Assembly (NCBI GenBank): GCA_944324485.1
Contig: CALUWM010000015.1
Span: forward strand, 1 to 43,406
Source of the DNA: Candidatus Gastranaerophilales bacterium
Lineage (GTDB): Bacteria; Cyanobacteriota; Vampirovibrionia; Gastranaerophilales; Gastranaerophilaceae
Reading direction: 5' to 3'
DNA length: 43,406 bases
Part shown: piece after piece, positions 1 to 43,406 of the stretch
Layout of the letters: each line of letters starts with the position of its first letter
Numbering within the stretch: the stretch's first letter is position 1
Program-made: the position numbers and the translations under genes
Notes under the pieces: generated by a model
Seen by the model: the letters and a program-made list of their open reading frames with translations, nothing else
The model's database searches: none
Told to the model about the DNA's origin: nothing

Positions 1-49
1 CTTCCTGCCATAAACGGCATTTTCTTGAGGAATTTCTGCCGTAATTTAT

Positions 50-77
50 ACATTATCACTTCAAAAGATGTTGTCAA
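50..77 (-). promoter_or_regulatory. Candidate sigma-70-type promoter reading off the left edge
   Basis: On the minus strand a perfect -35 TTGACA (72-77) is followed 16 bases later by TAATGT (50-55), preceded by an extended -10 TG. Transcription would start near base 43 and leave the window. The first transcribed bases contain CGGCA and TGCCG, which can pair into a hairpin. A short reading frame (ATG at about 50-52) overlaps the -10 box, so it is unlikely to be the true start. Whether the gene beyond the edge encodes a protein or an RNA cannot be told. Bases 78-186 hold no gene, only AT-rich sequence with a weak AAGCG/CGCTT hairpin (117-130). Confidence 0.4.
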
Positions 78-186
78 TATATATTTTTAAAAAATTTAAA
101 ATATTTCAAAATTCTTAAGCGCAATCGCTTGTGAACATGATAATAAAACATCAAAAAAAAATTGCAAGCATTTTTTATAAAAATAC

Positions 187-684
187 TTAATCTATATTAT
201 ATTCTTCCCAAAAACCCGTTATTAAATCTTTTTCTTTAATTTTTTTTGCTTCCTTAACCCAACAATCTTTAGATTTTATTTTCATTTCAAAACAAGTTGA
301 GCAATTTTTACAATAAGCCTCCACCGTTGAAGGAAAATGTCTTCTTGAAGGGAACTCCTCAAAAGCGTTATAGGCAATTTCTTCTTCGTGTTTAATATAA
401 GTTGAATCAAAATTTAATTTTATTTTTGTTGGAAATAAAACCTTTTGTTTGCACCTTGGACAACGTTTGACACTAAAATAATTAGAAAATACAAGACCTT
501 CTTTTTCATCAAATTTACTTGATTCAAAAGCAAAACTAACAACAGTAAAATAAATTTCGCTATCATATTCATAGCTACAATATGGATTAACCTGACCAAC
601 TCCTATTATTTCAAAAGACTCAATAGGAAGCTCTCTTAATCCGTATGCTTGTATCTTAGATTTTGGTATCAAAAAATCCAACAT
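187..684 (-). CDS. Hypothetical protein with a zinc-ribbon
   Basis: This is a 165-residue protein of unknown function. Two CxxC pairs (C75/C78 in RCPRCK and C125/C128 in YCKNCS) are spaced like a treble-clef or zinc-ribbon metal site, so a structural zinc is likely. The rest is a mixture of beta-rich and acidic stretches with no signal peptide or membrane segment. It starts 20 bases after the pheA stop on the same strand, so it is probably the last gene of the smpB-pheA transcript. No good Shine-Dalgarno is seen before the ATG. The gene is real by its codon pattern and paired cysteines, but I do not recognise the family. Confidence 0.7.
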   Translation of the reverse strand: MLDFLIPKSKIQAYGLRELPIESFEIIGVGQVNPYCSYEYDSEIYFTVVSFAFESSKFDEKEGLVFSNYFSVKRCPRCKQKVLFPTKIKLNFDSTYIKHEEEIAYNAFEEFPSRRHFPSTVEAYCKNCSTCFEMKIKSKDCWVKEAKKIKEKDLITGFWEEYNID

Positions 685-704
685 AGGATTATAATACTAC
701 ATTT

Positions 705-1523
705 TTACAAAAACGGATAGCTCCCTAAAAATTTAAAATAATTACACTCCTTTTTAATCTCCTCAAATGCAAGTCCTTGTTCTTCATAAGAACAATCTAC
801 ATCTGCAAAAAAATTATATTCACCGAATACTTTTTTAGAAGGACGAGATTCTAAAAAAGATAAGTTTAAATTATGTCTGTATAATATTTGCAAAATTTTC
901 AACAAAGCCCCAGGTTCATTTTTAGTATTAAATGCTATTGAAGTACGGTTTTTTTTGCCTAGATTTATTTTCTTTGTTGAAACAAGAACAAAACGTGTTT
1001 TATTTTCTTTAATATCGCCAATATTTTTATCTAAAATATTAAATTTTAATTCATGAGCAATATCACTAGATGCAATAGCGCAATATGTTTCATCTTTATC
1101 TAAAAGGTTATTTGCAGCTCTTGCAGTTGAAGCCTCAGGTATCAAATCTATATCTTCATCAAAATTTTCAACTATATATTTCTGACACTGAGCCAATGCT
1201 TGAGGATGAGAAATAATGTGTTTTATTTTTGTTTTATCACTAAATCTGGATAACAAACAATGTTCTATTTTAATATCTATCTCCGCTACAATTTTAACAT
1301 TGGATAAATATATATTATCAATTGTTGGACGAACAATACCTTCAATTGAATTTTCAAAAGGTAAAACACCTAATAAATCAGGGGTTTTATTTATTAAATC
1401 TATTATTTTAGGAATTGTTGAAACAGGTCTTAATGTATAATCCTCACCAAGAAAACCCAATGCTTTTTTTGCACCAACTTCACTATATGTTCCTCTAGGG
1501 CCTAAAAAAAGTAAATCAGGCAT
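705..1523 (-). CDS. pheA: Prephenate dehydratase
   Basis: Converts prephenate to phenylpyruvate in phenylalanine synthesis, in the cytosol. The 272 residues have the two-domain layout of a monofunctional enzyme. The N-terminal catalytic domain starts FLGPRGTYSE and carries the TRF motif (T176-R177-F178) needed for catalysis. The C-terminal ACT domain (about 190-272) has GALL (205-208) and ESRP (225-228), the signatures of the phenylalanine-binding site, so feedback inhibition by phenylalanine is expected. No chorismate mutase domain is fused. The ATG overlaps the smpB stop by one base (TAATG), which suggests translational coupling. The tyrosine-branch counterpart, tyrA, lies about 15 kb away. 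Confidence 0.95.
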   Translation of the reverse strand: MPDLLFLGPRGTYSEVGAKKALGFLGEDYTLRPVSTIPKIIDLINKTPDLLGVLPFENSIEGIVRPTIDNIYLSNVKIVAEIDIKIEHCLLSRFSDKTKIKHIISHPQALAQCQKYIVENFDEDIDLIPEASTARAANNLLDKDETYCAIASSDIAHELKFNILDKNIGDIKENKTRFVLVSTKKINLGKKNRTSIAFNTKNEPGALLKILQILYRHNLNLSFLESRPSKKVFGEYNFFADVDCSYEEQGLAFEEIKKECNYFKFLGSYPFL

Positions 1524-1987
1524 TATTTCAACCTTTCTAAATCCCTCTTTATATCCTTTTTCTTTATAGAATCTCTTTTATCATAAAGTTTTTTACCTTT
1601 AGCTAAAGCAATCTCAAGCTTTACCCAACGTCCAGAAAAATACATTTTTGTCGGCACCAAGGTATATTTTTCCTGTTTAATTTTATTTAAAATTTTTAAA
1701 ATTTCTTTCTTATTTAAAAGTAACTTTCTGTCTCTCAAAGGCTCATGATTATATATATTTCCAAATTCATAGGCGGAAATATGACAATTTATAAGAACAG
1801 CCTCCAAATTATCCGTTATTTTTACATAGCTGTCTTTTAAATTTGCACCGTTTTTTCTTATAGATTTAATTTCAGTACCCAAAAGGCTGATTCCGGCTTC
1901 AAATTTATCAAATAACGTATAATCAAAAAAAGCTTTTTTATTGGATGAAATAAGTTTTTCAGTATTTTTCATATAATTAGTATACAT
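1523..1987 (-). CDS. smpB: SsrA-binding protein SmpB
   Basis: Partner of tmRNA in trans-translation, the rescue of stalled ribosomes. The 154 residues match the family from NKKAFFDYTLFDKFEAG through GTEIKSIRKNGANLKDSYV. The C-terminal tail has the KKLYDKRDSIKKKD segment that enters the empty mRNA channel. Codon 6 (MKNTEK) is an alternative start to the chosen ATG. No clear Shine-Dalgarno precedes either. The gene is divergent from the histidine kinase at 2018, with only 30 bases between them, so both promoters are packed into this gap. The ssrA gene itself is not in the window. Confidence 0.95.
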   Translation of the reverse strand: MYTNYMKNTEKLISSNKKAFFDYTLFDKFEAGISLLGTEIKSIRKNGANLKDSYVKITDNLEAVLINCHISAYEFGNIYNHEPLRDRKLLLNKKEILKILNKIKQEKYTLVPTKMYFSGRWVKLEIALAKGKKLYDKRDSIKKKDIKRDLERLK

Positions 1988-2000
1988 TAAAAAATTTAAT

Positions 2001-2011
2001 TATGTTACAAT
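2001..2011 (+). promoter_or_regulatory. Extended -10 promoter abutting the histidine kinase start
   Basis: TATGTTACAAT contains the extended -10 TG followed by TACAAT (2006-2011). Only six bases separate it from the ATG at 2018, which puts the expected transcription start at or next to the start codon. There is no -35 match at 16-18 bases and no Shine-Dalgarno. This is one of several leaderless-type starts in the window. Confidence 0.5.
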
Positions 2012-2017
2012 CTCATT

Positions 2018-4129
2018 ATGAAAAAGAAATTCAATATTGATTTAACGACGCAAAACAAACTAATAATTTCTGCTCTCGTTATTTCAACCGCTCTGATTGT
2101 TTTAATAGCCTTTTGGGCAGTAAATAAAATAAAGATAGAATTAGATGAAAGTTACAGAAGCTTTGGCGAACTTTTAACAAAAACACTTGCTGTACAAAAT
2201 TATGAAATCACACAAAATGCAACCTCTCCAACGGCACTGAGCTTTATCAAAGCTCATGTAAATTCAATTTTATCATCCACTAATGATATTTCGTATATTA
2301 CTTTTAAAAACAAAGTCGGAGACATTATATACACAACAATAGAAACCTACAACAAACGTGCTCAAAAAGCAGATACTAACATATCTTCACCAATGTTGGA
2401 CCAAGACGGCAAAGTTGTAGGCGTAGTCGAAGTTGGTTTATCAGCAGATCTTGCAAAAAATGTTACATTAACAACAAAAAACTCAATGCTAACTGTATTT
2501 AGTGCAGTTTGGTTGGTATTTACACTTGTCATCCTTGGTAACGCATTTTTAATAAGGAGAGAACTGACTTTATTGCATCATGGAGTAAAAGAAATAGAAC
2601 AAGGAAAATTTGGAACAGTATTGGATTACAACCAAGCATCAGGTGAAATCAAAGAACTTTTTGATGCTTTTAATGATATGTCTAAAAAACTTCATAACTA
2701 TGAAGAACAAAACGTAGACCAGTTAACAGTTGAGCGAAATAAACTTGAAGCGGTATTGATGAGTATCGCAAATGGTGTTGTAGTTTGTGATAACTACGAT
2801 AAAATCTGTATGATGAACTCCGCTGCACAAAAAATACTCAACGACAGCCATGATGAAATATTAAATACATCAATTCAAAATTATTGCGATTCAACAGGAG
2901 AGTTATGTTTTAAAGAAAAAATCACATTATTCAAAAACACTCCTCTTGATATAATAGAGAAAAAACCACTTGAATTTAATGTGAATGTTGATAAAAGAAT
3001 AATAAAAGCAATAATTTCTCCAATGTATTCAAAAATGCATGATTATTTAGGATATATTATTGTCCTTATTGATATTACAAAAGAAGCTGAAGTTGATAAA
3101 TTAAAAGATGACTTCATTTCAAATGTATCACACGAATTAAGAACCCCTGTTACGATTTTAAGCTCATACGCCGACACTTTATATAACTTCGGTGATCAAT
3201 TTAAATTTGAAGAACAAAAAGAATTTATAGGAACTATTAACAACGAAGTTATTAGATTAAACAAAATGGTTAATGATATTCTGGATTTCTCAAAACTTCA
3301 ATCAGACACAGAACTTGAAAAAGAAAAACAAGATATAACAAAAACAATTGAAAAAATAACCCAAAGTCATAAAGTCCTAGCTGACGAAAAAAACATTTCA
3401 ATTTCATTTATCAAAGAAGACAATCTGCCTGAATTAAAATACAACACTCAAAGCATAGAAAGAGTCCTAAGCAATCTTCTAACTAATGCAATAAAATATT
3501 CTCCAAATAATTCAAGAGTTAAAGTAAGAGCCGAAATTGCTCGAGACCCCAAATATCTTGAAGTAACTATTGAAGATAACGGTATCGGAATTTCACCAGA
3601 ACATCAAAAAATGATTTTTGAAAGATTTTACAGAATTGAAAACCAAGTCCACACAATCAAAGGAACGGGTCTTGGCTTGCACCTTGTAAAAATCGCCATA
3701 GAAAAACACCATCAAGGAAAAGTTTTTGTAAAATCGAAGCTAAATGAAGGATCTACATTTGGTTTTTGGCTTCCCTTGGATGAGGCTGACATTAAAGATA
3801 TTTCATTAAAAGAACTAAAAGAAAGAAGTCTCAATCAAATAGAAACAAAAAAAGAAAACAGTTATCAAGAATATAAAATAGAAAAAATAGAAGATTACAA
3901 TAAAAAAACACAACTGGATAACGAATTTGTCGGAAATAATCAAAAACAAAAAGAAGAAAATGAGCTTCAAAAACCAGCTCCGCTTATATTTGAAGAAATA
4001 AAAAATGAAAACATTGAACAAATAATGAAAGACAATCCCATAAAAAAAATTAAAGATATTCCGCCATTAGAAGAAAAAACTGAAAAAGAAGATGAATGGG
4101 AAATAACTTTTGAAGTAAGAGATAATTAA
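2018..4129 (+). CDS. Membrane sensor histidine kinase (HAMP-PAS-HisKA-HATPase)
   Basis: This is a 703-residue sensor kinase of the PhoR/WalK type. Transmembrane helix 1 is at about 14-33, an extracytoplasmic sensor domain follows to about 155, and helix 2 is at about 157-178. Then come HAMP, a PAS domain (about 240-345), and the HisKA domain with phospho-acceptor His372 in SHELRTP. The ATPase domain has the N box around N486-N490, then EDNGIGIS and GTGLGLHL. After the catalytic core a tail of about 110 residues, very rich in Lys/Glu/Asn, is unusual for this class and looks disordered. No response regulator is adjacent, so the partner is unknown. Its stop overlaps the convergent GH57 stop by four bases. 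Confidence 0.93.
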   Translation: MKKKFNIDLTTQNKLIISALVISTALIVLIAFWAVNKIKIELDESYRSFGELLTKTLAVQNYEITQNATSPTALSFIKAHVNSILSSTNDISYITFKNKVGDIIYTTIETYNKRAQKADTNISSPMLDQDGKVVGVVEVGLSADLAKNVTLTTKNSMLTVFSAVWLVFTLVILGNAFLIRRELTLLHHGVKEIEQGKFGTVLDYNQASGEIKELFDAFNDMSKKLHNYEEQNVDQLTVERNKLEAVLMSIANGVVVCDNYDKICMMNSAAQKILNDSHDEILNTSIQNYCDSTGELCFKEKITLFKNTPLDIIEKKPLEFNVNVDKRIIKAIISPMYSKMHDYLGYIIVLIDITKEAEVDKLKDDFISNVSHELRTPVTILSSYADTLYNFGDQFKFEEQKEFIGTINNEVIRLNKMVNDILDFSKLQSDTELEKEKQDITKTIEKITQSHKVLADEKNISISFIKEDNLPELKYNTQSIERVLSNLLTNAIKYSPNNSRVKVRAEIARDPKYLEVTIEDNGIGISPEHQKMIFERFYRIENQVHTIKGTGLGLHLVKIAIEKHHQGKVFVKSKLNEGSTFGFWLPLDEADIKDISLKELKERSLNQIETKKENSYQEYKIEKIEDYNKKTQLDNEFVGNNQKQKEENELQKPAPLIFEEIKNENIEQIMKDNPIKKIKDIPPLEEKTEKEDEWEITFEVRDN

Positions 4130-6396
4130 AATCTGTCTTCGCTCAAGATGTTAATCAGGACATCTTGAGGATATACTTCGTTAATTAATTCATTTGTTGC
4201 ATCCAATATACAAAAAGAAAGTTGTCCTACATCCTCTTTAGGGATTTCCAAATCTTCAAAAGAAATCTTTAATTCTATGACGTCTTTATATGCTATCGAA
4301 GATTTTTTCGAACTTATTTGATTCCACAAATTAAAGTCCGCCGCCTTATTTAAAAATATCCTTGAGATATAATTTGAATTAAAAACAAATCTTAGCTCAT
4401 GTGAAAACTGATTTTTTAAAATCGGATATATATTTTCATTTTTATTAACTAAACGAATAGAAGAAAAATTATTGCTATATTCGTTTATAAAATATATTGC
4501 GATTTGATTTTCTATATTTTCTATGAACATTTTCATAGAATTTTTATTCAGCTCAAATCGAAAATAAAGAAATTCTCTGTCGTAACCAAAATGAATATTT
4601 TTGACTAATCTAGAAATATTTGAAGTTGGACCATCCGGAATAAAAATATAACCAGCGTTTTCCCATTCTTTTAACTTATCTTCCTTATCACATACAAGGC
4701 TTGGAGAAATTCTGGCTGTTGGATTTCTCAAAGGTTTTGTTGTAACGACACTTAAAGGCAAATTTAAATACTCAGGAACTTCAATTCCCAAAAACTCGTA
4801 AACATTTATAAGATGCGATCTGAATAAAAAATCAAAAATATAATCACTTTTTGATTCATTTGGCTCGCCGTACCACCAGTACCAATCACTGCCTTCGCAA
4901 ATTAAAATTTCACGATAAGCCTTTTCTATTCTGTTTAAAATTTCATCTTTATTTTTTAATTCATCAATATTTTCAAGTTTTTGTTTTCTATAATTTTCAA
5001 AATCTTTCCTTACACTTGCCAAATACAACCAAGCAACATTTTTAGTAGATTCACCAACCCAAAGATCAAAATTCCTGTTTATCCACGAACCTGATTTAAT
5101 ACCATCTAAAATTTCCGGCTTGTTATTTTCAAACTTCAAAAAATCACTGACAAGAACTGTATTTATTGTATCATCCTCATCAATTAATTTATACAAAGTA
5201 CTTAAAAAATCATTCCCGTCATTTTGATACGTTTCCCAACAGTTTTCACCATCCAAAGCAATTGTTATTATATGATTTTCCTTTGGTGAATTTTGTAGTT
5301 TTGATTGTATGGTTTTAATTTTTTCATACATATCATTTGCAGCAAGTTTTGAATCATAACTGCCATAACCAAAATTCAAAAGGTTTGCAAAAAAAGAATC
5401 TGCAAAAAGAATATTTAAAGAATTTTTTTGAGAAAATTTATAATTAATATTCAAAGCAAACGGATTTTCTAAATTACCTTCAAAATCCCTAATAAACTCT
5501 TTTCCGGTTGTTTTTGATAAAATCCCTTCATCTAAAACAGTCCATAAAAAACCGCTTTCTTGAAGCAAATTTATAGTTTCCATGGAGACGCATTGCTCAG
5601 AAAGCCACATCCCCTTTGGTTTTCTATCAAAGAATTTTTCATATTTTTCTATTGCAAGCCTGATTTGTTCTTCAGCATCTTCTTTAGCAGAAAAATCATC
5701 AGGTAAATTTTCATGATTTTTAACTTCATTATTTTTTAAATTAATAAGCAACGGCAAAATAGGATGATAACAAGGGCTTGTTGATATTTCAATTTTATTT
5801 TCATCTTGATATTTTTTATATTCATTCAATATTCTTCTTATTATATCAAGCTGAATTGTATATATTTTTTTTCTATCTTCAAGAGTATAGTCTTTTTCTT
5901 TTAAAAGCAATTCATCAAGTTCCGGATAAACATTTTTAAATGTTTCATCTATCCACAACAAAGTAAAATTAGCCATAATATCAGCATACTCTTGAGAAGA
6001 AAACATATCTACATTAAGCTTTAGTGCATTAGCACGTCTGTTATAAAGCTCTGTATAATATGGTCTTTTTAAAACCATATTTTTATAATTCAAATCAAAA
6101 TAATTATTTAATATATAAACTTTTTCATCTGTCGTTATATCGTCTTGATTTTTTAGCAAAAGCTTTAAATGTAAATCCTTTGCACCATTTAAATATTCAT
6201 TCAAAGATTCAAGCAAAATCGGTGAAAAATTAAAATTTAATTTTAGATTTTTACATTCATCGATTTTTTTCAACATATCAAGGTAATCTTTTGTAGCATG
6301 AAGCCTAACCCAAGGAAGCAAAAAATCACTATCAGGTTTTTGTTGATAATTTGGCTGATGAAAATGCCAAATAAAAGCTATATTAATTTTTTTCAT
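4126..6396 (-). CDS. Glycoside hydrolase family 57 protein (alpha-amylase-like)
   Basis: Predicted alpha-glucan-active enzyme of family GH57, 756 residues, with no signal peptide, so cytosolic. Conserved regions are visible in order: HFHQP (11-15), a second region around 206-217, WLSEQ with the likely nucleophile E267, FADSFF with the likely acid/base D333, and DGENCWE (382-388). The C-terminal half (about 400-756) includes a beta-rich segment that resembles the glucan-binding extension of large GH57 amylases. This assignment is less certain. A substrate such as glycogen or maltodextrin is inferred from the family. A TATAAT lies ten bases before the ATG, leaving room for almost no leader. It ends overlapping the histidine kinase stop. 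Confidence 0.88.
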   Translation of the reverse strand: MKKINIAFIWHFHQPNYQQKPDSDFLLPWVRLHATKDYLDMLKKIDECKNLKLNFNFSPILLESLNEYLNGAKDLHLKLLLKNQDDITTDEKVYILNNYFDLNYKNMVLKRPYYTELYNRRANALKLNVDMFSSQEYADIMANFTLLWIDETFKNVYPELDELLLKEKDYTLEDRKKIYTIQLDIIRRILNEYKKYQDENKIEISTSPCYHPILPLLINLKNNEVKNHENLPDDFSAKEDAEEQIRLAIEKYEKFFDRKPKGMWLSEQCVSMETINLLQESGFLWTVLDEGILSKTTGKEFIRDFEGNLENPFALNINYKFSQKNSLNILFADSFFANLLNFGYGSYDSKLAANDMYEKIKTIQSKLQNSPKENHIITIALDGENCWETYQNDGNDFLSTLYKLIDEDDTINTVLVSDFLKFENNKPEILDGIKSGSWINRNFDLWVGESTKNVAWLYLASVRKDFENYRKQKLENIDELKNKDEILNRIEKAYREILICEGSDWYWWYGEPNESKSDYIFDFLFRSHLINVYEFLGIEVPEYLNLPLSVVTTKPLRNPTARISPSLVCDKEDKLKEWENAGYIFIPDGPTSNISRLVKNIHFGYDREFLYFRFELNKNSMKMFIENIENQIAIYFINEYSNNFSSIRLVNKNENIYPILKNQFSHELRFVFNSNYISRIFLNKAADFNLWNQISSKKSSIAYKDVIELKISFEDLEIPKEDVGQLSFCILDATNELINEVYPQDVLINILSEDRF

Positions 6397-6527
6397 ATAT
6401 CACTTAATTATATCGTTAGTTCTACATTTATGCAAATTAGATAAATCAATCCAATTGTGGTTTTTAAAATATTCCAAACAGTTATAAAATATTTTATCTT
6501 ATTAAAACATCAAAATAAAAAAAATTG

Positions 6528-7622
6528 CTACTTAACAATTTTCCCATTTTGAATTTTCATAACATCAACATTTTTTAAAAACTCATCTTCAAAAGCAAGT
6601 GTATCTACGCTTGTTATTATCATTTGAACATCGTTTTCTATAACATTTAATAAAAAGTTTTGCCTTAAGTTATCTAATTCGGCTAAAACATCATCTAAAA
6701 GCAGCAAAGGGGTTTCGCCTGTTTTATCTTTTATTATTTCCAACTCCGCAAGCTTAAGCGCAAGCACAATTGTTCTTTGCTGACCTTGCGAAGCGTATTT
6801 TTTAGAATCAATATCATTAATAAAAAAATCTATATCATCTCGGTGCGCTCCAATTAAACACTGTTCTCTTCTTATTTCTTCATCTTTTAATTCATTCATT
6901 TTTAAATAAATTAAATTATTAAGCTCGCTGATAGATAAATTCTCATCGCAAATGCTTTTATATTTTATTGAAAGATTTTCATCCGGTGCCAAATAGCCAT
7001 GCTTTTTCTTTGCAATACGCTCAAGCTCTTTTAAATATTTCATCCTAAGATATATAACATTTGCAGAAGCGATAGACAACTGTTCGTTAAAAACTTCTAA
7101 CATAGAAGGATTATTAATATGCTGAGATAAAAAATTCGCTTTTTGTAATCTGATTTTATTGAACTTAGACAACTTCTCATAATACAATGGGTAAACCTGA
7201 TAAATAGCCATATCAAGCCATCTGCGTCTATTTTGAGGTTCTCCTCTTAATAAAAGCAAATCAGAAACTGAAAAATTAACTCCGGTTAAAACTCTTAAAA
7301 AATCTGTGGATTTTGTTTTTTTAAGTCCATTTACTTTTAAAACTTTATTTTTGGGAGGATTTAAAACAACCTCTAATTCAAGATCAATTCCCGCCTTTTC
7401 AACACTTGCAAAAATTGAAGCAAAATCTTTATTAAAAGTTATTAGTTCTGAATCCTTTTTAATTCTGTTTGAATCAAGAGCACAAAGATAATATATTGCC
7501 TCCAATATATTAGTTTTCCCTTGAGCGTTTTTACCAATTATTAAGGTTTTATTTTTTAAAAAATCATACTCAAAATTTTCATAATTACGATAATTCTTTA
7601 AAATTAGTTTCTTTAATTTCAT
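6528..7622 (-). CDS. recF: DNA replication and repair protein RecF
   Basis: SMC-like ATPase that loads RecA at single-strand gaps with RecO and RecR. With the chosen start the protein has 364 residues. Walker A is GKNAQGKT (30-37), the signature is ASQGQQRT, and Walker B with the D-loop is LLLLDDVLAELD. An upstream in-frame ATG would add 32 residues but would run into the divergent PfkB gene, and family members begin with MKLKKL-type sequence, so I use the internal start. TATACT sits eight bases before this ATG. The gene is not next to dnaA, dnaN or gyrB, unlike the classical arrangement. The 131 bases downstream to the GH57 start hold only AT-rich sequence. Confidence 0.95.
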   Translation of the reverse strand: MKLKKLILKNYRNYENFEYDFLKNKTLIIGKNAQGKTNILEAIYYLCALDSNRIKKDSELITFNKDFASIFASVEKAGIDLELEVVLNPPKNKVLKVNGLKKTKSTDFLRVLTGVNFSVSDLLLLRGEPQNRRRWLDMAIYQVYPLYYEKLSKFNKIRLQKANFLSQHINNPSMLEVFNEQLSIASANVIYLRMKYLKELERIAKKKHGYLAPDENLSIKYKSICDENLSISELNNLIYLKMNELKDEEIRREQCLIGAHRDDIDFFINDIDSKKYASQGQQRTIVLALKLAELEIIKDKTGETPLLLLDDVLAELDNLRQNFLLNVIENDVQMIITSVDTLAFEDEFLKNVDVMKIQNGKIVK

Positions 7623-7686
7623 ATTCTTATAGTATAATAAAAATGCAAAGATTGCCCGTATTATTATTTTTTTAGAGGAAATGAAA

Positions 7687-8736
7687 ATGTACGATTTTAT
7701 AACAATAGGCTCAGCCACTCAAGATGTTTTTGTTCAATCAGATGTTGCAAGCATAGTTTCAGTTAGCCAAATAGCCAAAAAAAGCGAATTTATGTCTTTT
7801 CCTTACGGGGCTAAAACAGAAATTGCGGATTTTTCAAAAAATTTGGGCGGAGGTGCGGTAAATACTGCAACTAATTTTGCAAATTTAGGATGTAAAACTT
7901 CAACCATAATCAAGCTCGGAAATGACGAACTCAACAATATTATTAAATTAAAGCTTGCAAAATCAGGAATTGATATTATGAATATTATCGATTCAAGTAA
8001 ATATTTGACCGGTTTTTCAATTGTACTTGTAAGTTTTCAAGGTGATAGGACAGTTTTAGCACACAGAGGTGCAAATGCTCATGTTCATGAAAAAGAAGTA
8101 AATTTTGAAGCAATTAAAAACTCACGCTGGGTATATGTCTCACCACTTTCAGGAGACAGTAATAAAATACTAGATAAAATAGCAAAATTTTGCGAAGAAA
8201 ATAAAATTAACCTTGCAATTAATGCAGGCACAACTGCCCTTAAAAAAGGAGCTAAGTATTTTTCAAAAATACTAAAAACCGCTCAAATAGTTGTAATGAA
8301 TAAAGAAGAAGCAACCCTTGTTACAAAAATTCAAGTAAGACCCGATACCAAAGAAGTTAAATTTTCAAAAGAGACCATACACCCAGATATAGTTGCGATG
8401 CTAAAAGCCTTAAGGGGAGATACAAAAACCATAGTTGCAATTACAGACGGTAAAAACGGCGTATATTGTTATGACGGCAAAAAAATCTACATCTGCCCAA
8501 TATTTCCCGCGGTTGTCGTTTCTACACTTGGTGCGGGAGACGCTTTCTCGTCTACATTCTGTGCTTCAATGGACAAATTCAACTGGGATATAGAAAAATC
8601 TCTTAAATATGCTTCTGTTAATTCAGCTTCAGTATGCACCAACTTTGGTGCTCAAGAAGGATTTTTAACTTTTAAAGAAATAGAAGAAAAATTAAAAAAA
8701 GAACCTGATTTTAAAGTTAGAACAATATGCGTTTAG
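7687..8736 (+). CDS. PfkB-family carbohydrate/nucleoside kinase
   Basis: A ribokinase-like kinase of 349 residues. The family signatures are NLGGGAVNTA near residue 56 and the ATP/anion-hole motif GAGDAF (282-287), with D285 as the expected catalytic base. Adenosine, ribose or a related sugar is possible; the sequence does not fix the substrate. Two ATGs lie six bases apart (7681 and 7687). The Shine-Dalgarno GAGGA ends one base before the first and seven before the second, so I chose the second (MYDFITIG). It is divergent from recF. The last ten bases overlap rqcP, so the two genes form a transcription unit. Confidence 0.9.
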   Translation: MYDFITIGSATQDVFVQSDVASIVSVSQIAKKSEFMSFPYGAKTEIADFSKNLGGGAVNTATNFANLGCKTSTIIKLGNDELNNIIKLKLAKSGIDIMNIIDSSKYLTGFSIVLVSFQGDRTVLAHRGANAHVHEKEVNFEAIKNSRWVYVSPLSGDSNKILDKIAKFCEENKINLAINAGTTALKKGAKYFSKILKTAQIVVMNKEEATLVTKIQVRPDTKEVKFSKETIHPDIVAMLKALRGDTKTIVAITDGKNGVYCYDGKKIYICPIFPAVVVSTLGAGDAFSSTFCASMDKFNWDIEKSLKYASVNSASVCTNFGAQEGFLTFKEIEEKLKKEPDFKVRTICV

Positions 8737-8978
8737 ATAAATTTTTAAAAGTTTCAAGACTAATAAAAAGAAGAACTGTTGCAAATGATGTTTGCGATTC
8801 AGCCAGAGTTTTTGTTAATAATAACCCTGCAAAACCAGCTAAACAATTAAAAATAGGTGATATTATTTCAATTGAATATAAAAATATGTTAAAATCCTTC
8901 AGGGTTTTAAATATCCCTGAAGGAAACGTACCTGTTAATATTGCATCAAGTTTATATGAAGAAATTAGTGGAATATAA
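8727..8978 (+). CDS. rqcP: S4-domain RNA-binding protein RqcP (YabO-like)
   Basis: An 83-residue protein consisting almost only of an S4 domain, starting MRLDKFLKVSRLIKRRT as in RqcP/YabO. That family assists RqcH in C-terminal alanine tailing on obstructed 50S subunits (known from Bacillus). rqcH is not in the window. The start lies inside the end of the PfkB gene in another frame, a ten-base overlap that suggests coupling. A perfect 10-bp inverted repeat with a 10-base loop (8895-8924) is embedded in the coding sequence. Hsp15 is an alternative family, but the length and start fit RqcP better. Confidence 0.85.
   Translation: MRLDKFLKVSRLIKRRTVANDVCDSARVFVNNNPAKPAKQLKIGDIISIEYKNMLKSFRVLNIPEGNVPVNIASSLYEEISGI
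8895..8924. repeat. Perfect 10-bp inverted repeat inside rqcP
   Basis: TCCTTCAGGG (8895-8904) and CCCTGAAGGA (8915-8924) are exact complements separated by ten AT-rich bases. The hairpin lies wholly in the coding sequence and is not followed by a T-run, so it is not a standard terminator. Confidence 0.6.
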
Positions 8979-9094
8979 TATTTTTAATCTTTATTTTTAA
9001 ACCACATTACCACAATTAAAATATCCAACTTATCATCAATACCAACATCTTTAAATTCAAATTTGGTTCAGATATTTTTTAACCTAAATCCTAA

Positions 9095-9123
9095 TTGCAA
9101 TAATATTTTAAGAGTGTTAAAAT
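9095..9123 (+). promoter_or_regulatory. Promoter of the ald-proB-proA unit
   Basis: TTGCAA (9095-9100), a 17-base spacer, and an extended -10 TGTTAAAAT with TAAAAT at 9118-9123. The start site would fall near 9130, giving a leader of about 22 bases that includes the Shine-Dalgarno GAGAGG before the ATG at 9153. The rest of the 174-base gap after rqcP shows nothing else clear. Confidence 0.6.
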
Positions 9124-9152
9124 CATTGATAATAAATAAGTGAGAGGTTTTT

Positions 9153-10289
9153 ATGAAATACAATTTCGGTGTTGTTAAAGAATTAAAAGAAGGGGAAACA
9201 AGGGTTGCAATCACACCGGACGTTGTTGCAATGCTTTGTTCGGACGGATTAAGCGTAATTATTGAATCGAAAGCAGGCGAAAAAAGCGGTTTTTCGGATG
9301 ATGAATACATAAAAAACGGAGCAACGGTAGCGAAAGATGCAAAAGAAGTTTGGGAAAATTCAAAAATAATCGTAAAAGTAAAAGAACCACAAAAATGTGA
9401 ATTTCAATACTTTAGACCTGACTTAGCGATTTTTTCATATCTTCATCTGGCCGTTGAAAAAGAACTTACAACGGAACTTTTAAAGAAAAAAGTAACAACA
9501 ATAGCTTCCGAATCTGTTGAAACTGAAGACGGACAGCTACCTCTTTTAACACCAATGTCAGAAGTAGCAGGACGTCTTGCCGTTCAAATAGGAGCAAACC
9601 TTTTGGAAGTTCATAATGGAGGTTCAGGGGTTTTATTATCCGGAGTCCCCGGAGTTCAACCGGGTAAAGTTATAATAATTGGTGCGGGAGTAGTTGGCTT
9701 TAACGCAGCTCAAACAGCAATAGGAATGGGAGCCGATGTATCAATTTTTGATGTTAATCCTAAAAAACTTGTTCAAATTGATGGAATTTATGGTACATCA
9801 ATCAAAACACACTACTGTAATCCTGCTAAAATAGAACAAGAAGTACCTAAAGCAGACCTTTTAATTACATCTGTGCTTGTTCATTCACAATTAGCACCCA
9901 AAATTGTACCTGAAAACGTCATAAAACAAATGAAAAAAGGTTCTGTAATCGTTGATGTAGCAATTGATCAAGGCGGAAATGTCGAAACAATAGACAGAAC
10001 AACAACCCATCAAAATCCAACCTATGAAAAACATGGTATACTTCATTGTGCAATACCAAACATTCCATCTGCCGTTCCAAGAACTGCATCATATGCTTAC
10101 TCGTATGCAATGTACCCATACTTAAAAGAAATTGGAGAACATGGCATAATAGATGCTATAAAAGAAAAGCACGAACTTTCAAACGGTGTAAATACTTTTA
10201 ATGGTGAAATTACAAACAAAGCAGTCGCTCAATCTTTAGATATGGAATACACGCAAATAGAACTTATGGTAGGTTTCAAACTAAAATGA
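9153..10289 (+). CDS. ald: Alanine dehydrogenase
   Basis: NAD-dependent interconversion of L-alanine with pyruvate and ammonia. The 378 residues match the family along their length: KELKEGETRVAITP at the start, the VKVKEPQ segment with K75/K77, H97 in YLHLAVEKE for pyruvate binding, and the Rossmann fingerprint GAGVVGFNAAQ. The C-terminal NIPSAVPRTAS segment is also typical. The GAGAGG Shine-Dalgarno is seven bases before the ATG. The stop overlaps the proB start as ATGA. In a fermenting anaerobe it could fix ammonia, or dispose of reductant by making alanine from pyruvate; that role is inference. Confidence 0.93.
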   Translation: MKYNFGVVKELKEGETRVAITPDVVAMLCSDGLSVIIESKAGEKSGFSDDEYIKNGATVAKDAKEVWENSKIIVKVKEPQKCEFQYFRPDLAIFSYLHLAVEKELTTELLKKKVTTIASESVETEDGQLPLLTPMSEVAGRLAVQIGANLLEVHNGGSGVLLSGVPGVQPGKVIIIGAGVVGFNAAQTAIGMGADVSIFDVNPKKLVQIDGIYGTSIKTHYCNPAKIEQEVPKADLLITSVLVHSQLAPKIVPENVIKQMKKGSVIVDVAIDQGGNVETIDRTTTHQNPTYEKHGILHCAIPNIPSAVPRTASYAYSYAMYPYLKEIGEHGIIDAIKEKHELSNGVNTFNGEITNKAVAQSLDMEYTQIELMVGFKLK

Positions 10290-11392
10290 TAGAAAATTCA
10301 AAAAGAATTGTTTTTAAATTTGGAACAAACATATTAAGAAACGAAGATGGCGATATTTCACTTTCACATCTTTACTCCTTTATTGAAGATATTTCATATC
10401 TTTATAAACAAGGTAAGGAAATTTTAATTGTAACCTCAGGAGCCGTTGGACTTGGTGCTAAAAAATTAAAAATCAACACATCTTCTTCAACCACCTTAAA
10501 ACAAGCAGCAGCGAGCGTTGGTCAACCAATGTTAATGGGAATTTGGCAAGATGGATTTGAAAAATACGGAATCACAACTGCTCAAATTCTTTTAACGGAA
10601 GATGATTTTTCAAACAGAAAAAAATATCTTTCATTAAGATTAACTTTACACAAATTACTTGAAAATAAAGTAATCCCGATTATAAATCAAAACGATGCAG
10701 TTTCTCCATCCGAGCTAGAACATGTAAGTTTTTCAGACAACGACAAACTCTCTGCACTTGTTGCATCAAAATTAGATGCTGATTTGCTCGTTATGGTATC
10801 GGATATAGACGGTTTATTTGATAAAAATCCAAAAGAATACAAGGATGCTAAGTTAATTTCAAAAGTTAAAAAAATAACCCCCGCTATCGAAAAACTTGCA
10901 TCCGGAGCCTCTTTAGGTGGTAGAGGAGGCATGGTTACAAAGTTAACTGGTGCAAAAGTAGTAACCTCAAGTGGCTTATATGCAAAAATCGTCAACGGAA
11001 AAACACCGGGAATAATCAAAAAGATATTCAATGACAACATCGGAACAACTTTTTACCCAAATAAAAATCTTCCGCACAAAAAACGCTGGATTGCTTATGC
11101 AACAAATATAATGGGAGAAATAACCGTAAATAACGGAGCCAAAAAAGCAATAATTGAAAATCAGAAAAGCCTTTTGTCAGTCGGTATAGAAAAAGTAAAA
11201 GGCGATTTTAAAAGAGGAGAAATTGTCTCCATTACAGACACGGAAGGTGTTGAATTTGCAAGAGGAGTGTCTTGCTATGATTCAACCGACATAGAAAAAA
11301 TCAAAGGAGAACACTCGGATAAAATCATTGAAATTTTAGGTTATAAATTTGACGATGATGTAATTGTTAAAGACAACTTGGTTTTAATTTAA
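10286..11392 (+). CDS. proB: Glutamate 5-kinase
   Basis: First step of proline synthesis: ATP-dependent phosphorylation of glutamate. The 368 residues contain an amino-acid-kinase domain (about 1-255; KRIVFKFGTN, VTSGAVGLG, NQNDAVSPSE, SDIDGLFDKNP, GGRGGMVTK) and a C-terminal PUA domain (about 275-350). The full two-domain form is the one usually feedback-regulated by proline. The start overlaps the ald stop by four bases, and proA follows after eight, so the product is coupled to its channel partner ProA. Confidence 0.95.
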   Translation: MIENSKRIVFKFGTNILRNEDGDISLSHLYSFIEDISYLYKQGKEILIVTSGAVGLGAKKLKINTSSSTTLKQAAASVGQPMLMGIWQDGFEKYGITTAQILLTEDDFSNRKKYLSLRLTLHKLLENKVIPIINQNDAVSPSELEHVSFSDNDKLSALVASKLDADLLVMVSDIDGLFDKNPKEYKDAKLISKVKKITPAIEKLASGASLGGRGGMVTKLTGAKVVTSSGLYAKIVNGKTPGIIKKIFNDNIGTTFYPNKNLPHKKRWIAYATNIMGEITVNNGAKKAIIENQKSLLSVGIEKVKGDFKRGEIVSITDTEGVEFARGVSCYDSTDIEKIKGEHSDKIIEILGYKFDDDVIVKDNLVLI

Positions 11393-11400
11393 GGAATATT

Positions 11401-12654
11401 ATGGAAAAAGATATTATTCAAATTGCAAAAAATGCTAAAGAAGCCTTCTTAAAAACAATGACTCTTAGCAATGAAACAAAAAACGAAGCATTAAATAAAA
11501 TAGCGCAAAACATTAAAAAAAATAAAGATGAAATATTTAAAGCCAACAAAAAAGATCTTGAAGAAGCAAAAATACTACTTGAAAAAAAAGAAATAAATTT
11601 ATCAACCTTCAACAGATTAAAACTTGATGAAAACAAATTAAAAGACATAATTCAAGGAATATTTGACTTAATCAAACTGCAAGATCCGGTTAATCAAATT
11701 ATCTGGCAAAAAGAATTAGATGAAGATTTAATCTTAAAAAAAATTTCAACACCAATAGGAGTTATAGGCGTAATTTTTGAAGCTCGCCCTGATTGCATAG
11801 TGCAAATTTCTTCTCTTATAATTAAATCCGGAAATTGTGCCATATTAAAAGGCGGAAGCGAAAGCATAAACACAAATAAAACAATCTATAAAATAATCCA
11901 AGATTCACTAAGCGAAATAAAAGATTTTCCTAAAAATTCTATTAATCTCATTTTTTCAAGAGATGATGTTAAAAAAATGTTAGAAGCAGACGAATATATT
12001 GAACTTATAATCCCAAGAGGTTCGAATGCACTTGTTAAATTCATAAAAGAAAATACTAAAATACCCGTTCTCGGACATGCTTCCGGAATTTGCCATATTT
12101 TTGTTGATGAAAATTATAACCTCGAAGACGCAGAAAAAATAATAATTGATGCCAAGACACAATATCCGAGTGCTTGTAATGCAGTAGAGACATTGCTTAT
12201 TCATAAAAACTATAAATACAAAAACGAACTAATAAATTCACTCAAAAAAGTTGAAATTGAAATAATTGAAAATCCTGAAAGCTACTCTATTGAATACGGA
12301 GATAAAATTTTATCTGTAAAAATCGTTGAAAATGTTGATGAAGCAATCAACCATATCAATAAATATGGCTCTGGTCATACTGATTCAATTTTGAGCAACA
12401 ATGATAAAAACATAGAAAAATTCATGAAATACGTTGATTCGTCCTCTGTTTTTGCAAACTGCTCCACAAGATTTTCGGATGGCTTCAGATACGGTTTTGG
12501 AGCGGAAGTAGGAATTTCAACAAACAAAACCCACGCAAGAGGACCCGTTGGCCTTGAAGGTTTAACAATATACAAATACAAACTTTTCGGCAAAAATAAC
12601 GTAGTTAATGACTACTCAACAGGTAAAAAATCATTTAAACACAAATTCATTTAA
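11401..12654 (+). CDS. proA: Gamma-glutamyl phosphate reductase
   Basis: Second step of proline synthesis: NADPH-dependent reduction of glutamyl-5-phosphate to the semialdehyde. The 417 residues belong to the aldehyde dehydrogenase superfamily. The catalytic Cys259 sits in YPSACNAVETLL, and the family segments PIGVIGVIFEARPD and GFGAEVGISTNKTHARGP are present. The Shine-Dalgarno AAGGAA is close upstream of the ATG. proC is not in the window. Confidence 0.95.
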   Translation: MEKDIIQIAKNAKEAFLKTMTLSNETKNEALNKIAQNIKKNKDEIFKANKKDLEEAKILLEKKEINLSTFNRLKLDENKLKDIIQGIFDLIKLQDPVNQIIWQKELDEDLILKKISTPIGVIGVIFEARPDCIVQISSLIIKSGNCAILKGGSESINTNKTIYKIIQDSLSEIKDFPKNSINLIFSRDDVKKMLEADEYIELIIPRGSNALVKFIKENTKIPVLGHASGICHIFVDENYNLEDAEKIIIDAKTQYPSACNAVETLLIHKNYKYKNELINSLKKVEIEIIENPESYSIEYGDKILSVKIVENVDEAINHINKYGSGHTDSILSNNDKNIEKFMKYVDSSSVFANCSTRFSDGFRYGFGAEVGISTNKTHARGPVGLEGLTIYKYKLFGKNNVVNDYSTGKKSFKHKFI

Positions 12655-12705
12655 TTTTGTTTGTTGTAAAATAAAAATTAACCAATTTATAAAGAAAATA
12701 AAAAA

Positions 12706-13614
12706 ATGGATAAGAAAGCACTTATTGAAAAAATTAATAAATTAAAAAAAGAAAAAAACGCAATAATTCTTGCACACTGCTATCAAAATATTGAAATAGA
12801 TTTAGTTGCAGACTTTGTCGGAGATTCTCTTGGCTTATCACAACTGGCATCTAAAACAAATGCCGATAAAATTATTTTTGCAGGAGTATATTTTATGGCT
12901 GAAACGGCTAAAATTTTAAATCCGGCAAAAAAAGTTTATCTACCGAATATTTCAGGTTGCGATATGGCAGATATGATTAACTTAAAACAAATTAAAAACT
13001 TTAAAGCAGATAATCCTGATACACCGGTTGTATGCTACATAAACTCAACTGCTGCCGTAAAATCCGAATGTGATATTTGCTGCACCAGTTCAAACGCTAT
13101 TGAAGTTGTAAGATCTCTAAAAAGCGACAAGGTTCTTTTTGTTCCCGATAAGTACTTAGCTAATTGGGTTGAAAAAAATCTGAAAAATGTCAAGATAACT
13201 GCATATCAAGGTTATTGCCCCACACATTACAAAATCAGTGCCAATGATATTTTAAACAAAAAGAAAGAATATCCTTATGCAATAGTTCTTTCACATCCTG
13301 AATGCAAAAATGAAGTAACAGAAATATCAGATTTTGTAGGCTCTACTACGCAGATGATGGAATATTGCAAAAAAAGCAAAGAAAAAGAATTTATTATTGC
13401 AACCGAACTCGGCGTAGCTCAAAGATTACAAAGAGATTATGCAGACAAAAAAATAATTCCAATATCAAAAAACATCTTTTGCCCTTCAATGAAAGAAAAT
13501 TCTCTGGAAGATATTTTATATACTCTTGAAAATGAAAATAACGAAGTTAAAGTTGATGAAAATATTGCAAAAAAAGCAATTAATTGCATAGATAGAATGT
13601 TGAAAATAATGTAA
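12706..13614 (+). CDS. nadA: Quinolinate synthase A
   Basis: Condenses iminoaspartate with dihydroxyacetone phosphate to quinolinate in NAD synthesis. The 302 residues show the three cysteines expected to bind the oxygen-sensitive [4Fe-4S] cluster: C85 in SGCDMAD, C171 in GYCPTH and C259 in FCPSMKENSLED. AHCYQ near the start is also typical. nadB and nadC are not in the window. It is 51 bases after proA with a weak internal promoter-like TAAAAT and no clear Shine-Dalgarno, so it may be transcribed with the proline genes or separately. Confidence 0.95.
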   Translation: MDKKALIEKINKLKKEKNAIILAHCYQNIEIDLVADFVGDSLGLSQLASKTNADKIIFAGVYFMAETAKILNPAKKVYLPNISGCDMADMINLKQIKNFKADNPDTPVVCYINSTAAVKSECDICCTSSNAIEVVRSLKSDKVLFVPDKYLANWVEKNLKNVKITAYQGYCPTHYKISANDILNKKKEYPYAIVLSHPECKNEVTEISDFVGSTTQMMEYCKKSKEKEFIIATELGVAQRLQRDYADKKIIPISKNIFCPSMKENSLEDILYTLENENNEVKVDENIAKKAINCIDRMLKIM

Positions 13615-13710
13615 ACTTTTGTTTCATTTTTTAAACAAAGGACAATTTACGCATTTCAAAAAACTTTTTATATATAAAAATATATAATTTGTATATAATC
13701 AGGTGAAAAA

Positions 13711-14625
13711 TTGATTCAATTAAATGTCGACTTTACATTATTAAATAAATTTTTTGGAATACCGATAAAGCGAATTTTTCAATATGCCAACAAAGATATT
13801 GAAGAAATAATGAAACTCGAGGCTGCACAAGGTAACCAAAAAGCAGCGGACTACAAAAAAATACTTTCAGACCCCGACAAAATTTTAGAAATTTTTAAAC
13901 TTGCAAACGTTGAAAATAAGCTGATAATTCTTCAAAATATGTCCGAAAGTGATTTGGATGAATTATTGCCTTATTTGACATCCGAACAGCTTGCAAAAGG
14001 ATTAAACTTTTTTACAGAAGAAAAACTTTTGGAATTTTCAAGCAAATTACCAATTGAAGAACTTTGTGCAATGATTTTTGAAAAATTTTCCCTTTTAGAT
14101 GTACTTTCTCTAATGAATGAAGATTCAATGGATGCTTTCATTATGGAACCGGACGTTGAAAGAAAATATGCACAAAATTATTTTGAAAGCTTGGATATAA
14201 AAACTCTTGAAAAAATCATGATGTATTCATTTGGTCCAGATTTTGAAGGAAAAAACAGAGATGAATACTTAGAACATCTGGAAAACCTTGATTTTAAAAA
14301 TTATAAAAGATTTTTACTTTCTATGGAAAGAGAAAATAAAATCAATTTAATAAACGGAATTACATCTCAAGAACCTGATTTAGTTTATCTGCTAGAACCA
14401 ACAGATTTAATTGCGCCTATGGAGCTTTTAATGAAGGAAGACAAAGTAAAACTAATGTCGACTTTAGATGCAGAATTTTTAGTGCCAATGATTCAAGAAT
14501 TACCCTTAGATTTAACTCAAATTGTTCTAACACAAATTGACCCCAGAGATTTCTCTGAAATACTTGCAAGAGACTTTCAAGATGTGCTTTCATCTGTTGT
14601 TTTATTTTCAAATATGGCAGCTTAA
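13711..14625 (+). CDS. Helical-repeat protein resembling the MgtE N-terminal domain
   Basis: This 304-residue protein is of unknown function. It has repeated short acidic helices such as ELLPYLTSEQLAKGL and EFSSKLPIEELCAM, resembling the cytoplasmic N domain of MgtE Mg2+ channels or the FliG middle/C-terminal fold. There is no membrane segment, so it is not itself a channel. The start is TTG, chosen because AGGTGA lies four bases upstream. A TATAAT at 13683-13688 fits as the -10. The stop overlaps the convergent LptF/G gene by four bases. A scaffold or motor-associated role is speculation. Confidence 0.75.
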   Translation: MIQLNVDFTLLNKFFGIPIKRIFQYANKDIEEIMKLEAAQGNQKAADYKKILSDPDKILEIFKLANVENKLIILQNMSESDLDELLPYLTSEQLAKGLNFFTEEKLLEFSSKLPIEELCAMIFEKFSLLDVLSLMNEDSMDAFIMEPDVERKYAQNYFESLDIKTLEKIMMYSFGPDFEGKNRDEYLEHLENLDFKNYKRFLLSMERENKINLINGITSQEPDLVYLLEPTDLIAPMELLMKEDKVKLMSTLDAEFLVPMIQELPLDLTQIVLTQIDPRDFSEILARDFQDVLSSVVLFSNMAA

Positions 14626-15788
14626 ATCTTATAAGCCTTTTTATAAAACAAAAGACCGCCCAACAAAGCAATAGAAACAACAGGAAGCCAAGCTGCCAAA
14701 AATGGGGGAATAGTACCCGTTGCACCAAGATTTAATGAAAGTGCTCTAATTACATAATATATAAAAATAATTAAAATACTAAACAAAAAACCACGATTAT
14801 ACCTAACTCTAGGGGGTGTAATTGCAAGCGGAACACCAATTAAAGCAAGTGCAAATGTTGTAGCCGGTAATGCCAATTTATCAAAAAGATTAATTTCATA
14901 CTCTAAGCGAACTTTTTTTTCTAAATTATTTTTTTGTTTTTTAATATGACGCATTAACTTAAAAAAGTTAAATTCACTGGTTGTTTCTTTGACCATCTCG
15001 TTAACATCACCAATGCCAAAGCTCACATTTGATTCCTCAAAAAGACTGGTATTAAATATTTTACCATCCTTTGAAATCGTATAAATTACTCCATCATCAA
15101 ACTTCCAACCATAATCAGAGGTAGATCCTTTTTGAGCCTGAACTATTTGAATATTTTTAGGGTTTGAAATATCCACAACTGTAACATTGTTTAAAGTCTT
15201 ATCTTTACACCACTGAGCATAAAAAAGCCTTTTTAACTTACCTTCTTTATCAATATCTTTTATAGTGAAGTTCATTTTATTTTCAGGGATATGTTTTTGT
15301 TCAAGTGAATATATAGCAAGTGATTTCGACTGAACAGAAGCAATCGGAACAACAAGCTCATTAATCAAAAAACTAACCAAAGTCATAACAAGTGCAAAAC
15401 AAAATATAGGACGACTTATTCTCTCTATGCTGATACCACATGCTTTAAAAATAGTGATTTCCGACTTTAAACTTAAATCGTTCACGGTCATAACTGTTGC
15501 AAACAATGTTGAAATCGGAATTGTAAGCACAAAAACCTGAGGCAAATTAAGAACAATCATCATAATTGCGATATGAAAAGGAATCCCATAAAGCGATATT
15601 TGTTTAATTAATTGGGTAAACGTTTCAGATGCAAAAATTATAGAAGTAAAAACGATTACACCCAAAACAAAAACATCAATAAGTTGTTTTAGAATATATC
15701 TGTCTAAAATACTTAAATCATCCCACTTGCTTTTAAAGTAAGCTTTAATATCCTTATATTTTGAATATATTTTTCCCGTAACTGTCAT
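14622..15788 (-). CDS. LptF/LptG-family lipopolysaccharide export permease
   Basis: A YjgP/YjgQ-family inner-membrane permease of 388 residues that with LptB would extract LPS toward the outer membrane. The membrane parts are an N-terminal bundle (about 35-130, including VFVLTIPISTLFATV) and a C-terminal bundle of about 110 residues (ALPATTFALALIGVPL onward). The beta-jellyroll periplasmic domain lies between them. A further upstream ATG (15842) would give 18 more residues deep inside tyrA; the chosen ATG already overlaps tyrA by 35 bases and fits the family length. LptF cannot be separated from LptG by eye. It agrees with the Kdo transferase at the right edge that this cell has an LPS outer membrane. 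Confidence 0.88.
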   Translation of the reverse strand: MTVTGKIYSKYKDIKAYFKSKWDDLSILDRYILKQLIDVFVLGVIVFTSIIFASETFTQLIKQISLYGIPFHIAIMMIVLNLPQVFVLTIPISTLFATVMTVNDLSLKSEITIFKACGISIERISRPIFCFALVMTLVSFLINELVVPIASVQSKSLAIYSLEQKHIPENKMNFTIKDIDKEGKLKRLFYAQWCKDKTLNNVTVVDISNPKNIQIVQAQKGSTSDYGWKFDDGVIYTISKDGKIFNTSLFEESNVSFGIGDVNEMVKETTSEFNFFKLMRHIKKQKNNLEKKVRLEYEINLFDKLALPATTFALALIGVPLAITPPRVRYNRGFLFSILIIFIYYVIRALSLNLGATGTIPPFLAAWLPVVSIALLGGLLFYKKAYKI

Positions 15789-16560
15789 ACATTTGTGCTC
15801 TTTTTTGCGATATTGCACTAAATAACTTGATTTTCTCATCATCAGAATAATTTTTCAAGTCATTAAATCTTTTATTTAACAAATGAAACATCTGCTCAAT
15901 ATTTTCAAAATTATTTTTTAACATATCCAAAACAAGTCCAAAATTAGTCATAGCTAATCTTGTTGTATCTCTAAAACCACTTGAAGCTATTTCTTTTGCA
16001 TTATCTGATGCAATATCAAAAAGCAAAAAAGATATAATGGTTGGCAAATGTGAAATTTGAGCACAATACTCATCATGATATTTCATATCAAAAACAAAAG
16101 GGGTTGCTCCAACATCAACAATAATTTTTTCTAAAAGATTATTATTTTTTTCAATTAACCACTTAGCTCCTTTAAATAAGTCATCTTTAGAAGCATCAAA
16201 ACCCGACAAATGCGAACCTGCCATAGGATGAGATAATATAAAATTAAAATTATATTTTCTTGATTTTAAATTTGCTTTTGTTGAAGAAACATCAGCAACA
16301 ACTGTCTTTGAAGATACAATATTATCTAATTTATCTAAAACTTCAGGTGTTTTTTGAATGGTAGAGCAAACAAAGACAATTTCACATTTATTTAAAATTT
16401 TAATATCATCACTGGCCTTATCACAAAAAGAAAGTGCTTTTTCAAAACTTGACGAAGACACACAATATATCTCATAATCAACTTTATTAGCTAAAGCCTT
16501 CAATAAAGAAGCCCCAATTAAACCAAGCCCGACAATGCCAACTTTTATCTTTTTATTCAT
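15754..16560 (-). CDS. tyrA: Prephenate dehydrogenase
   Basis: Oxidative decarboxylation of prephenate (or arogenate) in tyrosine synthesis. The 268 residues begin with a Rossmann motif GLGLIG (11-16), and the active-site segment LSHPMAGSH follows around residue 113. The helical dimerisation domain has HDEYCAQISHLPTI. There is no ACT domain. The start MNKKIK was preferred to an ATG eight codons upstream because it lies directly before the Rossmann strand. TATAAT (16567-16572) is six bases from this ATG, predicting a leaderless mRNA. The 3' end overlaps the LptF/G start. Confidence 0.9.
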   Translation of the reverse strand: MNKKIKVGIVGLGLIGASLLKALANKVDYEIYCVSSSSFEKALSFCDKASDDIKILNKCEIVFVCSTIQKTPEVLDKLDNIVSSKTVVADVSSTKANLKSRKYNFNFILSHPMAGSHLSGFDASKDDLFKGAKWLIEKNNNLLEKIIVDVGATPFVFDMKYHDEYCAQISHLPTIISFLLFDIASDNAKEIASSGFRDTTRLAMTNFGLVLDMLKNNFENIEQMFHLLNKRFNDLKNYSDDEKIKLFSAISQKRAQMYDSYGKNIFKI

Positions 16561-16566
16561 AAAAAA

Positions 16567-16595
16567 ATTATATAATAAATTCAATTTTGTTGTAA
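16567..16595 (-). promoter_or_regulatory. Promoter of tyrA, leaderless type
   Basis: On the minus strand TTACAA (16590-16595), a 17-base spacer and a perfect TATAAT (16567-16572), then six T bases and the ATG. The predicted transcription start coincides with the start codon. A second TATAAT on the plus strand (16625-16630) may serve the divergent gene at 16656. Confidence 0.5.
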
Positions 16596-16655
16596 TTCCA
16601 ATTTTATAATCTTAACTTTTATTATATAATCAATTCAAACATAAAGGAGTTTGAT

Positions 16656-17171
16656 ATGTCTGATGAATACATAAAAAAAGGTAAGGCTTTTAAGTTTGGT
16701 GATAACATTTCAACCGACCATATTGCACCGGGAAGGCTTTTTCACCTAAGAAATGATTTAGCTGAATTTTCAAAACATGTACTTGAAGATGCCGATCCTG
16801 AATTTGCTAAAAAAGTCCAAAAAGGAGATTTTGTTGTTGCAGGAAATAATTTTGGACTTGGCTCAAGCAGAGAGCATGCTCCTCAAATCATAAAACTGGC
16901 TGGAGTTGGTGCTGTTATAGCAAAATCTTTCGCAAGAATATTTTACAGAAACGCAATAAATATAGGACTTTTAGCAATAGAATGTGACACTGATAAAATC
17001 GACAGCAACGATGAGCTGGAGCTCAACCTCAAAGAAGGCATTTTAAAAAATTTAACAAAAAATATTGAACTATCAATAACTCCACTTCCGGATGTAATGA
17101 TAAAACTATTAAAAGACGGGGGTCTTGTTAATCACTTAAACAAAAACGGAGATTTCAACCTTGAAACATAA
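16656..17171 (+). CDS. leuD: 3-isopropylmalate dehydratase/aconitase-type small subunit
   Basis: A 171-residue swivel-domain subunit of the LeuCD/homoaconitase superfamily. GDNISTDHIAPGR at the start and NFGLGSSREHAP with IAKSFARIFYRNAINIGL are the substrate-binding signatures. The TDHI form also occurs in aconitases, and the LRNDLAEFSKH loop is not the usual YLRT-type LeuD loop, so isopropylmalate is not assured; citrate/isocitrate or homocitrate is possible. The Shine-Dalgarno is AAAGGAG. The large subunit with the Fe-S cluster is not in the window. It overlaps the dehydrogenase gene by 11 bases, so the two products probably act in sequence. The symbol follows the common family name. Confidence 0.75.
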   Translation: MSDEYIKKGKAFKFGDNISTDHIAPGRLFHLRNDLAEFSKHVLEDADPEFAKKVQKGDFVVAGNNFGLGSSREHAPQIIKLAGVGAVIAKSFARIFYRNAINIGLLAIECDTDKIDSNDELELNLKEGILKNLTKNIELSITPLPDVMIKLLKDGGLVNHLNKNGDFNLET

Positions 17172-18180
17172 TATAACTTTATTAAAAGGAGATGGAATAG
17201 GTCCTGAAATTTCAAATAGTGTTGTTGATATCATTGAATCAACAAAAGTTGAAATTGATTGGGATGAATGTTTAGCGGGAAATGAAGCATATATTAAATA
17301 TGGTGAAGTTTTACCCGAAAAAACTCTAAATTCTATTAAAAAAAATAAAATCGTCTTAAAAGCCCCAATAACAACCCCAATAGGAAAAGGGTTTGCATCA
17401 GTTAATGTCCAATTAAGAAGATATTTTGATTTATTCGCAAATATCAGACCTTCAAAAAATTTACCAAACATTAAAACACCTTTTAATGATGTGGATTTAA
17501 TTATAATAAGAGAAAATACAGAAGACATATATGCAGGAATTGAAAATAAAATTGATGAAAATACAATACACGGTATAAAACTGGCAACCAAAAACGGCTG
17601 TCAGAGAATTTGCGATTTTGCTTTTAAATATGCCATAGAAAACAAAAGAAAAGAAGTCACCGTAGCAACAAAAGCAAATATTTCCAAACTCGCTGACGGT
17701 ATGTTTTTAAATTGTTTTAGGGAAGCTGCTCAAAAACACCCTGAAATAAAAGCAAAAGAAATTTTAATAGATAATTTATGTATGCAATTAGTTACAAATC
17801 CCTCACAATTTGATGTTCTTGTAATGCCAAATTTGTACGGAGACATAGTATCTGACTTATGTGCCGGTTTAGTCGGAGGGCTGGGGCTTGCATATAGCAG
17901 CAATATTGGAATATACAAACAAGAAAACTTTGCAATTTTCGAAGCTGTACACGGCTCTGCTCCTGATATTGCCGGAAAAAATTTAGCAAACCCCACAGGA
18001 CTTTTAAGAAGTGCAATAGAAATGCTAAAATATATTCAAGAGAAAGAATCAGCTAAAAAAATAGAAATAGCACTTTTTGAAGTTTTTAAAGAAGGTAAAA
18101 AATTAACGTCTGACTTAGGCGGTAATGCTACAACAAAAGAATTTAGCGAAGAAATAATAAAAAAAATAAAAACACTTTAA
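17161..18180 (+). CDS. NAD-isocitrate/isopropylmalate-type decarboxylating dehydrogenase
   Basis: A beta-decarboxylating dehydrogenase of 339 residues. KGDGIGPEI, the [23 protein letters not shown] segment and [10 protein letters not shown] resemble NAD-dependent isocitrate dehydrogenases more than LeuB. DNLCMQL and [17 protein letters not shown] supply the metal-binding aspartates. The start is TTG with GGAG eight bases upstream, inside the end of the dehydratase gene. Paired with that subunit, the likely chemistry is isomerisation of a hydroxy-tricarboxylate followed by oxidative decarboxylation, for example citrate to 2-oxoglutarate for glutamate. The pathway assignment is inference. Confidence 0.85.
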
Positions 18181-18195
18181 AGAAGGGAGAAAAAA

Positions 18196-18732
18196 ATGAC
18201 AAAATGGGTATGTGCAGTATGCGGCTATACAGTTGAAGCAGAAAAAGCACCTGAAAAATGTCCGCAATGTAATGCTACAAAATTCAATGAAGCAGGCGAC
18301 ATGAACACTTGGGCTTGTGAACACAAAGTTGGCGAAGGAAAAGATGTTGACGCTATTGTTCTTCAAGGATTAAAAGATCACTTTATGGGAGAATGTACTG
18401 AAGTAGGAATGTATCTTGCAATGGCAAGAGTTGCAGACAGAGAAGGATATCCTGAAGTAGCAGAAGCATACAAAAGAATAGCATACGAAGAAGCTGACCA
18501 CGCATCAAAATTTGCTGAACTCTTAGGCGAAGTTGTAACTCCTTCAACAAAAGAAAACTTAAGATTAAGAGCGGAAGCGGAACACGGAGCATGTGCCGCT
18601 AAATTAGAAATTGCTTCACGTGCTAAACAACTAGGACTTGATGCAATTCATGATACTGTTCATGAAATGGCAAAAGATGAAGCACGTCATGGCGCTGCAT
18701 TCAAAGGCTTATTAAAAAGATATTTTAATTAA
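18196..18732 (+). CDS. Reverse rubrerythrin (rubredoxin domain first)
   Basis: A non-haem iron peroxidase of 178 residues that reduces H2O2 or O2 in anaerobes. The rubredoxin domain is at the N-terminus (CAVCGY and CPQC knuckles, residues 7-28), and the four-helix di-iron domain follows, with ExxH-type ligands in YEEADHA and DEARHGA. This order is the reverse of classical rubrerythrin. The Shine-Dalgarno AGGGAG lies close to the ATG. It follows the dehydrogenase by 15 bases, so it may be co-transcribed, and it ends in a strong terminator. It indicates a strict or moderate anaerobe with oxidative-stress defence. Confidence 0.93.
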
Positions 18733-18744
18733 TTTTTAAAATTT

Positions 18745-18769
18745 AAAAAGCCCCTTTTGGGGCTTTTTT
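18745..18769. terminator. Bidirectional intrinsic terminator
   Basis: AAAAAGCCCC (18745-18754), a TTTT loop and GGGGCTTTTT (18759-18768), with A- and T-runs on both sides. It ends the rubrerythrin transcript on the plus strand and the decarboxylase transcript on the minus strand. The decarboxylase stop codon (18768-18770) lies at the edge of the stem. Confidence 0.9.
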
Positions 18770-20411
18770 ATTTCTTTAATTGTTCAGGGTGTTTTACTAT
18801 ATTCATTGCAAGGGATGGTATATCAAGATAATCCGTAAACAATTCAATATAACACATTCTTTCTTTTTGTTCTTTTTCAATAACTGATAAAACTTCATCA
18901 AATTCCTTATTTGTTTTGACGCTTGCAACATAACAATCGCCCTTAAAAACTTTCGGAAGCATAGAATAATTCCAACTTGCAATATTGTTATAATCATAAT
19001 CTACGTTATCGCATAAAATACGCTCAACTGTATATCCGGAATTATTAATAACAAAAATTATAGGTCTTGCTTTATTTCTCATCATTGTTGAAAGTTCTTG
19101 AGCAGTTAACTGATGAGAACCGTCCCCTGTTATTAATATTGTTCTTCTTGATTTATCAGCCATAAAACAACCAAAAGCACAAGGAGTTGCCCAACCGATA
19201 GAACCCCAAAGCATTTGATTTTGAACACTTACATTACAAGGAAATTTCATCGGTATTGCTCCAAAAGGAACCAAGCCAACCTCAGTAATCAAAATATCAT
19301 TTTCCCTTAAAAATTCTTGAATACGCGGATAAAGATAATTCATAGAAAGCTTATTTTCATCTGCAACAGGTATGTTTTTATAGCCAAATTCAGGCACTAT
19401 ATTTTCTTTTGAAATATAAGATATTTTTTCAAGTAAAGCCTCTAACAAATCTTTAATCAAAACATCATCTATTCTTTCACCTTTTATTGAAACGCTGTTA
19501 GGCTGAATATCTACAACATCATCCAATTTAAAATTATACTTGAAACCCATTGTATTAAGATCGGATAATACGCATCCTGCCAGAATGATACAATCTGAAG
19601 AATTCATATAATCATAACAAACTTTGTTTGCTAATTTTGCACTATATACCCCCATATAGTTTTTCATATTAGATTGAATAATGTCCATACCTCTAACAAA
19701 AGAACAAGAAGGAATTGCCGTTTTACTCAAAAAATCATTTATTGTCTCTTTTGCCAAAAATCTGTTTGCCAATATTCCTGCAATAAAAAGTGGTTTTTTT
19801 GATTTTTCGATTAATTCTATTATTTTATCAACTGCTTTATTTAAATTTTCTTCTTTTGATTTCAAAACTATTTTTTTATATTCAACTTCTACCTCTACAT
19901 CGCAAACATCAACAGGAATTGCAACATAAACAGGTTTTTTTGTTTTAATCATAACCTCAAATATTCTATCCAACTCACTTTTTGCGTTTTCTTTATTTAA
20001 AAAAGCTGTTGTTTCAACAATATTTGAATACGCACGCTCAAAAGCATGATAGTCAGCATTATCAAGATTGTGATGCAAAAGTGTTCTATTTTCAATGTCT
20101 TTAGTATTAGGTATTCCTACAATTTTTATCACAGGTACATTTTCAGCCATAGAACCGGCTATTGCATTCATAGCAGACAATTCTCCAACTCCGTATGTAG
20201 AAACCATAGCGGCATACCCCTTAATTCTTGCATATCCGTCTGCTGCATATCCTGCATTTAATTCATTTGTTGAACCTATCCAACTAATATTTTTATTTTC
20301 TTCTATTGCTTCAACTATTTTAAAATTATAATCACCGGGAAGTCCAAATACTTCACTTATTCCAAGTTCAACCAGTCTAAATGTCAAATAAGACGCAAGT
20401 TTTATTTTCAT
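18768..20411 (-). CDS. Thiamine-diphosphate decarboxylase (pyruvate/indolepyruvate type)
   Basis: A 2-keto acid decarboxylase of 547 residues. With the chosen start, D27 (GDYN), the cofactor-activating E50 (STNELNAG) and the HH pair H113-H114 match the positions usual for pyruvate decarboxylases. The ThDP motif runs from GDGSHQ to INNSGYTVE. An upstream ATG adds 15 residues that come from a hairpin and was rejected. GGAG lies about ten bases before the chosen ATG. Pyruvate (to acetaldehyde), phenylpyruvate or indolepyruvate are all possible substrates. Such enzymes are uncommon in bacteria, and no alcohol dehydrogenase is nearby. Confidence 0.88.
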   Translation of the reverse strand: MKIKLASYLTFRLVELGISEVFGLPGDYNFKIVEAIEENKNISWIGSTNELNAGYAADGYARIKGYAAMVSTYGVGELSAMNAIAGSMAENVPVIKIVGIPNTKDIENRTLLHHNLDNADYHAFERAYSNIVETTAFLNKENAKSELDRIFEVMIKTKKPVYVAIPVDVCDVEVEVEYKKIVLKSKEENLNKAVDKIIELIEKSKKPLFIAGILANRFLAKETINDFLSKTAIPSCSFVRGMDIIQSNMKNYMGVYSAKLANKVCYDYMNSSDCIILAGCVLSDLNTMGFKYNFKLDDVVDIQPNSVSIKGERIDDVLIKDLLEALLEKISYISKENIVPEFGYKNIPVADENKLSMNYLYPRIQEFLRENDILITEVGLVPFGAIPMKFPCNVSVQNQMLWGSIGWATPCAFGCFMADKSRRTILITGDGSHQLTAQELSTMMRNKARPIIFVINNSGYTVERILCDNVDYDYNNIASWNYSMLPKVFKGDCYVASVKTNKEFDEVLSVIEKEQKERMCYIELFTDYLDIPSLAMNIVKHPEQLKK

Positions 20412-20437
20412 TGTTGTTAAGCTCCATACTGCTACAT

Positions 20438-20472
20438 ATAATAATAAGGTGCACAATGCACCTTATTATTAT
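20438..20472. terminator. Perfect 16-bp hairpin between pgi and the decarboxylase gene
   Basis: ATAATAATAAGGTGCA (20438-20453), a three-base loop and its exact complement (20457-20472). It lies 47 bases after the pgi stop and 27 before the decarboxylase start. On the minus strand the 3' arm is T-rich but not a clean T-run. It may terminate pgi or attenuate read-through, or be an operator for the decarboxylase gene. Confidence 0.6.
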
Positions 20473-20518
20473 AATCAAGAAATTTTTAATACATAAATTT
20501 CTTTATTTATTTTTTATA

Positions 20519-21742
20519 CTACTTTGCTAACGCTTTTTTAACTTCTTTTTTATATTTTTCTACATTAGGCTGTAATACTTCATCTAAAGCAATATCAGAT
20601 GGAGTAATGTTACCTTTTTGAGCTCTCATTATCCAACCTGTATATAATGTTTCAAAATGTTTTAATTCGATAAATCTTGCTATTGATTTCATTGATAAAT
20701 CTTCTAAAACAATTTTAGAAACAGGATGTTGTGCACTATAAGCACTAATTACACCTTCCATAACAGCATTCATAACTTTATCATCTGATTTTACATATAC
20801 AAAAGTAAAGAATGAGTCATTATTATTAATATCTAAATCTGCTTCAGCATTATAATGCAAATACCCGGGGCCAACATTTGTATCAGTAGAGATTGCAGCT
20901 TTTAAAGATTCATTTTTTAATTGTTTTTCCCATAAGGTTGTTCCAAAAAATTCATCTCCAAAATATTCTACAAAATGTTTATTTTTGCCCATATTTTTAG
21001 CTTTTACGTTAAATTTAGCTAATTGCAGAGCTTCATTTTCTTCAATATTACTATTTAAAAATTCTTTTTGAGCATCCAAAGAAGCATTCATTAATTCTCT
21101 GACTTCTTCTTTTGAAACGCCCAAGAATAATAGTGTAAATATTGTAGCATCATCAAAAATTGAAAATCTTCCGCCTACATCATCATGAACATAACCTGAT
21201 AATTTAATTTCTCCTGAATCAACAATTCTTCTTAAAGCAGATTTCTCTGAATTTTTATCAGTCATAGCAACAAATTGATTTGATGTATCAGTATTTCCTG
21301 TATAGTCTTGAACAGCCTTTCTTGCTTTTTCATAACCAACAGTGGTTTCCAATGTTCCTCCTGATTTTGATACAACTAAAAACAATGTTTTATCTAAATC
21401 AAGTCTTTTAATCCATCTGTCAAAACTTAAAGGTTCAACTGATGAAAAGAAATGAACACGCTCATCTATTCCTAATAATTTTGTAATATTTTCTGTTGTA
21501 TGGCGAGAACCACCTATACCTAAAATAGCAATATCTGTATATTTATCAGCTTTTGCTGTTTTTACCATTTCTTCCATTTTATCTAAATTTGCTAATTGAA
21601 TATTTGGTAATTTTTCAATCCAATTTAAAAACATACCGTCTTTTCCTGCACGAGATTTAATATCTTCAACTGCTCTAGAAGCGAACTCTTTAAATTGACC
21701 GCAACAACATTTTTTAACTACTTCAACACTTGAATTTGTCAT
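20519..21742 (-). CDS. pgi: Glucose-6-phosphate isomerase
   Basis: Interconverts glucose 6-phosphate and fructose 6-phosphate. The 407 residues contain two SIS-type domains: ILGIGGSRHTTEN and VVSKSGGTLETT bind the sugar phosphate, and VGGRFSIFDDATIF is the classic family segment. It is shorter than the 450-550 residues typical of many bacterial enzymes and lacks part of the C-terminal extension. A strong GGAGGAA Shine-Dalgarno precedes the ATG. Upstream, a perfect inverted repeat surrounds the -10 box, so transcriptional control by a repressor is likely. It fits sugar fermentation alongside the GH57 enzyme. Confidence 0.93.
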   Translation of the reverse strand: MTNSSVEVVKKCCCGQFKEFASRAVEDIKSRAGKDGMFLNWIEKLPNIQLANLDKMEEMVKTAKADKYTDIAILGIGGSRHTTENITKLLGIDERVHFFSSVEPLSFDRWIKRLDLDKTLFLVVSKSGGTLETTVGYEKARKAVQDYTGNTDTSNQFVAMTDKNSEKSALRRIVDSGEIKLSGYVHDDVGGRFSIFDDATIFTLLFLGVSKEEVRELMNASLDAQKEFLNSNIEENEALQLAKFNVKAKNMGKNKHFVEYFGDEFFGTTLWEKQLKNESLKAAISTDTNVGPGYLHYNAEADLDINNNDSFFTFVYVKSDDKVMNAVMEGVISAYSAQHPVSKIVLEDLSMKSIARFIELKHFETLYTGWIMRAQKGNITPSDIALDEVLQPNVEKYKKEVKKALAK

Positions 21743-21760
21743 ATTTCCTCCAAAATAAAA

Positions 21761-21793
21761 TGCTATATTTATTATAATGTGATAAATATAGCA
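21761..21793 (-). promoter_or_regulatory. Candidate operator and promoter of pgi
   Basis: TGCTATATTTAT (21761-21772) and ATAAATATAGCA (21782-21793) form a perfect 12-bp inverted repeat with a nine-base centre. A minus-strand TATAAT (21771-21776) falls at its centre. A dimeric repressor bound here would block the promoter. No matching regulator gene can be named. Confidence 0.6.
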
Positions 21794-21825
21794 TAATTAC
21801 AAGATTAATTAATTAAATTTAATTT

Positions 21826-22956
21826 TTAAATTTTTGATGTCAAATCATAAATCTTATCGCAGTAATATTTTATAGATGAAAGAATATTAAAATCTAAGCC
21901 CTTTGGAAGCTTTCCTTCCATTCCGCATTCTTGTAAAGTAGGCAATTTATTATCTTTTTTCTTTCTATGAGAATTATCCACAGGCTCTTTTTTTCTTTGA
22001 TACAAATAGGCTTTTAAAGTATATTCAATAAACCTATCTTCTATTTTAGGATTTGATCTAAGCAATTTTACAAAATAATCAGAAAAAGGCTTATAAGCTA
22101 CATGACCGCTCTTTATATCTTTATTATCCTTTAATTTATAACAAAAATCTTCCACTTCTTTTAAATTAGCAACATCATATCCTACTATTTGGATTTCTCC
22201 TTTATAGCCATTATTTTTTGCCTTGAATTCAGGATTTGATAAGTCTACATCCAAATGTAAAGCCATATACCCTGTTTCTTTTGAACGTTGCGAAACTTCA
22301 ATCGGAGGTAATCCGACACGCATTTCATTAACAGCCTTACATAATCTTTGTAAATCTTCAATTTTAAAATATTCCCATTTTTCAGGCAAATCGCTTGGTT
22401 TGTAATTTTCAATTTTTGTTATATTTAATTTTCCTGCTTTAACTTCTTTAATTAAAGCATCAATAATTTCTTTTGTTTTATTACTGTCAGATTGTCTTAA
22501 AATAACCCTTGCTCCAATAATATCTGAGCAAACTCTTTTTATGTCTTCAGGATTTTCAGGGTCAAAAACTTTTTTTGATTTTATAGCACTTCCTAACTTA
22601 CCGGCAGCTTTTTCTCTTATACTATCAGGGGATTTAACTCTTGTTGAAATCCTTTGAATAGGTGCATCAGGATTTTTTTCTGACACCATATAAAGAGTCA
22701 ATGATTCTCTTAATGCCTTTTTTAAATATTCAGAAGGAACATCAGCATTTTCATATACAAAAGCACATGTTTCCCTATTATCAAATGCCTCTAACAAACT
22801 TCTATTTAATTTTTCAGAAGCTGTAAAACTAACAGTATCTCTAACAAGAGGAGATAAATTAGGATATCTGTTTGCTTTTAAATTATCGTTGTTAACAGCG
22901 TTTTTGTTTTTACCTACAATTCGCAAAAAAGGATAAATATGATTTTGTATTTGCAT
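21826..22956 (-). CDS. RelA/SpoT-type nucleotidyltransferase, synthetase domain only
   Basis: A 376-residue protein in which residues about 100-300 match the (p)ppGpp synthetase fold. The visible core is RVKSPDSIREK (106-116), a likely metal-binding D145 with IGAR (D145, G148, R150), KETGY (226-230) with H234, and the catalytic-type GEIQI (E254, Q256). The usual RT after EIQ is missing. There is no HD hydrolase, TGS or ACT domain, so it cannot be a standard Rel. The N-terminus has VSFTASE (42-48), a motif shared with two other proteins here. The C-terminal 75 residues are unrecognised. A GGAGGAAAA Shine-Dalgarno is present. It could be a small alarmone synthetase, a toxic synthetase or a pyrophosphotransferase with another target. 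Confidence 0.7.
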   Translation of the reverse strand: MQIQNHIYPFLRIVGKNKNAVNNDNLKANRYPNLSPLVRDTVSFTASEKLNRSLLEAFDNRETCAFVYENADVPSEYLKKALRESLTLYMVSEKNPDAPIQRISTRVKSPDSIREKAAGKLGSAIKSKKVFDPENPEDIKRVCSDIIGARVILRQSDSNKTKEIIDALIKEVKAGKLNITKIENYKPSDLPEKWEYFKIEDLQRLCKAVNEMRVGLPPIEVSQRSKETGYMALHLDVDLSNPEFKAKNNGYKGEIQIVGYDVANLKEVEDFCYKLKDNKDIKSGHVAYKPFSDYFVKLLRSNPKIEDRFIEYTLKAYLYQRKKEPVDNSHRKKKDNKLPTLQECGMEGKLPKGLDFNILSSIKYYCDKIYDLTSKI

Positions 22957-23020
22957 TGATTTTCCTCCAAGCCTACAAAACTACAAAATTAATAATTTTG
23001 CTAATTAATCAAAATAAAAA

Positions 23021-23054
23021 TTTACAATTATATACATCTTGTTTACAATAGCAA
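23021..23054. promoter_or_regulatory. Overlapping divergent promoters with a direct repeat
   Basis: Plus strand: TTTACA (23021-23026), 17 bases, TACAAT (23044-23049). Minus strand: TTGCTA (23049-23054), 16 bases, TATAAT (23027-23032). The two polymerase sites interlock and should exclude each other. TTTACAAT occurs twice (23021-23028 and 23042-23049), 21 bases apart or two helical turns, a spacing suited to a regulator on one face. The minus promoter drives the RelA/SpoT-like gene with a leader of about 65 bases; the plus promoter drives the small gene at 23077. Confidence 0.6.
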
Positions 23055-23076
23055 AAAAATATTGCAGAATAATGGT

Positions 23077-23331
23077 ATGGGTAAATGTAAAAAAAGAACT
23101 TTATACAGGTCAAATTTTTCCTCAGATATATCTTTTATGACCAGAGAAAAAGCAGTTAACAACATACTTAGAACAATTACGGAAAATTCAACCAAAAACA
23201 ATAAAAAAAGTGATTTTTCGTTTAAAAAAGCACTAAACACAATTAGTCTTTTTGGAATTTCAGCAGAAGAACTATCGGAAGCCGGTGTTCCCTATGAAAA
23301 TTTACTTGCTCTTGGTTCTATAATAAACTAA
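23077..23331 (+). CDS. Small protein of unknown function, divergent from the RelA/SpoT-like gene
   Basis: An 84-residue basic protein that I do not recognise. DISFMTRE near residue 20 echoes the [IV]-S-F-x-[A/T]-x-E motif of two other proteins in the window. The C-terminus (GISAEELSEAGVPYENLLALG) looks like a compact helical module. The ATG at 23077 is about 21 bases after the predicted transcription start; a TTG at 23062 in the same frame would add five residues. Neither has a Shine-Dalgarno. Its stop overlaps the convergent glycine-zipper gene by four bases (CTAA). The good promoter and protein-like C-terminus argue that it is real. Confidence 0.5.
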   Translation: MGKCKKRTLYRSNFSSDISFMTREKAVNNILRTITENSTKNNKKSDFSFKKALNTISLFGISAEELSEAGVPYENLLALGSIIN

Positions 23332-24224
23332 GCATTGTAGTCCGTCATTGCTCTTTGCTGAAGTTGATTTTGGGTTTCTATTGTTTGTGCAATTTGAGTT
23401 TGTTGCTTATTAGCTTCAGATTCGTTTTCACCTATTACTTTATTTACAACCTTTGTTACATTAGAACCTATCAACATACTGCCTAACATATCGCCAACTT
23501 TAGCACCTACGGCACTTCCTGCCCCCGGACAAATAATAGTTCCTATTGCTCCTCCAACAAGTCTTCCTAAAGCACTACCTGCCGCATATGATAAGAAGTT
23601 TGAACCAATTTTTAAAATTGACTTACCTGTTTGTTTCAAACCCTCGACAAAACCTTTTTCTTTAAATGTAGGTACGATTTTTCCGGTAATTTCAGGCAAC
23701 GCCTCAAGAGCTGTCATCGCAATAACGATAGGATTTTTAATTTCATTTTTGAAGAATTTTTTAGCATTATTTTTCAAACCCCTTTCAGCAGCCTCTTCCA
23801 CCAAAAGCTTACCGTTGCTAAGAGTAGCCTCGGCACTACTTTTAGCAATTTTCGCATCTTCAAGCTGCTTACTTATATCTTCAAATGTTACTTTCTTATC
23901 TTGTTTTCTAAATAAGTTAAAAAACCTCTGAGTTAATGACAATTTACCTTTGCCTACTTTTTTATCAAGTTTACTTACTTTTTTTGATAAATCTCTATAT
24001 TTATCATAATTTTCAGCCAAAGCATTGGCTTTTGTAAAACAATCACCATCAAGAACGCCTTGCATTTTCTTAAAATCACTTTTTCTACATGCAGAAAGTG
24101 CTTGTTTTATACCATGATTTCTTTTAATAGAACCAATAGCACCCGCGCCTGTTGTAATAACAGGAAAAGCCAGATATGAAGCCGCAGTTGACGCAGCTGA
24201 TTGTTGAACTTGTTCGTTTGACAT
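23328..24224 (-). CDS. Glycine-zipper membrane-associated protein of unknown function
   Basis: This 298-residue protein is not in a family I can name. Residues about 205-262 form a glycine-zipper region with small-residue repeats such as GSALGRLVGGAIGT and GSAVGAKVGDMLG, able to insert in or oligomerise at membranes. Residues about 75-140 are charged and helical, with coiled-coil tendency. A short hydrophobic stretch lies near the N-terminus, but it is not a clear signal peptide. AAGGAG precedes the ATG. Glycine zippers occur in secreted pore-forming toxins, phage tail proteins and outer-membrane proteins; none can be chosen here. It lies beside the RelA/SpoT-like gene in an accessory patch. 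Confidence 0.7.
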   Translation of the reverse strand: MSNEQVQQSAASTAASYLAFPVITTGAGAIGSIKRNHGIKQALSACRKSDFKKMQGVLDGDCFTKANALAENYDKYRDLSKKVSKLDKKVGKGKLSLTQRFFNLFRKQDKKVTFEDISKQLEDAKIAKSSAEATLSNGKLLVEEAAERGLKNNAKKFFKNEIKNPIVIAMTALEALPEITGKIVPTFKEKGFVEGLKQTGKSILKIGSNFLSYAAGSALGRLVGGAIGTIICPGAGSAVGAKVGDMLGSMLIGSNVTKVVNKVIGENESEANKQQTQIAQTIETQNQLQQRAMTDYNA

Positions 24225-24265
24225 AAAAACTCCTTAAATTTATAAAGTAATTCTTAAGACAAAAA

Positions 24266-24293
24266 TTGCTCAAAAAATTTTTTTTGTTAAAAT
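24266..24293 (+). promoter_or_regulatory. Promoter of mrnC, leaderless type
   Basis: TTGCTC (24266-24271), a 16-base spacer, and an extended -10 TGTTAAAAT (TAAAAT at 24288-24293), seven bases before the ATG at 24301. There is no Shine-Dalgarno. Confidence 0.5.
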
Positions 24294-24300
24294 TTATAAA

Positions 24301-24666
24301 ATGGAATACAATTTAAAACACTATGCGTACATCGGAGATGCAGTATGGGAATTATTTATTCGCAAACTCGTCATCAATAAATCCCAAAAGCAAGATTTGA
24401 TGCATAAATTATCAACAAAATATGTTAATGCAAAAGCACAAGCAGACATCTTAGAATTGGTAATCGAAAAATTATCTAATGAAGAATTAGAAATTCAAAA
24501 AAGAGGAAGAAATCTTAAAATATCAATAAACAAAAAATCTAACCCCAAAATCCACACACTTGCCACTTCTTTTGAAGTTTTAATCGGCTATCTATACATA
24601 AACAACAAAGAAAGACTTAATGAAATTTTAGAATTTATTAAACCCAATCTAAAAGATTTGGTATAA
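24301..24666 (+). CDS. mrnC: Mini-ribonuclease III
   Basis: An RNase III domain without a double-stranded-RNA-binding domain, 121 residues, which matures 23S rRNA ends (known in Bacillus; the family is common in Firmicutes and Cyanobacteria). YIGDAVWEL (10-18) carries the catalytic aspartate, and SFEVLIGYLY (about 96-105) the second acidic position. The length is normal. It starts a three-gene unit with a histidine kinase and a regulator, the spacings being seven and eleven bases. Confidence 0.93.
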   Translation: MEYNLKHYAYIGDAVWELFIRKLVINKSQKQDLMHKLSTKYVNAKAQADILELVIEKLSNEELEIQKRGRNLKISINKKSNPKIHTLATSFEVLIGYLYINNKERLNEILEFIKPNLKDLV

Positions 24667-24673
24667 TAAAACT

Positions 24674-25396
24674 ATGAAAAAAAATATTAAAGAAGAATTT
24701 ATATCAACGCTATCCCACGAAATAAGAACCCCTTTAACGAGTATTAAAGGCTTTAGTCAAACTATGCTATCTTCTTGGGATAAATTATCCGATGAAAAAA
24801 AGAAAGAATTTTTATCTATAATCTTAAACCAATCACAAAGATTAATTAATCTTGTTGAAAATGTACTAAATGTAGCAAAAATTGATTCTAACTCCCAAAA
24901 TTTTATACCTGTAAAAATTAACGTTAATCAAATCATGCAAAACTGCATAAATATTGTTCAAATGGCTCATAAAGATTATGTTTTCAAATTTAATAAATCT
25001 AAAAATGAATTGTTTTCACTTGCCGATAATGATAAAACACAACAAATATTAATAAATATTCTTGATAATGCAGCAAAATATTCAATCAATTCAAAAATAA
25101 TAGAAGTTAAAACTTTTAATAAAAATGATTATAATGTTTTCTCAATCAAAAATTATGGTTCATATATAAAAAATGAAGATATTAAAAAAATATTTGAAAA
25201 ATTTTACAGAGTTGAATCATACATATCATCTTCTGCCCAAGGAAGCGGACTTGGATTATATATTGCAAAAAATCTTGCAGACAAAATGAATGGCACAATA
25301 GAAGTAATATCATCAGAAAAAGAAAAATCTTGCGAATTTCAAGTTTTTCTGCCTATTTATGAAGTAGAGAAAATAACTCAAAAAATAGGAATATAA
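24674..25396 (+). CDS. Cytosolic histidine kinase without a sensor domain
   Basis: A 240-residue protein consisting only of HisKA and HATPase domains. The phospho-acceptor is H15 in TLSHEIRTP, only fifteen residues from the start. The N box is ILINILDNAAKYS, and the G2 box is GSGLGLYI. The G1 box reads KNYGSYI in place of DxGxGI, a variant found in some active kinases. No membrane segment, PAS or HAMP is present, so input must come from another protein. The next gene, eleven bases on, is a two-receiver regulator and is the obvious partner. Confidence 0.88.
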   Translation: MKKNIKEEFISTLSHEIRTPLTSIKGFSQTMLSSWDKLSDEKKKEFLSIILNQSQRLINLVENVLNVAKIDSNSQNFIPVKINVNQIMQNCINIVQMAHKDYVFKFNKSKNELFSLADNDKTQQILINILDNAAKYSINSKIIEVKTFNKNDYNVFSIKNYGSYIKNEDIKKIFEKFYRVESYISSSAQGSGLGLYIAKNLADKMNGTIEVISSEKEKSCEFQVFLPIYEVEKITQKIGI

Positions 25397-25407
25397 GGGA
25401 GAAAATT

Positions 25408-26688
25408 TTGTATAAATCAAAAGTTTTAATAATTGCAAACAGAAAAGAATTTTCAATTAAATATAAAAAATTAATTGAAAATTTAGGTCAAGATGCGCTT
25501 ATTGCAAAAGATTTATCAAATGCTATTTCCATAATTCAAAATGAAGAAATTGAATTCTTAATAATTTCAGACACAATTAAAGAAAAATTGAGTGATTTTA
25601 TCAAAAAAACCAGAATTTTAACATACAACACACGCCCAATCATAATTGCTGTTTCAAAATCCAGCGACTTAAATGACAGATTAGAAACACTTGAAGCCGG
25701 TGCTGACGATTTTCTTGGTGAAGAAATAACAAAACAAGAATTTCAAATGCGTTTTAAAGCTCATTTACGAAGGTATATAGAAAGCTCTATCAATTCTATC
25801 ACAGGACTTTTAAACAAAAACATAACAATAAAAGCTATCAAGAAAAGCATTATTGAATTAAAACCATTCTCGTATCTTTTAATAAGAATAAAAGATATAG
25901 ATACATACAGAAAAACCCATGGTGAAATTGCATTTGAAAAAGTATTGCAAACCCTAAGTGCAATCATAAATTCAACTTTAAGCCCTGATGACTTTATCGG
26001 GCATCTGCAAGAAAGTGATTTTATTTTAATAACCAACCCTATTCAGGCAGAAAAGATAGCGTCATTTCTAACTTTTGCGTTTGATAATATTTTAAACAAA
26101 TTTTATTCATCAGATGAATTTGAAAACAATTTTACAATCCAATCTGATGAAACAAAACAAGAAACAAAACAATCGCTAATGCGATTGAACATTGCAACAA
26201 CCGAAAAAAACGAAAATGAAAATGATTATAGAGAAATATTGAACAATTTAAATAATTTAATTGAACTTTGCAAAGATTCTCATAGCTCTGCTTATGTTAT
26301 AGACAGAATAAAATTAAAAGGCGAAGTTACAAAAAAAGAAAAGAAAAATAAAGTCCTCATACTTGAACCTGACGAAGCATTGTCATGTCTTTTAAAAAAT
26401 GTATGCGAACTTGAAGGAATTAAAGCGGAAATAACTTTAAACAAAAAAGATTTTGAAAAAATATATAAAGCTTTTAGTCCAAACGTAGTGATTATAGATT
26501 GGGGCAACAAAGAAAAAGAAAATCATCTAAATCTTGCAAAAAAAATATCAAAAGATGACGTCAAAATAATTTTTTCTTCGTCATTTTTAAACAAAAAAGA
26601 AATACTAAAAGCAGGTGCTGATTTATATATACCAAAACCTTACGAAATATCCGATATAATTAACTGGATTAAAAAGTTCCTTAATTAA
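25408..26688 (+). CDS. Regulator with degenerate receiver, GGDEF-like domain and intact receiver
   Basis: A 426-residue protein. Receiver 1 (about 5-120) keeps D55 but lacks the acidic pair after strand 1 (IANRKE) and the conserved Lys (LGEEI), so it is probably inactive. The middle (about 132-300) starts SITGLLNKN, like a GGDEF domain, but the active-site motif reads QESDF, so no diguanylate cyclase activity is expected. Receiver 2 (about 320-426) has LEPDE, the acceptor in VVIIDWG and PKPYE, so it looks functional. The start is TTG with AAGGGAG upstream. There is no DNA-binding domain; output is probably by protein contact. Its stop directly abuts the convergent Ehr-operon stop. Confidence 0.82.
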   Translation: MYKSKVLIIANRKEFSIKYKKLIENLGQDALIAKDLSNAISIIQNEEIEFLIISDTIKEKLSDFIKKTRILTYNTRPIIIAVSKSSDLNDRLETLEAGADDFLGEEITKQEFQMRFKAHLRRYIESSINSITGLLNKNITIKAIKKSIIELKPFSYLLIRIKDIDTYRKTHGEIAFEKVLQTLSAIINSTLSPDDFIGHLQESDFILITNPIQAEKIASFLTFAFDNILNKFYSSDEFENNFTIQSDETKQETKQSLMRLNIATTEKNENENDYREILNNLNNLIELCKDSHSSAYVIDRIKLKGEVTKKEKKNKVLILEPDEALSCLLKNVCELEGIKAEITLNKKDFEKIYKAFSPNVVIIDWGNKEKENHLNLAKKISKDDVKIIFSSSFLNKKEILKAGADLYIPKPYEISDIINWIKKFLN

Positions 26689-27447
26689 TTATTTCTTTCG
26701 AATAAAATCCAAAACGGCATTTATAAAGGTTAAAGGATGAGTCGGACAACCGGGAATATACAAGTCGACTTTATATTTATCTAAAAATTCTCGATTTATT
26801 TCGCTTGCTTCTTGAAAAACACCGCCTGATAAAGCACAAGCTCCACATAACACTACTATTCTGGGTTCCGGAGTTGATTTATAACAATCTTCAAGCGCAT
26901 AAGCCATATTCTTTGCAATAGGACCCGTAATAACAATACCGTCTGCATGTCTTGGAGAAGCAACAAAATCTATCCCAAAACGCCCCATATCAAAGTTTGC
27001 ATTTCCTGCAGCATTTAGCTCCATTTCGCAACCATTGCAACCACCCGCAGAAACTTGTCTGAATTTCAATGAACGATTAAATATTGAATAAATTTCTTTT
27101 CTTACTTCAATAGCCCTTTTTTGATAAACTTCTTGTGTTATTTCTTCAGTTACAATTAATTTTTCTTTTTTATCCGCACCCAATTTATAATAAGAAGAAA
27201 AATTAATAGAATTATTTTTGCAAATATTTTTACAAGCACCGCAAAGAGTGCATTTTGCAAGATCAATCGACAAAGGATTGATATTTAAAGCACCTGTCGG
27301 ACAAACACTTTTGCAAAGTCCGCATTTATCACAATTTGAATTATTCAAAACCGGCAAACCTCTGAATTGGCTTCTCATAGGCGCATTTTTAATATCCGGA
27401 ATATATTGTTTCTTTTGATATAACTTCATTTTTAAAGTATCAAACAT
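26689..27447 (-). CDS. Ferredoxin/NuoB-like fusion subunit of an energy-converting complex
   Basis: A 252-residue fusion. Residues 39-76 form a 2[4Fe-4S] ferredoxin domain (C39/C42/C45/C49 and C66/C69/C72/C76), like HyfH/NuoI. Residues about 130-252 are a HyfI/NuoB-type small subunit with CNGCE (C137, C140), LCGAC (C204) and PGCPTHP (C234), the ligands of the N2-type cluster. In the E. coli hyf operon these are separate proteins. It is the last gene of the operon. It would pass electrons from ferredoxin to the large subunit on the cytoplasmic side. Confidence 0.88.
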   Translation of the reverse strand: MFDTLKMKLYQKKQYIPDIKNAPMRSQFRGLPVLNNSNCDKCGLCKSVCPTGALNINPLSIDLAKCTLCGACKNICKNNSINFSSYYKLGADKKEKLIVTEEITQEVYQKRAIEVRKEIYSIFNRSLKFRQVSAGGCNGCEMELNAAGNANFDMGRFGIDFVASPRHADGIVITGPIAKNMAYALEDCYKSTPEPRIVVLCGACALSGGVFQEASEINREFLDKYKVDLYIPGCPTHPLTFINAVLDFIRKK

Positions 27448-27471
27448 AATTATTTTCCTTTTTAAAACTTA

Positions 27472-28923
27472 CTATAAATCAAACCCGCAATAAGAAAGGT
27501 CAAATCCCTTGTTACACAACGGAAAATCAGAAATACCGTTGTTTCTTACCGCCATAGATAAACCATACCAATTATTAAAGGAAGGATCTTTTATTTTATA
27601 GCGAGATAGTTTACCTTCACCATCAGTTGTGGCAACATGCACCAACTCACCTCTCCAGCCTTCAACAATACTTATAGCAAAACTATTTGGAATCAAATCT
27701 TTTTTTACTACACATATTTCTTCTTTTTCAAAACTTTCAAGTTTCTTTAAAAGTTTTTTTATAAACGAAATTGACTCAATTATTTCTTTATATCTTATCT
27801 TAAACCTTGAATAAGCATCATTTGTTGCTCTAAAAGGTTTCCTTTCTAAATCTTTATAAAATTCATCACAAAAATCAAATCTGGTATCTAAATTTATACC
27901 GCAAGACCTTCCAATCATTCCGACAAGATTTAATTCTTCTGCTGTTTCTTTACTAACTACCCCTGTTTTTTCAAGTCTGGACATTACAGTAGAACTTTTC
28001 AAGGCAGCTTTTGTCATTTTTTCGACTGTATTTTTTACTCCGTTTAAAGTGCTTATAATTTTATCAGATAATTCTTTATTAATATCAAAATTAACACCAC
28101 CGGTTGTTATTAACCCTCTTGCAAATCTGCTTCCCGAAATCTCAAGCATAGTATTAATAACAAGAGTTCTTGTAACCCCATACACTTCTTTTCCCATTAA
28201 ATATGCAATATCCCCCAATATTGCACCCAAATCACCTATATGAATAGCAGCTCTTTCCATTTCAAGAGCTATCCTTCTTATTAATTTTGCTTTTGTAGTT
28301 ATTTCCATGCCACATAGCTCTTCCATAACCTGAGAATATGCCATATTATACGCTACAACACTATCTCCACAAATAGATTCAGCTAATTGGTTTGAAGGTT
28401 TTTTTACAAGCAAATCTTCAACTCCACGATGCTGATATCCAAGCATGATTTCCAAATTATAAATTTTTTCACCTTGGCACATAAACCTAAAATGGCCAGG
28501 TTCTATTACTCCGGCATGAATTGGACCAACAGCAACCTGATGAGTTTCTTCACCTTCCATTTCAAAAAATTCATAATTGTCTTGATTTTTTCTAACAGGT
28601 TTTAACCAAGGATGTCCAAGCGGTTTAATATTAAATTGTTCAAAAAACTCACGCTCAAACATATGATATTGGTGATTTTCTTTAGTAATAGATTCATATT
28701 CCTTTATATTTTTATCAATTAAAGACGAACTTACAAGCAATTCACCTTTTTCATCATCAGCTAAAACAACAAATAATTTAATATTTTGACCCCAATCAGA
28801 ACCAAAAAACGATACCGGTCTCAGATTTGTAGCAACCAACTGAGCTCTTAAAACATCAAAATCAACTGTCGGTATATCAAGAAGATTGATTCTTTGATTA
28901 TTTTTCATAACATAATAGTTCAT
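27472..28923 (-). CDS. Hydrogenase-4-like large subunit lacking the [NiFe] site (HyfG/NuoCD type)
   Basis: A 483-residue NuoC-NuoD fusion. Residues about 1-110 are NuoC-like. Then comes GPIHAGVIEPGHFRF (133-147) and the large-subunit core. Group 4 [NiFe] hydrogenases have CxxC motifs at both ends (CGIC and DPCxxC). Here the first is C185-G-D-S188, and the second region is D446-P-S-F-N-N451-W, so three of the four metal-binding cysteines are absent. It should not evolve or oxidise H2. The C-terminus is not processed at a Ni site. It fits the Ehr (energy-converting hydrogenase-related) complexes of the complex I superfamily, whose substrate is unknown. Confidence 0.88.
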   Translation of the reverse strand: MNYYVMKNNQRINLLDIPTVDFDVLRAQLVATNLRPVSFFGSDWGQNIKLFVVLADDEKGELLVSSSLIDKNIKEYESITKENHQYHMFEREFFEQFNIKPLGHPWLKPVRKNQDNYEFFEMEGEETHQVAVGPIHAGVIEPGHFRFMCQGEKIYNLEIMLGYQHRGVEDLLVKKPSNQLAESICGDSVVAYNMAYSQVMEELCGMEITTKAKLIRRIALEMERAAIHIGDLGAILGDIAYLMGKEVYGVTRTLVINTMLEISGSRFARGLITTGGVNFDINKELSDKIISTLNGVKNTVEKMTKAALKSSTVMSRLEKTGVVSKETAEELNLVGMIGRSCGINLDTRFDFCDEFYKDLERKPFRATNDAYSRFKIRYKEIIESISFIKKLLKKLESFEKEEICVVKKDLIPNSFAISIVEGWRGELVHVATTDGEGKLSRYKIKDPSFNNWYGLSMAVRNNGISDFPLCNKGFDLSYCGFDL

Positions 28924-28934
28924 TTGACATCTCC

Positions 28935-30371
28935 TTAACCTACAATTGTACTTCTAATAACTATATCCAAAAACTGAGGCAAATATATGCCTAAAACAAA
29001 CGCCAAAGTCAGCAAAACGCACTGAGGAACATACATTGAAATCGTAACTTTGGAAAGATTTTTACTTGCAATCTCAGATTTTTCTTCACTTTTCTCACCA
29101 AAAACCATTTTGATTACAACTTTAGCCATTGCATATAAAATAACAGTCAACAAAAATAAAAACAAAACACATAATACATAATGTTTTTGAATAAGCATTG
29201 CTTTAACTGTTAAAAACTCACTTACAAAAAGCATACTTGGCGGAAAAGCACAAATTCCAAGGAATGAAGCAATCCAAAGCCATGCTGTTTTTCTGTCAAT
29301 TTGTGCCAAAGCACGAACAGATTTGATTCTTTTTGTTTCAAATAACTCTAATATATTTCCTGAAGTCAAAAAATAAGAAGCTTTAATTAAAGAATGACCA
29401 ATTAAATGAATTATTAAAGCATAATAAGCAATGCCACCAAGAGCAGTAGCTATCGCTAAAATACCCATATTTTCAATGGATGAATAAGCAAGCATTCTTT
29501 TATAATTTGTTGTATGGTATAAAAATACGGCAGTAATAAACAAAGACAAAAATCCCATAAACAAAAGAACGATTCTTGCATATGTATAACAATTTGCAAC
29601 AAGCATTATTTTATATACATTTAAAATAACTAAAAATGCACAATTCAATAAAGTCGCAGATAACAAAGCGGATATTGGACTTGGTGCTTCCGAGTGAGCA
29701 TCCGGAAGCCAAAAATGAACAGGTGCAAGACCCATCTTTGTACCCAAACCAAACAATATAAATACAAAAGAAACATTTAACCAAAAATGATTAAAAGATT
29801 GAGCATTATTTATCAAATCAATATAATTTAAAGAATTTAAATTACCTTCTGCAACTGTTAAAAGAATGATGCCTACAAAAGCAAGAGCAATACCTATTGA
29901 ACAGATAAAAACATATTTCCAAGCAGCCTCGATAGAGTGTTTTGTTTTATTAAAATAAATTAAATACGCACTTGCTAAGGTTGTACCTTCAATAAATATC
30001 CAAGCCAAACCTAAATTATTGCTTAAAATGCCGCCTGTCATTGAAAGCACAAAAATTAAAAGCATTGTTGCATAATGCATAATTTTTTTATCTGAAAATG
30101 CAAGGTTTTTGCTATAACCATTATTGTAGATTGCAACAGCCAGAAAAACTACTGATAATATTAAATAAAATATTATATTTGAAGGGTTTAAACTAAAGTA
30201 TTGATTATTCATCAAATATTGTGATTTTGTAAAATAACAAATACCGCAATATAAATGCAAAATTGCATAAATATTAATTAAGATATTATTTAAAGTTTTA
30301 TTTTTTGCAAAAAACAAAACTAAACAAAAAACAATAGGTGCCAATAAAACTATACTAATCATTATACTCAC
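28935..30371 (-). CDS. Antiporter-like proton-translocating subunit (HyfF/NuoN type)
   Basis: A 478-residue membrane protein with about 13-14 helices, of the Mrp/NuoL-M-N family. Conserved family features are the Glu in FIEGTTLASAYLIYFNK and the LPDAHSEAPSPISALLS loop-helix between helices, followed by buried lysine/histidine candidates. It would carry one ion-pumping channel of the complex. Its start overlaps the upstream HyfE-like gene by 17 bases. Confidence 0.9.
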   Translation of the reverse strand: MSIMISIVLLAPIVFCLVLFFAKNKTLNNILINIYAILHLYCGICYFTKSQYLMNNQYFSLNPSNIIFYLILSVVFLAVAIYNNGYSKNLAFSDKKIMHYATMLLIFVLSMTGGILSNNLGLAWIFIEGTTLASAYLIYFNKTKHSIEAAWKYVFICSIGIALAFVGIILLTVAEGNLNSLNYIDLINNAQSFNHFWLNVSFVFILFGLGTKMGLAPVHFWLPDAHSEAPSPISALLSATLLNCAFLVILNVYKIMLVANCYTYARIVLLFMGFLSLFITAVFLYHTTNYKRMLAYSSIENMGILAIATALGGIAYYALIIHLIGHSLIKASYFLTSGNILELFETKRIKSVRALAQIDRKTAWLWIASFLGICAFPPSMLFVSEFLTVKAMLIQKHYVLCVLFLFLLTVILYAMAKVVIKMVFGEKSEEKSEIASKNLSKVTISMYVPQCVLLTLAFVLGIYLPQFLDIVIRSTIVG

Positions 30372-31005
30372 AGTCCTTTAAATCAGATAAATGTGCTACT
30401 TCCATATCTCCAAGTTCAGTATTTATTTGCGAAACAAATAAACCTAATATATAAATTGCAATAAATACATCTAATAAAACACCGATATTAACAAGCATTG
30501 GCATTTCTTTTGCAACAGAAAGAGACAAAAGAAAAATTCCGTTCTCCATAGTTATAAACTCAATAACGTTAGATAAAATCTTGTGTTTTATTGTAATTAA
30601 CCAAAGACTAATTATTATCACTGCCAAAGCTATACCAAAACAAAACGGATTAATCATCGCTAATGAAGGAATTTCAATAACCGACAACATAAATCCGCCA
30701 AATAAAATTATGCTTGATATCAAAAGGCAATAGAAATGTGCTATATTTGCATCTGTATCACGATTTGAATGAGTCTTTTTTAATACCTTATTTAAAAACA
30801 AAGGAATCAATATTGCTTTAACTACAAGCGTTTCAATGGTTAAAAAAGCAATTAAATACCAAGGTAAGTGTGAAAATGCAGTTGCACAAATCAAAAATAA
30901 TAGAATACCCTGAACCATAATTGTTTTAACATGAGCTATCAATCTGCTTGTTGCGGAAAGATAAAGCATTGTCAAACCAAACAATATTATAAATCCGTTT
31001 TCCAC
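30355..31005 (-). CDS. Membrane subunit (HyfE type, NuoK-like)
   Basis: A 216-residue protein with about six or seven membrane helices, resembling hydrogenase-4 component E. The C-terminal part from FITMENGIF onward corresponds to the NuoK-like core, with acidic residues in helices (FITMENG and LLDVF). It is placed between the NuoH-like and antiporter-like genes as in hyf operons. The role is structural and ion-channel coupling. The last 17 bases overlap the HyfF-like gene. Confidence 0.85.
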   Translation of the reverse strand: MENGFIILFGLTMLYLSATSRLIAHVKTIMVQGILLFLICATAFSHLPWYLIAFLTIETLVVKAILIPLFLNKVLKKTHSNRDTDANIAHFYCLLISSIILFGGFMLSVIEIPSLAMINPFCFGIALAVIIISLWLITIKHKILSNVIEFITMENGIFLLSLSVAKEMPMLVNIGVLLDVFIAIYILGLFVSQINTELGDMEVAHLSDLKDCEYND

Positions 31006-31017
31006 GATATTACTCCT

Positions 31018-31947
31018 TTAAATCCCATACATTTTAACAGCTGCCAATGAAGCAACCACAAGTGCAAAAGATGACATTACAAAAACAAACTCAAATACAT
31101 GGCTCATCCTAAGCCTTGCTATTGCAGACTCAAGAGTCCCTATCAATACAGAAAACAATATCAAAGCTAATAAAAACAACCCGATACTTGCCATTGTACT
31201 AAGCCCCAAAGGTATAATTAAATTTGCTATTAATGCCATCAAAATAACCATTTTTATACCGCTTGCCCAAGTTAAAAGAGCTAAATCAATACCGGAATTA
31301 TCTAAAATCATTACCTCATGAATCATAGTCAATTCTAAATGTGTTGTCGGATCATCCACAGGAACTCTTGAACATTCTGTCAATAACATAATAAATAAAG
31401 AAATAACCGCCATTATAACAATCAAAACACCAAATGTGCCGTTTGATTTAATAACATCAGCTAATGAAACAAAAGTATAATTCCCGCTAAGTGCAGTTAA
31501 GGAAGCTAGAATTATAAAAAATGCGGGCTCTACGATAGTTGTAAATGAAGCTTCCCTGCTTGCCCCCATTCCTTCAAAACTACTTCCTGTATCCATAGCT
31601 GAAATCAAAGCGAAAAATTTTCCCAAACCAAGTATATATGAAAAAATAACAAATGCTCCAACAACATTAATAATAGAATGACATTGAACCATAGGAACAA
31701 AAAGTCCGGCAAACAAAGTGGTTGCAAATACTACAATTGGAGCAAAATTAAATATCCAAGAGGTAGTGTTACTTATTGTTCTATCTTTTTTAAACAACCT
31801 TATAGTGTCAAACAAGGGTTGAAGTAAGCATACACCTTTTCTGCCAGCCCAGAAGGCTTTTGTTTTTTTGATTATACCAATTACTAAAAACGGCATAAAC
31901 AAGAGAATTAAAATATTAAACAAAATAAACATTATATCTTTATCCAT
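31018..31947 (-). CDS. NuoH/HyfC-like membrane subunit
   Basis: A 309-residue protein with about eight helices, the membrane anchor that links the hydrophilic module to the pump. Diagnostic segments are GRKGVCLLQPLFDTIRLFKK near residue 40, SFEGMGASREASF in the loop facing the redox module, and ELTMIHEVMILDNSG. These charged loops are conserved in NuoH and in all group 4 complexes. It begins four bases after the stop of the HyfB-like gene. Confidence 0.92.
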   Translation of the reverse strand: MDKDIMFILFNILILLFMPFLVIGIIKKTKAFWAGRKGVCLLQPLFDTIRLFKKDRTISNTTSWIFNFAPIVVFATTLFAGLFVPMVQCHSIINVVGAFVIFSYILGLGKFFALISAMDTGSSFEGMGASREASFTTIVEPAFFIILASLTALSGNYTFVSLADVIKSNGTFGVLIVIMAVISLFIMLLTECSRVPVDDPTTHLELTMIHEVMILDNSGIDLALLTWASGIKMVILMALIANLIIPLGLSTMASIGLFLLALILFSVLIGTLESAIARLRMSHVFEFVFVMSSFALVVASLAAVKMYGI

Positions 31948-31951
31948 TTTC

Positions 31952-33928
31952 TTATCCCAATATAACTACACAAATTAATGCCAATGCCAAAAATACAAGC
32001 CCATATGTTATATATTGCTGTATATTTCCATTTTGTATTTTTTCGAATTTTGCAAAAAATGCCTCAACTGATTTTAAAAGCGGTTTCAAAAAGTATGCTT
32101 CTTCAACATCTTCCATGTGCATTTCAAAATGAGCATCATGTGGAAAGATTGTCTTTGGTTTTTTAATATCAACCACCTTTTTAAACAAAGGAGTTAACAT
32201 TGTTATAAAAGGAGAGGCATAAGATGAAGCACTGTATTGCATACGACTTGTAGGTTTATTATAACCGCAGCCCCAAGTAACATATTTTTCATTTTTATTT
32301 TTAAAGAAATATTTAAATCCAAACAATGCAAAAATCAAAACAATTAATGCAAAAGCAGTCAAAGAAACAACTTGCATTAATGAAATTATTTGATTTTGTT
32401 CGAACAAACATCCATCAACAAAAATGCTAACCGGCTTTAACATAAAATCAAAAACAAATTGAGGGAATAAACCGATTAGAAGTGTAAACACAGCTAAAAG
32501 AGACATAGGGAAAATAAATGATATAGTTGTATCTTCTTTAACATCCATAGCCTTTTTACTTCTGGGTTCGCCCAAAAATACTATACTAAAAGCTTTTGTA
32601 AAACAAAGTATTGCCATTGTTCCAACCAAAGCAAGTCCTGCTATTGAAAGAATTAAAACTATAAATACAGCTATATTATCAACCATAAGTCCTTTTAACA
32701 TGCCAAAATATATTAAAAATTCACTTATAAAACCATTAAAAGGCGGGAGTCCGCATATCGCAATGGAAGCGATTAAAAATAAAACAGCCGTTTTTGGCAT
32801 AGTTTTAATTAAACCACCCAATATTTCTATATCTCTCGTGTGGGTCTTTGTATATACAGAACCAGCGGCCAAAAACAAAAGTTCTTTGAAAATAGAATGG
32901 TTTAAGATATGTAAAATTCCACCCGCAAAACCCAATATAGCAACAACAGGACAATTATAAGTTAAGCCCAACATACCAACACCGATACCTATACCGATTA
33001 TTCCGATATTTTCAATACTGTGATATGCCAAAAGTCTTTTTATATCATGCTGGCTTATAGCATATAAAACCCCATATAAAGCCGATATTACAGATATTAT
33101 TAAAACAAAGTATCCTATTTGTGCTTCAGGATGGGATATAAAAGTTAAAACTCTTAAAATACCATATATTCCTGTCTTTATCATAATGCCGCTCATCATA
33201 GCAGATACGTGGCTCGGAGCAGCAGGGTGCGCATCTGGAAGCCAATTATGAAACGGAAAGAAACCAGCCTTTATTCCAAAACCAATAAACGCTAAAACAA
33301 AAGCTACATTAGCTAAAGCACTATTTACACTAAATGCGTCCATAAATTGTGCAAAATTAAAACTGGATGTTTGAATTGAAAACAATGCAAATGTAACAAT
33401 AATAAATACAACACTAACGTGCATATATACCAAATATTTTATTCCTGCTTTTATAACATCCTTTTTTTCATGTTCAAAAATAACAAGAAAAAACGAAGAC
33501 AAAGACATTATTTCCCATACTATTAAAAATGCTAAAGCATTCTGTATTGTTACAACCAATAACATTGATGCAATTAACATAGGCAAAAACAAGCAATGAG
33601 CGGTGATATTTTTACCCTTTTTAATATAATCTTTCAAATATCCGTTGGCATAGATAACAGAAAGAAGGGACATTACAGAGATGACTGCGACAAAGAACGC
33701 AGAAAGATAGTCCATAGAAATAACTATATTCTGAAACATCACCCCAATTGAGAATATTTCAGAAAGCTTGCCTGAAATAAAAACTTTTATTGCATCAAAA
33801 ATACAAAAACATGAAGCAATAAAAGTCATAAAAGACACAAATTTAATTTTATAATCTTGTTTTTTAATAAACAAAGAAACTAGTCCGCCCAAAAATAAGG
33901 CAATAATTCCTATAAAAAAATTCTCCAT
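31952..33928 (-). CDS. Antiporter-like proton-translocating subunit (HyfB/NuoL type)
   Basis: The first gene of the six-gene operon: 658 residues, about 14-16 helices plus a C-terminal extension. The conserved Glu is in VWEIMSLSSFFLV, and the LPDAHPAAPSHVSAMMSG segment marks the family. About 150 residues after the 14-helix core include a soluble stretch (CGYNKPTSRMQYSASSY) seen in HyfB-like proteins, and a final helix. The Shine-Dalgarno is AGAGGAAAT. The operon order B-C-E-F-G-(H+I) matches hyf, without genes for A, D and J. Confidence 0.92.
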   Translation of the reverse strand: MENFFIGIIALFLGGLVSLFIKKQDYKIKFVSFMTFIASCFCIFDAIKVFISGKLSEIFSIGVMFQNIVISMDYLSAFFVAVISVMSLLSVIYANGYLKDYIKKGKNITAHCLFLPMLIASMLLVVTIQNALAFLIVWEIMSLSSFFLVIFEHEKKDVIKAGIKYLVYMHVSVVFIIVTFALFSIQTSSFNFAQFMDAFSVNSALANVAFVLAFIGFGIKAGFFPFHNWLPDAHPAAPSHVSAMMSGIMIKTGIYGILRVLTFISHPEAQIGYFVLIISVISALYGVLYAISQHDIKRLLAYHSIENIGIIGIGIGVGMLGLTYNCPVVAILGFAGGILHILNHSIFKELLFLAAGSVYTKTHTRDIEILGGLIKTMPKTAVLFLIASIAICGLPPFNGFISEFLIYFGMLKGLMVDNIAVFIVLILSIAGLALVGTMAILCFTKAFSIVFLGEPRSKKAMDVKEDTTISFIFPMSLLAVFTLLIGLFPQFVFDFMLKPVSIFVDGCLFEQNQIISLMQVVSLTAFALIVLIFALFGFKYFFKNKNEKYVTWGCGYNKPTSRMQYSASSYASPFITMLTPLFKKVVDIKKPKTIFPHDAHFEMHMEDVEEAYFLKPLLKSVEAFFAKFEKIQNGNIQQYITYGLVFLALALICVVILG

Positions 33929-34214
33929 ATTTCCTCTTTTATTTTGTTAATTTATCGACTAACGAGAATAATTTTGTATCAAAGAAAAATCATAATCAAG
34001 AAAAAAATGAAATAAAGAAAAATTATTTTTTTCAAGATATAGCTCATTAAAAACAATCTTTCATTACGGATTTAAAATAAAAAAATTTAACTCATTTCAC
34101 CTTATTATTTAATTGATTTTAGTTGTAAATTTTTGTAAAATAAGTATATATACAAGCAACTTTTTATATTTAGGTGTTTATTTTATATATGAAAATGTGT
34201 AAAGGTGGTGTAAT
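33929..34214. promoter_or_regulatory. Divergent intergenic region of the Ehr-type operon and the ISFKA gene
   Basis: These 286 bases are AT-rich and hold no ORF. On the plus strand TTGTAA (34123-34128), 16 bases and TATATA (34145-34150) form a possible promoter for the gene at 34215, with a leader near 58 bases and an AAAGGTGG Shine-Dalgarno. For the operon on the minus strand only weak matches occur (a TTGATT about 17 bases from CAAAAT, in the 33970-34010 area). No strong inverted repeat was found. Confidence 0.35.
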
Positions 34215-34733
34215 ATGATTCAACCGTTAAAATATAACAATAACATATCATTTAAAGCTAACGAACAAAAAAATACAAATACGGAAGATAAGCCATCTTT
34301 AAAGAAAAGATTTGTTAATGTAATAAAAGGAGTCAATGACATTACATCAACAACTAAAGGTGTTACAAGAGGTATCACGGAAGGTATAGCTGCAACAGCA
34401 ATAATAGGTCTTGTAGGAAAAAATATAAAAGAAACAAATGCAAATATATTTAAGACTGCATTGGGAATTATAAAAGATGCAGCAAAAGCTACTTGGTCTA
34501 CTGCAAAATTTATTCCCCAAATATTAACTAAAGCACCGGTTGAAAATTTAAAAGATATTTCAGCATTGCCTGTAAAATTCTATAAAGATTATTTAAAAAA
34601 TAATAAAACAACAGCTTCAATTGCTACATTTGCAGGTTTAGGCGTACTTGCATTTAGAACAATTCAAGGAAAGATTAAAGCAAATTTAAAAAATGCAAAT
34701 GTTGACCACGCAACTAAAACAAAACATTATTAA
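34215..34733 (+). CDS. Lineage-type ISFKA-motif protein of unknown function
   Basis: A 172-residue basic protein that I cannot name. The N-terminus MIQPLKYNNNISFKANEQ carries the motif ISFKANE (residues 11-17), shared in form with VSFTASE in the RelA/SpoT-like protein and ISFMTRE in the small protein at 23077. Residues about 50-75 have Thr/Gly-rich amphipathic character (TSTTKGVTRGITEGIAATAIIGLVG), and a second hydrophobic segment lies at about 135-150. No classical signal peptide is present. The strong AAAGGTGG Shine-Dalgarno suggests good expression. A secreted or membrane-associated role is only a guess. Confidence 0.7.
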   Translation: MIQPLKYNNNISFKANEQKNTNTEDKPSLKKRFVNVIKGVNDITSTTKGVTRGITEGIAATAIIGLVGKNIKETNANIFKTALGIIKDAAKATWSTAKFIPQILTKAPVENLKDISALPVKFYKDYLKNNKTTASIATFAGLGVLAFRTIQGKIKANLKNANVDHATKTKHY

Positions 34734-34756
34734 TTATTAAGGTTCATTTAAGCTTT

Positions 34757-34972
34757 TTAAAACAACTTATTTTGGAAAGGTTCTGCTTCAAGCAAATCTT
34801 CAATTTTGCAATCTAAAACATTACATAACCTATCTAAATTCAAATAAGAAGGTTGCGTTCTGCCCTTTGCCCAAGAATATACAGTCTGCTGTGGTAAATT
34901 AAGCTCTTTAGCCAGCCTATATAAACTAAAATTTTTCTTTGATTTAGCTGTTTCTTTAATCTTAACCTTCAT
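34757..34972 (-). CDS. Small XRE-type helix-turn-helix regulator
   Basis: A 71-residue single-domain DNA-binding protein of the Cro/CI type. The helix-turn-helix is SLYRLAKELNLPQQTVYSWAKG (the second helix from QQTVYSW), followed by NLDRLCNVLDCKIEDLLE, a standard XRE tail. It is convergent to the ISFKA gene and has no toxin-like partner beside it. The target is unknown. Bases 34973-35147 upstream are AT-rich, with no clear operator. Confidence 0.88.
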   Translation of the reverse strand: MKVKIKETAKSKKNFSLYRLAKELNLPQQTVYSWAKGRTQPSYLNLDRLCNVLDCKIEDLLEAEPFQNKLF

Positions 34973-35147
34973 AATATTTGATTATATCCTAATTAAATCC
35001 TATTTTACAAATTTATTGTTTTTTACTTCAACTAAATAGAGGAAAAAACATAAATATACTTAAAATTAAAAACAGTATTACGATATAATTATTATAAATA
35101 TTGTCATATCTAAAAAAATTATTAAATAAAAATAAAAGGATTTACAA

Positions 35148-35987
35148 ATGAAAAAAGTATTTTTACTTATTTTTGCGAGCTTTGCTATTGTTGGTTTAAT
35201 TTCAACTAACAATTCTCTGGCAAACACTAATTATGTTACACCAAAAGCACCTTATATAACGCCTTCACTCAAACCATGTATTCAAAAATATAAACAAGGT
35301 AACTACACAGGTGCAATGGTAGATTTAGAAACATTAGTAAAAAAAGAAAAAAATAACACTCTTGCAAAGTACTATCTTGCATTATGCTATACCAAACTGG
35401 GATATAAAGAAGAAGCAAAAATATTATACGGAGAAGTTGTAAATAAAGATGATAATATAACTTTAACATACTACTCGCAAAGAGCTCTGGATTGTCTTGA
35501 AAATCCGGAAGATCCAAAATGCAGCGTATCGAAAAATACGAAAAATAACGAAGAAGAAGAAAAAGAAGTTGATGACATAACAGAGTTCATCCAATCCGGT
35601 AAAAAAATCCACCCTGCTGCAATGGATAGAATAACAAGGGAAAGAATGGAGCGAAAACTTCAAGAAAGCGAATATATAAGAAAACAACAAGAGCAAAATC
35701 AACCATTAAAATCAGAAGCCTCAATGCCAACAAATGAAGAAATAGCTTCGGCTTTAAATACTCTTTCTAAAATCGGAATAAATCCCTTTGGTCAAAATCA
35801 AACAGCATACAACTTAAATCCAATGAGCTTACCTTTAAATCAAATAAATCCTATGATGCTTTTAAACAACAATAATATATATCAGGCTATGCTTCAAAAC
35901 GGACAACAAAATCCGGAAATTACAAAAATGTTTCTTTTAAACACATTAACAGGTCAACAAAATAACCTTACAAACTACGGAATATAA
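35148..35987 (+). CDS. Exported TPR-repeat protein heading the fliW-csrA operon
   Basis: A 279-residue protein with a Sec signal peptide (about 1-25, ending NNSLA). Tetratricopeptide-like helices span about 42-110 (YKQGNYTGAMVDLETLV and LAKYYLALCYTKLGYKEEA). A charged linker (EEEEKEVDD) and a Gln/Asn-rich C-terminus with low complexity (about 170-279) follow. AAAGGA precedes the ATG. fliW starts three bases after its stop. It may be periplasmic and related to the cell envelope or motility; no function can be fixed. Confidence 0.75.
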   Translation: MKKVFLLIFASFAIVGLISTNNSLANTNYVTPKAPYITPSLKPCIQKYKQGNYTGAMVDLETLVKKEKNNTLAKYYLALCYTKLGYKEEAKILYGEVVNKDDNITLTYYSQRALDCLENPEDPKCSVSKNTKNNEEEEKEVDDITEFIQSGKKIHPAAMDRITRERMERKLQESEYIRKQQEQNQPLKSEASMPTNEEIASALNTLSKIGINPFGQNQTAYNLNPMSLPLNQINPMMLLNNNNIYQAMLQNGQQNPEITKMFLLNTLTGQQNNLTNYGI

Positions 35988-35990
35988 ACA

Positions 35991-36449
35991 ATGGAAAACA
36001 ACACTCTTAAAATAAAAACAGGCAAATTTGGTGAAATAGAAATAGACAAAAGTGCAATTTTTGACTTTGTATCACCAATTATAGGCTTTAAAGATTTAAA
36101 ACAATACGCAATAGTTGACTATAAGCCTGATTCACCATTTAAATGGCTCCAGTCAATTGAAGATATGGATTTAGCATTTCCAATAACATTATGCAGTTTT
36201 TTTGGAATAAATTATCAATTTGATATTCCGGATGAAGAAGCACAATTATTGGAAATAGAATCAGCAGATGATGTCTTTGTTTGTAATATTGCAAACATAC
36301 CGTCATCCAATCCGCAAGGTGCAACAATAAATATGTTAGCACCAATTATAGTCAACCTTAAAAACAAAAAAGCAATGCAAATAATTTTAAAGAACACTGA
36401 CTTTGAAGTAAGGCATAAATTATTTGAAAAAGAAAATACGGAAGAATAA
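35991..36449 (+). CDS. fliW: Flagellar assembly factor FliW
   Basis: A 152-residue protein that binds CsrA and flagellin, relieving CsrA repression of flagellin translation when flagellin is used up (known from Bacillus). The family pattern is visible: KTGKFGEIEIDKSAIFDF at the start, IIGFKDLKQYAIVDY, a WLQSIEDMDLAFP segment and a C-terminal NMLAPIIVNLKNKKAMQII. csrA follows two bases after the stop, the usual partner arrangement. No flagellin or other flagellar gene lies in the window. Confidence 0.92.
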   Translation: MENNTLKIKTGKFGEIEIDKSAIFDFVSPIIGFKDLKQYAIVDYKPDSPFKWLQSIEDMDLAFPITLCSFFGINYQFDIPDEEAQLLEIESADDVFVCNIANIPSSNPQGATINMLAPIIVNLKNKKAMQIILKNTDFEVRHKLFEKENTEE

Positions 36450-36451
36450 TT

Positions 36452-36718
36452 ATGTTAATTTTAACAAGAAAAATAAACCAAAAACTAATAATTAATGACA
36501 ACATTGAAATTGTCATACTTGAAAGTTATAAAAATTCAGTCAAGATTGGTGTTAGTGCGCCTAATAATGTGCAAATATACAGAGAAGAAATTTATAACGA
36601 AATCAAAAAATCCAACAAACAAGCTCTTGGAATTGATATAGATTCAATAGACAACTTAAAACCCATCCAAAAACAAAACTCTTTTGATGTAATGAAGAAA
36701 ATTCATAAAGATGACTAA
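36452..36718 (+). CDS. csrA: Carbon storage regulator CsrA
   Basis: An RNA-binding dimer that represses translation at GGA motifs. The 88 residues begin MLILTRKINQKL. The RNA-binding strand is present (VKIGVSAPNNVQIYREEIY, with the conserved Arg before EE). Compared with the usual 60-75 residues the C-terminus is extended by roughly 20 residues, of the type that in FliW-containing species binds FliW. The last eight bases overlap the downstream TPR gene. Confidence 0.93.
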   Translation: MLILTRKINQKLIINDNIEIVILESYKNSVKIGVSAPNNVQIYREEIYNEIKKSNKQALGIDIDSIDNLKPIQKQNSFDVMKKIHKDD

Positions 36719-37325
36719 AGTCGAATTAAAAGCTAAAGAACATTTTTATAATAAAGAATATAAAAAAGCCCTAAAGCTCTTTATCGAAAGCGATAATAAA
36801 TATGCAGCAGGGCTTTGCAATTTGCTTTTAAAAAACGAAAAAGAAGCGAAAAAATTTTGGTTACAAAACAAAAAACACTGTCCTGCCAGTCAATTTGGAC
36901 TAATTGTTTTAGATTTAATTAAATTGAAAACAAAAGAACAACCAAGCTTCTTTCAAACAAGAGCACAGCTTGAAATTTATTTAAATCTTTTTCTTGAAAA
37001 TAATTTAATTGAATGGGCAGAAAACCTAATTAGTTGTTGCGACTTTTTATACAAGGCAAACCCTGAAAGCTATAAATTTATTGCAAGAGCTTTATACTCC
37101 AACGGATATTTCGATATGGCAATTACTTTTTGCAAAAGAAGCTTAAGACTATTTTATTGCGACCCTGAAGCTTTCCTTATTCTTTCTCAATGTTATTTTC
37201 TAAAAGGAGACAACAGTGAAGCATTGGAGTTGATAAATAAAGTTTTAAATATGGTAGACGACTACTACCCTGCAATACTTTTTAAAGAAATAATTAAAAA
37301 TAAAATTAAAGAAAATAACAATTAA
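36711..37325 (+). CDS. Cytosolic TPR-repeat protein
   Basis: A 204-residue protein of tetratricopeptide-type helices, clearest at residues about 120-195 (ESYKFIARALYSNGYFDMAITFCKR and AFLILSQCYFLKGDNSEALELI). An earlier degenerate repeat is at 8-45. It has no signal peptide. It overlaps csrA by eight bases and ends the operon before a strong terminator. By context it could link protein levels to the CsrA/FliW switch; this is inference. Confidence 0.75.
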   Translation: MTKVELKAKEHFYNKEYKKALKLFIESDNKYAAGLCNLLLKNEKEAKKFWLQNKKHCPASQFGLIVLDLIKLKTKEQPSFFQTRAQLEIYLNLFLENNLIEWAENLISCCDFLYKANPESYKFIARALYSNGYFDMAITFCKRSLRLFYCDPEAFLILSQCYFLKGDNSEALELINKVLNMVDDYYPAILFKEIIKNKIKENNN

Positions 37326-37353
37326 AAAAGGTGAAGTTTAAACTTCACCTTTT
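37326..37353. terminator. Bidirectional intrinsic terminator (28-bp palindrome)
   Basis: AAAAGGTGAAGTTT (37326-37339) is followed directly by its exact complement (37340-37353). A-rich flanks give a T-run on the minus strand and TTTT on the plus strand. It ends the TPR-fliW-csrA-TPR operon and, on the other strand, hpf, whose stop is at 37361. Confidence 0.85.
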
Positions 37354-37360
37354 AAGATAT

Positions 37361-37714
37361 CTATACCTCTGCTTCTGTCTGCGTTGTTCTAATTGATTCA
37401 ACACCGCCTTTTGATTTGGAAAGTCCTTTTTCTTTGTATTTGCGGACTTGCCTATCTAATTTGTCGCAAACAAGGTCGATTGAAGCATACATATTTTCAG
37501 CTTTTTCTTCGACTCTAATAGTTTCACCGCCGATTTTGCAGTTAATCTCAGCAATATGAGAGTCACTAACGGAGGGGTTCTTAATAACGGATAAAACAGC
37601 GTCTATTGAATCAATTTGTTCATAATGAGCAACTACTTTTCCCGCTTTTTCTTTGACGTAAGCCTTAATTGCATCAGTAATTTCAATGTTACGTCCGTTT
37701 ACATGGATGTGCAT
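37361..37714 (-). CDS. hpf: Ribosome hibernation promoting factor (short form)
   Basis: A 117-residue ribosome-associated factor that binds the 30S decoding region in stationary phase or stress. The beta-alpha-beta fold is visible from MHIHVNGRNIEITDAIKAYV to EKAENMYASIDLVCDKLDRQVRKYKEK. The C-terminal dimerisation domain of long HPF is absent, so 70S storage would follow the short-HPF/RMF or YfiA style. CGGAG precedes the ATG. A promoter lies 48 bases upstream. Confidence 0.92.
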   Translation of the reverse strand: MHIHVNGRNIEITDAIKAYVKEKAGKVVAHYEQIDSIDAVLSVIKNPSVSDSHIAEINCKIGGETIRVEEKAENMYASIDLVCDKLDRQVRKYKEKGLSKSKGGVESIRTTQTEAEV

Positions 37715-37761
37715 AAATTTCTCCGTTTCTAGCGCAGATTGTCTCCATCTCGCATTTATAT

Positions 37762-37790
37762 ATTATACCCTATTTTTAGTTTTTTTTAAA
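37762..37790 (-). promoter_or_regulatory. Promoter of hpf
   Basis: On the minus strand TTTAAA (37785-37790), a 17-base spacer and TATAAT (37762-37767), giving a leader of about 40 bases that contains the CGGAG Shine-Dalgarno. Confidence 0.5.
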
Positions 37791-37816
37791 GCAGAATATC
37801 TCAAAAGTAAAATTAA

Positions 37817-37845
37817 TTTACTTAATTTTTATGAAGTTGTATAAT
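37817..37845 (+). promoter_or_regulatory. Promoter of the aminotransferase gene
   Basis: TTTACT (37817-37822), a 17-base spacer and a perfect TATAAT (37840-37845), with a leader of about 22 bases before the ATG at 37874. Confidence 0.5.
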
Positions 37846-37873
37846 ACAAAAATAAGGAAATTGGGGTAGCTAT

Positions 37874-39121
37874 ATGCAAGAAAATATCAAAAAACTTTTT
37901 AACAACGAAATCCAAAATATGAAAAACTATATCATGTTTGAAATTAAAGCTCGCCAAATCGAACTTACACCGAAATTAAAGGCAAAAAACCGAACTCCAA
38001 TACCTCTTTCAATGGGTGCTCCGGTTGATCCGGTTCCTGATTTTGTAATTAAAAAGGCGATAGAATATATGCACGTCAATAATCTTCACACATATACAAC
38101 CCCAAAAGGAGAAGTAAAGTTCTTAGAAGCTGTATCCAATAGAATGAAAGAAAGGTTTAACGTTAAACTTGATCCAAAAACAGAAATCTTTTCTCTTATA
38201 GGTTCAAAGGAAGGTCTTGCAAACTTAGTTAAAGCTTTAGTAAATGCAAAACAAGAAGAAAATGAAAAAGATGTAATATTAATCCCATCACCCGGTTATG
38301 CTTCATATAGCCAAATGATTAAAATTGCAGGTGCAAGGGCATACGGCGTTGAATTAAATGAAGAAAACAATTTCACTCCAAATATGGAAGAAATACTTGA
38401 AAAATACATAAAAGAAGGTAATGACCCTAAAAAAATCAAAGCACTTTTGATTAACTATCCAAACAATCCTCTGGGATGTACCTGTGATTTAAATTATTTA
38501 CAACACTGCGTTGATTTTTGTAAAAAATACAATATTATACTAATTTCAGATAACGCATATTGTGAAATGTATTACGATGAAAACTATAAACCACACTCCG
38601 CACTTGAATGTAAAGGAGCAATGGATTGTTGTATTGAATTTTACAGCTTCTCAAAATCCTATGCCATGACAGGCTGGCGACTAGGTTGGGCATGTGGAAA
38701 TAAAGATATTATAACAATGCTTTCTCGTTCAAAATCAACCGTTGACACCGGTGTATTCAAAGTAATTCAATATGCAGGTGCTGATTTATTAGAAAGTCCG
38801 GAAGGGCAAAAATATATAGATGAACAAAATATTAAATTTAAAAACAAAATACAAAAATTTGTAGATGGCTTAAATTCTTTAGGCTATAAAGTTGAAATGC
38901 CTAAGGCTACCTTTTATTTGTGGCTTGAAATCCCGGAAAGATATTCTGACTGCAAAGCATTTGCCAATGATATGCTTGAAAAATCAGGAATAGTAATAGT
39001 CCCAGGAACAGGATTTGCAAAAAATGCAACAAGACACGTAAGATTATCCGTTGTTGCTTCTGATGACGATTTAAAAGAAGTAATAAAACGTATGAAAGAA
39101 GATGGATTTACCTATAAATAA
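37874..39121 (+). CDS. PLP-dependent class I/II aminotransferase
   Basis: A fold-type I aminotransferase of 415 residues. The PLP lysine is in YSFSKSYAMTGWRLGW, with NYPNNPLG and SDNAYCEMYYD as the cofactor-binding segments. The region SLIGSKEGLANL resembles LL-diaminopimelate aminotransferases, which make lysine and peptidoglycan precursors in Cyanobacteria and relatives. Aspartate or another amino donor cannot be excluded. The first 45 residues (QENIKKLFNNEIQNMKNYIM) form a longer than usual helical extension. GGGG lies eight to ten bases before the ATG. Confidence 0.88.
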   Translation: MQENIKKLFNNEIQNMKNYIMFEIKARQIELTPKLKAKNRTPIPLSMGAPVDPVPDFVIKKAIEYMHVNNLHTYTTPKGEVKFLEAVSNRMKERFNVKLDPKTEIFSLIGSKEGLANLVKALVNAKQEENEKDVILIPSPGYASYSQMIKIAGARAYGVELNEENNFTPNMEEILEKYIKEGNDPKKIKALLINYPNNPLGCTCDLNYLQHCVDFCKKYNIILISDNAYCEMYYDENYKPHSALECKGAMDCCIEFYSFSKSYAMTGWRLGWACGNKDIITMLSRSKSTVDTGVFKVIQYAGADLLESPEGQKYIDEQNIKFKNKIQKFVDGLNSLGYKVEMPKATFYLWLEIPERYSDCKAFANDMLEKSGIVIVPGTGFAKNATRHVRLSVVASDDDLKEVIKRMKEDGFTYK

Positions 39122-39176
39122 CCCTTAAGTATAATTGTTTTATCTTAAAAGTTGACGAACAATGTATTGAGGAACA

Positions 39177-39836
39177 ATGAAAAAAACATTAACTATATTT
39201 TTTATATTAATAACTCTAACAAGCATTGCTGTTGCTGATGTTCTACCGTATTATGTTAATTCTTTAAGAAGATATGGCATAGGATATACAAGCGTATCAA
39301 GCCCTTTAGTTATGCGTCAAACACCAAGTAACGAAGGAAAAATTTTAGAATCATTAAACTTTGATTTTTCAACAGGTGAAACAAGTTGCATTGAAAACAA
39401 AACAAGATGCACACAAGACGAAATTTTTGCGGCCTTTAGTCAATCAAAAAAAATAGCACTTCTGACCACTCTTGATGAAACCGAAGGTTGGAATTTAGTT
39501 TGCTTCAATCAATCTCAAAATCCTGTCTGTGGATGGGTTAAAGAAGACGCAAAAAATAAATTCTATAATTGGAGTGATTTTTTTAATATCTACGGAAAAA
39601 AATATGGAATATACCTATTTAAAGATTTGCAAAAAACAGATAAAATACTATATGCAGCGCCAGCAAAACAAACAAATACAACAGGTTCAATTGAGCTTCC
39701 TAAAATGATAAGTCCTTGGCTAATAAGAGGAAATTGGCTTCTTGTAAAGGTTCATGACCTAAATAACCAAGTTAAGACAGGCTGGATAAATTTCAGGGGT
39801 AATGACGGCAAATTAAAACTTTTTGTTAAATTCTAA
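39177..39836 (+). CDS. Exported SH3-like protein
   Basis: A 219-residue protein with a Sec signal peptide (about 1-20, ending SIAVA). Two beta-rich bacterial SH3-like units are suggested: PLVMRQTPSNEGKI with GWNLVCFNQSQNPVCGWVKED, and KTDKILYAAPAK with NWLLVKVHDLNNQVKTGWINF. Such domains often bind peptidoglycan peptides. Cysteines in CIENKTRC could form a disulfide. GAGGAA is close to the ATG. secG follows 65 bases later. Confidence 0.75.
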   Translation: MKKTLTIFFILITLTSIAVADVLPYYVNSLRRYGIGYTSVSSPLVMRQTPSNEGKILESLNFDFSTGETSCIENKTRCTQDEIFAAFSQSKKIALLTTLDETEGWNLVCFNQSQNPVCGWVKEDAKNKFYNWSDFFNIYGKKYGIYLFKDLQKTDKILYAAPAKQTNTTGSIELPKMISPWLIRGNWLLVKVHDLNNQVKTGWINFRGNDGKLKLFVKF

Positions 39837-39900
39837 TTCAAATTATAGAAAAAAAATATTTTTATGATATTTTTAAAATAGAATTCATAAAGGATATAAA

Positions 39901-40122
39901 ATGACTACATTTTTTTACACACTACAAATAATAAGTGCAATTTTTAGCGTAATGTTGATTCTTTTACATTCTCCAAAAGGAGACGGAATGGCTTCTATTG
40001 GTGCTGCAAGCCAACTATTCTCCTCTCAAAAATCAACAGAAAAAGGTTTAAATAAAGTAACTTATTTCTTTGTAGGAATTTTTATTGTTTCAACATTCGT
40101 TCTTGGATTTTTATTAAAATAA
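39901..40122 (+). CDS. secG: Preprotein translocase subunit SecG
   Basis: A 73-residue membrane protein of the SecYEG channel. Two helices (about 6-22 and 52-71) flank the conserved cytoplasmic loop HSPKGDGMASIGAASQLF. AAAGGA precedes the ATG. Only one base separates its stop from the convergent phosphatase gene. Confidence 0.93.
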   Translation: MTTFFYTLQIISAIFSVMLILLHSPKGDGMASIGAASQLFSSQKSTEKGLNKVTYFFVGIFIVSTFVLGFLLK

Positions 40123-40123
40123 A

Positions 40124-40603
40124 CTATTTTTTTATCGTTAATCTCTCTAAAAATCTTGCAAAACGAACAATAAAATTTTCCTCATCTTTTGAAATTGAAT
40201 CGACTAAAATTGTTGTCATGCCTGCATTTTTACCCCCCAAAATATCACTAAGGGGTCTGTCTCCAACCATAGCAACACTACTTGGTTCTATATCAAAATC
40301 GTCACAAGCTTTGAATAAAACTACGGTGCTTGGCTTTTTGGCTCTTGAATAAACAGGAATATCCGTCTGAGATTCTGCTTTTTTAATATAATCCAAATTT
40401 TTATTATTTGTAATTATTGCAAGTTTAAAATTCGGTTTTAAATCGTCAAGAAATTGCAATGTTTTATAAGCAAACTTTCCACTTTTTGATTTCATTAAAG
40501 TTGAATCTAAATCAAAAAACAAAGCTTTTATCCTTCTTTTTTTTAGTTCTTCAATATCTATATCATATATTGATTCAATATTATAATCAGGAGCTAAAAA
40601 CAT
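40124..40603 (-). CDS. YqeG-type HAD phosphatase
   Basis: A HAD-superfamily class IIIA phosphatase of 159 residues. Motif I is FFDLDSTL (nucleophile Asp and the +2 Asp), motif II is the T in IITNN, and the acidic motif IV is VGDRPLSDI. The length and motifs match YqeG. The substrate is unknown (phosphatidylglycerol phosphate is used by some relatives). It starts three bases after the U32-family gene on the same strand, so they form an operon. Confidence 0.88.
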   Translation of the reverse strand: MFLAPDYNIESIYDIDIEELKKRRIKALFFDLDSTLMKSKSGKFAYKTLQFLDDLKPNFKLAIITNNKNLDYIKKAESQTDIPVYSRAKKPSTVVLFKACDDFDIEPSSVAMVGDRPLSDILGGKNAGMTTILVDSISKDEENFIVRFARFLERLTIKK

Positions 40604-40606
40604 ACA

Positions 40607-41830
40607 TCATTCCTTTATTCCCACTGTCCTTGCCAATGCAAATTGTGCCTCATTTTGCCAAGAACTATCTCCAAAACTAAATTCAATTATTATCTCATCG
40701 TTTGTATTTGCAACTTCGACTTCTCCTTTTTTGGTATGAATTATTTTCATAACTTTTGCCAAAGTTGAAAAATTAGGTGTAATTATTTCTATTTCATCAT
40801 TTAAACTAATTTTATTTTTAATCAACAATTTATATTTATTCTCTCCTAAATCTTGCAAAAATACACCTAAAAAATCTGCACCTGCAAGCCCTTTAGAAAT
40901 ATCGTAGGAATAACTTTTGCTGTCATTATTCCCTAAGAAAAAGCCTTCTGTATAACCCCTATTTCCTGCCTTTTTTAATTCCGTAAACGCAAAATCGCTA
41001 TCCCATTTATTATCTAAAACTTTTCTGTATGCTTTAGTTACTGTTGAAACATAATATAAGCTTTTTGTTCTTCCCTCAACTTTCAGGGAATCTATTCCAA
41101 TATTTTTTAAATCATTTACGTATTTAACAAGACACAAATCCTTTGTTGACATAATATGAGTGCCTTTATTATTTTCAATAATTTCATAAGGTTCATCAGG
41201 TCTTGTTTCTTCAAGCAACTTATAACTCCATCTGCAAGCTTGTGCACAATTCCCAAGATTTGCTTTCCGCTCCCCATAGGTCATATAGTCAGACAATAAG
41301 CATCTTCCTGAATATGCCATACATTGAGCCCCATGAATAAACATCTCCAACTCTATATCAGGAACTTCTTTTCTTATTTTTTCAATCTGTTTAAAAGACA
41401 ACTCTCTTGCTAAAATTACCCTTGATGCCCCTAAATCACGCCAGAATTTAACAGTTTGCGAATTTAAGATATTTGTTTGAGTCGAAATGTGAATATCAAT
41501 ATCCGGCAAATATTTTTTTATTACTCTATAAATACCAAAATCACTTATTATAAGAGCATGAGGGGAAGCATCTTTTATTATTTCAATTTTTTCAATTAAT
41601 TTTTTTATATCATCATCATATGCAAAAATATTAAAAGTACAGTAAACTTTTTTATTTAGAGAGTTTGCGATATCAACAGCTGATTTAAGATTGGTTTCAT
41701 CAATTAACTCGCCTTTCCTTAATGCTCTTAAAGAAAAATCAGCCAAACCTAAATAACAAGCATCTGCCCCATATTCAAAGGCATATCTCATTTTCTCTAA
41801 ACTTCCTGCTGGCATTAATAGTTCAGTCAT
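40607..41830 (-). CDS. trhP: U32-family protein, tRNA hydroxyuridine synthase-like (TrhP)
   Basis: A peptidase-U32-family protein of 407 residues, of the TrhP/YegQ/YrrO group that forms 5-hydroxyuridine at tRNA wobble position 34 using prephenate. The N-terminus MTELLMPAGSLEKM is a hallmark. The four Fe-S cysteines are in IHGAQCMAYSGRC and NLGNCAQACRW. The U32 C-terminal barrel follows. RlhA (23S rRNA) is a related alternative. TAAAAT (41837-41842), with an extended-type TG, is six bases before the ATG, again leaderless. Confidence 0.85.
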   Translation of the reverse strand: MTELLMPAGSLEKMRYAFEYGADACYLGLADFSLRALRKGELIDETNLKSAVDIANSLNKKVYCTFNIFAYDDDIKKLIEKIEIIKDASPHALIISDFGIYRVIKKYLPDIDIHISTQTNILNSQTVKFWRDLGASRVILARELSFKQIEKIRKEVPDIELEMFIHGAQCMAYSGRCLLSDYMTYGERKANLGNCAQACRWSYKLLEETRPDEPYEIIENNKGTHIMSTKDLCLVKYVNDLKNIGIDSLKVEGRTKSLYYVSTVTKAYRKVLDNKWDSDFAFTELKKAGNRGYTEGFFLGNNDSKSYSYDISKGLAGADFLGVFLQDLGENKYKLLIKNKISLNDEIEIITPNFSTLAKVMKIIHTKKGEVEVANTNDEIIIEFSFGDSSWQNEAQFALARTVGIKE

Positions 41831-41836
41831 AGCTAA

Positions 41837-41845
41837 ATTTTAACA
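41837..41845 (-). promoter_or_regulatory. Extended -10 promoter abutting the trhP start
   Basis: On the minus strand TGTTAAAAT (TAAAAT at 41837-41842) ends six bases before the ATG at 41828-41830. There is no Shine-Dalgarno and no good -35 match. It has the same form as the -10 box of the histidine kinase gene at 2018. Confidence 0.45.
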
Positions 41846-41893
41846 TAAAAAGATTTTATGCTATATTAAAAATACAAGAAAGAGGAGAAAAAT

Positions 41894-42928
41894 ATGAAAA
41901 AAACACTATTAGCGATAATGTCTATTGTTTTTCTTTCAGCATCAGCCTTCTGTGCTTCAAACCAAACAGACATTTTAACATTATTTTCATCAAAATCCAA
42001 AGCAGAAAATAAAATCTGGGTTGGAACTTTTCAATTAGTATTTAATGATATGAAAAACAACATCATTAAACACAATATTGAATTCCTAAAAGAAAAACCG
42101 ACAAAAGAATTAAAAGGGCTTAATTCTGAAGAATTTAGCGCAGATATGTTAAATCCTGAAAGCTATTTTACAAGTTATGGTGAAACATCTCCAGAAGCAA
42201 AAGAAGAAATTAAAAAGGCAATTTTTGAAAAATTTAAAGAAACAAGTGACATTCTTGATTCAATGGACTGGTCAAAAGGAATGGGTAAATACTATGCCTA
42301 TGCAATGTTAAAAAAAGAATTTGAATTTTTAAACGAATTTGACAAATTAGAAAAATCTAAATTTAATAACTCTAAAGAAAAATATGAATTTTTTGGAATA
42401 ACCAATGACTCAAATAAAGTTCTTGATGATAATGTAGCAGTTTTATTTCACAATAACGACAACGATTACGCTGTAAGACTTTATACCAAAAATAACGATA
42501 TAGTATATCTTTACAGAACAGATAAAGAAGATGAATTAAATAAACTTTTTGATGAAATGCAAAAAGACAGTAAAAATTACAAAGGAAACAGATTTTTCCT
42601 AGCTCAAGACACTCTTAAGGTTCCAAACCTAAACATTAAAAAAGAAAGAAAATACAAAGAACTTTGTAATAAACAAATCAAAGGAACAAATTTGATGTTT
42701 TCAGATGCAATTGAAACAATCCAACTTGAACTAAATAACAAAGGCGGAAAAGTTAAATCTGAAGCGGCAATAATGACTAAAATGGCAGCTTTACCTCCTA
42801 TGGATACAAAAGCAAAACCAAGAAACTTTGATTTTGATAAAACCTTTGTAATGTTTCTAATAGACAGTGGAAAAACCAATCCTTATTTAGCTGTAAGGAT
42901 AAAAGATTTAAAAGATCTTACAAAATAA
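41894..42928 (+). CDS. Exported serpin-like protein
   Basis: A 344-residue protein with a Sec signal peptide (about 1-20, LSASAFCAS). The body resembles the serpin fold in a divergent form: the C-terminal order [19 protein letters not shown] (hinge and loop), [14 protein letters not shown] and PYLAVRI corresponds to the reactive-loop and final strands of serpins. The hinge is not the classical alanine-rich one, so inhibitory activity is uncertain. AGAGGAG precedes the ATG, with TTAACA-16-TATATT upstream. Expected location is the periplasm or the medium. It could be a surface protein only distantly related to serpins. Confidence 0.55.
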
Positions 42929-42939
42929 TGTTATAAAAA

Positions 42940-42961
42940 GTTATTAATGGGAATTAATAAC
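42940..42961 (-). terminator. Minus-strand intrinsic terminator
   Basis: GTTATTAAT (42940-42948), a GGGA loop and ATTAATAAC (42953-42961) form a perfect 9-bp stem. On the minus strand it is followed by TTTTT (42935-42939). It would end waaA read-through or an RNA made from the minus strand of 42962-43034. On the plus strand it lacks a T-run. Confidence 0.65.
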
Positions 42962-43034
42962 TTGTCGGGTTGACGTTCGGGGAGATAAAAGCCCTCGACT
43001 GCTCCCGTTGAAGATTAGTGTTTAATCAAAGATT
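42962..43034. ncRNA. GC-rich structured intergenic element, candidate RNA
   Basis: In a genome of about 30% G+C, bases 42965-43010 are close to 60% G+C. Two stems can be drawn: GTCGGG (42964-42969) with CC-T-CGAC (42993-42999, one bulge), and GGGAG (42980-42984) with CTCCC (43002-43006). The stems cross, so they could form a pseudoknot. It is enclosed by a terminator on each side. No ORF of note covers it. The strand is undecided; both have a terminator downstream. It does not match the tmRNA, 6S, SRP or common riboswitch sequences I know. Confidence 0.4.
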
Positions 43035-43059
43035 AAAAGCTCCCTTTAAGGGAGCTTTT
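43035..43059. terminator. Bidirectional intrinsic terminator
   Basis: AAAAGCTCCCTT (43035-43046) and AAGGGAGCTTTT (43048-43059) are exact complements around one base. It serves the serpin-like gene or candidate RNA on the plus strand and waaA, stop at 43063, on the minus strand. Confidence 0.85.
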
Positions 43060-43062
43060 AAA

Positions 43063-43406
43063 TTATAAAATTTCTTTTAATTTCTTAATCACAAACTCAA
43101 CAGCACCTTGTTGATTTGAAAAACAATTCTCGCAATTTTTAGATATTTCTTTATAAAATTCATCGTCAGTAAATAATTTTTCTAAAATTAAATAAAACTC
43201 GGATTCATTTTTCACAACAAAACTTGCTTTTTCACGCTCCAAAATAGCATAAATATCTCTAAAATTTTTAATTGAAGGTCCGGATACCGTAGGTTTAGAA
43301 TATATTGTTGCTTCCAGAGGATTATGTCCGCCTGTTTTATTAAAACTACCACCAATATAAGCCACATCAACAATTTCATATATTTTAGATAACTCACCTA
43401 AAGTAT
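43063..43406 (-). CDS. waaA: 3-deoxy-D-manno-octulosonic acid transferase, C-terminal part (cut by the window edge)
   Basis: The 3' end of a GT-B Kdo transferase, reading in from outside the right edge; about 114 residues are seen. The open frame continues to base 43406 as TLGELSKIYEIVDVAYIGGS, so a GTG inside (VAYIGG) is not a start. GGHNPLEATIYSKPTVSGP and NFRDIYAIL match the nucleotide-sugar-binding C-terminal domain of WaaA/KdtA. It attaches Kdo to lipid A at the inner membrane, which supports an LPS-bearing outer membrane. Confidence 0.88.
   Translation of the reverse strand, partial: TLGELSKIYEIVDVAYIGGSFNKTGGHNPLEATIYSKPTVSGPSIKNFRDIYAILEREKASFVVKNESEFYLILEKLFTDDEFYKEISKNCENCFSNQQGAVEFVIKKLKEIL

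Follow-up and report, generated by a model that had tools for sequence, protein, structure and literature searches.

The hydrogenase-like operon and its membrane arm

A complex assembled from hydrogenase-type subunits, whose large subunit has lost the [NiFe] ligands, raises the question of what it reduces. Such a complex is encoded in the window, the 43,406-nucleotide stretch analysed here, which belongs to a 1.72-Mb, 99.6% complete genome of the Gastranaerophilales ('Melainabacteria'). Six contiguous, intact ORFs occupy positions 26689-33928 of the minus strand in the order hyfB-C-E-F-G-(H+I fused), and the ORFs and family matches agree with the hyf order given in the preliminary description. 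The hyfB-like gene (31952..33928, minus strand, as are all six) encodes an antiporter-type pump subunit of 658 aa (PF00361, 5e-58) whose best NCBIfam match was hydrogenase 4 subunit B. It is followed by genes for a hyfC/NuoH-like membrane anchor of 309 aa (31018..31947; PF00146, 2e-31), a hyfE-like membrane subunit of 216 aa (30355..31005) and a hyfF-like antiporter-type pump subunit of 478 aa (28935..30371; PF00361, 7e-51). The remaining two genes encode a NuoCD/HyfG-like large subunit of 483 aa (27472..28923; PF00346, 1.8e-34) and a 252-aa fusion of a HyfH-like ferredoxin with a NuoB/HyfI-like small subunit (26689..27447; Fer4; PF01058, 2.7e-27). The earlier assignments of the two pumps and of the NuoH-like, NuoCD-type and ferredoxin-NuoB subunits stand, but the subunit first called NuoK-like is better named HyfE-like, given its match to the NCBIfam hydrogenase 4 membrane subunit (2e-16, under the family cut-off); its operon position is kept in relatives.

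The same six-gene order was found in relatives with intact flanks. No conserved neighbour gene hinting at the acceptor lay beside the operon in relatives; the six genes alone stay together. A promoter scan gave no more matches than shuffled sequence did. In four loci (L056, L071, L076 and L079) a peripheral arm is present without a membrane arm. Loss of the membrane arm was rejected for G124, the sole genome in which the reading could be extended: its B-C-E-F genes are on a separate contig, and the operon there is split, not lost.

Ion translocation is predicted, as the pump residues of the membrane arm appear intact. In the hyfB-like subunit E139, K220, K251 and E403 align with E144, K234, K265 and E407 of NuoM, and the hyfF-like subunit has E128, K212, N243 and E385; at the third of these positions HyfF and the Variovorax Ehr have Asn too. 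The hyfC/NuoH-like subunit keeps NuoH E157, D213 and E220 as E140, D198 and E205; NuoH E36, E216 and E218 are replaced by I, T and H.

Loss of the [NiFe] site and placement among Ehr complexes

The preliminary description had placed C185-G-D-S188 in the position of the first CxxC motif of the large subunit, and alignment with HycE, HyfG and NuoD bears this out. The same alignment relocates the second motif. Both phmmer and MAFFT put the remnant of DPCxxC at D475-L-S477-Y-C479-G480, at the extreme C-terminus, the chain stopping three residues past G480. D446-P-S-F-N-N451, to which the motif had been assigned, belongs to a D446PSFNNW segment that aligns with the upstream R-A-A-T-Y-A-N-W of HycE/HyfG and with T/PSF in NuoD and MbhL. 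The claim that three of the four metal cysteines are gone survives this correction: C185 is kept, and S188, S477 and G480 replace the others. These three ligands are lost throughout 111 aligned sequences, one of them truncated at the C-terminus. Since identical motif residues occur in loci of some 80 other genomes, and the loss is shared by the 110 other sequences, sequencing error is ruled out as its cause. Position 185 is V or N in 5 of 84 distinct sequences and V, S, A or E in other Ehr (energy-converting hydrogenase-related) complexes, so that the Gastranaerophilales branch usually retains this one cysteine, which is not conserved across Ehr. A GD[ST] motif and the C-terminal signature NK[SG]x[ND]LSYxGxDL are present among the 111 large subunits. 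The second-shell residues E141, R424 and H429 are retained. The AlphaFold model of the large subunit, with E. coli HycE (7z0s_E) as best fold match, confirmed the overall fold, but its pocket segments (109-164 and 460-483) are precisely the unreliable ones, too uncertain to interpret.

The small subunit carries two [4Fe-4S] motifs and a proximal cluster site formed by C137, C140, C204 and C234. In comparisons that also took in HyfI, the loop C137-N-G-C140 aligned without gaps with MbhJ and HycG. The N2-type cluster cysteines said to remain in this subunit are indeed kept, in the CxxC form of HycG/MbhJ and not the CC form of complex I, and the proximal [4Fe-4S] site is hydrogenase-type, not MBS-type.

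Its genes and residues identify the complex as an Ehr, within the complex I superfamily. One operon encodes group 4-like large and small subunits together with Hyf/Mrp-type membrane subunits, and the CxxC motifs are lost. In a tree with some long branches, whose references came only from plasmids, E. coli and a single Pyrococcus fragment, the large subunit fell inside a 25-row Ehr clade (support 100/99), apart from HycE, HyfG, Ech, Mbh and NuoD. This placement excludes membership of the active group 4 enzymes and, with the lost ligands, upholds the original reading of an Ehr-type complex lacking a [NiFe] site. Reports from 2013 and 2019 had already described Ehr in Melainabacteria (PMC3787301, PMC6349859), and published Ehr complexes have the same subunits and have likewise lost the [NiFe] ligands. 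Plasmid-borne Ehr fall in the same clade; that of Variovorax sp. PBL-E5 (39% identity) has its six genes in identical order, with H and I likewise fused.

Comparison with better-known relatives shows a mixed inheritance. With hydrogenase-4 and formate hydrogenlyase (HyfBCEFGHI, HycE) the complex shares gene order, an N-terminal NuoC-like domain, the second-shell residues and the CxxC-type proximal cluster; it differs in having no [NiFe] ligands, HyfA/HyfD, HypD or cleavable C-terminal tail. The missing C-terminal extension, which in Hyc/Hyf-type enzymes is removed by an endopeptidase, is not decisive, as the large subunit of Butyrivibrio Ech is also tail-less. Among PDB sequences, both peripheral proteins match Pyrococcus Mbh best (MbhL, 6cfw_L, for the large subunit), and the equivalent of MbhL E21 is kept as E141; unlike Mbh, the complex has no metal site, a NuoCD-type fusion and a Hyf-type, not Mrp-type, membrane arm. 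With respiratory complex I (NuoCD) it shares the fold and the pump residues of the membrane arm, but it has neither the quinone-binding His/Tyr nor an NADH module. Some relatives have a separate, true complex I.

Host gene content and occurrence across the order

Single-family searches of the host genome found no FeFe hydrogenase, no Complex1_51K protein (NuoF/HydB/RnfC type), no other complex I-type large subunit, no MqnA/D and no MenD above the cut-off; the sole MenD match was an acetolactate synthase-like enzyme. The search proposed earlier for Hyp maturation genes was made with HypD, which was not found in this 99.6% complete genome (controls positive in 4/14). The molybdopterin oxidoreductase family PF00384 gave no match in any of the 192 genomes sampled from the order, while its controls were positive in 11/14. 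In contrast to published Ehr, then, this one resides in a genome in which no hydrogenase, Complex1_51K module or molybdoenzyme was found. Two POR_N genes are present, and the c-subunit of the F-type ATP synthase lacks what we take to be the Na+ motif.

Among the 192 genomes, Ehr was found in 26 of the 27 that are negative for FeFe hydrogenase and in 34 of the 165 that are positive, a complementarity (within-genus permutation p about 0.008) that rests on few independent lineages, namely three genera and two incomplete genomes. This pattern across the order is new; the Ehr complex type itself was already described. The distribution suggests that Ehr probably stands in for FeFe hydrogenase as ferredoxin sink, using a different electron acceptor. 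The 34 genomes with both enzymes show that the two are not strictly interchangeable.

Proposed function and alternatives

We consider it somewhat better than an even chance that Ehr is a ferredoxin-oxidising, proton-pumping oxidoreductase that acts as ferredoxin sink where FeFe hydrogenase is missing. Ferredoxin reduced by 2-oxoacid:ferredoxin oxidoreductases would pass electrons to the ferredoxin domain with its two [4Fe-4S] clusters and on to the proximal cluster (C137/C140/C204/C234). A small molecule other than H+ would then be reduced in the large-subunit cavity that houses [NiFe] in hydrogenases, here presumably remodelled, with GD[ST] 186-188, N471-K472 (NKSF), Y478 and D482 as conserved polar residues. 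The NuoH-like subunit would relay energy to the two antiporter-like subunits, and the protons they expel would be used by the F-type ATP synthase. The gene content, residues, missing families, tree position and co-occurrence are observed, whereas the direction of electron flow, the donor, the ion and the acceptor site are what we infer; ferredoxin feeding and a central energy role, as first proposed, would fit the ferredoxin-type domain, the two POR_N genes and a genome lacking both FeFe hydrogenase and Complex1_51K proteins.

Di Rienzi et al. suggested that in Melainabacteria the complex runs in reverse (PMC3787301), a proton gradient made by other means pushing electrons from a donor uphill onto ferredoxin, for use in biosynthesis or by hydrogenase. 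Pumps of the complex I type can in principle work in both directions, and the 34 genomes with both enzymes would suit such a role, but Ehr is most constant where FeFe hydrogenase, the proposed ferredoxin consumer, is missing, and POR genes already provide reduced ferredoxin; we regard reverse operation as unlikely. A membrane quinone as acceptor, as in complex I, is quite unlikely. The superfamily resemblance to complex I speaks for it, as do relatives on plasmids of aerobic bacteria, which generally contain quinones, and one distant UbiA-family prenyltransferase in the host genome. UbiA is near-universal in the order, however, occurring in 189/192 genomes with or without Ehr, so this last link is uninformative; the equivalents of Nqo4 His38/Tyr87 are absent, those positions aligning with I140/E141 and G186, and the genome lacks MenD above cut-off and MqnA/D.

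Reduction of polysulfide or disulfide by the proximal [4Fe-4S] cluster has a precedent in the MBS sulfane sulfur reductase, the characterised, ferredoxin-fed superfamily member without [NiFe] (PMC7684303). MBS depends on a shortened loop with three cysteines on the proximal cluster, and its equivalent of MbhL E21 is missing (PMC7684303); neither feature holds here, where E141 is retained and the loop has the CNGC form found in MbhJ and HycG, and the MbsL score was far under those of MbhL and HycE, which makes an MBS-like reaction very unlikely. The 'NiFe hydrogenase' read in some Gastranaerophilales (PMC4040986) would agree with the nearest PDB sequence (MbhL), the nearest fold (HycE) and the kept second shell. 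A genuine, if atypical, group 4 enzyme is nevertheless strongly disfavoured by the loss of three ligands and the variability of the fourth in Ehr, by the absence of HypD and by a tree position outside the hydrogenases. A formate dehydrogenase-Ehr supercomplex, proposed for Riflemargulisbacteria, Saganbacteria and a few Melainabacteria outside the present sample (PMC6349859), has next to no probability here: no conserved additional gene adjoins the operon, and at the sensitivity of the PF00384 search the proposal is refuted for the host genome.

For the ferredoxin-oxidising Ehr, we tentatively propose a fuller account, to which we give appreciably less than even odds: in several gut Gastranaerophilales lineages Ehr may have replaced an electron-bifurcating FeFe hydrogenase, the former [NiFe] cavity may have become a conserved pocket that binds the acceptor, and ferredoxin electrons may be respired onto an undescribed small molecule, with no H2 formed. 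A genome in which searches found neither FeFe hydrogenase nor HypD, and no molybdoenzymes, menaquinone markers, NADH module or second complex I-type large subunit, narrows the choices for the Ehr substrate and shows where to look for the acceptor. The results also suggest that no H2 may be made by some of the Gastranaerophilales now listed as hydrogen producers or carrying a 'NiFe hydrogenase' annotation, which would bear on genome-based prediction of gut cross-feeding.

Operon structure, setting and earlier reports

The window corresponds to contig C15 (43,406 bases) of a genome of 1.72 Mb that is 99.6% complete, and the relatives closest to it are Candidatus Gastranaerophilales MAGs. Positions 33928 to 26689 of the minus strand are occupied by six intact ORFs whose products were assigned by profile searches to HyfB, HyfC/NuoH, HyfE, HyfF, a NuoCD/HyfG-type large subunit and a ferredoxin-NuoB fusion, in agreement with the six genes in hyf order of the preliminary description. 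The complex is of the already described energy-converting hydrogenase-related (Ehr) type, since Ehr was reported in Melainabacteria in 2013 and 2019. Di Rienzi et al. (2013; PMC3787301) described there a six-subunit membrane-bound 'NiFe hydrogenase' without the required motifs and suggested that electrons flow in reverse to ferredoxin; in Matheus Carnevali et al. (2019; PMC6349859) the name Ehr is applied to complexes of four Melainabacteria, and an FDH-Ehr complex is put forward for related phyla. For Gastranaerophilales, Soo et al. (2014; PMC4040986) reported an FeFe hydrogenase in one and 'Fe-only or NiFe' hydrogenases in others, and a 2023 study (PMC10284858) gave the function of Ehr as unknown. 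Added here are a corrected second motif, signature residues, the finding that none of the hydrogenase markers searched for is present, and complementarity with FeFe hydrogenase, none of which was found in the literature searched (most subscription journals lay outside it).

Among 80 related loci, the six genes are contiguous wherever the contig permits, with four exceptions, and no seventh gene is constantly linked. The exceptions, with genes for the large subunit and ferredoxin/NuoB but no adjoining membrane genes, are L056:9001-11276, L071:9001-11215, L076:3431-5714 and L079:2019-4305. For L056, which belongs to genome G124, stretches totalling about 1.67 Mb were read, and B-C-E-F was found on another contig, C3, at about 33.9-39.0 kb; Ehr is thus retained in G124 as two modules. 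In the window, the operon is flanked on one side by a histidine kinase and a response regulator/GGDEF protein, and on the other by a short protein without Pfam match; none of these is associated with the operon across relatives. Two proteins that match no Pfam family are encoded at 23328-24224 (-) and 34215-34733 (+), one to each side of the operon region, the latter divergent from hyfB with 286 bases between starts.

The metal site and its relatives

The first motif, C185-G-D-S188, aligned as claimed earlier to the CGIC of HycE and MbhL. The stretch D446-P-S-F-N-N451, previously taken for the DPCxxC remnant, aligns instead upstream, with RAATYANW in HycE; the DPCYSC of HycE is matched by D475-L-S477-Y-C479-G480, three residues before the C-terminus. 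With the motif so relocated, the loss of three of the four metal ligands still holds. Because V or N stands at position 185 in 5 of 84 distinct Gastranaerophilales large subunits, and Ehr from other phyla has V, S, A or E there, C185 is, judging from the alignment, unlikely to bind an essential metal. Two other features are conserved instead: the first site reads GD[ST], and the C-terminus carries NK[SG]x[ND]LSYxGxDL (83/84 sequences). K472, N471, D187 and E141 are common to the window and to proteobacterial and rhodococcal Ehr, whereas hydrogenases and NuoD share only E141; mycobacterial and Caballeronia relatives depart from the pattern.

Tree placement, a check named in the preliminary description, was carried out with 32 large subunits; the window protein fell within a 25-row Ehr clade (support 100/99), apart from HycE/HyfG, Mbh, Ech and NuoD; given several long branches and narrow reference sampling, the tree is used for separation from hydrogenases only. 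Beyond the order Gastranaerophilales, the closest sequence belongs to a plasmid-borne Ehr of Variovorax, whose six genes are arranged as in the window and include the same fusion. Plasmid 3 of Variovorax sp. PBL-E5 carries two distinct Ehr operons about 3 kb apart (L131:1770-8954 and L116:4875-12159), of which one has a ferredoxin-NuoB fusion of the Gastranaerophilales type and the other lacks it.

The NuoB-like half of the window's fusion has C137-N-G-C140, C204 and C234, a fully cysteine-ligated site of hydrogenase type, so that the N2-type cluster cysteines are indeed retained. The characterised [NiFe]-free relative, the sulfane sulfur reductase MBS, has a shortened loop, three ligands and no E21 equivalent (PMC7684303). 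Since the proximal loop and the E21 equivalent both differ in the window, an MBS mechanism is not supported. Residues equivalent to the quinone residues H38/Y87 of Nqo4 are absent from the aligned large subunit.

Ion coupling and other redox genes of the genome

Both antiporter-like subunits retain their charged pumping residues, and the NuoH-like subunit retains some of its own. The genome encodes an F-type ATP synthase. Known sodium-driven enzymes have a glutamine and a Glu-Ser pair in the c-subunit; the lack of both here suggests protons as the coupling ion.

Searches of the window's genome, each with positive controls, found no HypD (part of the hyp search suggested earlier), FeFe hydrogenase, Complex1_51K protein, molybdopterin oxidoreductase or MqnA/D, and the sole PF00346 protein is the Ehr large subunit. 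A MenD match scored below the family's cut-off and belongs to an acetolactate synthase-like enzyme. One distant UbiA-family prenyltransferase (PF01040) is present, and nearly every genome of the order has one; despite it, menaquinone markers were not found in the window's genome. The products of two POR_N genes can be a source of reduced ferredoxin.

Distribution of Ehr and FeFe hydrogenase

Four genomes (G045, G060, G069 and G123) have no Complex1_51K protein yet retain a weaker-scoring FeFe hydrogenase domain, which may represent a second FeFe type; among them, only G123 has Ehr.

Across 192 genomes of the order, Ehr was found in 60 and FeFe hydrogenase in 165. Ehr is present in 26 of the 27 FeFe-negative genomes, the sole exception being 66% complete, versus 34 of the 165 FeFe-positive genomes, a difference for which the naive Fisher p of 1.5e-14 overstates the case because FeFe losses are concentrated in three genera and two incomplete genomes. 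Shuffling within the two informative genera gave p = 0.008. These distributions support, but do not prove, the view that Ehr can take the place of FeFe hydrogenase as a ferredoxin sink.
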